Positions 1-64,000 of a DNA stretch of 64,000 bases are shown piece after piece. The stretch is from Novosphingobium sp. Chol11. GTDB taxonomy: Bacteria; Pseudomonadota; Alphaproteobacteria; Sphingomonadales; Sphingomonadaceae. A model generated the notes under the pieces. The model had not been told where the DNA came from. It saw nothing but the letters and a program-made list of their open reading frames with translations, and did no database searches. A program made the translations under genes and the position numbers. The stretch is taken from the NCBI GenBank assembly GCA_945906105.1, contig CAMDQO010000014.1, positions 1-64,000 of the forward strand, given 5' to 3'. Each line of letters begins with the position of its first letter. Position 1 is the stretch's first letter.

Positions 1-98
1 TTCGATCGTCAGATAACCGAGCTCAAAGTCCGTGCTGCAATCCTCAATCGCTTCTCGCAAATAGGCACACCCAATACCGTTCGTGTTGGGTAGTAATC

Positions 99-305
99 CT
101 AAATAAAGGATGGTTCAGGCCCGCGCGGAGTTATGCAACAAAGCCCTCCATCATACAGGAGGTTGAAAAGTGATGTCGAAAGGCGTTTTGCTTCCCGCTC
201 ATCTCCGGCATCAAAATCGGCGGCTGATTTTCGGAGGAAATGAATTTGATCAACAAGCTCTGCTTCGAGCTCACTCTGTGATTTGATGTAAACTTCTTTC
301 TTCAT
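99..305 (-). pseudogene. Probable 5' fragment of a decayed conserved hypothetical gene
   Basis: A 68-codon reading frame starting MKKEVYIKSQSELEAELVDQ, with a charged helical stretch FLRKSAADFDAGDEREAKRL. That stretch resembles the N-terminus of a longer conserved hypothetical family I have seen in proteobacteria, where the chain continues past this point. Here the frame ends soon after in a Cys/Pro-rich tail without family character. In another minus-strand frame the DNA from about position 105 to 1 encodes an open stretch running off the window edge, so a frameshift plus a nonsense change is plausible. The DNA is clearly more AT-rich than its neighbours. Function unknown; an intact short gene cannot be excluded. 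Confidence 0.4.
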
Positions 306-416
306 TAAACAAAACTACCATGAAATCGAATTTCGGCACCACTTTAACTCAATCCCCAAAATCCGCCGCCCCACCCCTCTCTGGCCTTCCCGCCTCACCA
401 TGCCTATATCCACTGA

Positions 417-1841
417 ATGACCCTCACAGATCCCCGCTCGCTCCTATACCGTTCCGGCCAGCTTTCGCCTGAGGAAGCGCAAGCCCTCGCCCGTGAAACG
501 CTGAAGAACTGCGATGATGGCGAGCTTTACCTGCAATTCAGTGCCAGCGAGGCCTTCGGGTTTGACGATGGCCGGTTGAAAACCGCCGACTATTCGCGCG
601 ATGCCGGGTTTGGCCTGCGCGGGGTTTCGGGCGAGATGACCGGCTTTGCCCATGCCAACGAGATCAGCGCCGCCGCGATCCGGCGGGCGGGTGAGACGCT
701 GAAGCTGCTCGATCCCGCCATGGGCACTCGGAGCCCGCCGCCAGCCAAATCGAACCGGCACCTCTACACCGACGCCTCACCGCTTGATGGCATGACCTTC
801 GAGGCCAAGGTCAAGCTGCTCGAAACCATCGACGCCGCCGCCCGGGCGCGCGATCCACGCGTCTCACAAGTCAGCGCCAGCCTGCTGTCCAGCTGGTCGG
901 TGGTTGAGATCGTCCGCGCCGATGGCTTTGTCGCCACCGATGTCCGCCCGCTGGTGCGGCTCAATGTTTCCATCGTCGCCGAAGTGAACGGGCGGCGCGA
1001 AACCGGCACTTTCGGCATGGGCGGACGGCGGCTTTATGACGATCTGTTCGATCCCGCCAACTGGAACAATGCCATTGATCATGCTTTGGCCCAGGCGCTC
1101 ACCAATCTTGAAAGCGTTGATGCCCCAGCCGGTGAGATGACCGTGCTGCTCGGCCCCGGCTGGCCCGGTGTGTTGCTGCACGAAGCCGTCGGCCACGGCC
1201 TTGAAGGCGATTTCAACCGCAAGGGCACCAGCGCCTTTTCCGGCCGCATCGGTGAACGCGTCGGCGCTCCGGGTGTCACCGTGGTCGATGATGGCTCCAT
1301 CGAAGCGCGGCGCGGATCGCTCTCCATCGACGATGAGGGCACGCCGACGCAGGAGAACGTGCTGATCGAGGACGGCATTCTCAAGGGCTATATCCACGAC
1401 CGGCTCAACGCCCGCCTGATGGGCGTGGCCCCCACCGGCAATGGCCGCCGCGAATCTTATGCCCATGCGCCGATGCCGCGGATGACCAACACCTTCATGC
1501 GCGGCGGCAAGGATGATCCCGCCGAGCTGCTCTCCCGCGTCAAGAACGGCATCTATGCCAAAAGCTTTGGCGGCGGACAGGTGGACATCACCAGCGGCAA
1601 ATTCGTCTTTTCCTGCACCGAGGCCTACAAGGTCGAGAACGGCAAGCTGGGCGCACCCATCAAAGGCGCGACGCTGATCGGCGATGGCCCCTCCGTGCTC
1701 ACCCGCGTGATCGGCATTGGCAATGATATGCAGCTTGATCACGGCGTCGGCGTCTGCGGCAAGGGCGGGCAGTCCGTGCCAGCGGGGGTCGGCCAGCCGA
1801 CCTTGCTGATCGACGGGCTGACGGTGGGCGGCACGGCTTAG
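417..1841 (+). CDS. tldD: Metalloprotease TldD
   Basis: A 474-residue protein of the TldD/PmbA (peptidase U62) family. TldD pairs with PmbA/TldE as a cytosolic zinc protease that trims unfolded peptides and, in some bacteria, microcin precursors. The zinc-binding HEAVGH motif (HExxxH) lies at residues 255-260, and the conserved cysteine in FVFSCTEAY is residue 400. The C-terminal GIGNDMQLDHGVGVCGKGGQ block is typical of TldD. The length matches the family. No clear Shine-Dalgarno precedes the ATG; the short spacing after an in-frame-free leader makes this the most sensible start. pmbA is not in the window. Confidence 0.95.
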   Translation: MTLTDPRSLLYRSGQLSPEEAQALARETLKNCDDGELYLQFSASEAFGFDDGRLKTADYSRDAGFGLRGVSGEMTGFAHANEISAAAIRRAGETLKLLDPAMGTRSPPPAKSNRHLYTDASPLDGMTFEAKVKLLETIDAAARARDPRVSQVSASLLSSWSVVEIVRADGFVATDVRPLVRLNVSIVAEVNGRRETGTFGMGGRRLYDDLFDPANWNNAIDHALAQALTNLESVDAPAGEMTVLLGPGWPGVLLHEAVGHGLEGDFNRKGTSAFSGRIGERVGAPGVTVVDDGSIEARRGSLSIDDEGTPTQENVLIEDGILKGYIHDRLNARLMGVAPTGNGRRESYAHAPMPRMTNTFMRGGKDDPAELLSRVKNGIYAKSFGGGQVDITSGKFVFSCTEAYKVENGKLGAPIKGATLIGDGPSVLTRVIGIGNDMQLDHGVGVCGKGGQSVPAGVGQPTLLIDGLTVGGTA

Positions 1842-1863
1842 TTTTCCGGACTGACGTTCGGAT

Positions 1864-1945
1864 GCGGCACCAGCCCTCTCCCCCGCCCGACCACCCATAG
1901 GGTACGATGTCCGGGTGGTCGGGCGGGGGAGCGGGCTGGTGCCGC
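1864..1945. repeat. 80-bp palindromic repeat, family A, copy 1
   Basis: Two 33-bp arms (1864-1896 and 1913-1945) are inverted complements with a single mismatch and enclose a 16-nt loop. The arms are built of GCGGCACCAGCCC and the GC-rich core CTCCCCCGCCCGACCACCC. A second copy lies at 39440-39519 in the opposite orientation. It fills most of the gap between tldD and the next gene and could also act as a transcriptional stop, although no U-tract follows. Confidence 0.9.
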
Positions 1946-2043
1946 GCAAGGGGCAGCGAAGCTGACCCGGTCCATGCATTTACTGTCAGCCTAGGTTCAG
2001 GCAGCAAGGCGCAGCATCGCGCAATACATTCGGGAGAACTGCG

Positions 2044-2445
2044 ATGAAAAAGGCATTCCTCATCCTCGCCGCCGCTTCGGCGCTCATTGCGCCCGCAGCC
2101 ATCAGCGCCAAGCCCAAGCTTACCCCCGAACAACGGCTCGACAAGATGCTTGAAGGGCGCGTCGCCGGAAAACCGGTCAGCTGCATCAGCCTGTCAGACA
2201 GCCGCGACATGCAAGTGCTCGACAAGACCGCCATCGTCTATAGCTCCGGCTCGGTAATCTACGTCAACCGCACGAGCCAGCCCAAGAATCTTGATTCCGA
2301 TGATGTGCTGGTCGTCAAAGTACACGGCAACCAGCTGTGCCGCATGGATACCCTTCAGCAGCATGATCGCAGCGGTGGCTGGTGGCATGGCTTTGTCGGG
2401 CTGGAAGACTTTGTGCCTTATCGGCGGCTGCCCAAGGCTGGCTGA
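2044..2445 (+). CDS. Secreted conserved hypothetical protein
   Basis: A 133-residue protein with a clear Sec signal peptide (MKKAFLILAAASALIAPAAISA) and a mature domain of about 110 residues. It contains two cysteines (VSCISL and QLCRMD) that could form a disulfide in the periplasm. The ATG follows GGAGAACTGCG, a good ribosome-binding site. I do not recognise a named family; small proteins of this style are common in sphingomonads. The next gene starts 6 bp downstream and is probably co-transcribed. Function unknown. Confidence 0.8.
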   Translation: MKKAFLILAAASALIAPAAISAKPKLTPEQRLDKMLEGRVAGKPVSCISLSDSRDMQVLDKTAIVYSSGSVIYVNRTSQPKNLDSDDVLVVKVHGNQLCRMDTLQQHDRSGGWWHGFVGLEDFVPYRRLPKAG

Positions 2446-2451
2446 ATTTGA

Positions 2452-2871
2452 ATGATCGCACCCGCGCGAAAGAACAGAGCGCGGGCGGTGATCCGGATCA
2501 TTCTGGCGCTGTTTTACGCCTTGGCCGGGGTGCTGCATCTGGCAACGCCGCAGCCTTTCCTTGGCATTACCCCTGACTGGGTTCCGGCCCCTGATGTTGT
2601 CATCTTGCTGACCGGCTTGGCCGAAATTTGCGGCGCTCTCGGTTTGCTGCAATGGAATTGGCCAGCATTGCGCCGAGCTGCGGGCTGGGGCTTGGCGGCT
2701 TATGCTCTCTGTGTCTGGCCAGCCAATTTCACACATATGTTTAACGACATGGCAAGACCGGGAGATCACGCAAACCTCGCCTACCATCTACCCCGCCTTG
2801 CCGCACAACCGCTCTTGATCTGGCTGACGCTATGGGTGGGAGAGATAACGCGGTGGCCGTGGAAGACTTAG
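2452..2871 (+). CDS. DoxX-like integral membrane protein
   Basis: A 139-residue protein with about four hydrophobic helices: one near residues 12-32 (RIILALFYALAGVLHL) and others around 48-68, 74-92 and 112-132. The opening pattern FYALAGVLHLATPQPF, with G and H inside the first helix, and the LTGLAEICGALGLL segment match the DoxX/DUF4267-like group of small membrane proteins. Roles proposed for the group (quinone-linked or stress functions) are loose, so no substrate is assigned. It starts 6 bp after the secreted protein gene and converges on guaA. Confidence 0.75.
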   Translation: MIAPARKNRARAVIRIILALFYALAGVLHLATPQPFLGITPDWVPAPDVVILLTGLAEICGALGLLQWNWPALRRAAGWGLAAYALCVWPANFTHMFNDMARPGDHANLAYHLPRLAAQPLLIWLTLWVGEITRWPWKT

Positions 2872-2875
2872 CGCT

Positions 2876-4435
2876 TCATTCCCACTCGATTGTCCCCGGC
2901 GGCTTGCTGGTGTAATCATAAACCACCCGGTTGATCCCCTTGACCTCATTGATGATCCGTGTGGCGCAGCGGCTCAAGAACGCGGCTTCGAAGGGGTAGA
3001 TGTCGGCGGTCATGCCATCGGTGGAGGTCACGGCGCGCAGCGCGCAGACGTTGTCATAAGTGCGACCATCGCCCATCACACCGACGGTCTTGACTGGCAG
3101 CAGCACGGCAAAGGCCTGCCAGATCTCATCATAGAGCCCGGCCTTGCGGATTTCATCGAGATAGACGGCATCGGCCAGCCGCAGGATATCGCAGCGTTCG
3201 CGGGTAACTTCGCCGGGGATGCGGATGGCGAGGCCGGGACCGGGGAACGGGTGACGGCCGACGAAAATCTCGGGCAGCCCCAGCTCACGGCCCAGCGCGC
3301 GGACTTCGTCCTTGAACAGTTCGCGCAAGGGTTCGACCAGCTGCATATTCATCCGTTCGGGCAGGCCGCCGACATTGTGGTGGCTCTTGATCGTCACGCT
3401 CGGCCCGCCGGTGAAGGAGACGCTCTCGATCACGTCGGGATAGAGCGTGCCCTGAGCGAGGAAATCGGCACCGCCAATCGCTTTGGCCTCTGCTTCAAAC
3501 ACATCAATGAAGGTCTTGCCGATAAACTTGCGCTTGGCTTCGGGGTCAGTCAGCCCGGCCAGTCCGTCCATGAACAGATCGCGGGCATCGACAACCACCA
3601 GCGGGATATTGTGATGATCACGGAACAGCGTTTCAACCTGTTCGCGCTCATTGAGCCGCAGGATGCCGCCATCGACGAAGACGCAGGTCAGCTGCTCGCC
3701 AATCGCTTCGTGGATCAGCACGGCGGCAACCGCGCTATCGACCCCGCCCGAAAGCCCGCAGATCACTTTTCCTTTTCCAACCTGCTCGCGGATATCGGCA
3801 ATCTTGGTGGCGCGGAATTCAGCCATGGTCCAGTCACCAGCAAGGCTGCAGATGCCGTGGACGAAGTTCGAAATCAGCTTCGCGCCATCGGGAGTGTGCA
3901 CCACTTCGGGGTGGAACATGGTGGTGTAATAGCGCTTCGCCTCATGGACGCAGATGGCAAACGGCGCATTGGGCGAAGTGCCGATCACCTCGAAACCCTC
4001 GGGCGCGCGGGTGACGCGGTCACCGTGGCTCATCCACACCGGATATTGGCCGCCAACCTGCCAGAAGCCATCGAACAACGGGCTGCATTTGAGGATTTCA
4101 ACATCGGCACGGCCAAATTCCGCCGCATGGCCGCCTTCGACCGTTCCTCCCAGCTGGGTGCACAGCACCTGTTGACCATAGCAGATGGCGAGGATCGGCA
4201 CGCCTGAATCGAAAATACACTGCGGTGCGCGCGGGCTGCCCTCGTCCGTCACGGAGGCCGGTCCGCCTGAAAGGATCACACCTTTGGGCTTCATGCGGTG
4301 GAAGGCTTCCTCAGCCGAATTGAACGGAGCAATCTCGGAATAGACCCCCGCTTCGCGCACGCGGCGGGCGATCAGCTGGGTGACCTGGCTGCCGAAATCG
4401 ACGATAAGGATCGAATCTGAAGGCTGAATGCTCAT
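2876..4435 (-). CDS. guaA: GMP synthase (glutamine-hydrolysing)
   Basis: Converts XMP, ATP and glutamine to GMP, the last step of guanine nucleotide synthesis, in the cytosol. The N-terminal class I amidotransferase domain has its nucleophile in AICYGQQ (Cys85) and the His-Glu pair in MFHPEVV (His175, Glu177). The ATP pyrophosphatase loop [11 protein letters not shown] spans about 227-237, and the dimerisation domain ends in the usual TIEWE. I take the ATG at 4435 as start, giving 519 residues, the normal family length. An in-frame start 17 codons upstream (4486) would add a non-conserved leader. Confidence 0.97.
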
Positions 4436-4548
4436 GACAGGCCGATAATGGCGGTCGGCCTTGCTGGCAAGGTGGGGGGCTGGCAAGGTTGGGGATGCGG
4501 GATTGTCACAAGTGGTGATTGCATTTTTTGCAACCGTGCGGGCGGTCT

Positions 4549-4611
4549 TTGCGTGTGCAATCTCTACCAGAATAGTTATGTTGCGACTGCGAACTGATTT
4601 CGCACACGCAA
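4549..4611 (+). promoter_or_regulatory. Leader inverted repeat upstream of the 27-codon gene
   Basis: A perfect 10-bp inverted repeat, TTGCGTGTGC (4549-4558) and GCACACGCAA (4602-4611), spans a 43-nt loop and ends just before the AGGAG ribosome-binding site of the small gene at 4625. A smaller palindrome, TTGCA-N5-TGCAA, lies at 4519-4533. A weak promoter-like pair, TTGCGT (4549) and TAGTTA (4573) with 18-bp spacing, overlaps the left arm. Either a regulator site or a folded leader RNA would fit. Confidence 0.45.
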
Positions 4612-4624
4612 CAGGAGAAAACCC

Positions 4625-4708
4625 ATGCGCAGCATCGTAAGCATCGTGCTGCCGGTGATCATCGCCGCTTCAACCAGCGGCCTGATGTTCGTCGCGGCGC
4701 TCGTCTAA
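4625..4708 (+). CDS. Candidate 27-residue hydrophobic small protein
   Basis: An ATG with a strong AGGAG ribosome-binding site 8 bases upstream opens a 27-codon frame that begins [16 protein letters not shown] and ends MFVAALV. It is almost entirely hydrophobic and would form a single membrane helix. A leader inverted repeat lies in front and an intrinsic terminator starts 26 bp after the stop codon, so the whole is a compact transcription unit between guaA and the receptor gene. It could be a membrane mini-protein, a leader peptide, or a small RNA that happens to contain a frame. I know of no named family. Confidence 0.5.
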
Positions 4709-4734
4709 GACAACGCCAAGCAGCACCCCCAAAC

Positions 4735-4774
4735 AAACGGCCGTCCGGCATAGACCGGGCGGCTGTTTTGTTTT
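4735..4774 (+). terminator. Intrinsic terminator after the 27-codon gene
   Basis: The arms AAACGGCCGTCCGG (4735-4748) and CCGGGCGGCTGTTTT (4755 on) pair with one G-U and one mismatch around a 6-nt loop. A T-rich run (TGTTTTGTTTT, 4764-4774) follows, as expected of a Rho-independent terminator on the plus strand. Confidence 0.75.
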
Positions 4775-4824
4775 GTGGGTTAGCGGTTGCCGACTTGTGT
4801 CAGGGCGGTGCCAGCCCGCTCCTG

Positions 4825-6945
4825 TCAGATTTCCAGCCGTGCAGTAACGCGAATATCGCGACCGCTGAGCGGCGCATAGTCCTTGAGGAACGAGGCATGG
4901 CGGCGCGCGCTCACATCGAACAGATTGTTCGCTGACAGCACAAAGCTGAGCGGCTTGTCCCCGCCCCACGGACGCCAGGCAAGCTCAAGATCCGCCGTGA
5001 TGAAGCCGGGTGTCACGGTTTCATTGGGCGCGGTGCGGCGCTGCGCCGTAACACGCTCGACCTTGGCCTTGATGTCCCATTTGGGCGAAGTCAGCCCCAG
5101 CCCACCCGCCATGCGCAACGGCGGAATGCGCGGCGCGGGACCATAGGCGGTGATATCGGCATGGACATAATCAGCCAGCGCATCGGCGCTCAGCTTCCAG
5201 TCGCCAAACCGCGCCAGCACATAGGAACCTTGCACTTCAAAGCCGTAATAACGCGCGGATGCCTGCCGGATCTGATAGACCGGAAGACCATCCTCCACCA
5301 CGCCCGTTCGGTCTTCATAGGTGAAGTTGGTGAACCACGAGTGATAGACCGAGGCTTCGAAGGTGAAGTCATCGCCGCTGCCGCGCAGGATTGCTTCAAG
5401 GCTCAGCGCCCGTTCGGTCTTGAGGTTCGGATCGCCGATTTCGAAAGCTTCTGTCCCCGCATGGGGGCCATTGGCGAACAGTTCCTCGGCAGCAGGCGCG
5501 CGTTCGGTGCGCGAGGCATTGATGCCCGCCTTCCAGCCGGGTGCAAAATCCCATGCCGCACCGAGCGCACCCGAAAGCGTGCTGAATATGCGATTCATCG
5601 TGGCGAACTGCGGCTGCAAAGGCAGTGCATTGGCACTAAGTGACGAATGTTCAAACCGCGCACCCGCCTCCAGCTTGAACGCACCAGTCTCGTATTCCTG
5701 CAAGGTGAACAGGCCAAGCTGGACCGTGCTGTTTTTGGGCAGGAACGCCTCATCACCGACGACATTGAAATCGCGCGCGACCAGCTGGACGCCACTCGCC
5801 CCGCGCCAGCCACCACGCTTGGCCTGCGCCAGTTCCAGCCGCGCCTCCAGTCCCTTGTTGAAGAAGGTGGTGCCGATGGCTCCAGCGGGATCAATCTCGG
5901 CGTGCTGATAATCGGCATAGCCAAAACGGAAGGCGATCTTGTCGATCAGCGCACCACCCGCATTGACCTCGGCGCGGGCATCGATGCGGTCCTGCTTCAG
6001 GTGCAGACGCGGGCCTTCTTCGCTTTGGCCGGGTACAGTCGCGAAGCGGATCGGGATGCCGTAGAGGCTATCGGTGTGGCTATAGGACACACCCACATTG
6101 CCGCCGTCGCCGATATAGGCAGCGCCCACCCCGGCGTTCCAGCTGCGGGCGGCGGAATTGGGCAAGGTGCCTTTGACGGCAGCATTGGCAGCAAAATCGA
6201 CATCAGATACTGGGTCGAGGGCTAGCAGGCTTGAAGCCAGCGCCTGTGCGCGCAAGGCCGGGGTCAGGGCATAGCCACCGATGCGCAGATCGTCGCTTTT
6301 CGACCAGCTGCCATCGCCATGGATCACCCAGCCGCTGCCGAATTTTACGTCCATCGACCCGGCTAATGACCGCTCATTGGCCGCCGATCCATAAGTGGCG
6401 ATGGCTCCGACATGAACCGGTTCATCTATCAGCCGCCCCGGAATGCGGCGATCAATCACATTGACCACGCCGCCGATGGCTGACGAACCATAAAGCAGCG
6501 ATTGCGGCCCGCGCAGCACTTCGATGCGCTCGGCCAGCAGCGGATTCACCACGCTGGCATGGTCTGCCGAAGTGTTCGACACATCGATTGCGCCGATGCC
6601 GTCAGTCAGCACGCGCACCCGTTCCCCCTGAAGGCCGCGCAGCACCGGGCGCGAGGCGGTGGGACCAAAGCTGGTGGCAGAAACGCCAGGAGTGTTGGCC
6701 AGCGTCTCGCCAATCGAGGGGCGTAGCGACTGGCTGAGCTCGGTCCCCTGAATCACCGCTATGCCCGAAAGCACATCCTGACGGTTGCGCTGAAGCACGC
6801 CGGTGACAATGATTTCCGGCGGCAGATGATCGCTATCGACCTGATCGGGACCGGCGGTGGCTGGCGGCGCTACCTGCGCAACAGCGGAAATCGGGACGCA
6901 CAATGCAGCAAGCGCGCAGCTGGCAAACAGGGAAAAACGGTTCAT
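4825..6945 (-). CDS. TonB-dependent outer-membrane receptor, ZnuD-like
   Basis: A 706-residue protein with a signal peptide ending near AVAQ, a TonB-box-like EIIVTG at about 44-49, a plug domain and a 22-strand-type barrel ending in VTARLEI. The plug segment ADHASVVNPLLAERIEVLRG, followed by LLYGSSAIGGVVNVID, is characteristic of the ZnuD/zinc-receptor branch as I know it. Two sites resembling the Zur operator lie just upstream (6956-6972 and 7007-7023), which supports import of zinc or a zinc complex under zinc limitation. A copper or other metal ligand remains possible. It stands alone, without adjacent ABC transporter genes. Confidence 0.88.
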   Translation of the reverse strand: MNRFSLFASCALAALCVPISAVAQVAPPATAGPDQVDSDHLPPEIIVTGVLQRNRQDVLSGIAVIQGTELSQSLRPSIGETLANTPGVSATSFGPTASRPVLRGLQGERVRVLTDGIGAIDVSNTSADHASVVNPLLAERIEVLRGPQSLLYGSSAIGGVVNVIDRRIPGRLIDEPVHVGAIATYGSAANERSLAGSMDVKFGSGWVIHGDGSWSKSDDLRIGGYALTPALRAQALASSLLALDPVSDVDFAANAAVKGTLPNSAARSWNAGVGAAYIGDGGNVGVSYSHTDSLYGIPIRFATVPGQSEEGPRLHLKQDRIDARAEVNAGGALIDKIAFRFGYADYQHAEIDPAGAIGTTFFNKGLEARLELAQAKRGGWRGASGVQLVARDFNVVGDEAFLPKNSTVQLGLFTLQEYETGAFKLEAGARFEHSSLSANALPLQPQFATMNRIFSTLSGALGAAWDFAPGWKAGINASRTERAPAAEELFANGPHAGTEAFEIGDPNLKTERALSLEAILRGSGDDFTFEASVYHSWFTNFTYEDRTGVVEDGLPVYQIRQASARYYGFEVQGSYVLARFGDWKLSADALADYVHADITAYGPAPRIPPLRMAGGLGLTSPKWDIKAKVERVTAQRRTAPNETVTPGFITADLELAWRPWGGDKPLSFVLSANNLFDVSARRHASFLKDYAPLSGRDIRVTARLEI

Positions 6946-6955
6946 GCGGCATCCA

Positions 6956-6972
6956 ATGATATAATGTTACCT
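6956..6972. promoter_or_regulatory. Zur-box-like operator, site 1
   Basis: ATGATATAATGTTACCT agrees at 13 of 17 positions with the E. coli-type Zur consensus ATGTTATAATATAACAT. It lies 11 bp upstream of the receptor start codon. The comparison was by eye. Confidence 0.5.
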
Positions 6973-7006
6973 CGTCCCGGATTGCGCCTCTAACGCATCC
7001 CAAGCG

Positions 7007-7023
7007 ATGTTACAATATCTCAT
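7007..7023. promoter_or_regulatory. Zur-box-like operator, site 2
   Basis: ATGTTACAATATCTCAT agrees at 14 of 17 positions with the same consensus and lies 62 bp upstream of the receptor start. The left half-site, ATGTTA, is perfect. Its spacing from site 1, 51 bp start to start, is about five helical turns. Confidence 0.55.
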
Positions 7024-7079
7024 TGATCGACGTGACACCCCCCGCCGGATCGTGCCCCTAGCGCGGCGGAAAGCTGTTA

Positions 7080-8504
7080 TTACTTGCCCGCCAGATCTTT
7101 CACCAGGTCAAACAGATAGTCGCGGCCCGCATAGAGCGCCTTTGCTTCCATCTTTTCGTTAAGCCCGTGCATCCCATTGCCATCGGGGTTCGACCATGTT
7201 CCCGGCACACCATAGGTCGGAATGCCGACCGCCGCGAGGAAGATGGCATCGGTGGCCCCGGTCGACATGGCCGGGATTACCGGCACCCCGGGGAAGTGCT
7301 TGGCGGCAAGTCTGGTTGCGGGCCCCATGATCTTGGGATCGAGTGGCGGCGGCATGGCAATGGGGCGCACCGGCGGGGTTTTCGTCACCTTGACACCCGC
7401 ATCGCCGATGGCAGCGGCAAGCTGACCCAGCACTTTGTCAGAGGTGTGGCCGGGGAATATCCGGCAATTGACATTGGCCCCGGCGCGTTGCGGCAAGGCG
7501 TTGTTGGCATGGCCGCCATCGAGCAGCGTCGCCACGCAGGTGGTGCGCAACATCGAATGGAAGGCGCGATCGGTATTGAGCAGCGCCTCAGCCTGCTTGT
7601 CGCCCGGATTGGCGGCAATCGCCTGCATCGCTGCGCCCATTGCGCCACCGCGTGATTTGCCGGCCTGCGCGAAATAGACCCGCGTGGTTTCCGATAGCTC
7701 GACCGGAAACTCCAGCTTCTGCAACTTGATCAGCGCATCGGAGAGCTGATAAATCGCATTGTCCGGCACCGGCATCGAGGAATGGCCGCCAGGGTTGGTG
7801 GTTTCAAGGCGATAGTTCTGCACCGCCTTTTCGCCAACCTGCATGGTTTGCACTACCAGTTTGCCGCCATCCATCGTGCCCTTGCCATCGGTGCGCCCAC
7901 CGCCGCCTTCATTGAGCGCGAATTCGGCGTCGATCAGATCCCGCTTGTTCTTGGAGAGCCACTCCGCGCCATTGAAGGCATGGGTTGTCTCTTCGCCGCA
8001 CGTCAGCGCCAGCTTGACCGTGCGCTGCGGCTGATACTTAGCCTTGGCAAAGCGCACCAGCGCATCGACCCAGACCGAGGCCATCGCCTTGTCGTCAAAA
8101 GTGCCACGGCCATAGAAATAACCGTTTTCCTCGATCAGGGTGAAGGGATCGCGCGTCCAGTCCTCGCGCCGGGCTTCAACCACATCGAGGTGGCCAAGCA
8201 GCAGCATCGGCTTGGCCGTTTTCGACTTGCCGGGATAGACTGCAACGATGCCGCCTTCTTTGGGCTTCTCGGGAATCGAAAAAATAGTGATCTGCGCATC
8301 GCTCATCCCCGCCGCCTTCAGCCGCGCCCCCATGCGCTCGGCTGCCAGCGTGCAACTGCCTGCCGAGAGTGTGGTGTTGGTCTCGACCAGCTCTTTGTAC
8401 AGACTGCGGAACTCGGCCTGATCGGGCCGCAGCGGGGCGGTTTGCGCAAGTGCCGGTGTGGCAAGTGCGGTGGCGGCCAGCAGGGTAATGACGGAGCGCT
8501 TCAT
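7080..8504 (-). CDS. Exported M20/M28-type metallopeptidase
   Basis: A 474-residue protein with a Sec signal peptide (cleavage near ALAQ, residue 21). The M20 metal-site residues are visible: LLGHLDVVE (His105, Asp107), GRGTFDDKA (Asp137) and the CGEET glutamates (171-172). The lid/dimerisation domain lies between about 215 and 345. The family removes residues from small peptides or acylated amino acids using two zinc ions. The signal peptide puts the enzyme in the periplasm, where it would feed on peptides. It is preceded by GGGGGAGCCC as ribosome-binding site. Exact substrate unknown. Confidence 0.9.
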   Translation of the reverse strand: MKRSVITLLAATALATPALAQTAPLRPDQAEFRSLYKELVETNTTLSAGSCTLAAERMGARLKAAGMSDAQITIFSIPEKPKEGGIVAVYPGKSKTAKPMLLLGHLDVVEARREDWTRDPFTLIEENGYFYGRGTFDDKAMASVWVDALVRFAKAKYQPQRTVKLALTCGEETTHAFNGAEWLSKNKRDLIDAEFALNEGGGGRTDGKGTMDGGKLVVQTMQVGEKAVQNYRLETTNPGGHSSMPVPDNAIYQLSDALIKLQKLEFPVELSETTRVYFAQAGKSRGGAMGAAMQAIAANPGDKQAEALLNTDRAFHSMLRTTCVATLLDGGHANNALPQRAGANVNCRIFPGHTSDKVLGQLAAAIGDAGVKVTKTPPVRPIAMPPPLDPKIMGPATRLAAKHFPGVPVIPAMSTGATDAIFLAAVGIPTYGVPGTWSNPDGNGMHGLNEKMEAKALYAGRDYLFDLVKDLAGK

Positions 8505-8585
8505 GGGCTCCCCCTTGATGAGATTTATGGATTCAGTGAAGCAGTTTGCTGCTACTTTGGAAAGCCCTGCACAAAAGAATGGCGG

Positions 8586-11411
8586 TCAGGGTGCGACCAG
8601 TTCGAACGCCGCCCATTGCGCAGGTTCGCGGGCCCCCTCCAGCTTGCCCTTGCGCAGGTCGAGAATGCTGAGCCGCAGTGCCTCGGCGGGGCGCGAACCT
8701 TTGGCGGCATAGCGCAGCGTCCCGCTGGTCAGCGCGCGGGCAATATCATCGCGCACCGGCCAGTGCGTTGCGAGGATATTGTCCGCACCCGCGAGGATAA
8801 AGGCCTGCGCCAGACCCGAAAGGCTGGGCGCATCAGGGCCGGAACCGGCTGCCGTATTGCAAGCGGAAAGCACCACCCAACTCGCCGGAATGTCCATCCG
8901 GCTGATCTCGCTGGCAAGCAGCAGGCCGTCGTCAGTGCCTGATGGTGACAGGACCAAAGCGGGTTCACGCAGTCCTTCGAACTCGCCAGAAACCAGACCA
9001 TGCGTGGCAAAGGCGACAACGCTGCCCGGCTCGATTTTTGCTCCGGACAGCGCCGCTTTGGTTGCCGCTGATCCCGAGAGGATGCGCGGATCAGTAGCGC
9101 CGATGGCGGCGGCGATCTCGGCCATTTCTGCGCGCGCTTCGGGCAGGACAGCCAGCTTGGCCAGACCTTCGATTCGCCCGCCGCGCATGGCCAGACCGCC
9201 ATTGGAACCGCCAATCACAGTATCACCCATGGCAAACAGCGTCGATGTTGGCGCAGCGCTGCCCATGCTGTCTTGCCGAGGCGCTCCGGGCAATCGGGTA
9301 ATCGCCATCCGGTCAATCAGGAAGTTCTTACCCTTCGCATCGGGAACCAGCACGGCAAAGGGCAGCGCGCCAAGTGACTGGCTGGCACTGACCAGCAGGT
9401 GCCTCGTGCTGCGCAGTTGCCCCGCCAGCTTGGGCGAGAACAAATCGTGGTAAAGGCGGCTCGATTCCGCGCGATCAAATGTTTCAACGCCCCCATCGGA
9501 ATCGAGCATGGCGCGCAGGGCTGCAATCCGGCCATTGATCATCGCGCCGCTGGCTGCCGAGATATACTGGGTCACCCCACGCGGCGTGAGCGCCGTTACC
9601 AGAATGCGATCATAGGTTCCCGTAACATTGAGGAACAGTTCCCCCTTGCCCAACCTGCGCTGAACATCGGCCAGTGGGACAGCAGTGAACTGTCCGAAAC
9701 TTGCCCCTTGTGCCAGCAACTTGCGGTCTGCTTCAGTAATCGCTGTATCAAGTGCGGCAAGACGGACATTGGCAGCGGCGAGATCGAATTCTGATTTCGG
9801 TGCAGCAAGCTGGGTCTCTATCCCGCTCATCACGCCGGCCCTATCGGCAGCCAGTTTGCGGCGGACATCGAGTTCGGCCTTGATCTCGGGCCTGGCCGCT
9901 TCGGCCCGGCGCGCGGCGGCGGCAGCGGCTGCGGCATCAACGCTGGAACGAGCCGACCATTGCTGCGCTTCAAAAGCCCCTGCGGCATCCCCGGCACGCT
10001 GAAGCACTTCGGCCAGATAGGTGAACGCACCGCGCGCATTGGCGGGCAAGGGCGAGGCAGGATTGATGCCGGCATTGGCGACCAGTCGGGCATAAACGTC
10101 ATGCGCTTGCTCGATAAGCTGGGGCGATGCCAGTGTTGCAGCCCGGCTCTGAACCAGCAGCAGCAGAGCGCGCTCGGCCAGCAGATCGGGATGGGCTGGC
10201 GGCACAGCAGCACCGCGCAGTGCGACGCCTTCGATCATGGTCTTTTCCGCCAGCACCAGGTTGTTTTTGGCCAGGGCGATGCGTGTAAGGTTTACCCGCG
10301 CCAGCATCCGGTCACGGTGCTGCGGCGGCAGCTTGCGGTCACGCGTGGCCAGCACCTTCTGCTGCTCAGCCAGGGCCTCATCCAGCCGGTCAAGGTGGAG
10401 CAACGCGATGGCCCGCACTTCATGGGCCTGAAGCGCGCGATTGCTTTCGGGTCCAAGCTGGCTCTCGATCACGGCGATTGCCTGATCAAGGAAGGCCACG
10501 GCATCGGCGTAGCTGCCCGAATCTGACAAGGCATTAGCAAACATACTGCGCATCGCTGCACTGTTCTGGTTCGGCGCACCCGATGCCAGTTCGACAGCCT
10601 CGAACGCGCGGCGCAGATAGGGAGCGGCCGTTTTGGGCCGTGCCTGCCGGATCAGAATCGCGCCCAGATTGGCATAGAGGTTGGACATCGCCGGATGCCC
10701 CTTTGGCAGTATCGCTTCTCCCAGAGCGATACCTTCCCGCGCCATGGCGACGGCATCATCGCTGCGCCCCAGCGTGTGCAGATAGGCCACACGATTGGCA
10801 TACCAGATGGTGACATCGGGCGGCACCGGATCAAGCTGGCGGCCCATGGCAATCGCTTCGGCATTGAGCGCCAGCGTATTGTCGGTCCGTCCGGCTTCCC
10901 AACTGATACTGGCAAAGTTGGCGATTTCTGTGGCCAGTTGCTTGTTCGGCTTGCCTCCAGCCAGTTCACGGTAAATCGGCAGGCCGCGCTCAGAGGCGGA
11001 AAGAGCGGCGGCGTGATCCCCCTTGAGATTCGCAATGAATGCTTTGACGTTCAGCGTATCAGCCAGCGCCTTGCGATAGGTTGGCCCCGCCTTTTCAAGC
11101 TGCGGTAGAATCTCGGCGATGATCGCTGCAGCCTCGTCCACTTTGCCTTGCGTGGCGAGACCTGCCGCAACACCTTGGCGACGAGCGGCAATTTCCGGAT
11201 GCCCAGCCGGATAAAGTCGCTGTGCCGCTTCGAGAGCTGCGGTAAAATTGGCCAGATAGCCCCTGGGGTCAGCTTCGGGATCGCCCGCCTCGGCCTTGGC
11301 GATCAGCCCATCAAGCTTGGTGCGATCCACGGATTTAGCGGTGGCCGGGGATGTCTGACTGGCGAGCGCCAGCGCAAGAACCAGCCCGCCACGAATCCAC
11401 CGGTTTACCAT
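8586..11411 (-). CDS. Exported TPR-repeat protein with C-terminal CHAT (caspase-like) domain
   Basis: A 941-residue protein. The start at 11411 follows an AGGGGG ribosome-binding site and gives a signal peptide (WIRGGLVLALALASQTSPATA). About 450 residues of tetratricopeptide-like helices follow (for example KGHPAMSNLYANLGAIL), then a charged coiled region rich in Ala/Arg near 490-540. The C-terminal CHAT domain keeps the presumed catalytic pair, His804 in FATHGL and Cys851 in LSACNTAAG, plus the GLAQAFILAGA and LATHWPV motifs. CHAT domains are clan CD cysteine proteases. The target is unknown; a single-gene unit divergent from gyrB. Confidence 0.88.
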   Translation of the reverse strand: MVNRWIRGGLVLALALASQTSPATAKSVDRTKLDGLIAKAEAGDPEADPRGYLANFTAALEAAQRLYPAGHPEIAARRQGVAAGLATQGKVDEAAAIIAEILPQLEKAGPTYRKALADTLNVKAFIANLKGDHAAALSASERGLPIYRELAGGKPNKQLATEIANFASISWEAGRTDNTLALNAEAIAMGRQLDPVPPDVTIWYANRVAYLHTLGRSDDAVAMAREGIALGEAILPKGHPAMSNLYANLGAILIRQARPKTAAPYLRRAFEAVELASGAPNQNSAAMRSMFANALSDSGSYADAVAFLDQAIAVIESQLGPESNRALQAHEVRAIALLHLDRLDEALAEQQKVLATRDRKLPPQHRDRMLARVNLTRIALAKNNLVLAEKTMIEGVALRGAAVPPAHPDLLAERALLLLVQSRAATLASPQLIEQAHDVYARLVANAGINPASPLPANARGAFTYLAEVLQRAGDAAGAFEAQQWSARSSVDAAAAAAAARRAEAARPEIKAELDVRRKLAADRAGVMSGIETQLAAPKSEFDLAAANVRLAALDTAITEADRKLLAQGASFGQFTAVPLADVQRRLGKGELFLNVTGTYDRILVTALTPRGVTQYISAASGAMINGRIAALRAMLDSDGGVETFDRAESSRLYHDLFSPKLAGQLRSTRHLLVSASQSLGALPFAVLVPDAKGKNFLIDRMAITRLPGAPRQDSMGSAAPTSTLFAMGDTVIGGSNGGLAMRGGRIEGLAKLAVLPEARAEMAEIAAAIGATDPRILSGSAATKAALSGAKIEPGSVVAFATHGLVSGEFEGLREPALVLSPSGTDDGLLLASEISRMDIPASWVVLSACNTAAGSGPDAPSLSGLAQAFILAGADNILATHWPVRDDIARALTSGTLRYAAKGSRPAEALRLSILDLRKGKLEGAREPAQWAAFELVAP

Positions 11412-11426
11412 TCTGCTACCCCCTGA

Positions 11427-14063
<2,637 letters not shown>

Positions 14064-14112
14064 TCGCAGGCTGTCATAGTCCGGCAACAGTGATGCCGAA
14101 TTGAAGGTCGCC

Positions 14113-15918
14113 ATGGGCCGCAGGAACGTATTTTTTCGCATGGGTGCAGCGTGGTTGCTGCTAGTGACGCTTGCGGCCTGCGCAACCACTGGCGGCTCAC
14201 ATCAGGCCGCCGCTCCCGTCACCATCGGTATCGCGGCGATCAACGATTTCCATGGCGCGCTGGAGCCACCTAAGCAATCTGTGGTCTTCCCTGACGGCAA
14301 GGGTGACTATTTCAATGTGCCGGCTGGCGGCGCGGCCTGGCTGGCAAGCACAGTTGATGCGGTGCGCGGCAAATATCCCAACCATCTGACGCTGTCGGCA
14401 GGCGACATGATCGGATCGTCGCCGATCACCTCGGCTCTGTTCCTTGATGAACCGACTATCGAGGTGATGAGCCGCATCGGCATGGATTTCAACGCGGTAG
14501 GCAATCATGAACTTGATTTCGGGATCGATGAACTGCGGCGCAAGCAGACGGGCGGCTGCGCGCAATTCACCGCGCGCAAGCCTTGTCAGGTAGAGAAATT
14601 CCGCGGTGCGCAGTTCGGCTACCTTGCCGCCAATACGCTCACCCAAGATGGCAAAACGCTGTTTCCCGGCACCGCACTGCGCAGCTTTGGCAAAGGCCGC
14701 CGCAAGGTGACTGTTGGTCTTATCGGCTTGACACTGAAGCGCACAGACTTGCTGATTCCAACAGAAGTGCAGAAACAGGTTCGCTTCACCGATGAGGCTG
14801 ACACCGCCAATGCGCTGGTGGCACAGCTCAAGGCCGGGGGCGCAGATGCCATTGTCCTGATGATCCACCAAGGCGGGCGCACCAGCGAACCGGGACCGGA
14901 TACGTGCCAAGGGCTGAGCGGTGATATCAAGCCCATACTGGACCGGCTTGATACCCGCATCGATGTGATCATTTCGGGCCATACGCATTGGGACTATGTC
15001 TGCGAATACGGCACCTACAATCCCGCCAAGCCCTTCCTGATGACCAGCGCGGGTCTGTGGGGCAAACTGGTGACAGACATCACGCTGGTGATTGATCCGC
15101 AGGCGCACAAGGTACTGTCACGCCGGGCGAACAATGTCGTCGTCCAATCGCCAGCTTACCGGGCATCGACCGCAATCATCGAGAACAGGTCTGACTTTCC
15201 GCAATACGCCCCCCGCGCCGATATTGCCGCCTATGTTGCGCGCTATGTTGCGGAGGCAGCGGACTATGCGAAGCGTCCGGTCGGCAAGATCGCCGCGCCG
15301 GTGGACAAGCTGGAAGGCCCCTTGAGCAATACTGGCGGACCGCTGGGCGGCCTGATCGCCGATGCCCAGCTGGCCGCAACCGCGGGGGCTGGCGCGCAGA
15401 TCGCTTTCATGAACCCGTTCGGTATCCGTCGTTCTCTGAATGCCGCCAGTGATGGCTCTGTAACCTTTGGCGATATCTATGCCGTCCAGCCGTTCAACAA
15501 TGAACTGGTGACGATCAGCCTGACCGGCGCAGAGATCAAATCGGTGCTTGAGCAGGGGCTCGATAACAATGGCCCCGAACAGCTGCTAGCCCCCTCGGTT
15601 GGGTTTCATTATTCCTATGATCGCACCCAAGCTCTGGGCGCGCGCATCACCGCGATCACGCTGAACGGCGCGGCCCTCGATGCGGCGAAAACCTACCGCG
15701 TCACCGTCAGCCTGTTCCTCGCCAATGGCGGCGATACCTATACGCTGTTCCTGAACGGACGGGACAGGGTGATGGGAATGCTTGATGCTGCCGCGCTGGA
15801 GGCATGGCTGCAAGCGATCCCGCCGCGCATCGCGCCTGCCGAGGCGCGCATTCTGGACCTGCATCCCGAGCTCAACCCCAACAAGGTGCGCGCGCCGCCG
15901 GGTCAGAAGTATCGCTAA
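14113..15918 (+). CDS. 5'-nucleotidase / UshA-family metallophosphatase lipoprotein
   Basis: A 601-residue protein whose signal peptide ends in the lipobox LAAC (Cys23), so it is a periplasm-facing lipoprotein. The N-terminal metallophosphatase domain has AINDFHG (residues 42-48), AVGNHELDFG, MIHQGGR and ISGHTHWD, which supply the di-metal ligands. The C-terminal 5'-nucleotidase domain begins near GGPLGGLIADAQL and carries the substrate motif NGGDTYT. The family hydrolyses nucleotides or other phosphoesters outside the cytoplasm. The ATG at 14113 is preferred over an upstream in-frame TTG at 14101. Confidence 0.9.
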   Translation: MGRRNVFFRMGAAWLLLVTLAACATTGGSHQAAAPVTIGIAAINDFHGALEPPKQSVVFPDGKGDYFNVPAGGAAWLASTVDAVRGKYPNHLTLSAGDMIGSSPITSALFLDEPTIEVMSRIGMDFNAVGNHELDFGIDELRRKQTGGCAQFTARKPCQVEKFRGAQFGYLAANTLTQDGKTLFPGTALRSFGKGRRKVTVGLIGLTLKRTDLLIPTEVQKQVRFTDEADTANALVAQLKAGGADAIVLMIHQGGRTSEPGPDTCQGLSGDIKPILDRLDTRIDVIISGHTHWDYVCEYGTYNPAKPFLMTSAGLWGKLVTDITLVIDPQAHKVLSRRANNVVVQSPAYRASTAIIENRSDFPQYAPRADIAAYVARYVAEAADYAKRPVGKIAAPVDKLEGPLSNTGGPLGGLIADAQLAATAGAGAQIAFMNPFGIRRSLNAASDGSVTFGDIYAVQPFNNELVTISLTGAEIKSVLEQGLDNNGPEQLLAPSVGFHYSYDRTQALGARITAITLNGAALDAAKTYRVTVSLFLANGGDTYTLFLNGRDRVMGMLDAAALEAWLQAIPPRIAPAEARILDLHPELNPNKVRAPPGQKYR

Positions 15919-15929
15919 CCGAACAACCT

Positions 15930-16418
15930 CTATCCAAACAACCAATGCCCGAGCATCCGCTCAAAAGGAAACGTGAAGAAACCGGCGATCAATAGCGCTC
16001 CCAGCACCATTCCGCGCACAGAGCTGCGATGACGGGCGTGGTTATGGCTACGTGCTGACCAGACGATCAACGGCACCTGAATCAGCGTCCAGATCGACAG
16101 CAGGTGGATCACGCTGAAGCCGCCCCGATTGATCATCCGTATCGCCAGACTGTCAATCGCGGTCATGGCCATGGCTGCAACCCAGACATAGCCCAGCACA
16201 CGGTGCCGCTCATCACCCCGTCGTCGCCACAGCATGACGGGGGTCAATATCAGGGCTGTGGCAATCGTCGCCAGATGCACCCAGACCGGCAAGGGCACCC
16301 TGTCCCAGTCAGCAAAGCCCCGCGCCAGAGCCGTCAGCATCGCGGCCAGCACGATCAGCGCACCTGCACCCAGCAGGCGCTCAAACGTGTCAGGCGCGAG
16401 CCCCTTTACAGTTGCCAT
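15930..16418 (-). CDS. DUF2306 family membrane protein
   Basis: A 162-residue protein with four predicted membrane helices (about 14-34, 44-62, 76-96 and 106-122, with another hydrophobic stretch near the end). The VPLPVWVHLATIATALILTP and RGDERHRVLGYVWV segments, with conserved His, are typical of DUF2306, a family resembling heme-binding membrane domains. The start ATG overlaps the stop of the acyltransferase gene (TAATG), which points to translational coupling. It is the last gene of the lgt run and converges on the nucleotidase. Function unknown. Confidence 0.82.
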   Translation of the reverse strand: MATVKGLAPDTFERLLGAGALIVLAAMLTALARGFADWDRVPLPVWVHLATIATALILTPVMLWRRRGDERHRVLGYVWVAAMAMTAIDSLAIRMINRGGFSVIHLLSIWTLIQVPLIVWSARSHNHARHRSSVRGMVLGALLIAGFFTFPFERMLGHWLFG

Positions 16419-17023
16419 TACTGCCCAGGTCCTTCGTTGGTTGAGTGATCGCCGCCCATCACCGCCAGCTTGGGATGGCCGGGCATTACTGAGCGGTAAA
16501 AGGCAGCGATGCGCTGCATATCGGCGGCATAGTCACCGGTCAGCATCATCGTTGGCCCCAGCCCGCCCTCCATGCGCGCATTATCTACCCATGCCAGAAC
16601 GATGGGAACCCCTGCTCCCATGGCAATATGGTAAAAGCCCGAGCGCCACTTTCCGGTTGATGAGCGCGACCCCTCAGGCGCCACCACCAGCATGAAGTCC
16701 TCATGCGCGGCAAACTGATCGATCATCTGATCGACATAGTTGTGGCTGGAAGATCGCACCACCGGCACCCCGCCCATTTCATGCATGAATCGTGTCAGCG
16801 GCCAGCGAAACAGGCTGTCCTTACCCATGAAGCGCGGCCGAATACCAAACTGGCGCGTGACTCCCAGGAAGAAGATAAAGTCCCAGTTGGAGGTATGCGG
16901 CGCGCCGATGATGACGCAGCGCGGGCTATCGGGTGCCTGTCCATGAATGGTCCAGCCCTGGCGGCGATAGATCCACAACAGCGCGCTTTGGGTAAGCCTT
17001 GAAAGCAAGGAAGGGCGCGTCAT
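16418..17023 (-). CDS. 1-acyl-sn-glycerol-3-phosphate acyltransferase-family protein
   Basis: A 201-residue PlsC-type acyltransferase. Motif I is GAPHTSNWDF (H-x4-D, catalytic His and Asp, about residues 43-48). A KDSLFRWPLTRFMHEMGG block and the motif III-like APEGSRS follow. Such proteins transfer acyl groups to lysophospholipids or other lipids at the inner membrane face. This short version, with HTSNWD, belongs to a subgroup often of unassigned substrate. It lies 6 bp after midA and shares one base with the DUF2306 gene, so it belongs to the lgt operon, which suits a lipid role. Confidence 0.85.
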   Translation of the reverse strand: MTRPSLLSRLTQSALLWIYRRQGWTIHGQAPDSPRCVIIGAPHTSNWDFIFFLGVTRQFGIRPRFMGKDSLFRWPLTRFMHEMGGVPVVRSSSHNYVDQMIDQFAAHEDFMLVVAPEGSRSSTGKWRSGFYHIAMGAGVPIVLAWVDNARMEGGLGPTMMLTGDYAADMQRIAAFYRSVMPGHPKLAVMGGDHSTNEGPGQ

Positions 17024-17029
17024 CGCGGC

Positions 17030-18079
17030 CTAAAACCCCGCCCCATCGGGCCATGTCGGCGCGGCCAGCCCCATGATCTTGAACAGCGCGCCCATCTGCC
17101 CTTCGCCGATCAGGCGCTCTTTGGCGGCATGGATCGCCGCAGCGTGTTCCGGCGCGAACGCGGTCAGCGCATCGGCGCGGGCTTCGATCCCCAATGCGCG
17201 CAGCCAGCGCCCCTGGGTGACTGTCCCCAGCCAGCGACTGCCGCGCGATTGGGCAATGGGAGCCAGTGTGGCAAAATCGACATGGGCAGTGAGATCAGCC
17301 TCACCCGGAGCGGCAAACGGATCAACCTTGCGATGCGCGCGCACCGCCTGAAGCGTCGAACCATCGCGGATCGCATCATGGCCATAGTCAATGAACAGCG
17401 CCGCACCGCCTTGCTCGACCAGTCTGCCCGCCACTTCATAGATGGTCGCCGCTGCGCCGGGATTAGTCTCCAGTATCGTCCCCAGCGGCGCGAGCTTGCG
17501 CGCTTCTGGCACCGCGCCGTCCATCGGCATATGTCCGGCAACCGGCAGAAAGCGGCCATCCCGGAAATCGATCATTCGCTCACGCCAGCCATCCTCGGTC
17601 ATCACCAGCTGGCGCACCGGCAAGGCATCGAGGAATTCGTTGGCGACAATCAGCACCGGCCCATATTGCGGGATGGTCGAAAGGTCATTGTGCCAGAAAG
17701 CGTTAGGCACTGTGGCGAGCTGGATGTCTTTCAGCGCGGTCGATGTCTCGACAAAATGCACGCGCGGCTCGAGTCCATAGCGCTTGGCCGCCGCCAGCGC
17801 GTCGCGCGCCAAGGTGCCCCGACCGGGGCCAAGCTCGACATAATGGACCAGCTCTTCGCGCCCGGCACGAATCCAGATATCCGCCAGCCACAGCCCGATA
17901 AGTTCACCGAACATCTGGCTGATTTCGGGCGCGGTGATGAAGTCACCGCCCTCGCCCAGCGGATCCTTGCTGGCATAGTATCGGGCATTGGCCTCGCCCA
18001 TATAGTGCATCACACTGATCGGGCCACTGTGTCCGATCAGCCGCTGGAATATCGCCGAGAGCGGATCGTCCGGGCTCAT
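17030..18079 (-). CDS. SAM-dependent methyltransferase of the MidA/NDUFAF7 family
   Basis: A 349-residue protein. The family signature GEGGDFITAPEISQMFGELI is near residue 40, followed by the SAM-binding VELGPGRGTLARDAL near 85-100. The mitochondrial relative NDUFAF7 methylates an arginine of a complex I subunit; whether the bacterial enzyme does the same is inference. The ATG overlaps the lgt stop codon (TGATG), so translation is coupled to lgt. Placement after lgt is a common alphaproteobacterial arrangement. Confidence 0.9.
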   Translation of the reverse strand: MSPDDPLSAIFQRLIGHSGPISVMHYMGEANARYYASKDPLGEGGDFITAPEISQMFGELIGLWLADIWIRAGREELVHYVELGPGRGTLARDALAAAKRYGLEPRVHFVETSTALKDIQLATVPNAFWHNDLSTIPQYGPVLIVANEFLDALPVRQLVMTEDGWRERMIDFRDGRFLPVAGHMPMDGAVPEARKLAPLGTILETNPGAAATIYEVAGRLVEQGGAALFIDYGHDAIRDGSTLQAVRAHRKVDPFAAPGEADLTAHVDFATLAPIAQSRGSRWLGTVTQGRWLRALGIEARADALTAFAPEHAAAIHAAKERLIGEGQMGALFKIMGLAAPTWPDGAGF

Positions 18080-18957
18080 CAGGACTCAGGTGCGGCGGCA
18101 GGCACACCTTGACCCAGCGGCGGGCGGATAACGGCACGGATCAGCACGAACAAGCCCAGCGCAATCAGCGGCAGGGTAAGCCATTGCCCCATCGACAAGC
18201 CACTGCGCATGGCAAATTCCAGAAGCTGCTCATCAGGTTCGCGGTAGAATTCAACCACGAAGCGCCCAGCGGCTATGCCCGCCACAAAAGTGCCGGTCAG
18301 CAGTCCGGGGCGGTACCGCGCGCGGGTTTTCCAGAACAGCAACAGCATGACCACGATCATCAGCAGGCCTTCCAGCCCGGCCTCGTAAAGCTGGCTGGGA
18401 TGGCGCGCGAGGGCATCATGGGCATCAGGGAAAACCATCGCCCAAGGCACGTCCGGGCCAGCCGGGCGGCCCCACAGCTCACCATTGACGAAATTGGCAA
18501 GGCGGCCAAAGAACATGCCGAACGGCACCGCGACCGAAACATAGTCCGTCACCCGCAGAAAATTAAGCTTGGCACGCCATGAGACCCACATCATCGCCAT
18601 GGTCACGCCGATCAGCCCGCCGTGGAAGCTCATGCCGCCTTCCCACAGCTTGAGCAGTTCAAGCGGATGCAGCCACAGTTGCGGGGCATAGAAAGTGGCA
18701 TAGCCCAGCCGCCCGCCAAAGATAACGCCCAGCGTGCAATAGAAGAACAGATCATCGGCATGGCGCTGCGCCATCGGTGCGCCGGGCAGCTTGAGCGTTT
18801 TCGAGACGTGCCAGTAGGCCAGCAGAATACCCGCCAGATAGGCCAGACTATACCAGCGCAGCATAAAGAAACCGAGGTCGATCCCCCGGGTGAGATGCAG
18901 GTCCAGCCAGTTGATCGGTGGATGCGCAGCAGCGGCAGCAAGCAATAGTGACAGCAA
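18079..18957 (-). CDS. lgt: Prolipoprotein diacylglyceryl transferase
   Basis: A 292-residue inner-membrane enzyme that adds a diacylglyceryl group to the lipobox cysteine of prolipoproteins such as Pal and the nucleotidase in this window. The Lgt signature is seen as GRLANFVNGELWGR, with the invariant Asn/Glu and the catalytic arginines around it, and HGGLIG lies upstream. About seven helices are present. No ATG occurs before residue 33, so the start is taken as TTG at 18957, which follows AGGGGG. First gene of an overlapping four-gene run. Confidence 0.95.
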   Translation of the reverse strand: MLSLLLAAAAAHPPINWLDLHLTRGIDLGFFMLRWYSLAYLAGILLAYWHVSKTLKLPGAPMAQRHADDLFFYCTLGVIFGGRLGYATFYAPQLWLHPLELLKLWEGGMSFHGGLIGVTMAMMWVSWRAKLNFLRVTDYVSVAVPFGMFFGRLANFVNGELWGRPAGPDVPWAMVFPDAHDALARHPSQLYEAGLEGLLMIVVMLLLFWKTRARYRPGLLTGTFVAGIAAGRFVVEFYREPDEQLLEFAMRSGLSMGQWLTLPLIALGLFVLIRAVIRPPLGQGVPAAAPES

Positions 18958-19063
18958 AGGGCTAACCCCCTAGAACCAGTGGTGAACCTGCTTCTGGCAC
19001 AGCCGGACCAAGGATGGAACCGGCTGTGGACAAGGGGTAGTGGGATAGAGGTTAAAACCGGGA

Positions 19064-20767
19064 ATGCCGAGCGAACTAGACCTTACGCTTAAAGCTGTGA
19101 TGGATGCCCTGACTGCACCGGGTGCCCCGCTCGAAACCGCAACAATCCGGCGCTTTGGCCATGATCTGCCTGCTTTGCGCAATGCTCCCCCGCACTTGCC
19201 CGCATTTTTCGCGCATTATTGCCAGGAACACGCCGATAAGTGTTTTCTGGTCGAGAGCGATCGGCGGCTGACCTTTGCCGAGACCTATACGCTGGCGCAT
19301 GAGGCCGCCATGGGTCTGGTACTGCGCCACGGCGTGAAACGCGGCGAGCGAATCGGCATCGCCGCGCGCAATTCGTCGAACTGGATCATCGTTTACATGG
19401 CGGTGCTGATGGCGGGCGGCTGTGCAACTCTGCTCAATGGCTGGTGGACCGGGGAGGAAATGGCCGATGCCATCGCGCTCGCCGATTGCCGCCTGATCCT
19501 CGCCGATCCGCAACGCTCCGCGCGGATCGAGGGAGCAGGACATGACGGACAAGTTGTGGTCTTTGATCACGGCCTTCCGCGCGATGGGCTGGCACCGCTG
19601 CTTGGTGCGGGTGAGATTGACGCAGGTATAGTTGGACTTCCCGATCTGACCGCCGATGATCTGGCGACGATCCTGTTCACATCGGGTTCCACCGGCCAGT
19701 CCAAAGGTGCGGTTTCTGACCATCGAGGCGTAGTGCACGGCACCTTGAGCTATGCCGCGCAAAGCCTGATGATCCTCATGTACCTGACCGGCCAGGGCAA
19801 GGCGCCGACCGCCCAGCCCTGCGCGCTGGTGGCGGTGCCGCTGTTTCACGTCACCGGCGAGATTCCGGTGATGCTGCAAAGCTTTGTGCTGGGGCGCAAG
19901 CTGGTGCTGATGCCCAGATGGGATGCGATGGAAGCAATGCGGCTGATCGAGGCCGAGCGGGTGAGCTATTTCGTCGGTGTACCGCTGATGAGCTATGAGA
20001 TCGCCAGCCACCCGCAGCGCAGCAGCTTTGATATGTCGAGTTGTATGCATTTCGCCGCTGGCGGTGCCCCGCGCCCGATCGAACACGTCGTCGCCATCCG
20101 CGAGGCTTTGCCGCACGCCTTCCCTTTGCTCGGTTATGGCCTCACCGAAACCAACGGCGTGGGTTGCGGCAACTTCAACGAAAATTACGTGGCAAAGCCC
20201 GGATCAACTGGCCCCGCCAGTCGCCCGCTGGTTGAAGTGGAAATCCTCGATGATGCCGGCAGGGCTCTGCCACAAGGCGCCACCGGTGAAGTGGCCATCC
20301 GCTCGATCGCCAACTTCCTCGGCTATTGGCGCAACCCGGAGGCTACCGCCGCAGCTGTAACGGTGGATGGCTTTTTCCGCAGCGGCGACCTCGGCTATCT
20401 CGACGAGGATGGCTATCTGTTCATCGTCGATCGCAAGAAGGACATCATCATTCGTGGCGGAGAAAATATCGCCGCGAGCGAGGTGGAAGCCGCAATCTAT
20501 GCGCATCCGGCGGTGGCTGAGGCCAGTGTTTTTGGCCTACCAGATGATCGGTTCGGCGAAGTTCCGGTGGCGGTCTATGTTGTGGTGGAGGGGATGCAGC
20601 TTTCGGACGATGACTTGCGCGGGCACCTTGAAAAGCACATCGCACCGTTCAAGATACCGGTGCGCTTCTGGCAGGAAACTGCTAGCCTGCCGCGACTGGG
20701 CACCGAGAAAGTTGATAAGCGCGCATTGAAGGCGCGCTATTCGGCCGGTTGGAACGCCCAACCCTAA
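19064..20767 (+). CDS. Acyl-CoA synthetase (AMP-forming), class I adenylate-forming enzyme
   Basis: A 567-residue AMP-binding enzyme that activates a carboxylic acid, probably a fatty acid, to its CoA thioester. The phosphate loop ILFTSGSTGQSKGA lies at about residues 203-216, LLGYGLTETNG is the A5-type motif, and the C-terminal YLFIVDRKKDIIIRGGENI, followed by EVEAAI, is the hinge and A8 region. A terminal Lys in LGTEKVDKRAL is the catalytic A10 lysine. It is separated by 25 bp from glnD, which may be co-transcribed although functionally unrelated. Chain-length specificity cannot be read. Confidence 0.9.
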   Translation: MPSELDLTLKAVMDALTAPGAPLETATIRRFGHDLPALRNAPPHLPAFFAHYCQEHADKCFLVESDRRLTFAETYTLAHEAAMGLVLRHGVKRGERIGIAARNSSNWIIVYMAVLMAGGCATLLNGWWTGEEMADAIALADCRLILADPQRSARIEGAGHDGQVVVFDHGLPRDGLAPLLGAGEIDAGIVGLPDLTADDLATILFTSGSTGQSKGAVSDHRGVVHGTLSYAAQSLMILMYLTGQGKAPTAQPCALVAVPLFHVTGEIPVMLQSFVLGRKLVLMPRWDAMEAMRLIEAERVSYFVGVPLMSYEIASHPQRSSFDMSSCMHFAAGGAPRPIEHVVAIREALPHAFPLLGYGLTETNGVGCGNFNENYVAKPGSTGPASRPLVEVEILDDAGRALPQGATGEVAIRSIANFLGYWRNPEATAAAVTVDGFFRSGDLGYLDEDGYLFIVDRKKDIIIRGGENIAASEVEAAIYAHPAVAEASVFGLPDDRFGEVPVAVYVVVEGMQLSDDDLRGHLEKHIAPFKIPVRFWQETASLPRLGTEKVDKRALKARYSAGWNAQP

Positions 20768-20792
20768 GTCCTTAAACCAGCGGGCAGCCAGC

Positions 20793-23543
20793 TTGACAAT
20801 CCAACGCATCGCCAACCAGCGCGACATTATTGAACGGCGCAGCATTGCCGCGGCCATCAGCGATCTTGCTGTCGATCTGGGTCCTGAAAAAGCGCGGCCC
20901 AAGGTCGTCGAACTGCTGCGCAGCGCGCTCGCCGATGGTCGCGAGGAGATCGCGCAACGTCTCGCCGCAAAGCCTTCCGCCGGGCATGATTGTGCCGCCG
21001 CACAGGCATTTCTGGTCGATCAGCTGGTGCGGCTGATCCACGATCACGTGGTCGGCGATGTCTATCGCGCCAGCAACCGCACCACCGGTGAGCGCATCAC
21101 CATTCTGGCCGTCGGCGGCTATGGCCGGGGCGAGATGGCACCGCACTCAGACGTCGATATCGGCTTCCTCACCCCCGGCAAGCAGACCTCATGGTGTGAG
21201 CAAGTGATTGAGGCGATGCTCTATTTCCTGTGGGATCTGGGGCTTAAAGTCGGCCATTCGAGCCGCAGCCTTGATGACATGGTGCGCATGGCCAAAAGCG
21301 ATCTCACGATCCGCACGGCGCTGCTTGAAAGCCGCTATGTCTGGGGCGATCAGGATCTGTTTGACGAGGCCGAACGCCGCTTCTGGAAGGAAGTGGTTTC
21401 CGGCACCGAGCGACAATATGTTTCCGAAAAGCTGGCCGAACGCAATGACCGGCACAAGCGGCTGGGTGACAGCCGCTATGTCGTTGAACCCAATGTCAAA
21501 GAAGGCAAAGGCGGTCTGCGCGATCTGCACACGCTCTACTGGATCGGCAAATATATCCATAAGGTGCACGATGTCTCCGAACTGGTCGGGGTCGGCCTGC
21601 TCAGCCCTGATGAGCACCGCGCTTTCCGCCGTGCCGAGAACTTCTTCTGGGCGGTGCGATGCCACCTCCACACCATAACCGGCCGCACTGAAGACCGCCT
21701 TACCTTTGATTTACAACGAGAAGTCGCGGCGCGAATGCAGTTCTCCGACCGACCTGGCAAAAGCGCGGTCGAGCGGTTCATGCAGTATTTCTTCCTTCAG
21801 GCGAAACGCGTTGGCGCACTGACCGGGCTGTTCCTTGCCCAGCTTGACGAGCAGTTCGCCAAGAAACAGCCGCGCGGACTGCTGGCGGGCTTTCGCGCAA
21901 GGCCGCGGATTCTTGCGGGTTACAAGGTTTTCGGCGGCAAGATTTCGGTGCCCTCGGACGATTGGTTCGCCGCAGACCCCGCTCGCCTGATCGAGATTTT
22001 CCATCTCGCTGACACGCACCGGCTTGAAATCCACCCCTCGGCGATGCGCCTTGCTTCACGTGATGCCAAGCTGATTGACGCAAAAGTGCGCAATGACGCC
22101 AAGGCCAATGCGTTGTTTCTCGAATTGCTTTCCAGTCGCAACGACCCTGAAACGGTACTGCGATGGATGAACGAGGCCGATGTATTCGGCCGCTTCGTTC
22201 CAGACTTCGGACGCGTCAATGCGCAGATGCAATTCGATATGTATCACCACTATACTGTTGATGAGCACACCATCCGCGCCATCGGTTTGCTCGCTGAAAT
22301 CGAGAAGGGTGAGCGCCAGGAGGACCACCCGCTCGCCACCCGGCTGTTCCCGCTGATCGCTTCGCGCCGTGCGACCTATGTCGCGGTGTTGCTGCACGAT
22401 ATTGCCAAGGGGCGGCGCGGCGATCATTCGGAGCTGGGGGCAGAGGTGGCGCTGAAACTGTGCCCGCGCTTTGGTCTGGATGCCGATGAGACCGAGCTGG
22501 TCGCCTGGCTGGTGCGCACCCACTTGCTGATGAGCGCCACCGCCTTCAAGCGCGATCTGGCCGATTGGAAGACGATCGGCGATTTCGTCGAGGTGGTGCA
22601 ATCGGTTGAGCGGCTGCGTCAGCTCACCCTGCTGACCATCGTCGATATCCGCGCTGTCGGGCCGGGCACCTGGAACAGCTGGAAACGGCAATTGCTCGGC
22701 GATCTTTACGAGGCCGCCGAAGAGCGACTGCGGCTTGGCCATGCCCAGCATGGGCGCGGCGCGCGCGTTACCGCCAAGAAAGAGCGTGTCGCTACCTTGC
22801 TAGGCAACAATGCCAAGCTGGTGGACAGCGTCGGCAAGCAGCTAAGCGATTCCTACTGGATCGCCGAACCCGATGATATCGTTGCACTGAACCTTGTTCA
22901 GCTGGAAGAAGCGGACGGCGCGGCGCTGCATGTGGCTTGCGAATATTATCCGGCGCGCGGAGCAACGCTCGTCACCGTGATCGCCGCCGATCACCCCGGG
23001 CTGTTCTACCGCATTGCTGGGGGCATTCACCTTGCGGGTGGCAACATCATTGACGCACGCATCCACACCGCGCGCAACGGCATCGCGGTCGACAATTTCC
23101 TCGTGCAGGATCCCTTGGGACGGCCCTTCATGGAAGCGAGCCAACTGGCGCGCATCCGCACGATGATCGGTGATGCACTGGCCAACCGGGTCAAGCTGGT
23201 GCCCCGGCTGGCCGCCCGCCCGCTCGCCCGTCCGCGCTCCGAGGCGTTTATCGTGCGCCCGCGCGTTTCCTTCGACAACAAGGCTTCGAATCGCTTCACC
23301 GTGGTTGAGGTCAACGCCCGTGATCGCCCGGCCCTGCTCAACCGGCTGGCGCGCGCGCTGTTCGAGGAGCGGCTGATCGTCCACTCCGCCCACATCGCCA
23401 CTTATGGTGAACGTGCAGCGGATACATTCTACGTCACCGACGTGCTGGGCGAGAAGCTGGAAGAGCCGAATCGCCAGCAGCAGGTAGAGGCCAAACTGCT
23501 TGAGGCGGCTGAAGCGGACGTGGTGGAAGTTGAAGTGGCTTAG
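20793..23543 (+). CDS. glnD: Bifunctional uridylyltransferase/uridylyl-removing enzyme GlnD
   Basis: A 916-residue nitrogen-status sensor that adds and removes UMP on PII proteins (GlnB/GlnK) in response to glutamine. The nucleotidyltransferase motif GGYGRGEMAPHSDVDIG is at 108-124. A central HD hydrolase domain has YHHYTVDEHT and LLHDIAKGRRGDHSE (His535, Asp536). Two ACT domains occupy about the last 190 residues. The start is TTG at 20793; no in-frame ATG lies near the N-terminus. All catalytic blocks are intact. Confidence 0.96.
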   Translation: MTIQRIANQRDIIERRSIAAAISDLAVDLGPEKARPKVVELLRSALADGREEIAQRLAAKPSAGHDCAAAQAFLVDQLVRLIHDHVVGDVYRASNRTTGERITILAVGGYGRGEMAPHSDVDIGFLTPGKQTSWCEQVIEAMLYFLWDLGLKVGHSSRSLDDMVRMAKSDLTIRTALLESRYVWGDQDLFDEAERRFWKEVVSGTERQYVSEKLAERNDRHKRLGDSRYVVEPNVKEGKGGLRDLHTLYWIGKYIHKVHDVSELVGVGLLSPDEHRAFRRAENFFWAVRCHLHTITGRTEDRLTFDLQREVAARMQFSDRPGKSAVERFMQYFFLQAKRVGALTGLFLAQLDEQFAKKQPRGLLAGFRARPRILAGYKVFGGKISVPSDDWFAADPARLIEIFHLADTHRLEIHPSAMRLASRDAKLIDAKVRNDAKANALFLELLSSRNDPETVLRWMNEADVFGRFVPDFGRVNAQMQFDMYHHYTVDEHTIRAIGLLAEIEKGERQEDHPLATRLFPLIASRRATYVAVLLHDIAKGRRGDHSELGAEVALKLCPRFGLDADETELVAWLVRTHLLMSATAFKRDLADWKTIGDFVEVVQSVERLRQLTLLTIVDIRAVGPGTWNSWKRQLLGDLYEAAEERLRLGHAQHGRGARVTAKKERVATLLGNNAKLVDSVGKQLSDSYWIAEPDDIVALNLVQLEEADGAALHVACEYYPARGATLVTVIAADHPGLFYRIAGGIHLAGGNIIDARIHTARNGIAVDNFLVQDPLGRPFMEASQLARIRTMIGDALANRVKLVPRLAARPLARPRSEAFIVRPRVSFDNKASNRFTVVEVNARDRPALLNRLARALFEERLIVHSAHIATYGERAADTFYVTDVLGEKLEEPNRQQQVEAKLLEAAEADVVEVEVA

Positions 23544-23654
23544 GCGGGAATTGCCCACTTCGCGCGCTCCAGTGGCGATTCAAAACTCCCGCTTCCCCAC
23601 GGGCGCGATTCGCTTTAAGGAGCCGCTTATCTGTCACATTCAGGAGAACGGAAC

Positions 23655-24197
23655 ATAGCTCCCCCACCCCGGCGTATGCTGCAGCCCCCCACCAAGAGCG
23701 GGCCGCGCTACAATCAGCTCATCCAGTCGGACAAGGTCCGCGTGATTGATGAGAATGGCGAGAATATCGGCGTCATGTTCACCAACGAAGCCATCGAACA
23801 GGCAGCCGGAGTAGGGCTGGACCTGGTCGAAGTTTCGCCCAACGCCGATCCGCCGGTGTGCAAGTTCCTCGATGTCGGCAAGTTCCGCTACGAAGCGCAG
23901 AAGAAAGCCAACATCGCCCGCAAGAGCCAGAAGACGCAGGAGATCAAGGAGATCAAGATGCGTCCGAACATCGATGACCACGATTACGACACCAAGATGA
24001 AGAACGTGAACCGCTTCATCGCCGATGGTGACAAGGTGAAAATCACCCTGCGTTTCCGCGGTCGCGAACTTTCGCATCAGCAACTGGGCATGAACCTGCT
24101 CAAGCGCGTGCAGGACGATGTTGCCGAAGTCGCCAAGATCGAATCCTATCCGCGCATGGAAGGCCGCCAGATGCTGATGGTGCTTTCGCCGAAGTAA
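23655..24197 (+). CDS. infC: Translation initiation factor IF-3, probable ATA start codon
   Basis: IF-3 binds the 30S subunit and rejects non-canonical initiation. The frame encodes GPRYNQLIQSDKVRVIDENG, PPVCKFLDVGKFRYE and the C-terminal RFRGRE domain, all standard. The only nearby ATG (23676) has no ribosome-binding site, being preceded by a C-rich run. Seven codons upstream, in frame, an ATA at 23655 sits 8 bp after AGGAG and gives MAPPPRRMLQPPTKSG, which fits the extended N-terminus of alphaproteobacterial IF-3. Rare start codons let IF-3 repress its own synthesis (AUU in E. coli). rpmI and rplT do not follow; the next gene converges. Confidence 0.93.
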   Translation: MAPPPRRMLQPPTKSGPRYNQLIQSDKVRVIDENGENIGVMFTNEAIEQAAGVGLDLVEVSPNADPPVCKFLDVGKFRYEAQKKANIARKSQKTQEIKEIKMRPNIDDHDYDTKMKNVNRFIADGDKVKITLRFRGRELSHQQLGMNLLKRVQDDVAEVAKIESYPRMEGRQMLMVLSPK

Positions 24198-24210
24198 TAC
24201 CACTGCCAAA

Positions 24211-24229
24211 CCTGCCCCGCTGGGGCAGG
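24211..24229. terminator. Terminator hairpin between infC and the flavoprotein gene
   Basis: CCTGCCCC and GGGGCAGG form a perfect 8-bp stem with a 3-nt loop, flanked by AAA on the left and TT on the right. It sits between two converging genes and could serve both strands, although the T-tracts are short. Confidence 0.55.
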
Positions 24230-24264
24230 CTTGGCTGGGGGAAGTTTGGCTGGGTAGGTCACGT

Positions 24265-25935
24265 TTAGCCGCCCGCAACCGCGTCCTTGGCCGCTAGATA
24301 GCCAAAGACGAAGCTTGGCCCGATGTTGACACCCGAACCGGGGCTGGTGCGGCCCATTACCGATGCCGCCGAGACGCCGGTGGCGTATAGGCCCGCTATT
24401 GGTGAGCCATCCTCGCGCAGCACGCGCGCCCTGTCGTCGCAGACGACCCCGCCCAGAGTGCCGACATCGCCGGGGATGACCGGCACGGCATGGAACGGCC
24501 CTTCGCTGATCTCGCCCAACGACTGGTTGGGTTTGTGGAAGGGATCTCCCAGCCAGCGGTCATAGGCCCGCGCACCGCGGTGAAAATCGGCATCGTCATT
24601 GGCGCGCACGAAGCCGTTGAAGCGATCAACCGTGCCGCGCAGCGCAGAGGGATCGATGCCGAGCGATGCGGCCAGCCCTTCAATCGTATCGGCAGTGTGG
24701 AGGAAACCCTTTTCGGTCCATTCGGCGGGCTTTTTCGATCCGGGCATAGTGCCGGCGATCATGACATTCTTCATCACCCGGTTATCGAAGATGGCATAGC
24801 TCGGGATGGCAGGGGCAGTGCGGTTATGCTCGTTCATGCGCATGCAATACTCGGTGTAAGAGCCGCCTTCGTTCATGTAACGCGCACCAGTCTGGTCAAC
24901 CATGATGGCATGCGGCGCGGCGGTAACGCCCTGAACGCCCGGCTTCATCGGCCAGAGCTCCGCGCCCGGCGGCAGAGCCAACGGGCTGCCAACAAAGCTG
25001 TCCATTTGCGCAATGGCCGCACCGTGGCGCATCATTTCCTGAATCATCTCGCCAGTATCGCCCTCGGTCACCGAAGTGTGCTCGATCTTGCTGCCGGGCA
25101 TATATGTATCGCGCATCTGCTGGTTCATCGCGAAGCCACCCGCATTGACCAGCACGCCCAGCCGCGCGCCGATGCGCCATGGCTGGCCGTCCTTTTCGGT
25201 GACAACGCCGGTCACCCGATCGTTTTCGACGATCAATTCCTTGACCGGGCAATTGACGCGCAGTTCTGCCCCCGCCTGCAGTGCTGCCTGCATCATGCGC
25301 CCCTGCAACGCGGCACCAGCGGTGACATAGCGTTTGCCGGTCAGCTTCGAGGTGATCATGCGCAAACCCATGCGCACCAGCGCCTTCTTGGCGGCCCATG
25401 ATTTCTTGACATGCGGCAGTTGCAGCGCGTCTTCCAGCGAGACCGGCATGTTGAGGAAGTTGGGGCGCAGCAGCGCTGCCTTATCGCCCAGTTCATTCAC
25501 ATTAAACAGGTCTGCCACCACCGTCCGGCCCGGAACCGAACCGCCTGGCGCTTCATCATAATAATCCGGCCAGCTGGAAATGCGCGAGAATTTGAGGCCT
25601 TTACCCATCAGGAAATCGAGCATGCGCGGCCCTTCCTGCAGAAAAGCCTGTCGCCGTGCCCTCGATGCGCCGGGGGCGTCATTATGATCGCCCACGACAT
25701 GATTGAGATAGTGGGTGGCGGCTTCGAGACTGTCGGGAACACCGGCCTTGGCCATGAACGGGTTATTCGGAATCCACATCACTCCGCCAGACTTGCAGGT
25801 GGTGCCGCCGATCAGTCCGGTCTTTTCGAGGACGAGCGCGGTCTTGCCCGCGACTCGCGCCACAAGAGCTGCACACATCGAACCGCCGCCGCTGCCAGCC
25901 ACGACAAAATCAAAAGTCTCGTCAAAGCCGCTCAT
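24265..25935 (-). CDS. FAD-dependent dehydrogenase, 3-oxosteroid 1-dehydrogenase (KstD)-like
   Basis: A 556-residue flavoprotein of the fumarate reductase/KstD family. The FAD dinucleotide motif VVAGSGGGSMCAAL is at the N-terminus, with GLIGGTTCKSGGVMWIPNN following, and the C-terminal FAD contact reads GLYATGVSAASVMG. KstD enzymes introduce a double bond into ring A of 3-ketosteroids, but the family also holds other ketone desaturases, so the substrate is unproven and no other steroid genes lie nearby. The ATG at 25935 has AAGGGA upstream; a TTG one codon earlier is less likely. Confidence 0.82.
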   Translation of the reverse strand: MSGFDETFDFVVAGSGGGSMCAALVARVAGKTALVLEKTGLIGGTTCKSGGVMWIPNNPFMAKAGVPDSLEAATHYLNHVVGDHNDAPGASRARRQAFLQEGPRMLDFLMGKGLKFSRISSWPDYYDEAPGGSVPGRTVVADLFNVNELGDKAALLRPNFLNMPVSLEDALQLPHVKKSWAAKKALVRMGLRMITSKLTGKRYVTAGAALQGRMMQAALQAGAELRVNCPVKELIVENDRVTGVVTEKDGQPWRIGARLGVLVNAGGFAMNQQMRDTYMPGSKIEHTSVTEGDTGEMIQEMMRHGAAIAQMDSFVGSPLALPPGAELWPMKPGVQGVTAAPHAIMVDQTGARYMNEGGSYTEYCMRMNEHNRTAPAIPSYAIFDNRVMKNVMIAGTMPGSKKPAEWTEKGFLHTADTIEGLAASLGIDPSALRGTVDRFNGFVRANDDADFHRGARAYDRWLGDPFHKPNQSLGEISEGPFHAVPVIPGDVGTLGGVVCDDRARVLREDGSPIAGLYATGVSAASVMGRTSPGSGVNIGPSFVFGYLAAKDAVAGG

Positions 25936-26192
25936 CAACCCATCCCTTTCACGTAATTATTCTGCGGCCACTGCCAAGACACACCCCGGTGTGCCTTGCA
26001 TGCCCCGGTGATGCGCGCGGCGGACGGCCCGGCACACAGCCCTCATAATATACTATGCGCCAAAATCGATGTATTTCTTGATGCTGAATTTTGCGGGCAT
26101 TCCTGCAGTGATTTCGACTGCCTTCCAGAGCGGCCAATTGCATCGAATGGCCGACTATCCACCATCACCGCCACTTTGCCCCTCGCCAAACA

Positions 26193-26228
26193 TGGTCATG
26201 ATGGTTACAACAGAAACCATCATGACCA
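26193..26228 (+). promoter_or_regulatory. Inverted repeat overlapping the start codon of the PLP-enzyme gene
   Basis: Two perfect 14-bp arms, TGGTCATGATGGTT (26193-26206) and AACCATCATGACCA (26215-26228), enclose an 8-nt loop. The right arm contains the proposed ATG (26222), so in mRNA the start would be buried in a hairpin. In DNA it could be an operator. A shorter palindrome-like CATAATATACTATG lies at about 26044-26057. Confidence 0.55.
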
Positions 26229-27481
26229 CTGACACCACCCCCCGCAAGCTGAAGCCCTCCACCCTGATGATGGGTCTGGGCTATGATCCCAAGCTGTCCG
26301 AAGGCGCGCTGAAGCCGCCTATTTTCCTGACCTCTACCTTTGCCTTCCCCAGTGCGGCGGATGGCAAGCGGCATTTTGAAGGGATCACCGGCAAGCGGCC
26401 CGGCGGCTCGGACGGTCTGGTCTATTCGCGCTTCAACGGCCCGAACCAGCAGATCCTGGAAGAACGCCTTGCGGTGTGGGACGGGGCCGAGGAATCGCTG
26501 GTGTTTTCCAGCGGCATGTCGGCCATCGCCACCCTGCTTTTGGCACAGTGCAGCCAGGGCGATGTTATCGTCCATTCGGGGCCGCTCTATGCCGCGACCG
26601 AAGGCTTCATCGCCCGCACCTTGTCACGCTTCGGCATCGGTTATGTCGATTTCCCGGCGGGCGCTGACCAGCCCGAGATCGAGGCGGCTTTGGCCAAAGG
26701 CAAGGCGCTCGCCGCGGCGCAAGGCGGCAAGCTCGCCATGATCTATCTCGAAAGCCCGGCCAACCCGACCAATGCTCTGGTCGATGTGGAGGCCGTGGCC
26801 GCAGCGCGCGATGCACTGGGCAGCAGTGATGTTCCTATCGCCATCGACAACACCTTCCTCGGGCCGCTGTGGCAGCAGCCGCTGTATCACGGCGCGGATA
26901 TCGTGGTTTATTCGCTGACCAAATATGCCGGCGGCCATTCCGATCTGGTGGCGGGCGGTCTTTCTGGGGCCAAGCGCTGGATGGATCCGATCCGCATGCT
27001 GCGCAACACCATGGGCACGATTCTGGACCCCAACACCTCGTGGATGCTGCTGCGCAGCCTTGAGACGGTGGAGCTGCGCATGACCCGTTCGGGCGAGAAT
27101 GCGGCGAAAGTTTGCGCTTACCTGAAGGCCCATCCAAAAGTTGAGCGGCTGGGCTATCTGGGTGACATCAGCGACCCGCGTCAGCAGGACATCTTCAACC
27201 GCCATTGTAGCGGCGCGGGATCGACTTTTTCGGTGTTCATCAAGGGCGGTGAGGCGGAAAGCTTTGCCTTCCTCGACGCCCTGCGCATCGCCAAGCTGGC
27301 GGTCAGCCTTGGCGGCACCGAAACGCTTGCCAGCCATCCCGCCGCGATGACACACCTTTCGGTGCCCGACGAGCGCAAGGCCTTGCTCGGGATTACAGAC
27401 AATCTGGTGCGGATTTCTGTCGGCATCGAGGACGCCGACGACCTGATCGCCGATTTCGAACAGGCGCTGGAGCAGGTCTGA
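26222..27481 (+). CDS. Cystathionine gamma-synthase/methionine gamma-lyase family PLP enzyme
   Basis: A 419-residue enzyme of the Cys/Met metabolism PLP family. The PLP lysine is in SLTKYAGGHSDLVAG (Lys234), with SGMSAIATLLLA and AIDNTFLGPLWQQP as cofactor-contact motifs and SLGGTETLASHPA near the C-terminus. Members make or break cystathionine or methionine in the cytosol; which reaction applies here cannot be decided. The start is uncertain: ATG 26222 lies within an inverted repeat, and in-frame ATGs at 26192, 26198 and 26201 lack clear ribosome-binding sites. Confidence 0.88.
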   Translation: MTTDTTPRKLKPSTLMMGLGYDPKLSEGALKPPIFLTSTFAFPSAADGKRHFEGITGKRPGGSDGLVYSRFNGPNQQILEERLAVWDGAEESLVFSSGMSAIATLLLAQCSQGDVIVHSGPLYAATEGFIARTLSRFGIGYVDFPAGADQPEIEAALAKGKALAAAQGGKLAMIYLESPANPTNALVDVEAVAAARDALGSSDVPIAIDNTFLGPLWQQPLYHGADIVVYSLTKYAGGHSDLVAGGLSGAKRWMDPIRMLRNTMGTILDPNTSWMLLRSLETVELRMTRSGENAAKVCAYLKAHPKVERLGYLGDISDPRQQDIFNRHCSGAGSTFSVFIKGGEAESFAFLDALRIAKLAVSLGGTETLASHPAAMTHLSVPDERKALLGITDNLVRISVGIEDADDLIADFEQALEQV

Positions 27482-27488
27482 GACACGC

Positions 27489-27516
27489 AACCGCTGCGGC
27501 GATGCGCCGCGCGGTT
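27489..27516 (+). terminator. Possible hairpin after the PLP-enzyme gene
   Basis: AACCGC-T-GCGGCG pairs with CGCCGCGCGGTT through a one-base bulge, 8 bp after the stop codon. No T-tract follows, so it may be only a stabilising stem-loop. Confidence 0.35.
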
Positions 27517-27596
27517 GACCGCTTGGGGCCGATCAGCGACACAACACCGAACTAACGGCCAGCAACGAGCCGCGATTTTCGGGAGACTGCGGCGAA

Positions 27597-28814
27597 ATGG
27601 CCTATTTCAGCGAACTGCGCGATAACTGGCGTCCACTGTTGGCGGCAACGGTGGGCATCGGCACCGGCATGTCAACTGCAGGGACCATCACCAGCGTGCT
27701 CGCCCCCAGCCTGATCGCAGGCAACGGCTGGGCGAAAGCCGATTTCGCTGCGGTGGGCATGCTTGGCCTGTTCAGCACGCTCGCTTTCCCCTTCATCGGA
27801 CGATTGGCCGATGTCCTTGGCGTGCGCTGGACCGCGTTGATCGGTCAGGTCACTCTCCCACTAACCTATCTCGCCTATGCAACGATCATGGACGGCAACC
27901 TGTCGACCTATATGGCGATTTTCGTGGTTCAATCTGTGCTTGCGGTGACGACCACAGCGACGGTTTATACCCGCCTGGCCGTCGAATTTTTTGCCAGGTC
28001 GCGTGGGCTGGCGCTGGCGATCGTCGTTTCAGGATCGGCAATTTTCGGCGCGATCGGCGGGCCGATCCTCAACAATTACGTTGAAGCAAGCGGCTGGGAG
28101 GCGACTTACCGGGCGCTGGCGGTGTTTGCCACGGTGGCCGCCGTTGTGGTATTCCTGTTGATCCCCAAAGGTGCCGGCCTGCCGCGCAAGGATGCCCCCA
28201 AACGCCGCGCGCGCGACGATTATCCGATGATTTTCCGCAGCCCAGCCTTCTGGATTCTGGCGGGCGTGATGCTGCTGTGCAACCTGCCACAGACCTTGCT
28301 GCTGGTACAATTGAAGCTTCTGCTGCTGGACAACGGCGTCAGTGGGCCGGGTGCCTCGATCATGTTCACCGCGCTGTCGGTCGGCATGCTGACCGGGCGC
28401 TTCGTCACCGGACTGGCACTTGATAGGTTCGAGCCGTATCTGGTCGCCTTCATCACCTTGGGCCTGCCGAGCCTTGGCATATTCCTCGTTGCCTCTAGTC
28501 TGGACGGCAGCGCAATTCTGACATTTGCCGTGTTCTGCATGGGCTTCGCCTTTGGCGCAGAGGGCGACATTGTCGCGTTCCTCGTCGCCAAGCGCTTCGG
28601 GTTGGGGGTTTACAGCTCGGTCATGGGGCTGCTCACCGCGATCATGTCGTTGTCCACCTCGCTCGGTGCAGGCCTGCTCGGCCTGACTCTCGCTCGGACC
28701 GGCAATTACAACCTGTTCCTGATGATCAGCGGAACCTCAGTGCTTGTTGGCGCAACCTTGCTGCTGGCGTTGCGCAAGGGGAATTCAGCACAGGCACCTT
28801 TGACCTCTATCTGA
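27597..28814 (+). CDS. Major facilitator superfamily transporter
   Basis: A 405-residue membrane protein with about twelve helices. The MFS loop 2-3 motif is seen as GRLADVLGVRW, a second half motif as GRFVTGLALDRF, and the cytoplasmic central loop is KGAGLPRKDAPKRRARDD. It most resembles the OFA/monocarboxylate branch of MFS proteins. GGGAG lies 9 bp before the ATG. The substrate is unknown; it may serve the upstream PLP enzyme or the KstD-like enzyme, but that is only position. Confidence 0.85.
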   Translation: MAYFSELRDNWRPLLAATVGIGTGMSTAGTITSVLAPSLIAGNGWAKADFAAVGMLGLFSTLAFPFIGRLADVLGVRWTALIGQVTLPLTYLAYATIMDGNLSTYMAIFVVQSVLAVTTTATVYTRLAVEFFARSRGLALAIVVSGSAIFGAIGGPILNNYVEASGWEATYRALAVFATVAAVVVFLLIPKGAGLPRKDAPKRRARDDYPMIFRSPAFWILAGVMLLCNLPQTLLLVQLKLLLLDNGVSGPGASIMFTALSVGMLTGRFVTGLALDRFEPYLVAFITLGLPSLGIFLVASSLDGSAILTFAVFCMGFAFGAEGDIVAFLVAKRFGLGVYSSVMGLLTAIMSLSTSLGAGLLGLTLARTGNYNLFLMISGTSVLVGATLLLALRKGNSAQAPLTSI

Positions 28815-28891
28815 CCGTTTGCGGAGCCGCAGTGCTGACCGGGGCGAGGTTGCCGCTGCTGCTCGGCCGCTTAGAAACTGCCCAGCATGTC

Positions 28892-30208
28892 TCAGCCGCC
28901 CACGGGTGACGCCAGACGCATCGGCTGGCGCTGCCAGTAAGTCAGCGAACGCCACAGCCATTCCATCGGTCCAAAGCGGAAGCGCGCCAGCCATAGCGGA
29001 CTCCACGCCAATTGCGCCGCCCAGATTGCACCGACGACATAATAAAGCTGATAGCGCTCGAACTTGCCGTAAAGATCAAAGCCAAAGCCATAGAACAGCG
29101 CGGTGCAGATCAGCGTCTGCGCCAGATAGTTCGACAGCGCCATCTGCCCGACAGCGGCCAGTGCGCTCTGCAGCCACTGGAACAGGCCCAGCCGGATCAC
29201 CGTCAGCGCCAGCCCAAGATGGCCGATCACCATGGCGAGGCGGCTGATCTCGTAAGTCCGTCCTGCCGCCGCAAAAGACAGCGTCGAGAACTGGCCATCG
29301 AGCACGATGCCAAGCTCGTAAACTCCGAGCGGAATGCCGAGCCCATAGCCGATCACCGCCATCAGCAGATAGGAGCGAACCGGCAAACCGCCCCCCAGCA
29401 CACCATATTTGAGCAGGCCCATGCCAATCAGCATGAACGGAATCGCATCGAAAATCAGCCAGAAGGGCGCTGCGTTCCACTGGAACTCGAAACTTCCGGG
29501 GAACTGTTTAACCACGGCATTCCAGTAGGAACCATGATGGATGGCGCGCGATTCAGTAGCCATTTCGGCACTCGGCCAGATATGGGTGTCCTTTTTCTTC
29601 CACTCCTCGATGGCTTTGCTCTGATCAGGCGAAAGTGCCTGGCCAGAGGTTTGCACTTGCTGGGCGGCGACCGCCTTGTCATGGCTTTCAACTACCCCGC
29701 CATAATCAAGACTGGTCATCGCCGCCGCCAGCACCAGCAGCGCTACGCCAATGCCAATCTGCACCTTGGCAGGCAGCTTGCGCGGCGCAAACAACAGCAG
29801 GCCGCACATCGAATAGGCGAACAGGATCTCGCCGGTCCACAGCAGCAGTGACCAGTGGATGATCCCGAACAGCATCATCCACATCATCCGGCGAAAGTGA
29901 ATTTCAGCCGCCATGATCCCGGCCCCGGCATTTTCCATGCGCTCGGTCAGCAGCACGATCCCCGCGCCGAACAGCAGCGAGAATATCCCGCGCATCGTCC
30001 CTTCAAAACCCACCGAGATTATTTGATAAACCGTCAGGTTCATGCCGCCCGAGCCGCCATCGGCCATCGGGTTATCATAGGCCTGCCACAGCAGCCCAAA
30101 AGCGGTGATGTTCATCATCAGGATGCCGAGCAACGAAAGTCCGCGCAGCACATCAAGCGATTGAACGCGCGCGGATTTGATTACCGGCGCCACAGCAGCA
30201 TTGGACAT
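28892..30208 (-). CDS. DUF418 (YeiB-like) membrane protein
   Basis: A 438-residue multi-pass membrane protein. The N-terminal SLDVLRGLSLLGILMMNITAF is the classic opening of DUF418/YeiB proteins, which share the acyltransferase-3-like first helix. The C-terminal 150 residues, starting near PVRSYLLMAVIGYG, form the DUF418 domain proper, with YLAQTLICTALFYGFGFDLYG. A periplasmic loop (residues about 165-240) contains QTSGQALSPDQSKAIEEWKK. A transport or cell-surface modification role has been suggested for the family; none is established here. Confidence 0.88.
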   Translation of the reverse strand: MSNAAVAPVIKSARVQSLDVLRGLSLLGILMMNITAFGLLWQAYDNPMADGGSGGMNLTVYQIISVGFEGTMRGIFSLLFGAGIVLLTERMENAGAGIMAAEIHFRRMMWMMLFGIIHWSLLLWTGEILFAYSMCGLLLFAPRKLPAKVQIGIGVALLVLAAAMTSLDYGGVVESHDKAVAAQQVQTSGQALSPDQSKAIEEWKKKDTHIWPSAEMATESRAIHHGSYWNAVVKQFPGSFEFQWNAAPFWLIFDAIPFMLIGMGLLKYGVLGGGLPVRSYLLMAVIGYGLGIPLGVYELGIVLDGQFSTLSFAAAGRTYEISRLAMVIGHLGLALTVIRLGLFQWLQSALAAVGQMALSNYLAQTLICTALFYGFGFDLYGKFERYQLYYVVGAIWAAQLAWSPLWLARFRFGPMEWLWRSLTYWQRQPMRLASPVGG

Positions 30209-30335
30209 AGGTCCATCCCCCCAGAGGCTGGTTGCCTGGTTGGACCCTGTTGCGCCGCTGGATTGGAGCCCCTACCAATCACGACGCGGGGGATAGGCTA
30301 TTCGTGATGCAAACGAATTGCAAGAAGGGCAGAGT

Positions 30336-30869
30336 TCAGCCCTTCCACTCGCGCCGTTCTTCGGACTGGCGCAGCACTTCATAGGCCAGTTGCAGCGCTT
30401 GGAAGGCCTTGGCGGCATCCTCGTCACCGGGACGGACATCGGGGTGGACGAGTTTGGCCTTGGTGCGCCAGGCCTTTTTCACCGCTTCGAAATCAGCATC
30501 GGGATCAAGTTCAAGCAGTTCGAGCGCGCGCATTTCATCGCGGCTGCGGCTGCCATCGCCCGATCCGCCCCAGCCATAATGCGCGGCTTCCTGATAACCG
30601 GAATTGTCCCGCGTCTCGTCTGCTTCGCGCGCCGCAGCTTCTTCTTTGGTCAGGCCAGCGAAATAATCCCAGCCATTGTTGTATTCGGCGGCGTGGCGCT
30701 GGCAGAAGTGCCAGCGTTCCGGGCTGTTGGGTGATTTGGGGGCGGGGCAATCGCCGCGTTCGTTGCAGCCGTTGCGATCACACAGCCGCACCGTCACCGC
30801 ATCGCGGGCACCTTCATAGCCACCCCAGCGAGGGAAGCCCCAACTATCTGATCTGCGCGCCCGATTCAT
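30336..30869 (-). CDS. Protein with C-terminal J domain
   Basis: A 177-residue protein whose last 60 residues form a J domain (ALELLELDPDADFEAVKKAW with the HPD motif in KLVHPDVRPGDED), which stimulates DnaK ATPase. The N-terminal 90 residues hold four cysteines and a histidine in CDRNGCNERGDC and WHFCQRHA, possibly a metal site. DnaJ itself has its J domain at the N-terminus, so this is a specialised co-chaperone, a type I know from alphaproteobacteria. The start at MNRARRSDSWG (30869) is chosen; an upstream in-frame ATG (30905) adds an unconserved leader. Confidence 0.88.
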   Translation of the reverse strand: MNRARRSDSWGFPRWGGYEGARDAVTVRLCDRNGCNERGDCPAPKSPNSPERWHFCQRHAAEYNNGWDYFAGLTKEEAAAREADETRDNSGYQEAAHYGWGGSGDGSRSRDEMRALELLELDPDADFEAVKKAWRTKAKLVHPDVRPGDEDAAKAFQALQLAYEVLRQSEERREWKG

Positions 30870-30954
30870 CCAGCCCGAATAGGCGCAGCAGATGGCCTTG
30901 CGCAAGCAGAAGCGCCATCAATCTGTTGTTCAGGATTCTCGGCTATATTGTGCA

Positions 30955-30983
30955 TTGCAATATCTGATAGCAGTGCCTATACT
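30955..30983 (+). promoter_or_regulatory. Housekeeping-type promoter for the 59-codon gene
   Basis: TTGCAA (30955-30960) and TATACT (30978-30983) are spaced 17 bp apart, close to the sigma-70 consensus, and lie 28 bp before the start codon. An inverted repeat, ATATTG-N7-CAATAT, overlaps the -35 element and could be an operator. Confidence 0.6.
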
Positions 30984-31010
30984 AAGCTAGGTGAGCAATT
31001 GGAGAAAGTG

Positions 31011-31190
31011 ATGATGAGCAAGAAACTCGCGCTTTCCTCGGCCTTGTCAGTAATGCTGATGGCTGGTTTTGCGCTTTATGGTGAGCGTGTGGCCGATCTA
31101 TCGCTAGGTGGCGGCAGCAGCTTTGCCTTGCCCGGCAAGATTGAGCTTCCCGGTGTCCCTGCACTGCCGCAGCTTCCGGGACTGCGCTAA
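31011..31190 (+). CDS. Small exported peptide, 59 codons
   Basis: The start ATG (31011, or the adjacent ATG at 31014) follows GGAGAAAGTG. The product has a basic N-terminus and a hydrophobic helix (LALSSALSVMLMAGFALYG), then a short mature part with a repeating Leu-Pro-Gly pattern: FALPGKIELPGVPALPQLPG. A signal peptide or a membrane anchor both fit. A good promoter lies directly upstream and a hairpin downstream, so it is a complete small transcription unit. I recognise no family; it converges on pal. Confidence 0.6.
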   Translation: MMSKKLALSSALSVMLMAGFALYGERVADLSLGGGSSFALPGKIELPGVPALPQLPGLR

Positions 31191-31211
31191 GCGATAGAGC
31201 GGCAACCGGAC

Positions 31212-31259
31212 AGCCCTCCCCCGTCCTTCGACAAGCTCAGGATGAGCGGAGGGAGGGCT
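31212..31259. terminator. Hairpin between the small exported gene and pal, carrying repeat family D
   Basis: AGCCCTCCC (31212-31220) and GGGAGGGCT (31251-31259) form a 9-bp stem. The loop holds CCTTCGACAAGCTCAGGATG and GAGCGG (31225-31249), a dispersed repeat I recall from many sphingomonad genomes. It could terminate both converging transcripts. Confidence 0.6.
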
Positions 31260-31265
31260 AATAAT

Positions 31266-31790
31266 TCAATCAACCGAGACAGTCACCGCGCGGCGATTCT
31301 TTGCCCAGGCATCTTCGTTTGAACCCACCGCGATGGGGCGTTCCTTGCCATAGGAAATCACCGTCAAGCGCCCGGCATCAACCCCCATGCTGACCAGATA
31401 GTTCTTCGCTGCATTGGCGCGCTTGTCGCCCAGAGCGAGGTTGTAATCACGGGTGCCGCGTTCATCGCAGTGGCCTTCGATCGAGGCGCGCTTGCCGGGA
31501 TATTTGATCAGCCACTGCGCCTGTGCGGCGAGGGCTGCGGCATCGGAACTGTCAATATTGTGGCGATCGGTATCGAAATAGATGGTGTCCTGCCCCATCA
31601 AAGTCGTCACGAAGTCAGCCTGCGTGCCGGGTGCCGGGCCGGATTGCACCGTGCCCTGATTGGTATTGGTCGCGGTGGTGACATTGCTGCCGGGATCAGG
31701 CGGCAACTGCTTGGGTGCCTTAGGGGTGCAGGCAGCAAGCGCGGCGCTTGCCGTGAACAGCAGGATGATCGTCCTAGAGGTCTGCAACAT
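31266..31790 (-). CDS. pal: Peptidoglycan-associated lipoprotein Pal
   Basis: A 174-residue outer-membrane lipoprotein. The signal peptide ends in the lipobox LAAC (Cys21), a Pro/Asn/Thr linker follows, and the OmpA-like peptidoglycan-binding domain carries DTIYFDTDRHNID and the SIEGHCDERGTRDYNLALG motif. Pal tethers the outer membrane to peptidoglycan and contacts TolB and TolA during division. It is the last tol gene here; cpoB/ybgF does not follow. The start is the ATG at 31790 with AGGAG upstream; an adjacent GTG is possible. Confidence 0.96.
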   Translation of the reverse strand: MLQTSRTIILLFTASAALAACTPKAPKQLPPDPGSNVTTATNTNQGTVQSGPAPGTQADFVTTLMGQDTIYFDTDRHNIDSSDAAALAAQAQWLIKYPGKRASIEGHCDERGTRDYNLALGDKRANAAKNYLVSMGVDAGRLTVISYGKERPIAVGSNEDAWAKNRRAVTVSVD

Positions 31791-31833
31791 CACTATTTCT
31801 CCTTCGTGCCGGGATTATGTTCCTAAAGCCGAA

Positions 31834-33207
31834 TTACGGCAAGACCGGACCCCATGAGGGATCCGATGCATCAACCGGTGTCGGCAGCTTTCGCTCGTTC
31901 TTGCCGGTTAGATCAACTTGCCACAAGCTGGCGCGTCCTGATCCCTTTTCGGTGCGGAAAAACTGGATGATGCGGCCATTGGGCGACCAGGTCGGTGCCT
32001 CATCCTGCCAACCATTTGTCAGCTGGCGCATTGATGCGCCCGCTGGGCTCATCACCGCAATATGGAAATCTCCGGCAATATAGGTGAAGGCCACCTGATC
32101 GCCGCGCGGGCTCCATTCGGGTGTGGCGGCGCGGCCGCCGAAAAAGCTGATGCGCTTCTGGTCGGTGCCATCGGCATTCATGACATAGACCTGCTGGCTG
32201 CCGGAACGATCGCTTTCAAACACGATCTTGCTGCCATCGGGCGAATAAGAGCCGCCGACATCAATGCCGGGGCCGTCGGTCAGCCGCTGGGCCTGCCCGC
32301 CCGCCGCTGAAACCCGGTAAACATCCGTGTTACCGCCGATGGCCATCGAATAGAGAATCCACCGGCCATCGGGGGACCAGCGCGGGCTGAAGGTCGGATT
32401 GCGGCTTTGCGTGACCAGCCGCTGCTTGCCAGTCTCCGTATCATAAATATAGATTCGCGGATTGCCGTTGAGGTAACTCAGATAGACGATCTGCTTGTAA
32501 TCGGGCGAATAACGCGGGGTCAGCGCCAGAGCCTGACCGGTAGTGATGAAGCGGTGGTTCGCGCCATCAGAATCCATGATCGCCAGCCGCTTGACGCGGT
32601 GATCCTTGGCCCCGGTTTCGGCGATATAGGCGATCTTGCTATCAAAGAACGGACTCTCGCCCGAAAGCCGCGAATAGACGAGGTCAGCACATTTATGCGC
32701 CGCGCGCCGCCATTCCGAAGGGCCAACCACCCATGCGCCCTTCACTAGCTGTTGGCTGAGCGAAACGTCATACAGGTAACAGCCGACGGTGATGTTGCCA
32801 TCGCCATTGGCCCGAACAAAGCCGTGAACCAGCATATCCGTGCCCTTGCCCTGCCAGCTGGGGAAATCGGGTGCATTGATCTGCGCCATCGAAGGCGTGG
32901 GCAGCGCGTCCGGGCCGGTGGGCTTGAACAGACCGTTGTTCTTCAGATCATCGGTGATCACCCGTACCAGCGCCTTGCCAAGCCCGGCAGTGGAACCGGC
33001 GCTGGCCTGTGTGGCCACATCGGCATTGGTCGGGAATGTCGGGATGGCAATGCCGAGATCCTGCCATGCGGCTTCATCGGAAACGGTTCCGGTAAGGCCT
33101 TCCTCCTCCGTTGACTGCGAGGCTGGCTGTGCAGGTGGAACCGTTGGTTGAGCCGCCAAAGGCGAAGCGAGCATGAGTGCTGCCAACGGCATGATTTTCA
33201 AGATCAT
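31834..33207 (-). CDS. tolB: Tol-Pal system protein TolB
   Basis: A 457-residue periplasmic protein with a signal peptide (ALMLASPLAAQ). A Pro/Gln-rich N-terminal extension is followed by the TolB N-domain (KALVRVITDDLKNNGLF) and a six-bladed beta-propeller with repeats such as PRYSPDYKQIVYLSY, PRWSPDGRWILYS and GSYSPDGSKIVFESD. TolB links Pal with TolA. Its ATG overlaps the end of tolA by 4 bp. Confidence 0.96.
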   Translation of the reverse strand: MILKIMPLAALMLASPLAAQPTVPPAQPASQSTEEEGLTGTVSDEAAWQDLGIAIPTFPTNADVATQASAGSTAGLGKALVRVITDDLKNNGLFKPTGPDALPTPSMAQINAPDFPSWQGKGTDMLVHGFVRANGDGNITVGCYLYDVSLSQQLVKGAWVVGPSEWRRAAHKCADLVYSRLSGESPFFDSKIAYIAETGAKDHRVKRLAIMDSDGANHRFITTGQALALTPRYSPDYKQIVYLSYLNGNPRIYIYDTETGKQRLVTQSRNPTFSPRWSPDGRWILYSMAIGGNTDVYRVSAAGGQAQRLTDGPGIDVGGSYSPDGSKIVFESDRSGSQQVYVMNADGTDQKRISFFGGRAATPEWSPRGDQVAFTYIAGDFHIAVMSPAGASMRQLTNGWQDEAPTWSPNGRIIQFFRTEKGSGRASLWQVDLTGKNERKLPTPVDASDPSWGPVLP

Positions 33208-34079
33208 TGCGACAATTTCCTGTCAAAGCGGAAGGCGGATACCTTCTTCCATGCGCTGTAATACTGGCTTGGGAGGCTGAATGGCGAGGCCAGCCTAACG
33301 GACCGCATTGCCTCTTCGTAGTGCCGCTTAGCCTGCTGCTTGTTCGAATCTGTGACACCTTCCTGCCGAATAAGGCGCGGATCCCCGGCTAGGTTGCCAT
33401 CGGCATTAAGATCCCAAGCCAGAATTGTAACGAGCTTATCGGTATCAACGCCTTGCGGCACCCGGCCTTGGAAAAATGGCCTGATTTCGCGCGCAATAGC
33501 GCCCTCTAAACTCGCCCGGATTAGCGGCGTCACAGCCGGTCCCGGAGGGGTTTTCGCCTTGCCATTGCCCACGCTTCCCGGAAGGAAATCCGCACCGATC
33601 TTACTTCCACCACCCGGTTTCTTGCCCTGATTGGGAGCTGGCGGCAGGAAATTATCGCCGATCCGCTGGCGCGGGGGCTGCGGTCGGGCAGCGACTGGCG
33701 TGGGGGCTGGTGGCATACGCTTCTGAACTTGTGGCGCGGGCGGCATCGGACGTTTTTGCACCGGCTGCGGAACAGGACGGGGAGGCGGTGGAGCAACCTT
33801 TGGCTCGGGGCGAGGCAGTGGAATGGGTGCGGCCGCAGGTGCAGGGGCCTGGGCCGGTTGTTCCGCCAATACGGGAGCCTCGGCGGTTCGCGCTTCTTCC
33901 ACGCTCGGTGATCCTGCCTGAAGGCCCACCTCATCAGACAAAGTCACCGTCACCCGCTCCACTTTGGGTGGCGGCGCGGGCTTTGGCATCAGCACCAGCG
34001 CCGCGATCAGCCCGCCATGCGCCAGCAAGGCCAGCGCCAACCCGGCGAAGTCTTCCTGACGGATGCGGCTGAATGACAT
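33204..34079 (-). CDS. tolA: Cell envelope protein TolA
   Basis: A 291-residue inner-membrane protein spanning the periplasm. An N-terminal helix (FAGLALALLAHGGLIAALVL) carries the Ser-His-type contact region for TolQR. A long Pro/Ala/Lys-rich stretch (about 55-175) takes the place of the helical domain II of enterobacterial TolA. The C-terminal TonB/TolA-like domain includes EGAIAREIRPFFQGRVPQG and ends near SAWKKVSAFRFD. Start at ATG 34079; an in-frame TTG lies two codons upstream. The proline-rich spacer is typical of sphingomonads. Confidence 0.9.
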   Translation of the reverse strand: MSFSRIRQEDFAGLALALLAHGGLIAALVLMPKPAPPPKVERVTVTLSDEVGLQAGSPSVEEARTAEAPVLAEQPAQAPAPAAAPIPLPRPEPKVAPPPPRPVPQPVQKRPMPPAPQVQKRMPPAPTPVAARPQPPRQRIGDNFLPPAPNQGKKPGGGSKIGADFLPGSVGNGKAKTPPGPAVTPLIRASLEGAIAREIRPFFQGRVPQGVDTDKLVTILAWDLNADGNLAGDPRLIRQEGVTDSNKQQAKRHYEEAMRSVRLASPFSLPSQYYSAWKKVSAFRFDRKLSQ

Positions 34080-34088
34080 GGGCAAAAC

Positions 34089-34538
34089 CTAAGGTGCTGC
34101 AACTGAACCGCTGGTGACCAGCGAAATCGCCTTGATCCCGGCATGGTTCATCTCACCCATCACGGCCATGACCTGTCCGTAAGGCAGTATCCGGTCAGCG
34201 CGGAGCGTCACTTGCGGCGGCTGCGCAGTCCCTGCCGAGGCGATTGCCACCAGTCGCTCAGTAAGCTCACCGGGGGCCAGTTCCTGCTCGTCGAGATAGA
34301 TCCGGCCATCGGCAACCATGGATATGGTAATCTGCTGCGGTTCTTGCGGCAGGGCATTGGCGTTGCTTTCGGGCAGATCAACCGGAACCCCGGTGGCCAG
34401 CAACGGCGCTGTCACCATGAAGATCGCCAGCAGCACCAGCATGACATCGACCAGCGGGGTGACGTTGATTTCCGCCATCGGCGCGCGCCCGCCCCGGCGC
34501 GAGCGGCGGCGTGTGCTGCTGGCAAAACCCATCGCCAC
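34089..34538 (-). CDS. tolR: Tol-Pal system protein TolR (ExbD family)
   Basis: A 149-residue protein with one membrane helix (VTPLVDVMLVLLAIFMVTAP) whose aspartate in the helix is the proton-relay residue of TolR/ExbD. The periplasmic domain follows (VDLPESNANALPQEPQ). The GTG at 34538 shares a base with the tolQ stop (TAGTG) and has GGAGG 7 bp upstream, which favours it over the ATG two codons later. Confidence 0.95.
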   Translation of the reverse strand: MAMGFASSTRRRSRRGGRAPMAEINVTPLVDVMLVLLAIFMVTAPLLATGVPVDLPESNANALPQEPQQITISMVADGRIYLDEQELAPGELTERLVAIASAGTAQPPQVTLRADRILPYGQVMAVMGEMNHAGIKAISLVTSGSVAAP

Positions 34539-35245
34539 TATTCGGCCTCCAGTTCGCGGCTCAGCGTGGCGTGGAAGCGATCAGCAAAGCGTTGCAGGCG
34601 GGATTCAAAGCCGTTCACCTTCAGGCTCAACCGGTTATAGGCGATCACCGCCGGGATGGCCGCGAACAAGCCGATGGCGGTGGCAAACAGCGCTTCGGAC
34701 AATTCCGGTGCGACCTTGGCCATAGTGAAAGCCCCGTCGGCATAGGACGAAAGCGTGCGCATGATCCCCCAGACCGTGCCGAGCAAGCCCACGAAAGGAG
34801 CCGCCACGCCGACCGTGGCAAGGATATTGAGCCGCGCGGCGAGCTTGTCCGCTTCAGCTTCCACCACGGTGTTCATCGCCAAAGCCAGCCGCTGGCGAAT
34901 GCCCTCACGGTCAGGCTTGCGCGAAGCCATCGAACGCTTCCACTCGCCCAAGGCCGCACCGGCAACCCGCGACATCGGCACATCGCCTTTGGTCTTTTCC
35001 GCGTGGAAGCCCTCAATATCCTTGGCCTCCCAGAAATCAGACTCATAGGCTTTGCTGCGGCGGTTAAGCCGGGCCATCCGCCAGATAAAGGCAAAGATCG
35101 TGGTCCACACCCAGACCGAAGCGAGCAGCAGGCCGCCCATGATGATCTGCACGATCACATCGGCGCTGAGAAACAGCTTCACCGGATCGAGATTGGCCGG
35201 AGCAGCGAGTTGTGCACCGGCAGCAAGAAGGGGCAGAATGATCAT
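34538..35245 (-). CDS. tolQ: Tol-Pal system protein TolQ (MotA/TolQ/ExbB family)
   Basis: A 235-residue proton-channel protein with three helices: one near residues 25-50 (IVQIIMGGLLLASVWVWTTI), and two in the C-terminal half (ILATVGVAAPFVGLLGTVWG and EALFATAIGLFAAIPAVIAY). With TolR it energises TolA. The start MIILPLLAAG (35245) is taken; the reading frame is open further upstream, through ybgC, but that part is not protein-like. The ATG overlaps the ybgC stop by 4 bp. Confidence 0.95.
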   Translation of the reverse strand: MIILPLLAAGAQLAAPANLDPVKLFLSADVIVQIIMGGLLLASVWVWTTIFAFIWRMARLNRRSKAYESDFWEAKDIEGFHAEKTKGDVPMSRVAGAALGEWKRSMASRKPDREGIRQRLALAMNTVVEAEADKLAARLNILATVGVAAPFVGLLGTVWGIMRTLSSYADGAFTMAKVAPELSEALFATAIGLFAAIPAVIAYNRLSLKVNGFESRLQRFADRFHATLSRELEAE

Positions 35246-35703
35246 TCGGTTTCCGTGGCTGTTGGAGCAATGGTGGCAAAGGCAGCGCGCCAGAGCGCGG
35301 GCTGGCGGCGGGGGCGACCGTCCGGCCCGACAAAGCCGACCCGAAGCCGCGCATCGACGAGTAATTTGCCCTGCCTGAACGCCTGCTGATGCATCCGGCA
35401 CGAGGCGGCGCGCAGTTCCACCGCGCGGCTTTCAATCAGCACCTCATCATCAAGCCGTGCCGGGGCGTGATAGCGCAAGGTAAGCTCTGACACGGCATAG
35501 GCACCCCCGCCCGCCTCAAAAACAGCGCGCTGATCGATGCCGAGCAGGCGCAACATATCTGACCGCGCGCGTTCGAACCAGCGCAGGTAATTGGCGTGAT
35601 AGACCACGCCCGATAGATCGGTGTCCTCAAAATAGGCGCGCACCGCGAAACGGTGGAGCGGGCCATCAAACAGGCCGGAGGAGGGTTGGGGATGCAGCGC
35701 CAT
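35242..35703 (-). CDS. ybgC: Tol-Pal-associated acyl-CoA thioesterase YbgC
   Basis: A 153-residue hotdog-fold thioesterase. The catalytic motif is RAYFEDTDLSGVVYHANYLR with the Asp and the YHANY block, followed by WFERARSDMLR. YbgC hydrolyses short- or long-chain acyl-CoA and is nearly always the first gene of the tol-pal operon, as here. It overlaps tolQ by 4 bp. Confidence 0.94.
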   Translation of the reverse strand: MALHPQPSSGLFDGPLHRFAVRAYFEDTDLSGVVYHANYLRWFERARSDMLRLLGIDQRAVFEAGGGAYAVSELTLRYHAPARLDDEVLIESRAVELRAASCRMHQQAFRQGKLLVDARLRVGFVGPDGRPRRQPALWRAAFATIAPTATETE

Positions 35704-35813
35704 GCCGGTTAACCATTAGCCCCGTGCCGAGTCGCAGGGCAAGCACTTGCAAGCAATCGGCGCAATTTCTGACACTGTTTGTCACGCACAGCGCACGACT
35801 TAGCGCTGATCGC

Positions 35814-36197
35814 TCAGCTTTCCAGCGGCACCATCTGGTAAAATTGCCGTCCGCCAAACAGATGGACATGCAGATGCGGCACTTCCTGATGGCCGTGCCT
35901 GCCAATGTTGGCGAGCATCCGGTAGCCGGGATCGACCAGCCCGGCTTCGCGCGCCACCTGCCCGACAGCGCGGATGAAACCGGCGATTTCGTGCTCCGAG
36001 GCCTGCTCGCTGAAATCATCCCAGCTGACCCAAGCCCCCTTGGGGATCACCAGAAGATGCACCGGGGCCTGCGGATTGATGTCATGAAAGGCGAGAGCAA
36101 ACTCATCCTCATAGACCTTGTTGCAGGGTATCTCCCCGCGCAGGATCTTGGCGAAGACGTTACCCGGATCATAGGGTGCGCGTGGATTGATCGGCAT
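35814..36197 (-). CDS. HIT-family (histidine triad) nucleotide-binding protein
   Basis: A 127-residue HIT protein. The triad is VPHLHVHLF with His108, His110 and His112; the N-terminal FAKILRGEIPCNKVYED and the LLVIPKGAW segments are standard for the HinT branch. HinT enzymes hydrolyse AMP or GMP phosphoramidates, such as AMP-lysine. The start shares a base with the hisE stop, so it is the tail gene of the his cluster. Confidence 0.94.
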   Translation of the reverse strand: MPINPRAPYDPGNVFAKILRGEIPCNKVYEDEFALAFHDINPQAPVHLLVIPKGAWVSWDDFSEQASEHEIAGFIRAVGQVAREAGLVDPGYRMLANIGRHGHQEVPHLHVHLFGGRQFYQMVPLES

Positions 36198-36517
36198 CAG
36201 TCAGCGTTCCTTGCAGCCTTTTCAGCAATTCCCGACACGCCTTCGCGCCGATCAAGTTCAGCCAGCACTTCACCCAGCGGCACGCCCTTGGCTTGCAGCA
36301 GCACGATCAGGTGGAACAGCAGGTCCGCCGCTTCGCCCACCAATTCGGCGTGGTCGCCAGAGAGCGCGGCAATGACAGTTTCAACCGCCTCTTCGCCCAG
36401 TTTCTGAGTGATCTTGGGCAGGCCTTTGGCGTTGAGCTTTGCGACATAGCTTGATGCCGGATCAGCGCCGCTGCGCAAGGCAATCGTGGCTTCGAGGCGG
36501 GATAGGGTATCGCTCAT
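36197..36517 (-). CDS. hisE: Phosphoribosyl-ATP pyrophosphatase
   Basis: A 106-residue enzyme of the second step of histidine synthesis (PR-ATP to PR-AMP). The MazG-like motif KLGEEAVETVIAAL with EAADLLFHLIVLL supplies the Mg-binding glutamates and aspartate. I start at MSDTLSRLEATI (36517); the frame is open for 34 more codons upstream but this part is not conserved. It is separated from hisF by the PEP-CTERM gene and a repeat, and it is coupled to the HIT gene downstream. hisI is not in the window. Confidence 0.95.
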   Translation of the reverse strand: MSDTLSRLEATIALRSGADPASSYVAKLNAKGLPKITQKLGEEAVETVIAALSGDHAELVGEAADLLFHLIVLLQAKGVPLGEVLAELDRREGVSGIAEKAARNAD

Positions 36518-36578
36518 GCCGCAAGCCATGCTGCCACTGGCAAAATGCGTCAAGCGGAATGGGATAGGAGCGAGGCGG

Positions 36579-36800
36579 TTATTCCTCGTCCCCGTCACTC
36601 TTGTCATCACCCGGCTCATCTATGCGACGACGCATCGCGGCGCGCCTGCCAATGAGCAATCCCGCCACACCCAGCGCAAACAGCGCCAGATCGGTCGGTT
36701 CAGGAATCGTCACCTGCCCCTGACCCGTCGGTTGATCCGCCATCAGCACTGCCGGGAAGGCACCGAGCAGCAAAACGGAAACAAGATGGATGGAGGCCAT
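36579..36800 (-). CDS. Mini PEP-CTERM sorting-domain protein
   Basis: A 73-residue protein made of a signal peptide (MASIHLVSVLLLGAFPAVLMA), only about ten mature residues, a PEP motif in IPEPTDLAL (Pro33-Glu34-Pro35), a hydrophobic helix to residue 50, and GRRAAMRRR. An acidic tail DEPGDDKSDGDEE follows, which is unusual because PEP-CTERM signals usually end at the basic cluster. Exosortase cleaves such signals; no exosortase gene is in the window. The ribosome-binding site is weak. It lies between hisF and hisE on the same strand. Confidence 0.6.
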   Translation of the reverse strand: MASIHLVSVLLLGAFPAVLMADQPTGQGQVTIPEPTDLALFALGVAGLLIGRRAAMRRRIDEPGDDKSDGDEE

Positions 36801-36935
36801 GCAAGGGTTAACGCAAGCCCTGTGCCAGCAATGGGCTTGCCGGGAAATCCGGTGGACTCAGTGGTTAACAGGGAAGTCGGGAAAACGGCGCCTGTAAGCC
36901 GTGCCGACTCATTTGAGCATAATCACCAGACTTCA

Positions 36936-37028
36936 TTCGTCATTGCGAGGCCAAAGGCCGAAGCAATCCAGAGCCGTTGCGCGTGACGCTCTGGATTGCC
37001 GCGTCGCTTCGCTCCTCGCAATGACGAA
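36936..37028. repeat. Dispersed palindromic repeat, family B, copy 1
   Basis: Outer arms TTCGTCATTGCGAGG and CCTCGCAATGACGAA (15 bp, perfect) enclose inner arms CAATCCAGAGC and GCTCTGGATTG. Copy 2 is at 41965-42047. The core (CATTGCGAGG, GCAATCCAG) is a repeat I recall from many bacterial genomes. Confidence 0.85.
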
Positions 37029-37070
37029 GCGATTTGGGGACGAAGCGATTTGGGGACGAAGCGATTTGAG
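37023..37070. repeat. Three tandem 16-bp repeats after hisF
   Basis: GACGAAGCGATTTGGG occurs at 37023-37038 and 37039-37054, and again at 37055-37070 with one change (GAG for GGG at the end). The array begins inside the right arm of the family B palindrome and ends 4 bp before the hisF stop codon. Confidence 0.9.
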
Positions 37071-37074
37071 GTCA

Positions 37075-37833
37075 TTAACCCCTTGCGGGCAATCCAGCCG
37101 CTCGCAGCGCCGCGTGGGCCTCGGCTATCGAATAGGTGCCGAAGTGGAAGATCGAGGCGGCAAGCACCGCGCTGGCATGGCCCTGCGTCACGCCTTCGAC
37201 CAGATGATCGAGCGTGCCGACCCCGCCCGAAGCGATCACCGGAATGCGCACCGCATCGGCAATCGTGCGGGTCAGTTCAAGGTCATAGCCCGCCTGCGTG
37301 CCATCGCCGTCCATCGAGGTGACGAGCAATTCGCCCGCGCCCAGTTCTGCCAGCCGCACGGCGTGTTCCACCGCGTCGATACCGGTGGCATTGCGACCAC
37401 CATGGGTGAAGATTTCCCACCTCTTTCCAACTTTGCGCGCATCAACCGAAGCAACCACGCACTGGCTGCCGAACACACCGGCGATTTCCGAAACCACCTC
37501 TGGCCGTGAGACGGCGGCAGAGTTCACCGCCACCTTGTCCGCACCCGCCAGCAGCAGTGCCCGGGCATCCTCCGCCGAGCGCACCCCGCCGCCGACGGTC
37601 AGCGGCATGAAGCAGACTTCCGCCGTGCGCCGCACCACATCGAGCAGGGTGCCGCGTCCTTCGTGGCTGGCGGAAATATCGAGGAAGCACAATTCGTCCG
37701 CCCCGGCAGCATCATAGGCCCGCGCCTGTTCGACCGGGTCGCCTGCGTCCTTCAGGTCAACGAAGTTCACGCCCTTGACCACCCGGCCATCACGGACATC
37801 AAGGCAGGGGATGACACGGATGCGGACGGTCAT
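37075..37833 (-). CDS. hisF: Imidazole glycerol phosphate synthase, cyclase subunit
   Basis: A 252-residue (beta-alpha)8 barrel that, with HisH, forms imidazole glycerol phosphate and AICAR. It opens [20 protein letters not shown] with the catalytic Asp, has VGGGVRS and INSAAV-like VAVNSAAV phosphate-binding loops, and [18 protein letters not shown] with the second catalytic Asp. The start at 37833 (GTCATGAC context) overlaps the stop of the 77-residue gene upstream by 4 bp. An open extension upstream is discarded. Confidence 0.96.
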
Positions 37834-38063
37834 GACATTACCAAAATATCTATGCCGCCGAACAGAAACGCAGCCGCGAACATTAAATTCCAGCCAGTTG
37901 CTGCCCAAAACGCGCGCGGTCGTTCATTATGGTAGTAGATTGGCCCGAAAATCTTCCAGGGCACAATTGGCGTCATTCTATCAGCGCGCAGTTCCCGCCA
38001 AGTCCACAAGAACATAAAGGCACACGCGGCAATGCTAAATATTCCTAACAGAGCGTCCGTCAT
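37830..38063 (-). CDS. 77-residue membrane protein inside the his operon
   Basis: A 77-residue protein with two hydrophobic helices ([18 protein letters not shown] and [20 protein letters not shown]) around a polar loop [20 protein letters not shown]. Its start overlaps the hisA stop and its stop overlaps the hisF start, each by 4 bp, so it is translated in step with both. Base composition is richer in A+T than its neighbours. I recognise no family. It may be a chance passenger or a partner of the his enzymes at the membrane. Confidence 0.75.
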
Positions 38064-38788
38064 CCCCGTTCCGCCATCGCAATCGCCGCCGCCAAGTCCA
38101 ACCGCCCGTCATAGAGCGCCCGTCCGGTAATCACGCCCTCGATGCCATCGTTGGCATAAAGCGCCAGCATCCGGATATCGTCCAAGCCCTTCACCCCGCC
38201 CGAAGCGATCACCGGTAACTGAGTCTGCCGCGCGAGGTCCACCGTTGCCTCGATGTTGCAGCCTTTGAGCATGCCGTCGCGGCCGATGTCGGTGAACAGC
38301 AGGCTGGCTACGCCCGCATCCTCAAAACGGCGGGCCATATCGACAATGGAGACATCGGACACTTCGGCCCAGCCCTCGGTCGCCACCATGCCATCGCGGG
38401 CATCGACCGCCACGACGATGCCGCCGGGATAGGCCTTCGCCATGTCCTTGACGAACTGCGGGTCTTTCAGCGCTGCCGTGCCCATCACCACGCGGGCAAC
38501 GCCTAGATCGAACCAGCCATCGACGGCAATCGAAGTGCGGATGCCGCCGCCCAGTTGCACATGGCCGGGGAACGCCTTGAGAATGGCTTCCACCGCTTCA
38601 CGGTTTTCCGCGCGGCCCGCGAAAGAGCCATCGAGATCGACAACATGGAGATACTGCGAGCCAGCTTCGGCAAACAGCATGGCCTGCGCCGCCGGATCGT
38701 CCCCATAGACGGTGGCGCGGTCCATATCGCCTTCGGCCAGCCGCACGACCTGTCCCTGCTTGAGATCAATGGCGGGGAATACGATCAT
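38060..38788 (-). CDS. hisA: ProFAR isomerase
   Basis: A 242-residue (beta-alpha)8 enzyme that isomerises ProFAR in histidine synthesis. The opening MIVFPAIDLKQGQVVRLAEG has the catalytic Asp, HVVDLDGSFAGR follows, and the second half has LFTDIGRDGMLKGCN with the second Asp and IASGGVKGLDDI. The ATG at 38788 overlaps the hisH stop by 4 bp; a GTG three codons upstream also exists. Confidence 0.96.
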   Translation of the reverse strand: MIVFPAIDLKQGQVVRLAEGDMDRATVYGDDPAAQAMLFAEAGSQYLHVVDLDGSFAGRAENREAVEAILKAFPGHVQLGGGIRTSIAVDGWFDLGVARVVMGTAALKDPQFVKDMAKAYPGGIVVAVDARDGMVATEGWAEVSDVSIVDMARRFEDAGVASLLFTDIGRDGMLKGCNIEATVDLARQTQLPVIASGGVKGLDDIRMLALYANDGIEGVITGRALYDGRLDLAAAIAMAERG

Positions 38789-39414
38789 GGTGCCCACTCC
38801 AGAAACCGTGCCAGCAGCTCCAGCCCATAGGACTGGCTCTTTTCGGGGTGAAACTGCACGCCCAATATATTGTCGCGCGCCACCGCCGCAACAATGCCGC
38901 CGCCGTGATCGGTCATCGCCGCCACGGCATGGCCATCTTCTGGCACGAAATGATAGCTATGGAGGAAATAGGCTTCACCGGGCCACAGCACAGCCTCCGC
39001 CGAATTATGCGGAGCCAGCGCCACGTCGTTCCAGCCCATATGCGGCACCTTGATCGCCGGATCGGTCACTTCTATGCGGTGCACTTCGCCAGGAATCCAG
39101 CCCAGACCCGGCGTGATGCCATGCTCCACCCCCCGGCTGGCGAGAAGCTGCATCCCGACGCAAATGCCCAGAAACGGCGCCCGCCCGATCAGCACCCGCT
39201 CGGCCATGGCATCGACCAGATGGGGGATCGCGCGCAGTCCTTCGGCGCAGGCGCGGAATGATCCGACGCCGGGCAGCACGATACGGTCTGCGGCGCGCAC
39301 GATTTGCGGATCTGCTGTGACAATCACCCCCTCCGCCCCCGCAGCCTTCAGCGCATTGGCGACCGAGTGGAGATTGCCCGCACCGTAATCAATCAATGCA
39401 ACAACCTCAGCCAT
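38785..39414 (-). CDS. hisH: Imidazole glycerol phosphate synthase, glutaminase subunit
   Basis: A 209-residue class I amidotransferase that supplies ammonia to HisF. The nucleophile elbow is LGICVGMQLL (Cys85), the oxyanion-side PGVGSF is near 49-54, and the His-Glu pair is in VQFHPEKSQ. The ATG at 39414 is chosen over an in-frame start 6 codons upstream. It overlaps hisA downstream. Confidence 0.96.
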   Translation of the reverse strand: MAEVVALIDYGAGNLHSVANALKAAGAEGVIVTADPQIVRAADRIVLPGVGSFRACAEGLRAIPHLVDAMAERVLIGRAPFLGICVGMQLLASRGVEHGITPGLGWIPGEVHRIEVTDPAIKVPHMGWNDVALAPHNSAEAVLWPGEAYFLHSYHFVPEDGHAVAAMTDHGGGIVAAVARDNILGVQFHPEKSQSYGLELLARFLEWAP

Positions 39415-39439
39415 GACTGTTCTCCCGCTCACGCGGGAA

Positions 39440-39519
39440 CGGCACCGGCCCGCTCCCCCGCCCGACCACCCGACGATAGTACCCTATGGGTGGTCGGGCG
39501 GGGGAGCGGGCCGGTGCCG
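39440..39519. repeat. 80-bp palindromic repeat, family A, copy 2
   Basis: Perfect 32-bp inverted arms (39440-39471 and 39488-39519) with a 16-nt loop. The reverse complement of the loop begins ATAGGGTAC, like copy 1 at 1864-1945, so the two copies are in opposite orientation. It lies between hisB and hisH, within the his transcript. Confidence 0.92.
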
Positions 39520-39560
39520 CAAGCCAGTCGCGGAGGCGTCTGGCGCACGATGAGCGAAGC

Positions 39561-40154
39561 TCAGCCACCAAGAACCCCCTTGGTCGAAGGAATCGCCCCG
39601 CCTTTACGCGGATCAAGCTCTACCGCGTCACGCATCGCTCGGGCAAAGCCCTTGAAAATGCCCTCGATGATGTGGTGATTATTTTCGCCGTAAAGCAGCT
39701 CGACATGCAGCGTGATGCCCACGGCCTGGGCGATTGAATGGAACCAGTGCTGGAACAGCTCGGTATCCATCTCGCCCAGCCGCTCCTGCGTGAAAGCAGC
39801 GTTCCACACCAGCCAGGGACGGCCCGAAATATCGAGCGCGACGCGGGCCAGCACTTCGTCCATCGGCGAATAGGCCATGCCATAGCGCCCGATCCCGGCC
39901 TTATCACCCAGCGCCTGCGCAATCGCCTGACCGATGGCAATCGCGCTGTCTTCGGTGGTGTGGTGCTGATCGACGTGGAGATCGCCCTTGATGTGACACT
40001 TGATGTCTATCAGCGAATGGCGTGAGAACTGCTCGATCATGTGATCGAGAAAGCCGATGCCGGTGGCAACATCATAGGCCCCAGTGCCATCAAGGTTCAC
40101 GACAACGGCAATGTCGGTTTCGTGTGTCTTGCGGGTGATCGAAGCGGTGCGCAT
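39561..40154 (-). CDS. hisB: Imidazoleglycerol-phosphate dehydratase
   Basis: A 197-residue manganese enzyme that dehydrates imidazole glycerol phosphate. The family metal-binding motifs are seen as [17 protein letters not shown] near residue 40, [16 protein letters not shown] near 70 and the C-terminal [14 protein letters not shown]. The start [14 protein letters not shown] at 40154 has GAGGAATT upstream. The frame is open far upstream but that sequence is repeat DNA. First his gene of the cluster; single-domain, without the phosphatase domain found in enterobacteria. Confidence 0.96.
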
Positions 40155-40272
40155 GGGCCAATTCCTCGGGTAAGCCGCGCCTATAGACCGGATAGCGAGG
40201 GAATCAACGCAAGGCTGCCATTTATGGTTCGCGCGGAGGCGTGGCGTTTGTGGAGAGGTTGTGGAAGGTTTG

Positions 40273-40463
40273 TTCACGCAAAGGCGCAAAGGCGCAATGA
40301 TGTAGTGGATGCGGCGAAGCCGCTTTGTCAGTTGGCGTTGGTTTTGCCGAAGCGTCGGATAGTGGAAAGAGCCTGCGGCGCGGCGCAACTCCTTTGCGCC
40401 TTCGCCAGAGGCGAAGTTTATCCTGAGCGCCTGCAAGGCAGCCGAAGGGCGCCTTTGCGTGAA
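40273..40463. repeat. Dispersed repeat, family C, copy 1, with a family D-like segment inside
   Basis: The 392-bp gap between divergent hisB and sspB is mostly this element. TTCACGCAAAGGCGCAAAGG opens it at 40273 and GCGCCTTTGCGTGAA closes it at 40463, in inverted orientation. Inside, at about 40417-40447, TTATCCTGAGCGCCTGCAAG and CAGCCGAAGG resemble the family D repeat. Promoters for hisB and sspB were not recognised. Confidence 0.75.
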
Positions 40464-40546
40464 TCAAATCTTCTCACAAGCAACCTGATTGCCCCTGAAT
40501 TTGCCCCCTTGACCACCACGCCTCGCAGCGCCACTTGGGAGGCACG

Positions 40547-41041
40547 ATGACAGACACGCCTGACAGCCTGATCCCCTATGATGAAATCGTGCAGGAAGCC
40601 CTGCGCGCTGTGGTGGGCCGTGTGCTGGGGCAGGTTGTCGCGGGCGGCTCCATGCTGCCGGGCGCGCATCACTTTTACATCACCTTCAAGACCGAGGCTC
40701 CCGGCGTCTCCATCCCCACGCATCTGAAGGAACGCTTTCCTGATGAGATGACCATCGTTCTGCAGAACAAGTTCTGGGATCTGGTGGTCACGGACGAGGG
40801 CTTTTCGGTGGGGCTGAGCTTTAACCAGATGCCTTCCAAGCTGGTCATTCCCTATTCGGCGATCACCGCCTTTGTTGATCCGGCAGTCGATTTCGGGCTG
40901 CAATTTCAGGCGACGGTGAGCGATCTGGCCCCCGAACCGCACGACGAAGCCGAAAACGATTCGCCCGAAGGTGAAGCACTGCGGCCAGTGGCCGACGATG
41001 GCTCCAATGTCGTCACGGTCGATTTCGGGCGCAAGAAATAG
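40547..41041 (+). CDS. sspB: SspB-family ClpXP adaptor (alphaproteobacterial type)
   Basis: A 164-residue protein. The folded part HHFYITFKTEAPGVSIPTHL, MTIVLQNKFWDLVV and KLVIPYSAITAFVDPAV matches SspB, which tethers ssrA-tagged proteins to ClpXP. A flexible acidic linker (PEPHDEAENDSPEGEALR) leads to a C-terminal basic-hydrophobic tail VVTVDFGRKK that would dock to ClpX. ATG at 40547 follows GGGAGG. It heads a run with an 84-residue gene and gmk. Confidence 0.92.
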   Translation: MTDTPDSLIPYDEIVQEALRAVVGRVLGQVVAGGSMLPGAHHFYITFKTEAPGVSIPTHLKERFPDEMTIVLQNKFWDLVVTDEGFSVGLSFNQMPSKLVIPYSAITAFVDPAVDFGLQFQATVSDLAPEPHDEAENDSPEGEALRPVADDGSNVVTVDFGRKK

Positions 41042-41044
41042 CCG

Positions 41045-41299
41045 ATGGCTGAATCCATCCTTGCCCGGATCGCCCGGCAGGGCGGCGGCAAGCTGCTCGA
41101 TACGGCGGTGGGCAAGCTCACTGCGGCCACCCCGGTGGCAAAACCGACATTGGTCGGCAAAATCGCCAGTTTTGCCCTGCTGCGCGTCGCCACGCGGTCG
41201 GTTCCCGGTGCCATCATCGTCACCGGCGGCATCCTCGCGAAGCGGCTGCATGACCAGCGCAAGGCCAGACTCGCCGCCGCCAAGGACAAATCCCAATGA
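41045..41299 (+). CDS. Conserved hypothetical protein, 84 residues
   Basis: A small basic protein with a hydrophobic helix near residues 46-64 (LRVATRSVPGAIIVTGGILA) between a polar N-terminus (ILARIARQGGGKLLDTAVGK) and a charged tail (RLHDQRKARLAAAKDK). It starts 3 bp after sspB and overlaps gmk by 4 bp, so it is expressed with both. Proteins of this type are frequent beside sspB or gmk in sphingomonads, as far as I recall. Function unknown. Confidence 0.75.
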   Translation: MAESILARIARQGGGKLLDTAVGKLTAATPVAKPTLVGKIASFALLRVATRSVPGAIIVTGGILAKRLHDQRKARLAAAKDKSQ

Positions 41300-41940
41300 C
41301 CGGACCGGACACGCTCCAGCGGCGCGGGCTGATGTTCATCCTCTCCTCGCCATCGGGCGCGGGCAAGACGACGATTGCGCGGCGGCTGCTGGCAGAAGAT
41401 GGCGATATCCGGCTTTCGGTTTCCGTCACCACCCGGCCGATGCGGCCCGGCGAGGTCGATGGGCAGGACTATATCTTCGTATCCCAATCGGAATTTGACC
41501 GCATGGTAGCCGAAGAACACTTCCTCGAATGGGCGCACGTTTTCGGCCATTGCTATGGCACCCCCAAGGCGCAAGTGAAGGCCGGGCTGCGTGAGGGCCA
41601 TGATTTCCTGTTCGATATTGACTGGCAGGGCACCCAGCAGCTTTACCAGAAGCTGGAAACCGACGTCGTCCGCGTCTTCCTGCTGCCCCCCTCAATCGAA
41701 GAACTGCGCCGCCGCCTGACCGGTCGCGGCACCGATCCCGCCGATGTCATCCAGGCCCGCATGGACCGCGCCCGCGCCGAAATCAGCCACTGGGACGGCT
41801 ATGACTATGTTGTGGTCAATGATGATATCGACCTGTGCTTTGAAAAGGTGACGCAGATTCTGGCCGCCGAACGCATGAGCCGGGCGCGGCAGACCGGGCT
41901 GATCGGCTTTGTCCGGGGGCTGACGGGGCCGGGGGGTTAG
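41296..41940 (+). CDS. gmk: Guanylate kinase
   Basis: A 214-residue enzyme that phosphorylates GMP to GDP, the step after GuaA, which lies elsewhere in this window. The P-loop SSPSGAGKTT is at 17-26, SVSVTTRPMRPGEVDGQDY is the GMP-binding guanylate kinase signature, and FDIDWQGTQQLYQKL follows. ATGA overlap with the upstream gene. The frame is complete and ends in a Gly-rich tail. Confidence 0.96.
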   Translation: MTGPDTLQRRGLMFILSSPSGAGKTTIARRLLAEDGDIRLSVSVTTRPMRPGEVDGQDYIFVSQSEFDRMVAEEHFLEWAHVFGHCYGTPKAQVKAGLREGHDFLFDIDWQGTQQLYQKLETDVVRVFLLPPSIEELRRRLTGRGTDPADVIQARMDRARAEISHWDGYDYVVVNDDIDLCFEKVTQILAAERMSRARQTGLIGFVRGLTGPGG

Positions 41941-41964
41941 GGTTATTCTGAACCCTGATTGAAT

Positions 41965-42047
41965 CGTCATTGCGAGGAGCGAAGCGACGAAGCAATCCAG
42001 AGCCTGCGCAAACCGCCCTGGCTTGCTTCGCTCCACTCGCAATGACG
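41965..42047. repeat. Dispersed palindromic repeat, family B, copy 2
   Basis: CGTCATTGCGAG (41965) and CTCGCAATGACG (ending 42047) form the outer arms. The interior has GAAGCAATCCAGAGCCTG and a partly complementary GGCTTGCTTCGCTCC. It lies between gmk and an AT-rich membrane gene. Confidence 0.85.
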
Positions 42048-42075
42048 AAGTAATGTAATAGAATGTCACGCTGCT

Positions 42076-42480
42076 ATGAGCTCAAACAAAATACGACCCT
42101 GGACGGTGAGAACCTTTGAGACAATTGCTATCGTTCTGCTTGGTGCGGAACTAGTGATCTCAGAAGGCTTATCACTCAGCGATTTGCTCTGGGTTCCACT
42201 CTCTTTGTGGATTATTCTTAGCATCACCCGCAAGAGGAGCCAGCTTGCTAGAACGATTTTCACGGCGCTCTTTGGACTTGGTTACATCTTGCTTCTCGCA
42301 GCGCTATTGGCAGCGTCAGGCGAGGAATTAGCGGAGGTCAAAACCAATGATTGGCTGTTGGTGCTTGCGTTCAGTCTCTTGGCTGCGTTTAAGTTTTGGC
42401 TACTATGGTGTTCCTCAACCAGTCGGTGGCTAGCAACCCGGCAAAAACTACAGTCTGATTCAAACACCAGAGTCAGGTAA
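42076..42480 (+). CDS. Hypothetical membrane protein, AT-rich
   Basis: A 134-residue protein with four hydrophobic segments: near residues 16-30 (IAIVLLGAELVIS), 36-50 (LLWVPLSLWIILSI), 60-80 (IFTALFGLGYILLLAALLAA) and 92-110 (WLLVLAFSLLAAFKFWLLW). Codon use is clearly more AT-rich than the surrounding genes, which suggests recent arrival. It is flanked by a family B repeat and by a convergent SDR gene. I recognise no family and cannot propose a function. Confidence 0.65.
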   Translation: MSSNKIRPWTVRTFETIAIVLLGAELVISEGLSLSDLLWVPLSLWIILSITRKRSQLARTIFTALFGLGYILLLAALLAASGEELAEVKTNDWLLVLAFSLLAAFKFWLLWCSSTSRWLATRQKLQSDSNTRVR

Positions 42481-42498
42481 CTACCCTCTACTCCCTCC

Positions 42499-43302
42499 TC
42501 ACTCCCCGCCCGGACCGACAAAATCCTTCGGTATCCAGGCATTGACCCAGCCGCCATCGACCACCAGCGTCTCACCCACCACATAGTCCCCGGCGCGGCT
42601 GGCGAGGTAGATTGCTGCGCCCGCCATGTCCTCATCCACGCCGACACGCCCGATGGGAATTTGCGCGGTCAGCTTGTCTCCCGCCATCGCCGCCGCGCGG
42701 TTCATCTTCGAGGCGAACATTCCCGGTGAAATCGCGGTGACGGCGATGTGTTCACCCGCCAGATGCGCAGCCATGCGGCGAGTGAGGTGGATCAGCCCCG
42801 CCTTGCTCGCCTGATAGGGATAGGTCTCCCACGGGTTGAGCTTCATCCCGTCCACCGAGGCGATCATGATCACCTTGGCGGGCCGATCAGCACTGGCCCC
42901 GGCGCGCAGCAGGGGGTGCAGCTTTTGCGTCAGGTAAAATGGTGCCTTGAGGTTCAGGTCCATGACCTTGTCCCAGCCGAGTTCCGGAAAGCTGTCAAAC
43001 GGCGCGCTCCATGCCACCCCGGCATTGTTGACGAGAATGTCCAGCCGCTCTTCCCGCGCGGCGAGATCAGCAGCCAGCGCCTCGATCCCCGCCATGTCGC
43101 CAATGTCCCCCGGCAGGGCAATGCAGCGTTCCCCCAACTCGGCGGCAGTCGCCTCCAGCTCGGCCACCTTGCGCGCGGTGATGTACACGCGGGCGACTCC
43201 GGCGGCGAGGAAGCCCTCGGCAATCATCCGGCCAATCCCGCGTGAACCCCCGGTGACAAGCGCTATCCGGCCTTCCAGTGAAAACAGGCGGGTGATGTCC
43301 AT
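42499..43302 (-). CDS. Short-chain dehydrogenase/reductase
   Basis: A 267-residue classical SDR. The NAD(P)-binding TGGSRGIG is at residues 17-24, NNAGVAWSAP near 90-100, the catalytic Ser lies in MIASVDGMKLNP, and the Tyr-x3-Lys pair is in YPYQASKAGL. The C-terminal GAAIYLASRAGDYVVGETLV followed by DGG is typical. It probably oxidises or reduces a small alcohol or ketone with NAD(P); gluconate 5-dehydrogenase-like and 3-oxoacyl-type members share these motifs. Start at 43302 with AAGGAGAG upstream; the frame is open further upstream through repeat DNA. Confidence 0.9.
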   Translation of the reverse strand: MDITRLFSLEGRIALVTGGSRGIGRMIAEGFLAAGVARVYITARKVAELEATAAELGERCIALPGDIGDMAGIEALAADLAAREERLDILVNNAGVAWSAPFDSFPELGWDKVMDLNLKAPFYLTQKLHPLLRAGASADRPAKVIMIASVDGMKLNPWETYPYQASKAGLIHLTRRMAAHLAGEHIAVTAISPGMFASKMNRAAAMAGDKLTAQIPIGRVGVDEDMAGAAIYLASRAGDYVVGETLVVDGGWVNAWIPKDFVGPGGE

Positions 43303-43357
43303 GGGGTCTCTCCTTGGCCGTGTGTGTGGATCAGGCTTGGCGGAGAGGCAAGATTGG

Positions 43358-43503
43358 TTCACGCAAAGGCGCAAAGGCGCAAAGAGGTTTTGCCGAGCCG
43401 CAGGCTCAATCCTCCATTCAGCGTCGTTGTTATCGCAGCGTAAACAGATAAAGCGGCGTTGCCGCAGGAGCTACCTCTTAGCGCCTTTGCGCCTTTGCGT
43501 GAA
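43358..43503. repeat. Dispersed palindromic repeat, family C, copy 2
   Basis: The left 30 bp (from 43358) and right 30 bp (ending 43503) are inverted complements at 29 of 30 positions. They open with TTCACGCAAAGGCGCAAAGG and close with CCTTTGCGTGAA. The right end directly abuts the stop codon (43504-43506) of the autotransporter gene, so that gene's final residues lie immediately next to the element. Confidence 0.88.
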
Positions 43504-45873
43504 TCAAAACTCCAGCCCCCACATCAGCCCCACCCCATAATCATCGGGCAGATGAGCATAATTGCCCGGATCACTGCGCCAATAGGCAGAGGCGCTGAGC
43601 GATCCCCCGGCTAGCGCGCCGCGCCATGCCAGTTCACGGCTGATCTCGCGGCCCGTGGGGGAAAGGTTGATGCGGCGAATGGCGTCGGTCGCGGCCAAAG
43701 TCTCATAGGAATAGGCCACTGGCAGCAGCAGATTGATCCCGCCCGAGCTGACTCTGAGCGGCTGCGACAGGCGGAGTGACAGGCTGTCATCGCGCTGGAA
43801 CACACCCGTCCGGCTGGCATCGATAGCCCAGCCATTGCTGGTGAGCCGCGAGCCCGAAACCACCGTCCCGCCAATCCGCGCCTTGGTCCAGCCTTGCCGC
43901 CATGCCGCACCCAGCCGCCAGTTGGGGGCGGGATGCCATGCACCATTGAGGTCAATAAACAGGCTGTCCGCCCCGCGCGCGCCAAAGCCCTGATGCAGTG
44001 ACGCGCCGAGCACGCTGCGCTTTTCGCTCAGCCAGCTGGCACCAAGGCTGGTCTCGAAAGCACCGAAGCGGCGATCCACTGCCATCCCCATCCTCACGAA
44101 CCGATCTCGCCTGCGCGCTTCGGTGAGGCTCTGGACAGAAGCGTAAGGCGCGCCTGACAGCACCTTGCCATTCTCAGCCGCAAAGGTCGCGCCCCATGGC
44201 CCGAAGCTGCGGCGCAGCGCCAGTGCGGTGAGCCCGGTGCGCGAAAAACCGAAATCGCCGCCGGGATCGCTGGCGACGAGGAAGGCGGGCCGCGTCTGGC
44301 CTTGCAGCTGCGCCACCACACCATCGGCGCTCATCGCATAGGCAAAGCCGAAGCTGGCGCGCGGGGACAACCGCGTGACCACTTTGGCCGCCAGCACCCG
44401 CGCGCCTTCGGCATCGCGCGGTGACAGGCGGATCAGCCCCGCAGGCTCACGACCACCAATCTGCGGCGCAGCGAGTGAGAAGGCGAGCCTTGCCTCGCCC
44501 AGCGACGCGTTGACGCTGCGCCCCTGCCCCAGCAGCGCCCCGCCCAGCCGTGGCGTGGCGCGCGCCGTGCGCAGGCTCGCCCCCAGATCGACGTTGTAGG
44601 CGCGGCCATAGCTATCGAGCACCACGGCATTCAGGCTTGCCCCTTGCCCCGCATCGCCCATCGCAGCGGAGGTGATCACGGTGCTTTCCCCCAGCGGGAT
44701 CAAGGCCGTGCTGTTATCCGCCAGCGAAGTGACGCCTTGCGGGGCAAAAGCCGCGCCGATGTTCATCAGACCCCGGCCATAAACTATGTCAGTGCCATTA
44801 GCGCCAAGGTCACTCGCGGTGCGCAGCAGCAGGTCCACCGTTTGCGCGGCGGTGAGGTTGGGAAAATACTGCCGCAGCAGCGCCACGGCCCCTGCGATCT
44901 GCGGCGCAGAAAAGCTGGTGCCCGAAACCACGGTGACAAATTGCTGCCCGCTGGCATCGGTAGTGATCTTGATCTGGCCGTTTTCATAGACGCAGCACAC
45001 CCGCTCACCGCGCGCCATCAGATACCAGGCTGCCTCGGTTCCGGCGTGGTTGGAAAAGCTGGAGATGGCATTATTGGCATCGACCGAGCCAGCGATGATG
45101 ACATTGCCATTGCCCGCCAGCCGCAGGCCGACCGCGAAGATATCGGGGTTGTCGGTGCTGGTCACACCATCATTACCGGCTGACACCACTACCACGATTC
45201 CCGCTGCTGCCGCCCGTCCGATGGCGGCATTAAGCGCGCCATTGGGCGGTGATCCGCCAAGCGAGATGTTGATCACCTTGGCTCCGCCCGAAATCGCCCG
45301 GTCAATGCCAGCAGCAATCGCCGTATCGGAAAAGCCGCAGCCGCCCGAATCGCCCACCCGAGGCGTGGCACAGCTGCCCGGTGAATCGGCGCGCAAGGCT
45401 TGAATCGTCGCCCCCCAGGCCACGCCCAGCATGCCTGTGCCATCGCGAGCGGCAGCCGCAGTGAGCGCCACCTGCGTGCCGTGTGAACTATCGGCATTGC
45501 TCAGCCCTCGACTGCCCGCAACATCGGCAGAAGCGCTGGAAATGCGCCCGGCAAATTCCGGATTTGTCGTGTCGATCCCCGAATCGATCACTGCCAGCGT
45601 CACCCCGGCCCCGCTGGCCCCCAGTTGCCATGCCGGGATGGTGTTCTGCTGGCTCGGCCCGGTAGAGCGGCGGTATTCGGAGGTGTCAAAGACAGCGGCC
45701 GGAGTTGGGGTTGGCGTCGGCGTTGGTGTTGGCGCTGGCGCGGGTGCAGGCCCAGGTGTGCTCACCGTGCCGCCACCACCGCAGCCAACGACCATCAGTG
45801 CAACAGCACATATCCACCCGTTTCGCGGCAGATGCCTGTGGCGTTCTCTTCCGTCAGAGCAATTAGCGACCAT
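43504..45873 (-). CDS. Lipidated subtilisin-like (S8) autotransporter protease
   Basis: A 789-residue protein. The signal peptide ends in a lipobox-like MVVGC (Cys31), followed by GGGG and a Pro-Thr-Ala spacer (41-60). The S8 domain has the catalytic triad Asp97 (AVIDSGID), His131 (SSHGTQVA) and Ser320 (SGTSFSAP), plus VSAGNDG. After about residue 370, a passenger-linker leads to a C-terminal beta-barrel ending in WGLEF with a terminal Phe. NalP and SphB1 are known lipidated autotransporters of this plan. Start: ATG 45873 with a GGGAG region upstream; ATG 45888 also possible. Confidence 0.85.
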   Translation of the reverse strand: MVANCSDGRERHRHLPRNGWICAVALMVVGCGGGGTVSTPGPAPAPAPTPTPTPTPTPAAVFDTSEYRRSTGPSQQNTIPAWQLGASGAGVTLAVIDSGIDTTNPEFAGRISSASADVAGSRGLSNADSSHGTQVALTAAAARDGTGMLGVAWGATIQALRADSPGSCATPRVGDSGGCGFSDTAIAAGIDRAISGGAKVINISLGGSPPNGALNAAIGRAAAAGIVVVVSAGNDGVTSTDNPDIFAVGLRLAGNGNVIIAGSVDANNAISSFSNHAGTEAAWYLMARGERVCCVYENGQIKITTDASGQQFVTVVSGTSFSAPQIAGAVALLRQYFPNLTAAQTVDLLLRTASDLGANGTDIVYGRGLMNIGAAFAPQGVTSLADNSTALIPLGESTVITSAAMGDAGQGASLNAVVLDSYGRAYNVDLGASLRTARATPRLGGALLGQGRSVNASLGEARLAFSLAAPQIGGREPAGLIRLSPRDAEGARVLAAKVVTRLSPRASFGFAYAMSADGVVAQLQGQTRPAFLVASDPGGDFGFSRTGLTALALRRSFGPWGATFAAENGKVLSGAPYASVQSLTEARRRDRFVRMGMAVDRRFGAFETSLGASWLSEKRSVLGASLHQGFGARGADSLFIDLNGAWHPAPNWRLGAAWRQGWTKARIGGTVVSGSRLTSNGWAIDASRTGVFQRDDSLSLRLSQPLRVSSGGINLLLPVAYSYETLAATDAIRRINLSPTGREISRELAWRGALAGGSLSASAYWRSDPGNYAHLPDDYGVGLMWGLEF

Positions 45874-46047
45874 GCCCCATTCTCCCATGAAGGAAGCGTA
45901 TAATGCACCTCATTGCTTATTTCTGAATGAGCGAACAGGGAGAATTCGTCGTGCAGCTTGCTAGACGCGGCCAGTGGCGATAGTCGCCGCCCGAAATCAG
46001 CCAATACCATATCAGCCAGCACCATTCATTCAGCCGGGAAATGCGCC

Positions 46048-46884
46048 ATGTCAGAACTCGAAGCCCGTATCGAAGCCGCCTTTGAAGCGCGTGACAGTGT
46101 TACCCCCGCCAGCAGCGATGTGCGCAGCATCGTCGATGAGGCGCTGGGCCTGCTCGATTCCGGCACAGCGCGCGTTGCTGAGCCTGATGGATCTGGCGGG
46201 TGGAAGGTCAACCAATGGCTGAAAAAGGCCGTGTTGCTGTCATTCCGGCTCAATGACAATGCCGTGATGGACTATGGCTCAGCTGGCGCTCCGGCGTTTG
46301 ACAAGGTGCCGCTGAAATTCGCCGGTTGGGATGATGCCAAGTTTCGCGCTGCCGGTTTCCGCGTCGTGCCCGGCGCAGTGGTGCGCCACAGTGCCTATAT
46401 TTCCAAGGGCGTGGTGCTGATGCCCAGTTTCGTCAATCTGGGGGCTTACGTTGGCGAAGGCTCGATGATTGATACCTGGGCCACCGTTGGCTCTTGCGCG
46501 CAGATCGGCAAGAATGTGCATATTTCGGGCGGTGCAGGCATCGGCGGCGTGCTGGAACCCTTGCAGGCCGGCCCCGTGGTGATCGAGGATAATTGCTTCA
46601 TCGGTGCCCGCGCCGAAGTGGCCGAAGGCGTGATCGTCGGCACCGGCGCTGTGCTTTCGATGGGCGTCTATCTTGGCGCATCGACCAAGATCGTTGACCG
46701 TGCGACCGGTGAAATCCACATCGGGCGCGTGCCGCCTTATTCGGTGGTCGTCTCCGGCTCACTGCCCGGCAAGCCGCTGCCTGATGGCACCCCCGGCCCG
46801 TCGCTCTATTGCGCGGTGATCGTCAAGACTGTGGACGCGCAGACCCGCAGCAAGACCGGAATCAACGAACTGCTGCGCGATTGA
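46048..46884 (+). CDS. dapD: 2,3,4,5-tetrahydropyridine-2,6-dicarboxylate N-succinyltransferase
   Basis: A 278-residue enzyme of the succinylase branch of lysine/diaminopimelate synthesis. Left-handed beta-helix hexapeptides are visible: [46 protein letters not shown] and [18 protein letters not shown]. The C-terminal [20 protein letters not shown] is conserved. Start MSELEARI at 46048; an open upstream extension is not conserved. Confidence 0.96.
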
Positions 46885-46960
46885 GTTGGAACCTATGTGA
46901 GCGTAAGGTGTTTCCTTGATTGCATCCCACTTCGGGGCAGCAGTGAAGGAGGCGCTGATC

Positions 46961-47155
46961 ATGGAACGTCAAGGCGACGAAATTCACATCACCACCGATG
47001 AAGCACGCGGCGGCAGCACACCGCACATCGTGCGCTATGTCTTGGGTATCAGCCTGTTTCTGGCGATAGCCGGGCTTTCGGCGGTCTGGATCACCGGGGC
47101 GCTCAACACGCCAGAGGTTATTCCGACAGCTACGGCAACCTATCAGACGCCTTAG
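46961..47155 (+). CDS. Hypothetical single-helix membrane protein
   Basis: A 64-residue protein starting at an ATG with AGGAGG 8 bp upstream. The polar N-terminus (MERQGDEIHITTDEARGG) leads to one membrane helix (YVLGISLFLAIAGLSAVWIT) and a short Pro/Thr tail. This plan, with DEIHITTDEARGGSTPHIVR before the helix, is one I associate with small sphingomonad proteins of unknown function. No named role. Confidence 0.75.
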   Translation: MERQGDEIHITTDEARGGSTPHIVRYVLGISLFLAIAGLSAVWITGALNTPEVIPTATATYQTP

Positions 47156-47254
47156 CCCAGGACTGCACGATTCAGCTTGGTTCACACGGCTTGGTTGACC
47201 ATGCAATCGCGGGTAGGCATGAAATCTGGTAATTCGCGTCTTCCGGGGGTTGAA

Positions 47255-47647
47255 ATGGTTCGTAGTGCAATTCTGGCATTGTTGCTGATGTCATCTCCTG
47301 TGCAGGCTGGATTTGTTCTGGAACGCACACCAACAAAGGCTCAGGCTGCAGACTGCGCGGCAAATTACCTTGCGGTGGGGACATTGATCAACACCAAGGT
47401 GAAGCTTGATACTTCGCTTGATGCAGCGGCGAAGCAAGCCATGCTGAGTTACGCACGGGGCTTTGCCGAACGCGCCGCCTCGGTGCTCAAGGTGAAAACA
47501 GCGGCGAAAATTCCCAAGCCCATCGTGAAGCAGGCCGAAATGATTTATGCCCCGGTGCGCGGCGGTAACCAGGAGGCCCACGGCAAACTGATGGGCATGA
47601 TCGGCACCTGCGATGCGGCGTTCAAACTCGCCCCGATTGTCGGTTAG
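47255..47647 (+). CDS. Secreted hypothetical protein
   Basis: A 130-residue protein with a signal peptide (MVRSAILALLLMSSPVQAG) and an alpha-helical mature domain with two cysteines (AADCAANYL and GTCDAAFKL) that may form a disulfide. GGGGGTTGAA precedes the ATG at 47255. The frame is open 26 codons upstream, without protein character. No family recognised; function unknown. Confidence 0.7.
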   Translation: MVRSAILALLLMSSPVQAGFVLERTPTKAQAADCAANYLAVGTLINTKVKLDTSLDAAAKQAMLSYARGFAERAASVLKVKTAAKIPKPIVKQAEMIYAPVRGGNQEAHGKLMGMIGTCDAAFKLAPIVG

Positions 47648-47685
47648 AGCATTGTGGAAGCACAAGCAGAGCAAGATCATATCCG

Positions 47686-48120
47686 ATGAATCACCTCGCC
47701 ACCGAGTTCCTGATTTCCGCCTTTATGGTGGTGCTTTGCGTAGCGATTCACGGCATTGGCCTGTTCAGTCTTAACAACGCGGTGCGGACCGAGGCTGCTA
47801 TCGAGCGGCTTCGCCATATCGACCCGCTCAGCCCACGCGGCGCGCTGTTCACCCTGTTGACCGTTATCGCCATGCTCGCGCTGCACGGCGTGGAAATCTG
47901 GGCATTTGCTTTCGTCTATCTGATTACCGGGGCGGTCAGCGGGCTGGAAAATGCACTTTATTTCTCGACGATCTCCTATTCGACCGTCGGCTATAACGAC
48001 GCGCACATCGGCCAGGACTGGCGGCTGCTCGGGGCGTTTGAATCAATCCTCGGCGTGTTCCTGCTCGGCTGGTCAACCGCCTTCTTCTTCAGGATGCTGG
48101 GCCGGATTGATGGGCATTAG
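47686..48120 (+). CDS. K+ channel-like membrane protein (Ion_trans_2 type)
   Basis: A 144-residue protein with two main helices and a pore loop. The pore sequence is TISYSTVGYND (residues 95-105); TVGY matches the K+ selectivity filter, but the position after Tyr is Asn (104) where the usual residue is Gly. Helix 1 (FLISAFMVVLCVAIHGIGLF) and helices near 53-80 and 114-138 complete the fold. The last 11 bases overlap the start of the next gene. A cation channel is likely; selectivity is uncertain. Confidence 0.78.
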   Translation: MNHLATEFLISAFMVVLCVAIHGIGLFSLNNAVRTEAAIERLRHIDPLSPRGALFTLLTVIAMLALHGVEIWAFAFVYLITGAVSGLENALYFSTISYSTVGYNDAHIGQDWRLLGAFESILGVFLLGWSTAFFFRMLGRIDGH

Positions 48121-49363
48121 GCACAAGGCGATTGTCGAGCGGCTGATCTGGACCGATCCCGTTCTGGCTGAGCTTGCTATGCCGGTGGGCGTAATGCGTC
48201 TTACCCGCAGCCTGACTTCGGGCCTGACGCGGACAAGTTCGGACCCGCCTGACGTGTTCTGGGGCGTGGGTGATCGCGGCCCCAACATCAAACCCAAAGC
48301 GGCGGTAGAGCAATATGGCCTCACCCAGCTGACCAGCCATATGGCGATCGATGGCACAAAAATCATGCCGCTTCCCAGCGAAGGGCCCAGTCTTGCCCGG
48401 TTTCGTATCGATGGAAATCGTGTTCTGCTGGAAAGCCACGTCCGGCTGACAACACCCGCAGGAACCGCTGTATCCGGCCTGCCGCCGCCAGCCCACACGG
48501 CGCACGAGAGTGAGCCAGCATTGACCTTGGGCGGTGATGCGCTGGGGTGCAATGCTGACGGCGCCGATACCGAAGGCATTGCCGCGCTACCGAACGGCCA
48601 GTTCTGGATCGCTGAGGAATACGTGCCCTCGCTGCTGCTCGTCGGCCGTGATGGCGTGGCCGTGCAGCGCATTGTGCCCATGGGATCAGCCGCTTTGCTT
48701 GGCGGGGCGACGATCCCCGTGATCGAAGCGCTCCCGGCACTGGCGCAATCTCGCAAACTCAACCGGGGTTTCGAAGCGCTGGCGCTCTCTCCCGATGGCG
48801 CAGTGCTGTATGTGGCGTTTCAAAGCCCGCTCGCACATCCAGACCGCACGGCGCATGAACAGTCTGATGTGGTGCGAATCTGGGGGCTCGATGCCGACAG
48901 CGGCACCTTGCGACAAGAATTTGCCTATCCACTCGATAATCCCGAGCAGTTCCGACGTGATGCCGATCAGGGGCCAGTAAGCCGCAGCGACATCAAGGTC
49001 AGCGAGCTTGCCTGTCTTGAGGACGGCAGCCTGCTGGTGCTGGAGCGGATTACCCTGTCAACGCGGATCCACCGGGTCAGGCCAGCCCCTGGCTCAGTAT
49101 TGCCCGCCTTCACATCTGACGCTGAGTACCGCCCGACACTCGAACAGCTTGGGACGCTAGGAATGGCACAGGCGGACTTGCCACTGCTCGACAAGCAACT
49201 GGTCTTTTCGACTGACGACTATCCCGAAATCGGCGGTGATCTGGAAGGCATGATCATGCTTGGGCCTGACACTCTGCTCCTCGCCAATGACAGCGATTAC
49301 GGAACCGAGGGGGCTGAAACCAGCTTCTGGAAGATCACACTGCCCGAGCCTCTTACGCGCTGA
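48110..49363 (+). CDS. Esterase-like activity of phytase (phytase-like) family protein
   Basis: A 417-residue beta-propeller-type protein. Blocks DVFWGVGDRGPN, GADTEGIAALPNGQFWIAEE, GFEALALSPDGAVLYVAFQS, and the C-terminal DDYPEIGGDLEGMIML followed by LLANDSDYGTEG are the repeated Asp/Glu-rich elements of the family. No signal peptide is visible. The ATG at 48110 overlaps the channel gene by 11 bp; open frame upstream is channel-gene DNA. Substrate unknown. Confidence 0.85.
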   Translation: MGIRHKAIVERLIWTDPVLAELAMPVGVMRLTRSLTSGLTRTSSDPPDVFWGVGDRGPNIKPKAAVEQYGLTQLTSHMAIDGTKIMPLPSEGPSLARFRIDGNRVLLESHVRLTTPAGTAVSGLPPPAHTAHESEPALTLGGDALGCNADGADTEGIAALPNGQFWIAEEYVPSLLLVGRDGVAVQRIVPMGSAALLGGATIPVIEALPALAQSRKLNRGFEALALSPDGAVLYVAFQSPLAHPDRTAHEQSDVVRIWGLDADSGTLRQEFAYPLDNPEQFRRDADQGPVSRSDIKVSELACLEDGSLLVLERITLSTRIHRVRPAPGSVLPAFTSDAEYRPTLEQLGTLGMAQADLPLLDKQLVFSTDDYPEIGGDLEGMIMLGPDTLLLANDSDYGTEGAETSFWKITLPEPLTR

Positions 49364-49371
49364 TCGCGTAT

Positions 49372-50631
49372 TCAGAAACTCACCGCATTCTCGATCGGTG
49401 CATCGCCACGATGCGCCGCCGCATAGGCTTCTGCCGCGCGCAAAACCCGCATGGTGTTGCCGCTCGACAGTTTTTGCAGATCAGCCTGTGACCAGCCGCG
49501 CCGGGCGAGTTCGGTGAACAGCGCGGGATACTTGGAGACGTCTTCCAGGCCGCCCACCCCGCGTTCGATGCCATCAAAATCACCGCCAAGCCCGACGTGA
49601 TCCGCGCCGATGCGCTTGGCGATGTGATCAAGCTGATTGGCGACATCGATCAGGCTGCCGTTGGGTATCGGATTGGCCTTTTCCCATGATGCCAGCTCGG
49701 CCTTGGCCCCATCGGGATCGCCGATGTGCTGCGCCTCGATCCGCGCCTTTTCGCTGGCGCGGCGCACGTTCCAGGCGCGAGTGTCCCCCACGACATAGCC
49801 GGGGTAGAAATTGACCATCATCACCCCGCCATTGGCCTTCAACCGGTCCAGCACCGCATCAGAGGCATTGCGCGGGTGGTTGTTGAGCGCGCGGGCGTTC
49901 GAATGGCTGAAGATCACCGGCGCACCCGCCACCGCCATGGCGTCCATCATCGTCTTTTCCGCCACATGGCTGAGATCGACCAGCATCCCCAGCCGCTGCA
50001 TCTCGCGCACTACGTCCTTGCCGAAAGGGGTGAGGCCGCCCGCCTTGGGCGCATCGGTGGCGCTATCGGCCCAGGCGGTGTTCTTGAAGTGGGTCAGCGT
50101 CATGTAGCGCGCGCCCAGCGCATACATCTGGCGCAGCACGGCAAGGCTGCCGCCAATCGAGTGCCCGCCCTCCATGCCGAGCAACGAGGCGAGCTTGCCT
50201 GCCTTCAACGCCTTCGCGGTGCAGTCCGCCGTCTCGCAATATTGCATTTCGGCGGGGTACAGCGCGATCAGGCGCTTGGTCACGTCGATCTGCTCAAGCG
50301 TCGCCTGCACGGCTTGCGGCTCGGTGAGGTCAGCCGAGACATAGACCGACCAGAACTGCGCCCCCAGATGCCCTGCCTTGCTCCGCCGCAAGTCAGTGTG
50401 CATCGCGTTCATCCCTTTGGCGGCATCGGCGGTGTTAGCAGTGTCGGCAAAGTTGAACCCGGAGAGCAGGTTCTTGCGCCGATCACGCAGCTGCTCGGGC
50501 ACATCATTATGCCCGTCCCACACCGGCGCGGCGGCAAGTGCGGCCTCAGCGATCTGTTCCGGGCTGCGCGGCGCGGACGAGGCGGCGCTGGCAAGGAGCA
50601 CGGTTAGGGCCGCAAGGCTGGCGATGCGCAT
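49372..50631 (-). CDS. Exported dipeptidase (renal dipeptidase / M19 family)
   Basis: A 419-residue protein with a signal peptide (MRIASLAALTVLLASAASSA). M19 zinc-site elements: DGHNDVPEQL (His-x-Asp) near residue 37, LLGMEGGHSIGG with the bridging Glu, LVDLSHVAEK, FSHSNARALNNHPRN, and GLGGDFDG. M19 enzymes cleave dipeptides, including D-containing ones, and related members act on cell-wall peptides. AAAGGA precedes the ATG. It lies 34 bp after the lysozyme-like gene on the same strand, which suggests a cell-wall context. Confidence 0.92.
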   Translation of the reverse strand: MRIASLAALTVLLASAASSAPRSPEQIAEAALAAAPVWDGHNDVPEQLRDRRKNLLSGFNFADTANTADAAKGMNAMHTDLRRSKAGHLGAQFWSVYVSADLTEPQAVQATLEQIDVTKRLIALYPAEMQYCETADCTAKALKAGKLASLLGMEGGHSIGGSLAVLRQMYALGARYMTLTHFKNTAWADSATDAPKAGGLTPFGKDVVREMQRLGMLVDLSHVAEKTMMDAMAVAGAPVIFSHSNARALNNHPRNASDAVLDRLKANGGVMMVNFYPGYVVGDTRAWNVRRASEKARIEAQHIGDPDGAKAELASWEKANPIPNGSLIDVANQLDHIAKRIGADHVGLGGDFDGIERGVGGLEDVSKYPALFTELARRGWSQADLQKLSSGNTMRVLRAAEAYAAAHRGDAPIENAVSF

Positions 50632-50665
50632 GGAAGTCCTTTCGGGAAACGGCAACATAGTGGCA

Positions 50666-51877
50666 TCAAGCAAAGGCTATATCACCCGCTTCGGCAAGCA
50701 ACTTCAACATCACCGCCCCACCGCACTGCTGCGAAATGGCACTGGCACTGAACTTGCCATCGGCAACATATTTGCCGCGATCATAGGCAGTGGTGAAGCT
50801 CCACAGGTAGGGTGAGGTGCGCCCCATGCGGCGATAGCCAAAGCCATTGAACGCCTCTAGCCGGTGGAGAATGCGCGGCACCGACCAGTCTTGCGCTCCG
50901 GCAAAGCCCATGATCCGCAGTGCATCAATCGCCGAGGATTCCCAGTCGCTTGGTGGTAGCCAACGGGTCGGGCGACCGGCGGGCACCTGCCGTGTGCGGC
51001 GTTGCAAGGGAAAATCGCCGTTGTGCAGATGGGCGCGAAAATTGAAGCTTGCCTCCAGCCCATGCACCGTGGCGACGAAATACCACGGCACTCCGGTACG
51101 CTCGGCCACTCCCGCATAGCGCGCCTTGGACGCGCGCAGCATGGTCAGGTGCCATTCGGCAGTCTCACGGTGTTGCGCACGTATCTGCGCGGCCCTGAAC
51201 AGGCTGGCGTATTCGTCCGACAGCGCATCAAACTGCAGCGTGCGACTGACGGTGATCGGGCCTTGTAGTGGACTGGGCAGTGGATTGGGCAGTGGATTGG
51301 GCAGCGGATTGGGCAACGGAGCGGGTAATGGCTCCGGTTGCGTGTCTGGCTGAGCAAGTGTCGGCAGTTTGAGCCGTTCAGTGGCGGGCTGATCATTAAA
51401 GAACATCGGCGCGGCCAGCGCAGTGGCTTCGCTGCGAGGGGCTAGCGAATAGCCCTCAGGCGTAACATGCTGGGTGCGGTGCAGCAGGGACAGCAATTCG
51501 CCAGCGCGGTCGGCAAAACCAAGCTTGCGAAATTCGGATCGGTCTATCAGCGCGACGAGCCGCGGCAGCGCCAGTTCATAGAGCCGGTCAGGATCGAGCG
51601 GAATACCCCCTTCACCGCGTGACAATAGCGATTTGGGCAGGCGCAGGGCTTTTGCCTCCGCTTCCATAGCCAGCAATTTGCGGATGAAGCTGGCCCCTTC
51701 GAACACCTCACCGGGCAATAGCGAGATCAACGGCTCGGGCAGTTTCATGCCAAGCAACTTGTCGAGATCGCTGGTCAGCGGGCTGAACGCCGCATGCAGG
51801 GGCTGCGCACCGGCCAGTGCCGTCAGGCCAGCCAGCCCGCGTGCAATAAAACTGCGGCGATCACGCGATGCGACCAA
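50666..51877 (-). CDS. Tat-exported lysozyme-like peptidoglycan hydrolase candidate
   Basis: A 403-residue protein. The N-terminus SRDRRSFIARGLAGLTALAG is a twin-arginine signal. A low-complexity segment of Pro-Leu repeats (PLPNPLPNPLPSPL, around 183-202) links to a C-terminal domain with WYFVATVHGLEASFNFRAHL, HNGDFPL, PAGRPTRW and LWSFTTAYDRGKYVADGKFS. I recall this set from lysozyme-fold domains in cell-wall hydrolases; Glu275 in GLEASF would be the catalytic acid. Enzymatic activity is inferred, not certain. Same strand as, and 100 bp after, the two-helix gene. Confidence 0.7.
   Translation of the reverse strand: MVASRDRRSFIARGLAGLTALAGAQPLHAAFSPLTSDLDKLLGMKLPEPLISLLPGEVFEGASFIRKLLAMEAEAKALRLPKSLLSRGEGGIPLDPDRLYELALPRLVALIDRSEFRKLGFADRAGELLSLLHRTQHVTPEGYSLAPRSEATALAAPMFFNDQPATERLKLPTLAQPDTQPEPLPAPLPNPLPNPLPNPLPSPLQGPITVSRTLQFDALSDEYASLFRAAQIRAQHRETAEWHLTMLRASKARYAGVAERTGVPWYFVATVHGLEASFNFRAHLHNGDFPLQRRTRQVPAGRPTRWLPPSDWESSAIDALRIMGFAGAQDWSVPRILHRLEAFNGFGYRRMGRTSPYLWSFTTAYDRGKYVADGKFSASAISQQCGGAVMLKLLAEAGDIAFA
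51270..51329. repeat. Five 12-bp tandem repeats inside the lysozyme-like gene
   Basis: Imperfect copies of GGATTGGGCAGT at 51270, 51282, 51294, 51306 and 51318 encode the repeating Pro-Leu-Pro-Asn linker on the minus strand. Twelve-bp units keep the frame if their number changes, so linker length may vary between strains. Confidence 0.88.
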
Positions 51878-51977
51878 CGACTCGCCCTCCTCGGGAACAG
51901 TCTATGCCGAGTGATAATCGGTTGGAAGAGCTAGCTCTGTCACCGGGCTGGCACCGCAACCCGGTGACAAAGGTAAA

Positions 51978-52232
51978 TCAGCCCTCGGCTTCACGCTCGA
52001 ATGCAGCGCCGCCACCGATCCTCGCCGCGATCCGGCCAAGGATGACGAGAATCACCACCGCCAGCACGGTTGCCAGCACCGCGTAGGAATAAAGCCCGAC
52101 CAGATCATCGCTGAAGCCCAGTTTGGCGAGTGTCGCTTTGATTGCCTCATTGCAGGCTAAGGCAGCCACCAGCCCGAGTGAGGCGGAAGCCAGCGTGATC
52201 ATGGTCTGCACCATCGCGCGTGGATCGGTCAT
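51978..52232 (-). CDS. DUF5654-like two-helix membrane protein (holin-like)
   Basis: An 84-residue protein with two hydrophobic helices (MVQTMITLASASLGLVAALA and YAVLATVLAVVILVILGRIA) separated by a short loop, with a charged C-terminal tail (ARIGGGAAFEREAEG). The pattern matches DUF5654 as I know it; size and topology also resemble class II holins. It lies 36 bp after one lysozyme-like gene and 100 bp before another, all on the minus strand. Pore formation has not been shown for the family; the holin reading is inference from context. Confidence 0.7.
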   Translation of the reverse strand: MTDPRAMVQTMITLASASLGLVAALACNEAIKATLAKLGFSDDLVGLYSYAVLATVLAVVILVILGRIAARIGGGAAFEREAEG

Positions 52233-52268
52233 ATTGAAATGTCCCCGTAAAGTGTTGAGGAGGACGGT

Positions 52269-53069
52269 TTAACCAAGCGGATGCAGCATTGCCAGAGCGA
52301 CGGCGAGTTCATCGGGATAGCGCCGTTCGACCACATTCATCAGCGTCTGCCGCACCGCCTCAGAGCTGCGCGCCGCCAGTGCCCGGACATAGGCAGCCCG
52401 GTGGCGATAGATCGCCGCGACCAGTGCGCGATCATGCTCTGCTCCGCCGCGTGCGGCTTCGGCATCAGCTTCGGCCAGAGCCTCGACCAGCAACCGCGAT
52501 GCACGGCCATGCTGGACAGCCGTTGACCACACGGCATCGCGCAGAGCATCGGCGCGGGCATCGAGATCAAAGCCGGTTTCGGCCAGCACTGCCTGCACTG
52601 CCGGGCGATAGTGGCTGCGCGCGATGAAAGCGTGCTGCGCCTCGGCAAAGGTCAGCGGCTCGCGCGCAGCAATGGCGCGCCATGCGTTAGAGAAAGCGGC
52701 GCTGCCCGGAGCATCTCCGAGTTCGGCTGCCCAACGCACACCTTCGGCCTTGAGGAATGCCGCAGCGGTACCGGTCCGGCTGGCAAGCTGGAACATGCCA
52801 TAGGACACCCCGCCCGGATCACCCTGACCTCCTGATACCGTGCCGGGTCCGCGCCCGCCGCTTTCATAATGCTCACTCAGGGTGCCGAGCTGGTGTTCTC
52901 CGTCCAGCGCGAAATGGCTCTGCCTACGATCTGTCTGCCTTCGCGCATTCTGGTCAATCGCCTTATCAAGCGCTGAGACCTCATTCTGGCTCAATCCCCG
53001 CCCTATGAGGCGGCGCACCGCATCAAATATCGTTTTGCGAACGACGCTATTGTTCATGATTTGTTCCAT
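52269..53069 (-). CDS. VgrG/phage-related lysozyme-like protein
   Basis: A 266-residue protein without a signal peptide. The core HYESGGRGPGTVSGG (Glu69 followed by Ser-Gly-Gly) with GDPGGVSYGMFQLAS matches a family of VgrG-related and phage lysins in which the glutamate is the likely catalytic acid. A second region LRDAVWSTAVQHG, with the helical tail, is typical too. The lack of a signal peptide is as in phage endolysins that need a holin. GGAGAG lies upstream of the ATG (53069). No phage structural genes are near. Confidence 0.72.
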   Translation of the reverse strand: MEQIMNNSVVRKTIFDAVRRLIGRGLSQNEVSALDKAIDQNARRQTDRRQSHFALDGEHQLGTLSEHYESGGRGPGTVSGGQGDPGGVSYGMFQLASRTGTAAAFLKAEGVRWAAELGDAPGSAAFSNAWRAIAAREPLTFAEAQHAFIARSHYRPAVQAVLAETGFDLDARADALRDAVWSTAVQHGRASRLLVEALAEADAEAARGGAEHDRALVAAIYRHRAAYVRALAARSSEAVRQTLMNVVERRYPDELAVALAMLHPLG

Positions 53070-53183
53070 AACTCACTCTCCGCTGATGCAAGTGATTCGG
53101 ATTATGTCACAAGGTGGTGTCTGTAGGACAGCGTCCACTGACCCACTTGCACCTCCCGCTCTTTCGTGCTGCTGGATTGGGCA

Positions 53184-53939
53184 ATGGAAATTCTCTCCAA
53201 TCCCGCCACAATCGCGCTCGCCTGTCTTGCGGTCATCATCGTCGGCATGGCCAAGGGCGGCTTTTCCGGGATCGGCGCGCTGGGTACACCCTTGCTGGCG
53301 CTCGCCCTGCCCCCGGTGGTGGCCGCCGCCGTCCTGCTGCCGGTCCTGCTGGTGCAGGACGTGGTCAGTGTCTGGTCTTTCCGCAAAAGCTGGGACCGTT
53401 GGATCGTCGCCTGGATGCTCCCCGGTGCAGCGCTGGGCATTGCGCTGGCGGCGGGATTTTCCGCCGTCGTCGACGAAAAGCAACTACTCCTGCTGCTCGG
53501 GCTGATCACCGTCAGCTTCGGGTTATACCGCCTGTGGATCGAGCGCGGCGGGCGGATCGTTGCCGCCACCAATTCGCCCGGCTGGGTGGGCAGCCTGTTC
53601 GGCATTGGCGTCGGCGTGACCAGCCAGATCGCCCATGCTGGCGGGCCACCGTTCCAGATCTGGGTCGCCCCGCGCCGCCTGCCGCACGAAACCTATGTGG
53701 GCACCAATTCGGTGCTGTTTGCCATTATCAACTGGCTGAAGGTGCCAAGCTATCTCGCGCTGGGATCGCTCAACCGCGAGACGCTGACCGCCGCCGCCAT
53801 GTTGTTTCCGCTGGCCATCGTCTCGACGTTGATTGCCGTGCGAGTGATCCGCAGGCTGGACACCGCGCGCTTTTATACCATCATCTACTGGTTGATGGTG
53901 CTGCTCGGCAGCAAGCTGATCTGGGATGGTATCGTGTGA
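53184..53939 (+). CDS. Sulfite exporter TauE/SafE family membrane protein
   Basis: A 251-residue protein with about eight hydrophobic helices. The first half has VIIVGMAKGGFSGIGALGTP with the GGFSG motif and the second half GIGVGVTSQIAHAGGPPF, the repeat-related motifs of TauE/SafE. The family moves sulfite, sulfoacetate or other organic anions. An in-frame GTG at 53166 is an alternative start. The TGA overlaps the GTG of the next gene by 4 bp, which links it to the GMC oxidoreductase. Confidence 0.85.
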   Translation: MEILSNPATIALACLAVIIVGMAKGGFSGIGALGTPLLALALPPVVAAAVLLPVLLVQDVVSVWSFRKSWDRWIVAWMLPGAALGIALAAGFSAVVDEKQLLLLLGLITVSFGLYRLWIERGGRIVAATNSPGWVGSLFGIGVGVTSQIAHAGGPPFQIWVAPRRLPHETYVGTNSVLFAIINWLKVPSYLALGSLNRETLTAAAMLFPLAIVSTLIAVRVIRRLDTARFYTIIYWLMVLLGSKLIWDGIV

Positions 53940-55534
53940 ACGGCGAACATTTTGACTATATCATCGCCGGGGCCGGCAGCGCCGGATGCGTGCTGGCCAA
54001 CCGGCTGTCAGCCGATCCCAAAAACCGCGTTCTGCTGCTCGAAGCGGGCGGCCGTGACAATTACATCTGGATCAAGGTGCCGGTCGGCTACCTCTATTGC
54101 ATCGGCAACCCGCGCACTGACTGGTGCATGACCACCGAGGCCGAGGCGGGATTGAATGGACGCGCGCTTAAATACCCACGCGGAAAAGTGCTGGGCGGAA
54201 GTTCGGCGATTAACGGCATGATCTATATGCGCGGGCAGGCGGCGGATTATGACCATTGGCGTCAGCTTGGCCTGGCCGGTTGGGGCTGGGACGACGTGCT
54301 GCCCTATTTCACCCGCGCTGAGGATCACTACGGCGGGGCCAGCCCCTTTCACGGCAGCGGCGGCGAAATCCGGGTGGAGAAACAGCGGCTGCGCTGGGAG
54401 ATCCTCGAAGCTTTCCAGCGCGCCGCCGCAGAATGGGGCCTGCCGATGGTTGATGATTTCAACAGGGGCGATAACCTTGGCTCCAGCCTGTTCGATGTAA
54501 CTCAGCGCAAGGGCTGGCGCTGGAGCGCGGCGGACGCTTTCCTCAAGCCGGTGCGGAGCCGCGCCAACCTCAAAGTTGTGACTGGCGCTTTGGTTGACCG
54601 GCTGGTGATCGAGCAGGGCCGCGCCACTGGCATCTGCTATCGCATCGGCAATACCGAGCATCAGGCGCGGGCGCGCGGCGAAGTGCTGCTGTCTGCTGGC
54701 GCAATCGGCACCCCGGCGATCCTTGAGCGTTCGGGTATTGGCGATGCAGCGCGGCTGCAAGCGCTGGGCATTGCGCCGCAGGTCGATCTGCCGGAAGTCG
54801 GCGGCAATCTGCAGGATCACCTCCAGTTGCGCTGCTCGTGGAAGGTCTCAGGCGTATCAACGCTCAATCAGCGCGCTTCATCGCTGATCGGCAAGGGGCT
54901 GATCGGACTGGAATATATCCTGCGCCGCTCTGGCCCGATGGCCATGGCCCCCAGCCAGCTTGGCATGTTTGTCAAAAGTGATGAGCGCCAGGAAACGGCC
55001 AATCTTGAATATCATGTCCAGCCGCTCAGCCTTGAGGCGTTTGGTGGCAATCTTGATCCTTATCCTGCCTTTACCGCCAGCGTCTGCAATCTGCGGCCCG
55101 CAAGCCGGGGGACGAGCACGATCCGCAGCGCCGATCCGGCAGTGGCCCCGGCAATCCGCCCCAATTACCTCACCGCAGCCGAGGACCGCCGTATCGCGGC
55201 GCAGGCCATACGCATCACCCGCGAGATTGCCAGCCAGCCAGCACTCGCCCGCTATCACCCCGAAGAAGTCCGCCCCGGAGCGGACTATGCCAGCGAAGAA
55301 GAACTGGAGCGCGCTGCTGGTGCCATTGGCACCACCATCTTCCACCCTGCCGGCACGGCTGCGATGGGCAGCGTTACCGATGCCGAACTGCGGGTGAAGG
55401 GTATCGACGGCCTGCGCATCATTGATGCATCGGTGATGCCGCGCATCACCTCTGGCAACACCAATGCGCCGGTGATGATGATCGCCGAAAAGGGTGCGGA
55501 ATTGGTGCTGGCGGCTGGGCGGCTGGGGCGGTAG
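53936..55534 (+). CDS. GMC-family FAD oxidoreductase (choline dehydrogenase-like)
   Basis: A 532-residue flavoprotein. The FAD motif YIIAGAGSAGCVLANRLS, GMC signature 1 region RGKVLGGSSAINGMIYMRG and signature 2 region GAIGTPAILERSGIG are present. The C-terminal catalytic His is in TIFHPAGTAAMG and the Asn in RITSGNTNAPVMMIAEK. GMC members oxidise alcohols; the exact substrate is unknown. The GTG at 53936 overlaps the TauE stop (GTGA). The open reading frame upstream of it belongs to the TauE gene in another frame. Confidence 0.92.
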   Translation: MNGEHFDYIIAGAGSAGCVLANRLSADPKNRVLLLEAGGRDNYIWIKVPVGYLYCIGNPRTDWCMTTEAEAGLNGRALKYPRGKVLGGSSAINGMIYMRGQAADYDHWRQLGLAGWGWDDVLPYFTRAEDHYGGASPFHGSGGEIRVEKQRLRWEILEAFQRAAAEWGLPMVDDFNRGDNLGSSLFDVTQRKGWRWSAADAFLKPVRSRANLKVVTGALVDRLVIEQGRATGICYRIGNTEHQARARGEVLLSAGAIGTPAILERSGIGDAARLQALGIAPQVDLPEVGGNLQDHLQLRCSWKVSGVSTLNQRASSLIGKGLIGLEYILRRSGPMAMAPSQLGMFVKSDERQETANLEYHVQPLSLEAFGGNLDPYPAFTASVCNLRPASRGTSTIRSADPAVAPAIRPNYLTAAEDRRIAAQAIRITREIASQPALARYHPEEVRPGADYASEEELERAAGAIGTTIFHPAGTAAMGSVTDAELRVKGIDGLRIIDASVMPRITSGNTNAPVMMIAEKGAELVLAAGRLGR

Positions 55535-55563
55535 GTCACGCCGTTCGTTTAGGATAAGCTGCA

Positions 55564-57210
55564 ATGGGGCTGCGTCAGTATTTTGAGTACCGTTCAGGGC
55601 GCGTGATCGTCCTGTTTCGCGCGGCGCTGGCGCTCGTCTTTCTGCTGGCGATGTATACCGAGCCGGTGAATGGCATCGAAGATCCACATGATTCGCTGGT
55701 GCTGCTATCCAGCTATTTCGCATTCTCGCTGGTGCTGGTGCCGATTTCGTGGACCAGCTGGTGGTATGATCAGCGGCTGGCATTCCCCGTTCTGGTCGTC
55801 GACATAGCGACCTTTCTGGCGACAACCTTTCTGACCGAAGCGCTAGACCTTGAATTCGTCAGTCCGTTCATGGCATTTTTTGCGTTGATCATGCTGTCAG
55901 CGACAATGCGCTGGGACTGGCGCTTTGCCGCGACGACGGGAACAATCATCACCCTGCTGTTCATCGCGGCAGGACTGACCATGTGGTTGTTGCAAATGCA
56001 TATAGATTCCGGCCGTTTCGCGCGCCGCGTGGCCTATATGGCGGTGCTATTCCTCGTTCTTGTCGCCTTTGCCATCCAGCGCCGGGAACCGATGGTGCCA
56101 CCGCTCGAAACGTCTGGCAGTAATGGAGAAGACAGCAGCTTTCCACTCGATGCAGCGCTGTCCTATGCCATGGCACAGACCGGGGCGCGATGCGGTGCGA
56201 TCCGGTGGAGCGATGACGAAGAACCCTGGGTTGATCTGCGGCTACGCTATGCGGACTCTACGCGTCGCCAGATGCGGATGGGGCCAGACGATTTTCTGAC
56301 AGAAGCAGGCATGGTGGTCGATAAGCCCATGCTGTTCGATGTGATCCGCCACCGCCGTCTGGATCGGACCATCGACAATTGGACGCATTGCCGACCATTG
56401 CTGAGCAGCATAGTGCTTGCCGAACATGCTGACATTGCCGAAGGAATTGTGATCCCGATTGATGCTGCCGGCGGCACCGGGCAACTGGTGCTGGGCGATA
56501 TCGACGGCCTGGGTGCCGAGCACATAGCACTAGGCCGCGTCATCAATCGCGAAATCGCTGCTACCTTCAACCGCCTTGTGATGACAAAGCTTGAACGCGA
56601 GGCACTGCTGGCCCGCACGCGCGGCGCGCTGGCGCGTGATCTGCATGATAGCGTCGCCCAATCGCTGGCAGGTGCCTGTTTTCGCCTCGAAGGGCTGCGC
56701 GGTGCCTTGGCGCGCGGAAGTGATCCTGATGGCCAGATCGTCGAAATCCGCGATGCCCTGCGCGGTGAGCAAAGCCATGTCCGCCGCCTGATCGAAGATC
56801 TGCGCAGCCCGGCAAAGATTACTCAGCAGCACGATCTTGGGGCTGAACTTACCAAGCTGCTTACCGATACGGGAAAGCAATGGGGCATCTCCACAACACT
56901 CGAAGGTGCCGAAAAACTGCTGGTTGCTGGCTGGCTGAGCCATGAAGTGCAGCAGCTGGTCCGTGAAGCCATCGCCAATGCGGCACGTCATGGCAAAGCG
57001 AAGGGGGTTAGCGTCAACTATGCCAGCACGGCAGAGCGGCTTGAGCTGATCATCATTGATGATGGTCTGGGAATTTCCCTTAGCCTGGGTGATAGCAAAC
57101 CCTGGTCAATCAACGAACGGGTGGCCGCTCTGGGTGGCCAGCTAAGCATCGAACCAGCTTCTCCGGGGACAAAGCTGACCATTTCCTTCCCGCATGGAGC
57201 GGCATCATGA
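55564..57210 (+). CDS. Membrane sensor histidine kinase, NarL-type (HisKA_3)
   Basis: A 548-residue kinase. Five to six hydrophobic helices fill about residues 15-165. A GAF-like region (about 190-340) with AALSYAMAQTGARCGAIRW follows. The dimerisation motif ALARDLHDSVAQSLAG carries the phospho-His361, and the HATPase has VREAIANAARHGKA and IIDDGLGI. It overlaps the response regulator by 4 bp and starts 29 bp after the GMC gene. No ligand can be named. Confidence 0.9.
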   Translation: MGLRQYFEYRSGRVIVLFRAALALVFLLAMYTEPVNGIEDPHDSLVLLSSYFAFSLVLVPISWTSWWYDQRLAFPVLVVDIATFLATTFLTEALDLEFVSPFMAFFALIMLSATMRWDWRFAATTGTIITLLFIAAGLTMWLLQMHIDSGRFARRVAYMAVLFLVLVAFAIQRREPMVPPLETSGSNGEDSSFPLDAALSYAMAQTGARCGAIRWSDDEEPWVDLRLRYADSTRRQMRMGPDDFLTEAGMVVDKPMLFDVIRHRRLDRTIDNWTHCRPLLSSIVLAEHADIAEGIVIPIDAAGGTGQLVLGDIDGLGAEHIALGRVINREIAATFNRLVMTKLEREALLARTRGALARDLHDSVAQSLAGACFRLEGLRGALARGSDPDGQIVEIRDALRGEQSHVRRLIEDLRSPAKITQQHDLGAELTKLLTDTGKQWGISTTLEGAEKLLVAGWLSHEVQQLVREAIANAARHGKAKGVSVNYASTAERLELIIIDDGLGISLSLGDSKPWSINERVAALGGQLSIEPASPGTKLTISFPHGAAS

Positions 57211-57821
57211 GCACGATCCTGCTCGCAGATGATCACGCCTTTATTCGTGCCGGAGTTGAAGCCGTGCTGGCTGGCACTGCATATAATCTGGTGGCAACTG
57301 CGACCAATGGACGCGAAGCGCTCGAAGCAATCGCCCGCCATGATCCCGACATCTGTGTGTTCGATGTCGCCATGCCCGATGGCAACGGGATTGAAACACT
57401 GCAAGCACTGCGCCAGATGGGCGACAACCGGCCGGTCGTGTTGCTCAGCGCCATGATCAGTGATTCCGGCCTTGCCGATGCGGTAGCAGCCGGGGTCAAC
57501 GGCATCGTCAGCAAGGAAGGTGCAGAAGAAGTGCTGGTCGAAGTGCTCGATCTGGTCGCTGCGGGCAATATTGCCATCCCTGCTGAAATGCTGGCCCGTG
57601 CTGAGGCTGTGCGCTGCGCCAACCCCTCACCGCTTGATGCGCTCACCCCGCGTGAGAAAACCATCGTTGGCCTGATCGCGCGAGGGGCACGCAATCGCGA
57701 AATCGCTGAAGCGCTGGGCATCACCGAAGGCACGGTGAAGGTTTACCTGCACGCGCTCTACATCAAGCTCGGCACCCAGAACCGCACGGAACTGGCGGTG
57801 TTGGCGCTAGGTGCCCGATGA
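57207..57821 (+). CDS. LuxR/NarL-family response regulator
   Basis: A 204-residue regulator. The receiver has the acidic pair LLADDHAF (Asp8, Asp9), the phospho-acceptor CVFDVAMPDG (Asp53) and LLSAMISD. The C-terminal LuxR helix-turn-helix reads LTPREKTIVGLIARGARNRE, then IAEALGITEGTVKVYLHALY. It is the partner of the kinase immediately upstream (ATGA overlap). Targets are unknown; the GMC/TauE pair upstream is one possibility. Confidence 0.92.
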   Translation: MSTILLADDHAFIRAGVEAVLAGTAYNLVATATNGREALEAIARHDPDICVFDVAMPDGNGIETLQALRQMGDNRPVVLLSAMISDSGLADAVAAGVNGIVSKEGAEEVLVEVLDLVAAGNIAIPAEMLARAEAVRCANPSPLDALTPREKTIVGLIARGARNREIAEALGITEGTVKVYLHALYIKLGTQNRTELAVLALGAR

Positions 57822-57835
57822 ATTCTTTCTGAGCC

Positions 57836-58420
57836 TTACTGAACCACCAGAAAATAACGCGCATCGCCCTTGCCCAGGTTCTTGACCTCTATGGTATAGC
57901 GCTGGGTGAACAGCGGCACCCATTTGCACATGCCGCCGCGGCCCGAGCCATCTTCGCAGATGGGCTTCGCCTGTGGATCAAGCACCCGCAGCGCCAACTT
58001 GTCGCCAGTCGGGGCGGAGAGTGCGATAGAAGCTCCGGTGCCTGACAGGAACAGCTGGTTGAAACTGTCATGGCCGCCTGCCGTCAAAGTGCCGCTACGA
58101 TAGCCTGGGCCGAGCGGACGCCCGCGATAGATCGCCTTGTTCGCGCCCTTCGTGTTCGCGCGCCAGGTGGGCATGGGGTCAGTTACCGAAGCATCGAGCG
58201 GATGCGATCCGAGGGCATCGATCACCTGAACCGCTTTTGCCAGCCGGGCCTTGTCGCCGCTGGCCTCGGCATCGGCAGCGGCAGCAAAGGCATTGGCGAG
58301 GCGCTGTGCAGCGCTTGGCGCAACAGCGGGTGTAGATAGGCGATCATCAGCCGCCATGGCAGGAAGCGTTAAAGCGGCAAACGAGAGCACTGCGAGCGCA
58401 GCAAAAGTTGATCGGTTCAT
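57836..58420 (-). CDS. Secreted protein next to a two-component system
   Basis: A 194-residue protein with a signal peptide (MNRSTFAALAVLSFAALTLPAMA). The mature part has an Ala-rich helical region (about 36-72) and a C-terminal beta-rich domain (GHDSFNQLFLSGTGASIALS to YTIEVKNLGKGDARYFLVVQ) with two cysteines (ICEDG and MCKWVP), reminiscent of pre-peptidase C-terminal domains. It begins 2 bp after the kinase gene on the same strand, so it is co-transcribed with that system. It may be its target or a sensor accessory; function unknown. Confidence 0.75.
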   Translation of the reverse strand: MNRSTFAALAVLSFAALTLPAMAADDRLSTPAVAPSAAQRLANAFAAAADAEASGDKARLAKAVQVIDALGSHPLDASVTDPMPTWRANTKGANKAIYRGRPLGPGYRSGTLTAGGHDSFNQLFLSGTGASIALSAPTGDKLALRVLDPQAKPICEDGSGRGGMCKWVPLFTQRYTIEVKNLGKGDARYFLVVQ

Positions 58421-58422
58421 GA

Positions 58423-59802
58423 CTATTTCTCCGGTGCAACAACAAAGCGGGCACCCTTTTCGCTGGGCACAAGCTGAAGGGTCAGGCGGTGGCGTTCGGC
58501 GATGGCGCGGGCGAGAGCCAGACCGAGCCCGGCGCTATGCCTCCGACTCGTGGCACCTTGACTGGCCGCCGGATTTTCCGCTGGCAAAGAGCCACGGCGG
58601 AAGCGATCAAAGATTTTCTCACGATCTGCTTCGGGCACACCTGGACCATCATCTGAGATGATGAGCAGCGGCCCCTGTTCAAGCGAAAGGCGCACGGTGC
58701 CGCCTGCCGGCACATATTTGAACGCATTATCGAGCAGATTGGTGATCAGCCGGGTAAGCTGCATTTCCTCGCCCTGAAAGCTGACACTTGGCATGATCGA
58801 GCGGATGAATTTGTGCCCGCTTTCCTCGGCGCTATCGGCATAGAGTTCACCAATGCGCCCAGCGAGTTGGCTGAGATTGACCGGTGCCAGACCCAGCCGA
58901 TCGCCCTTGCGCGCCTCACTGGTGGCGATATCGAGCAGCGATTCAAGCAGTGCGATAACCTGTCTGATTTCCGTCCGGGCATCAGCAAGCAGACGCTGGT
59001 TTTCTTCGTCGGGCACCGTTTTCAGCGCTTTGACCAGCCGGTTATCAAGATGCATCAGCGGTGTTCGCAGTTCATGCGCCACCTGATCGGTGGTTTCGCG
59101 GTGCGCGCCCACCATGCGCCGCAGATGAGCCAGCGCCTCGGCACTGTGACGGGTCAGTTCACCAATCTCGTCGCCCTCGGCTGCGCCTTCGGCCAAGGCC
59201 TGAAGCGAAGGCTCATCCGGCTCGCGAAACGCCCGGTTGATAAGTCCTATGCGGCCAGCCAGCTTTTTTGCCCGCCAGCGCCCGATGATTCCCACGGCAA
59301 TCGCGGCAAAGGCTCCAGCCGCCAGAAACGCCCAGCCGATCCGCAGAGCCAGCGCGCTGTCATGGCCATATTCGCGCGCCACCAGCAGCTTGAGATTAGG
59401 CGCGAGTTGCGTGGCACGGGCATAGGCGGGGCTACGGTCACTCAGCGTGATGTATCCGGTTTCGGAAAGGCGCGCCGATAGCTTGGGCCATGTGGCGATG
59501 TCCCCCGCGAGGTGGCGGCCCGCATCATCGGTGACCAGATAGTGCGGGGCGGTGCCATCATCGACTGACAGCGCCAAGCGGTCAGCAATACGTTCTTCCA
59601 GCTCTTTCTGCCCGCCGCTGGCGTGGATATCCGCCATGCCAGCCAGATCAACATCTACCGCCCGCACCAGCGCCGCGCGGCTGGAGCGATCAAGCGTGGT
59701 GATCGTCACCACCCACAGCAGCAGCGTTACACTCACCGAAACCAGTATCGCCCAGAGCACCAGCCGGGCGAAGATGGATTCACGGAAGCGGATCTCGCTC
59801 AC
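58423..59802 (-). CDS. Sensor histidine kinase (HAMP-HisKA-HATPase)
   Basis: A 459-residue inner-membrane kinase. Helix 1 (ARLVLWAILVSVSVTLLLWVV) and helix 2 near 163-183 flank a periplasmic sensor domain. A HAMP-like region precedes the phospho-acceptor DQVAHELRTPL (His243). HATPase motifs: LLDNAFKYVPAGG, ISDDGPGVP, GLGLALARAIAERH. The ATG overlaps the stop of the response regulator by 4 bp. All catalytic motifs look intact although its regulator gene is frameshifted. Confidence 0.93.
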   Translation of the reverse strand: MSEIRFRESIFARLVLWAILVSVSVTLLLWVVTITTLDRSSRAALVRAVDVDLAGMADIHASGGQKELEERIADRLALSVDDGTAPHYLVTDDAGRHLAGDIATWPKLSARLSETGYITLSDRSPAYARATQLAPNLKLLVAREYGHDSALALRIGWAFLAAGAFAAIAVGIIGRWRAKKLAGRIGLINRAFREPDEPSLQALAEGAAEGDEIGELTRHSAEALAHLRRMVGAHRETTDQVAHELRTPLMHLDNRLVKALKTVPDEENQRLLADARTEIRQVIALLESLLDIATSEARKGDRLGLAPVNLSQLAGRIGELYADSAEESGHKFIRSIMPSVSFQGEEMQLTRLITNLLDNAFKYVPAGGTVRLSLEQGPLLIISDDGPGVPEADREKIFDRFRRGSLPAENPAASQGATSRRHSAGLGLALARAIAERHRLTLQLVPSEKGARFVVAPEK

Positions 59803-60490
59803 CCCTGACGGCCTTCCAGCAAGCGGTATCCGGTGCCCCAGATCGTCTCGAACGCGGGCGAGGCAAAACCATCCTCAAGCTTGCGCCGCAAGCGCCCGAT
59901 ATTGACATCGACGACATTGGTCTGCGGATCGAAGCTCATCTTCCAGACATCGCGCAACAGCATCTCACGGGTGATGATCTCACCGGCGTTTTCCATGAAA
60001 TAGCGGAAGAGTTCAAATTCCTTGGGGCTGAGCGCCAGATGCCGGTTGGACCGAAAAGCGGTGCGCGCCTTGGTATGACATTCAAAGGCACCGTAAATGA
60101 TAACCGCTGCATGTTCGCGGCCCGATGAGCGGCGATGCAAAGCCCGCAGCCGGGCGAGCAGCTCATCTGCTTCATAAGGCTTGGCGAGATAGTCATCAGC
60201 CCCGGCATCAAGTCCTTCGGCGCGATCAACCGTGCGGCCGAGCGCCGAGAGCATCAAACCGGCGTGCCGACCCCGCTTTCCCTTAGCCGCCTGATGATTG
60301 TCATGCCGTCAAGATCAGGCAGCATACGGTCAAGAATGATGACATCGAAATGATCGCGCGCCGCGCGCAGCAGTCCGGCCGCGCCGCTTGCTTCCCAGAT
60401 TACGGTATCGCCGTTCTGCCGGACGAGCGCCTGCACCTCTTCCGCCGCGCGCGCATCGTCCTCGACATAGAGGATGCTGATTCCGCTCAT
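59799..60490 (-). pseudogene. OmpR-family response regulator interrupted by a one-base frameshift
   Basis: The first 78 codons (60490-60254) encode a receiver start: LYVEDDARAAEEV, phospho-acceptor VIILDRMLPDLDG (Asp54), ending at GVGTPV then TGA. The rest (60257-59799) continues in another frame with MMLSALGRTVDRAEG, DDYLAKPYE and the winged-helix output domain (SPKEFELFRYFMENAGEI, VDVNIGRLRRKLEDG). One missing base between GTT and TGATG explains the break; the intact junction would read TPVLMLSAL. Mutation, a base-call error, or reinitiation at the overlapping TGATG giving two half-proteins are all possible. Confidence 0.85.
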
Positions 60491-60598
60491 CTAATTCCCC
60501 GAACCACAAGTCCTACGGTGCCAGCCGTGAAAGGCAGAGGCAAGCCGCATCATTCCGCTTATCGCACTATCACCCAATCAGCAGATGGCCCACACACC

Positions 60599-60623
60599 AT
60601 GTCTGTCATGAAGATGACAAATG
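60599..60623. promoter_or_regulatory. Operator-like 25-bp element, copy 1
   Basis: ATGTCTGT, 7 variable bases, then ATGACAAATG. Inside is the inverted repeat TGTCAT-N4-ATGACA. A related copy lies at 60835-60859. It is 109 bp upstream of the response-regulator start and could be an autoregulatory site. Confidence 0.5.
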
Positions 60624-60630
60624 TTGTTAA

Positions 60631-60660
60631 GAGCGGGCTGGTGCCGTGCAAGGGGCCAGC
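60631..60660. repeat. Partial family A repeat end
   Basis: GAGCGGGCTGGTGCCG followed by TGCAAGGGGC matches the right arm and outer flank of the element at 1864-1945 with a few changes. The other arm is absent. A shorter relic, CGGTGCCAGCCCGCTCC, lies at about 4806-4822. Confidence 0.55.
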
Positions 60661-60703
60661 TTCGGCGGTCCCGGTCCCCATACTTACTCCGGCGCGCCAA
60701 CGC

Positions 60704-60736
60704 GGGCCGCGCCACCGGAGGTTGGTGACGCGGCCC
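60704..60736. other. GC-rich hairpin in the response regulator-zwf gap
   Basis: GGGCCGCG (60704-60711) and CGCGGCCC (60729-60736) form a perfect 8-bp stem, extended inward by CACC/GGTG. It lies between the two operator-like elements in a 494-bp non-coding stretch. No gene is seen in that stretch. Confidence 0.5.
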
Positions 60737-60834
60737 TATCGGCCGGCCCGGTCTTGGGGAATGATGGGTGGGCCGGACGATCAGGAAGTCTCGGCTCGTA
60801 GCTTGCTTCACCTGCGCATCCCTGTCCGCTGACA

Positions 60835-60859
60835 ATGTCTGTTAGTTCAATGACAAATG
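60835..60859. promoter_or_regulatory. Operator-like 25-bp element, copy 2
   Basis: ATGTCTGT, 7 bases, then ATGACAAATG, the same outer 18 bases as copy 1 in the same orientation; the left half of the inner palindrome is degenerate (TGTTAG). It lies 125 bp upstream of zwf. Confidence 0.5.
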
Positions 60860-60984
60860 CCGGGACTCGCCGCCGAATGGGTTCATGCAAACCTATTCTT
60901 GAGGCGCTGCCTTTGCGGATTTGATTGTGCTTGCTAACGGCAGGTCCCGGTGCATTGTCAGCTTGCCCGTGAAGAGGACACACG

Positions 60985-62424
60985 ATGAGCTTTACCGCCG
61001 ATTGTCTGTTGTTGTTTGGTGCTACTGGCGATCTGGCGCAGCGCATGTTGCTGCCCTCGCTCTGCGCACTGGGGGCCGACGGCCTGATCCCGCCCGATCT
61101 GCGCATTGTCGGCACGGCGCGGCAGGATCTGGACGACCACTCCTATCGAAATTTCGCCCGCGCCGCGCTGGAGAAATACATGCCTGCCGACCGCCGCGGT
61201 GCCATGGCCGAATTTCTCAATCGCCTGCATTACCAACCGCTCGATGCCAACGAAACCGCGCATTTCGCGCTGCTAGCCGCCAAAGTGGGAACCCCCCAGC
61301 ACGGCCTCTCGATCTTCCTGTCCACCGCGCCCAGTCTGTTTGAGCCGACCATTGCTGGCCTCGTCGCCAGCGGGCTGGCCGGAGAAAAGGTCCGTATCGG
61401 CCTGGAAAAGCCGCTTGGCACCGATCTGGAAACCAGCCGCCAGATCAACGATGCCGTAGCCCGAGCCTTTCCCGAAGACCGCATTTTCCGCATCGATCAC
61501 TATCTCGGCAAGGAGACCGTGCAGAACCTGCTGGCGCTGCGCTTTGCCAACATCATGTTCGAGCCGCTGTGGAACGCGGCCCACATCGATCATGTGCAGA
61601 TCACCGTGGCCGAGACTGTCGGGCTTGAAGGCCGCGTTGGCTTTTATGATGGCGCGGGCGCACTGCGCGACATGGTGCAGAACCATATGCTCCAGCTGCT
61701 CTCGCTGGTCGCCATGGAGCCGCCTGCCCATTACGATTCCACCTCGATTCGCGATGAAAAGGTCAAAGTTCTGCGCTGCCTGCGGCTGGTCGCGCCTGAT
61801 GAAACTGTCACCGGCCAATACCGCGCCGGGGCCATCGCCGGTCAGCCGGTGCCCGGCTATGACGACGAACTGGGCAAGGATTCTGGCACTGAAACCTTTG
61901 TCGCCATCAAGGCCCATGTCGATAACTGGCGCTGGAAAGGCGTGCCTTTCTATCTGCGCACCGGCAAGCGCCTGCCCGAACGCGTGACCGAGATCGTTAT
62001 CAATTTCCGCCGCGTGCCGCATTCGATCTTCGCCAGCAAGGCCGCGCGCACCGAACCCAACCGGCTGGTGATCGGTATCCAGCCCGAAGAAAACCTCACG
62101 CTGTCGCTGATGGCCAAGGTGCCCGGGCTTGATCGCGATGGCATTCGCCTGCGCCCGGTGCCGCTCGATATCGCCATGGACGATGCCTTTGCCGGCCCGA
62201 CCAAACGGATCGCCTATGAACGGCTGCTGCTCGATCTGATCGAGGGGGATCAGACGCTGTTCGTTCGCCGCGACGAAGTGGAAGCCCAGTGGGACTGGAT
62301 CGACGCCATCCGCGCCAGCTGGGCCGAGCACGGCCTTCGTCCCAAGCCTTACACCGCCGGAAGCTGGGGTCCGTCCGCCGCAATCGCGCTGGCCGAGCGC
62401 GATGGGGTGACGTGGCATGAATAG
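60985..62424 (+). CDS. zwf: Glucose-6-phosphate 1-dehydrogenase
   Basis: A 479-residue enzyme that oxidises glucose 6-phosphate to 6-phosphogluconolactone with NAD(P)+, feeding the Entner-Doudoroff route. The nucleotide-binding LLFGATGDLAQRMLLPSL is at the N-terminus and the active site RIDHYLGKETVQN starts near residue 169 (His172 is in it). The C-terminal DQTLFVRRDEVEAQWDWID is conserved. GAGGA precedes the ATG. It is followed after 9 bp by edd. Confidence 0.96.
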   Translation: MSFTADCLLLFGATGDLAQRMLLPSLCALGADGLIPPDLRIVGTARQDLDDHSYRNFARAALEKYMPADRRGAMAEFLNRLHYQPLDANETAHFALLAAKVGTPQHGLSIFLSTAPSLFEPTIAGLVASGLAGEKVRIGLEKPLGTDLETSRQINDAVARAFPEDRIFRIDHYLGKETVQNLLALRFANIMFEPLWNAAHIDHVQITVAETVGLEGRVGFYDGAGALRDMVQNHMLQLLSLVAMEPPAHYDSTSIRDEKVKVLRCLRLVAPDETVTGQYRAGAIAGQPVPGYDDELGKDSGTETFVAIKAHVDNWRWKGVPFYLRTGKRLPERVTEIVINFRRVPHSIFASKAARTEPNRLVIGIQPEENLTLSLMAKVPGLDRDGIRLRPVPLDIAMDDAFAGPTKRIAYERLLLDLIEGDQTLFVRRDEVEAQWDWIDAIRASWAEHGLRPKPYTAGSWGPSAAIALAERDGVTWHE

Positions 62425-62433
62425 AGGCACGGC

Positions 62434-64000
62434 ATGAGTAATCTCCACCCCGCGATATCCCGCGTCACTGATCGCATCATCGAGAAGTCAAAGGTAACGC
62501 GCGCCGCCTACCTGGCGCTGATGGAGCGCGAGGGTGCCAATCGGGGCGACCGGCATTTCCTGTCCTGCTCAAACCTTGCCCACGGCTTTGCCGGGGCCGA
62601 GGGCGACCAGCAGACCATCGCCTTTTCCCGCGCGCTCAATCTGGGCATCGTTACCGCATACAATGATATGCTTTCGGCGCATCAGCCCTATGCCCGCTAT
62701 CCCGAAGCGATGAAGCTCTATGCCCGCGAAGTGGGTGCCACCGCGCAAGTCGCGGGCGGGGTTCCCGCCATGTGCGACGGAGTGACGCAGGGGCAGGATT
62801 CGATGGAACTGTCGCTGTTCAGCCGCGATACCATTGCGCTGTCCACCGCCGTCGGGCTCAGCCACGCGATGTTCGATGGCATGGCGCTGCTCGGCATTTG
62901 CGACAAGATCGTGCCGGGTCTGCTGATCGGCGCGCTGCGTTTTGGCCACTTGCCCGCCGTGTTCGTGCCTTCAGGTCCGATGCCATCGGGCTTGGCCAAC
63001 AAGGAAAAACAGAAGACTCGCCAGCTCTATGCCGAGGGCAAAGTCGGCCGCGAGGAGCTGCTCAAAAGCGAGATGGGGAGCTACCACTCGCCCGGCACCT
63101 GCACTTTCTACGGCACGGCCAATTCCAACCAGATGATGATGGAACTGATGGGGCTGCACGTGCCCGGTTCCGCCTTCGTGCCGCCGAACACCCCACTGCG
63201 CAGTGCATTGACGCGTGAGGCCATCCACCGGCTTGCCGCAATTACCCACAAGGGTGATGACTATCGTCCGCTGGCGCGGGTCGTGGATGAAAAAGCCATC
63301 GTCAACGCCGTGGTCGGCCTGCTGGCGACCGGCGGATCGACCAATCACGCGATCCACATTCCCGCCATGGCGCGTGCTGCCGGCATCAGCATCGACTGGC
63401 AGGACATGGATGAATTATCCGCCGTCGTCCCGATGATCGCCCGCGTCTATCCCAATGGCTCGGGCGATGTGAACCACTTCCACGCGGCGGGCGGCATGGG
63501 CTTTGTCACCCGCCAATTGCTGGACGCAGGTCTGATCCATGGTGACACGCTGACCGTGGCCAAGGGCGGCATGGCCGATTACGCTGCCGAGCCGGTGCTG
63601 GATGGCGATGCGCTGGTCTGGAAGCCGTCTCCGACAGCAAGCGGCGATGACACTATGCTCCGCCCTGTCACTTCCCCGTTCACCGAGGATGGCGGTATGC
63701 GGCTGATCACCGGCAACCTTGGCCGCGCCACGTTCAAGACCAGTGCGGTCGACAAGGAGCGCTGGATGATCGAAGCCCCGGTGCGGGTGTTTGACTGTCA
63801 GGAAGCGGTGCAGGAAGCGTTCAAGGCCGGAGAGCTTGACCGCGATGTGATTGTCGTCGTGCGTTTTCAGGGACCGCGCGCCAACGGCATGCCCGAACTC
63901 CACAAGCTGACCCCGCCGCTGGGTGTGTTGCAGGACAAGGGTTTCCGGGTGGCGCTGGTTACCGATGGGCGGATGTCAGGCGCTTCGGGCAAGGTTCCCG
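62434..64000 (+). CDS. edd: Phosphogluconate dehydratase (cut by the window end)
   Basis: The first 522 codons of the Entner-Doudoroff dehydratase, which turns 6-phosphogluconate into KDPG. IlvD/Edd features: [34 protein letters not shown] with the Fe-S cysteine, [49 protein letters not shown] and [13 protein letters not shown] near the cut. About 80 residues are missing at the right edge relative to the usual 600-610. It opens [15 protein letters not shown] at 62434 and forms an operon with zwf; glk and eda probably follow outside the window. Confidence 0.95.

Follow-up and report, generated by a model that had tools for sequence, protein, structure and literature searches.

The four minus-strand genes located between positions 49,372 and 53,069 of the window (the whole 64,000-nucleotide stretch of Novosphingobium sp. 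Chol11 DNA that was analyzed) are best read as accessory cell-wall-hydrolase genes of a Novosphingobium-like chromosome, which form neither a recognizable phage remnant nor a conserved lysis cassette, and we give about an even chance to the possibility that the first of them encodes a domesticated, latent cytosolic endolysin. Both the coordinates and the order of the four open reading frames, as listed in an earlier sequence-only reading, were borne out. They encode a signal-less muramidase of 266 residues (52269..53069), in which an N-terminal helical hairpin precedes a VgrG3-like PF21277 domain; an 84-residue protein of the DUF5654 family (51978..52232); a 403-residue protein with a TTG start, a Tat-type export signal, a Pro-rich linker and a C-terminal domain weakly resembling lysozymes (50666..51877); and an exported M19 dipeptidase (49372..50673, 433 residues counted from a TTG codon). 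The same reading had seen no phage structural genes, in agreement with our scan, where none of the 10 neighbors matched head, tail, packaging or lysis PHROGs; these neighbors are housekeeping genes or have no family assignment.

The muramidase and its N-terminal module

The 266-residue protein matches PF21277 (E = 5.4e-48, 163.8 bits, curated cut-off 27) and, both by sequence and by fold, the C-terminal muramidase of Vibrio cholerae VgrG3 (PDB 4noo and 4nso). Its predicted model (pLDDT 89.8) was aligned with 4noo by Foldseek (E = 1.5e-7), confirming the lysozyme-like fold that had been assigned earlier, and reading of the sequence likewise upheld the claim that it has no signal peptide. Residues E69 and D84, which align with E and D of 4noo and which we take to be the catalytic acidic residues, are retained in all 11 aligned members from the genus, found by a protein search that used no motif. 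Their invariance in a 45-row alignment (the window protein and 44 of 60 others, with 20 of the 80 loci omitted for lack of a simple motif) is no evidence, the rows having been chosen by motifs that contain both residues. The likeness to VgrG3 is in the catalytic domain; unlike VgrG3, the window protein has no VgrG spike, is encoded in a genome without a match to a Type VI secretion sheath and carries an endolysin-type N-terminal module instead.

This module is a predicted helix-turn-helix of approximately residues 8-45 (52935..53048, minus strand), the helices spanning residues 2-22 and 28-54 in the model. None of the Pfam matches listed covers it, and PHROG matches touch its last few residues only. 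It belongs to a family common to phage endolysins, and the family profile finds the beginning of endolysins from Acinetobacter phages (e.g., Kimel, TPWB-05, AP22); in the two phages that were read, the match starts at the endolysin start codon and, in one, overlaps the holin gene. The endolysins of Kimel and TPWB-05 differ from the window protein in that their catalytic domain is Phage_lysozyme and that they are phage-encoded, with the TPWB-05 gene overlapping that of the holin. A module profile built without the window assigned 58.1 bits to the window module and 28-29 bits to two phage endolysins, compared with a best score of 3.9 bits among 600 shuffles; an earlier profile had included the window module as an alignment row, so that the window match there was true by construction. 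With the module of a relative as the query, a tblastn search of phages yielded a match at E = 4e-5. The window's own module alone produced nothing significant in such a search (four phage records at E of 3-9, one of them an endolysin), and its phage link therefore runs via the relatives.

Among 30 scanned proteins, the module family precedes Phage_lysozyme in 26 and the VgrG3-like domain in two, and it is absent from some members with the same neighbors (e.g., G043 and L072). Across bacterial and phage proteins, the module is joined to two or more distinct catalytic families of the lysozyme type, and it may mark hidden endolysins. Judging from the missing signal peptide and from the family of the N-terminal module, the 266-residue muramidase is of endolysin-type build. 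The lysin half of the original endolysin idea holds with respect to architecture, and no phage or prophage genes were recognized nearby. A separate observation is that the module family was found downstream of glnA in 17 of the 20 regions read, a selected set composed of 19 regions from module-profile matches and one (G054) from genus matches.

The exported proteins and gene-order conservation

The 403-residue protein starts with a twin-arginine sequence, by reading, and homologs of it were found. Its description as a Tat-exported lysozyme-like protein can be maintained only in part, given that the lysozyme fold was matched weakly. No Pfam match is above the cut-off, and of two PDB sequence searches with the family, one gave a best E of 0.11 and the other no match. 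For the model of the C-terminal domain (pLDDT 85.0), the best Foldseek hit has E = 0.32, and the best VIA match (Z of 7.1, rmsd 3.5, 115 aligned residues) lies under the caution level of the tool. The 50 matches listed are lysozymes, lytic transglycosylases, other wall or chitin hydrolases or a Type VI secretion effector, which weakly suggests a lysozyme-like domain. Relatives of this protein are present in rhizobial phages, and those of its cousin from a Bradyrhizobium phage occupy 79 loci; no close relatives were confirmed in viral contigs. Profile comparison showed no relationship between the 403-residue and 266-residue families (probability 0.3 percent).

The dipeptidase matches M19 in Pfam with E = 8.5e-110 (367.3 bits, cut-off 26) and has a signal-like N-terminus by reading, as expected of the exported dipeptidase that had been proposed; ATG at 50631, which opens the signal-like peptide, seems a likelier start than TTG at 50673. 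The conserved unit is the muramidase-M19 pair. The M19 gene follows the muramidase gene on the same strand in 18 of the 80 named muramidase loci that were kept (of 87), and in 11 of these 18 the gap, estimated by extrapolation to M19 residue 1, is -30 to +79 bp. Loci L046 and L074, with early frame ends, are included in the 18 and lie outside the 11 tight ones; the gaps in L054 and L061 are wider. When the neighborhoods were read from the M19 side (30 loci, from 38 matches), a gene for a muramidase or a protein of the 403-residue type was located upstream in eight. The locus is patchily distributed, with any match in 15 of 59 genus genomes; the genus-genome and named-locus sets appear to overlap (e.g., G052 and L045, contigs of equal length), so the counts were not summed. 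Gene-order conservation, the check suggested for the cluster, gave a divided answer: the muramidase-M19 pair recurs, and the four-gene order was seen in the window only.

DUF5654 and the rival explanations

The assignment of the 84-residue protein to DUF5654 is sound (Pfam E = 1.8e-20), and hydropathy shows two hydrophobic stretches, the first peak being modest, compatible with the two helices predicted for it. Its proposed role as a holin is another matter. Under the proposal, DUF5654 would form a pore that passes the cytosolic muramidase to the wall, in programmed lysis or in a release resembling Type 10 secretion; the muramidase and DUF5654 genes are 36 bp apart, the DUF5654 protein is short with two hydrophobic stretches, and a hairpin follows its gene. 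Furthermore, the muramidase-DUF5654-M19 arrangement is found in two separate clades, with at least two changes on well-supported branches, which could mean a real pairing; Novosphingobium strain MW5 is one carrier of the arrangement. Against this, DUF5654 adjoins the muramidase in five of the 20 muramidase-M19 loci (the 18 named loci, the window and G043) and is missing from the other 15; it lies between the two genes in three of the 18 named loci. Seven of the nine genomes with DUF5654 have no muramidase nearby (1.5-kb flanks; 7- to 16-kb regions), and the neighbors of solo DUF5654 genes, recognized by eye, are etf, gcv and other metabolic genes. In L060 and L062, the DUF5654 stop codon and what looks like the M19 start overlap, a sign that DUF5654 goes with M19 and not with the muramidase. 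Searches with DUF5654 retrieved no PHROGs or NCBIfam family at E up to 1 and no matches in phage records or plasmids, and none was confirmed in viral contigs; a Pfam scan across the class was above the cut-off in one of 240 genomes, the window's own, and our literature search found no paper on DUF5654. With no holin-family match, no conservation beside the lysin and no occurrence in the phage collections searched, the view of DUF5654 as the matching holin is not supported; the family is more probably one of small membrane proteins that move in and out of the locus. Programmed lysis or dedicated muramidase export is conceivable in the minority lineages with the muramidase-DUF5654 pair, and we consider the endolysin-holin explanation improbable. 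With Type 10 secretion systems and with lysis cassettes (PMC10847048, PMC10109510), the window locus shares the idea of a lysin combined with a small membrane protein; it differs in having no recognized holin and a pair that is not conserved.

Unlikely, if by no means far-fetched, is the explanation that ordinary peptidoglycan turnover genes adjoin by chance, the cytosolic muramidase being what is left of a phage gene in decay. The patchy distribution is in line with it, as are the reading frames of L046 and L074, which end early, but E69 and D84 persist in the 11 aligned genus members, and the tight muramidase-M19 linkage is repeated. DUF2460, part of RcGTA-type clusters and also present in phages, occurs in 131 of 199 family genomes, though possibly from prophages, which would leave room for the muramidase gene being an unlinked lysis gene of a gene transfer agent. 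We rejected this candidate as very improbable, because the window's genome has no DUF2460 match and the module is not associated with DUF2460 (39/54 vs 92/145, p = 0.31, phylogeny ignored). Another marker of such agents, PF13547, was detected in none of 59 genus genomes and, below the cut-off, in one of 199 family genomes; given the frequency of DUF2460, it looks too insensitive here. The precedent for such genes is Rhodobacter, where rcc00555/556 are put forward as putative unlinked lysis genes (PMC3423380). Injection of the muramidase into rivals as a Type VI effector is suggested by its catalytic domain, which is that of the VgrG3 effector, but this is extremely unlikely: the protein has no VgrG part, its N-terminal module is of an endolysin family, and the genome has no VipB/TssC match. 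This reading was rejected on a VipB sheath search that matched 0 of 1 genomes (the window genome), with a control search matching one of 14, that of E. coli.

A proposed latent endolysin and its setting

The domesticated endolysin reading, to which we gave an even chance, envisages a phage-type endolysin, that is, a helical-hairpin module fused to a VgrG3-like muramidase, which has no export signal and therefore should remain latent in the cytosol. It would cut peptidoglycan only once the inner membrane fails, be it that the cell dies, that a phage attacks or that some other pore opens. In the periplasm, the Tat-exported 403-residue protein might act on glycan strands and the M19 dipeptidase on released dipeptides, and DUF5654 would be a small membrane protein of another function, gained and lost at the locus. 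Of this picture, the protein identities, the shared module and the gene-order counts are observed, and the cytosolic latency, the substrates, a joint role and a phage origin are inferred. In Pseudomonas aeruginosa, a cryptic-prophage endolysin is reportedly the lysin involved in explosive lysis. The Pseudomonas cases, this endolysin (PMC4834629) and PaGH19Lys (PMC12329726), resemble ours in the retention of an endolysin in a bacterial genome and in the proposed logic of a latent cytosolic lysin, and differ in their location within a cryptic prophage, no phage genes being recognized beside the window muramidase.

A long shot is the broader scenario that bacteria of the sphingomonad family domesticated phage endolysins via the shared hairpin module and gave them constant places in the chromosome, one downstream of glnA and one upstream of M19, with DUF5654 recruited in some lineages as a release switch, resulting in lysis or export independent of phages and gene transfer agents; no literature matches listed were on domesticated sphingomonad endolysins by title. 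If the domesticated endolysin reading is correct, endolysins can persist as ordinary chromosomal genes without a phage, a gene transfer agent or a recognized holin, and what releases them, and for what, becomes a testable question. A more general caution is that a lysin next to a two-helix protein should not be called a lysis cassette before conservation of the gene order has been checked.

The gap between DUF5654 and the 403-residue protein gene contains a strong RNA hairpin (51935..51972, minus strand; minimum free energy -33.8 kcal/mol, z = -4.89), which is not among the predicted terminator-like sites; promoter- and terminator-like sites in the window are about as numerous as in shuffles. 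In a pattern search, the hairpin was found as a single copy in the window, and it may separate two transcription units, with muramidase and DUF5654 in a unit of their own.

The four-gene locus and its muramidase

Four minus-strand ORFs were found where the sequence-only reading had placed a cell-wall cluster resembling an endolysin-holin module without a phage. The first encodes a 266-aa protein (53069-52269) that matches PF21277 of Pfam, the VgrG3-like muramidase family (E 5.4e-48), and is followed by genes for an 84-aa DUF5654 protein (52232-51978; E 1.8e-20), a 403-aa protein (51877-50666) with no Pfam family over the cut-off, and an M19 dipeptidase (50673-49372; E 8.5e-110). The scanned neighbors are metabolic, regulatory or without assignment (TauE, GMC oxidoreductase, a histidine kinase and regulator, DapD, subtilase and G6PD), and none of the 10 scanned matched a PHROG of the structural, packaging or lysis kind.

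From residue 61 onward, the muramidase groups with Vibrio cholerae VgrG3 in sequence and fold, with GH46 chitosanases as the next, weak fold match; the first ~54 residues form a helical hairpin in the predicted structure. Residues E69 and D84, which we take to be catalytic, align with E and D of 4noo and are invariant in 11 aligned Novosphingobium members retrieved by protein search; their invariance in a larger alignment is partly built in, its rows having been chosen by motifs containing both residues. The named loci best matching the muramidase are mostly from Novosphingobium. Two relatives in other genomes (L040:6973-8175 and L041:4088-5359) carry an additional C-terminal domain that has no Pfam name and appears peptidase-like by eye. 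Planctomycete-type relatives (L101, L106-L108 and L110) start with what read as signal-like peptides, pointing to possible export of the domain in these proteins.

The N-terminal module in phages and at the glnA site

The endolysin reading of the 266-aa protein gains support from the relatives of its N-terminal module (approximately residues 8-45; 52935..53048). A profile built from 17 such relatives, with the window left out, scores the window at 58.1 bits and the endolysins of the Acinetobacter phages Kimel and TPWB-05 at 28.4 and 29.3 bits, respectively (best of 600 shuffled controls, 3.9 bits); in both phages, the match starts at the beginning of the endolysin gene, and the catalytic domain is Phage_lysozyme. 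The natural N-terminus of the relative L041 matched 99 phage records, 92 of them from Acinetobacter phages (best E 4e-5), and the 60 matches listed are mostly endolysins or lysozymes by annotation; the few matches beyond Acinetobacter phages are weak for the most part. A composite module query weakly matched 90 phage records, including 85 of Acinetobacter phages (best E 0.02), and the window's module alone retrieved four at E 3-9, one of them an endolysin. Another Acinetobacter phage with a module match, AP22, judging by its name, probably encodes LysAp22, described as a lysozyme-like endolysin acting on Gram-negative bacteria (PMC8548769).

The module profile matched 54 of 199 Sphingomonadaceae genomes, in 32 of 96 genera, and 2 of 240 genomes of the class, both from this same family. 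Among 30 module-bearing proteins scanned with Pfam, 26 contain Phage_lysozyme and two, including the window's, PF21277; L209 has no Pfam family and is GH19-like by eye, and the remaining one is presumably L214, its frame broken by reading. In 17 of the 20 regions read across the family (L237, L239-L247 and L250-L256; e.g., L247:5927-6535 and L253:6096-6746), the module gene lies within ~6 kb downstream of the glutamine synthetase gene glnA, on the same strand, with a PII gene in range in 16 regions and a TamB-like gene in 13 (GlnA, PII and TamB being named by sequence recognition rather than family scan). Judged from sequence, this glnA-downstream gene is apparently a phage lysozyme (genome G163 lying outside the Pfam scan); no phage genes were recognized nearby by eye, and it is seemingly a fixed orphan endolysin. 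The module gene of the window is a VgrG3-type member located at a different site.

At one glnA region, a protein of 127 aa that includes a hydrophobic segment (L254:4902-5285) overlaps the end of the lysozyme gene by 4 bp and is possibly its holin-like partner in that genome. Elsewhere, a module protein that has no Pfam family and is GH19-like by eye (L248:6300-7486) shares an overlap with a hydrophobic protein of 129 aa, close to a gene that by eye resembles one for a tail protein; the two overlapping proteins are probably a prophage lysis pair.

Gene order, DUF5654 and the 403-aa protein

Of 80 named loci, 18 have M19 next after the muramidase in the same orientation, with an estimated gap of -30 to +79 bp in 11 of the 18; L050 and L053 have DapD nearby and no M19 match. 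DUF5654 intervenes in three of these 18 loci (L060, L062 and L072; in the first two, its stop and the apparent start of M19 overlap) and, with the window and the genome G043 included, in five of 20. On the muramidase tree, it changes at least twice on well-supported branches, implying repeated gain or loss. M19 is present in 37 of 59 Novosphingobium genomes; upstream of it, the 30 M19 loci read have the muramidase in five cases and the 403-aa type in three (eight in total, the window being entered with the 403-aa cases, as the flank read does not reach its muramidase), and some of the others have TauE or a different exported protein. Among the loci read, the complete four-gene order occurs in the window only; the genome G312 combines DUF5654, the 403-aa type and M19, with no muramidase.

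DUF5654 matches were detected in nine of 298 family genomes (one weak), and it adjoins the muramidase only in the window and G043 among these, others lying beside genes that look metabolic by eye. There were no matches in the phages, plasmids, viral contigs or PHROGs searched. Given this distribution and its minority share of muramidase-M19 loci, the holin role proposed for DUF5654 is not supported.

Homologs of the 403-aa protein are rare (five of 249 family genomes, one a short broken match), and further genes of this type were found by other routes in G312, G008 and G034. Its C-terminal domain shares 34-41 percent identity with 30 sequences picked from 79 loci on viral contigs; these loci are relatives of a Bradyrhizobium phage protein that carries a PG_binding_1 domain. 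The domain model (pLDDT 85.0) weakly resembles goose-type lysozymes and lytic transglycosylases, and a lysozyme-like domain is probable.

Possible mode of action

Given that the muramidase has no signal peptide, that neither a T6SS sheath gene nor DUF2460 was found in the genome, and that no holin is conserved, the simplest view is that the muramidase would stay latent in the cytosol and act once the membrane fails, while the exported members of the locus would trim the wall. Possible precedents are explosive lysis in Pseudomonas aeruginosa (PMC4834629), PaGH19Lys (PMC12329726) and type 10 secretion (PMC10847048, PMC10109510); lysis by the Caulobacter GTA is described as proceeding without canonical holin-endolysin genes (PMC13236601). 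Counting against a latent cytosolic muramidase is a strong RNA hairpin 3' of DUF5654 (51935-51972; 16-pair stem, no T-run, z -4.89; sole copy in the window), which may separate DUF5654 from the 403-aa gene and favors a muramidase-DUF5654 unit in the window.

DUF2460, which we assume to be a GTA-type gene, is present in 131 of 199 family genomes, and the GTA_TIM Pfam model gave none over the cut-off; this model may miss the GTAs of Sphingomonadaceae, unless the DUF2460 genes belong to prophages.
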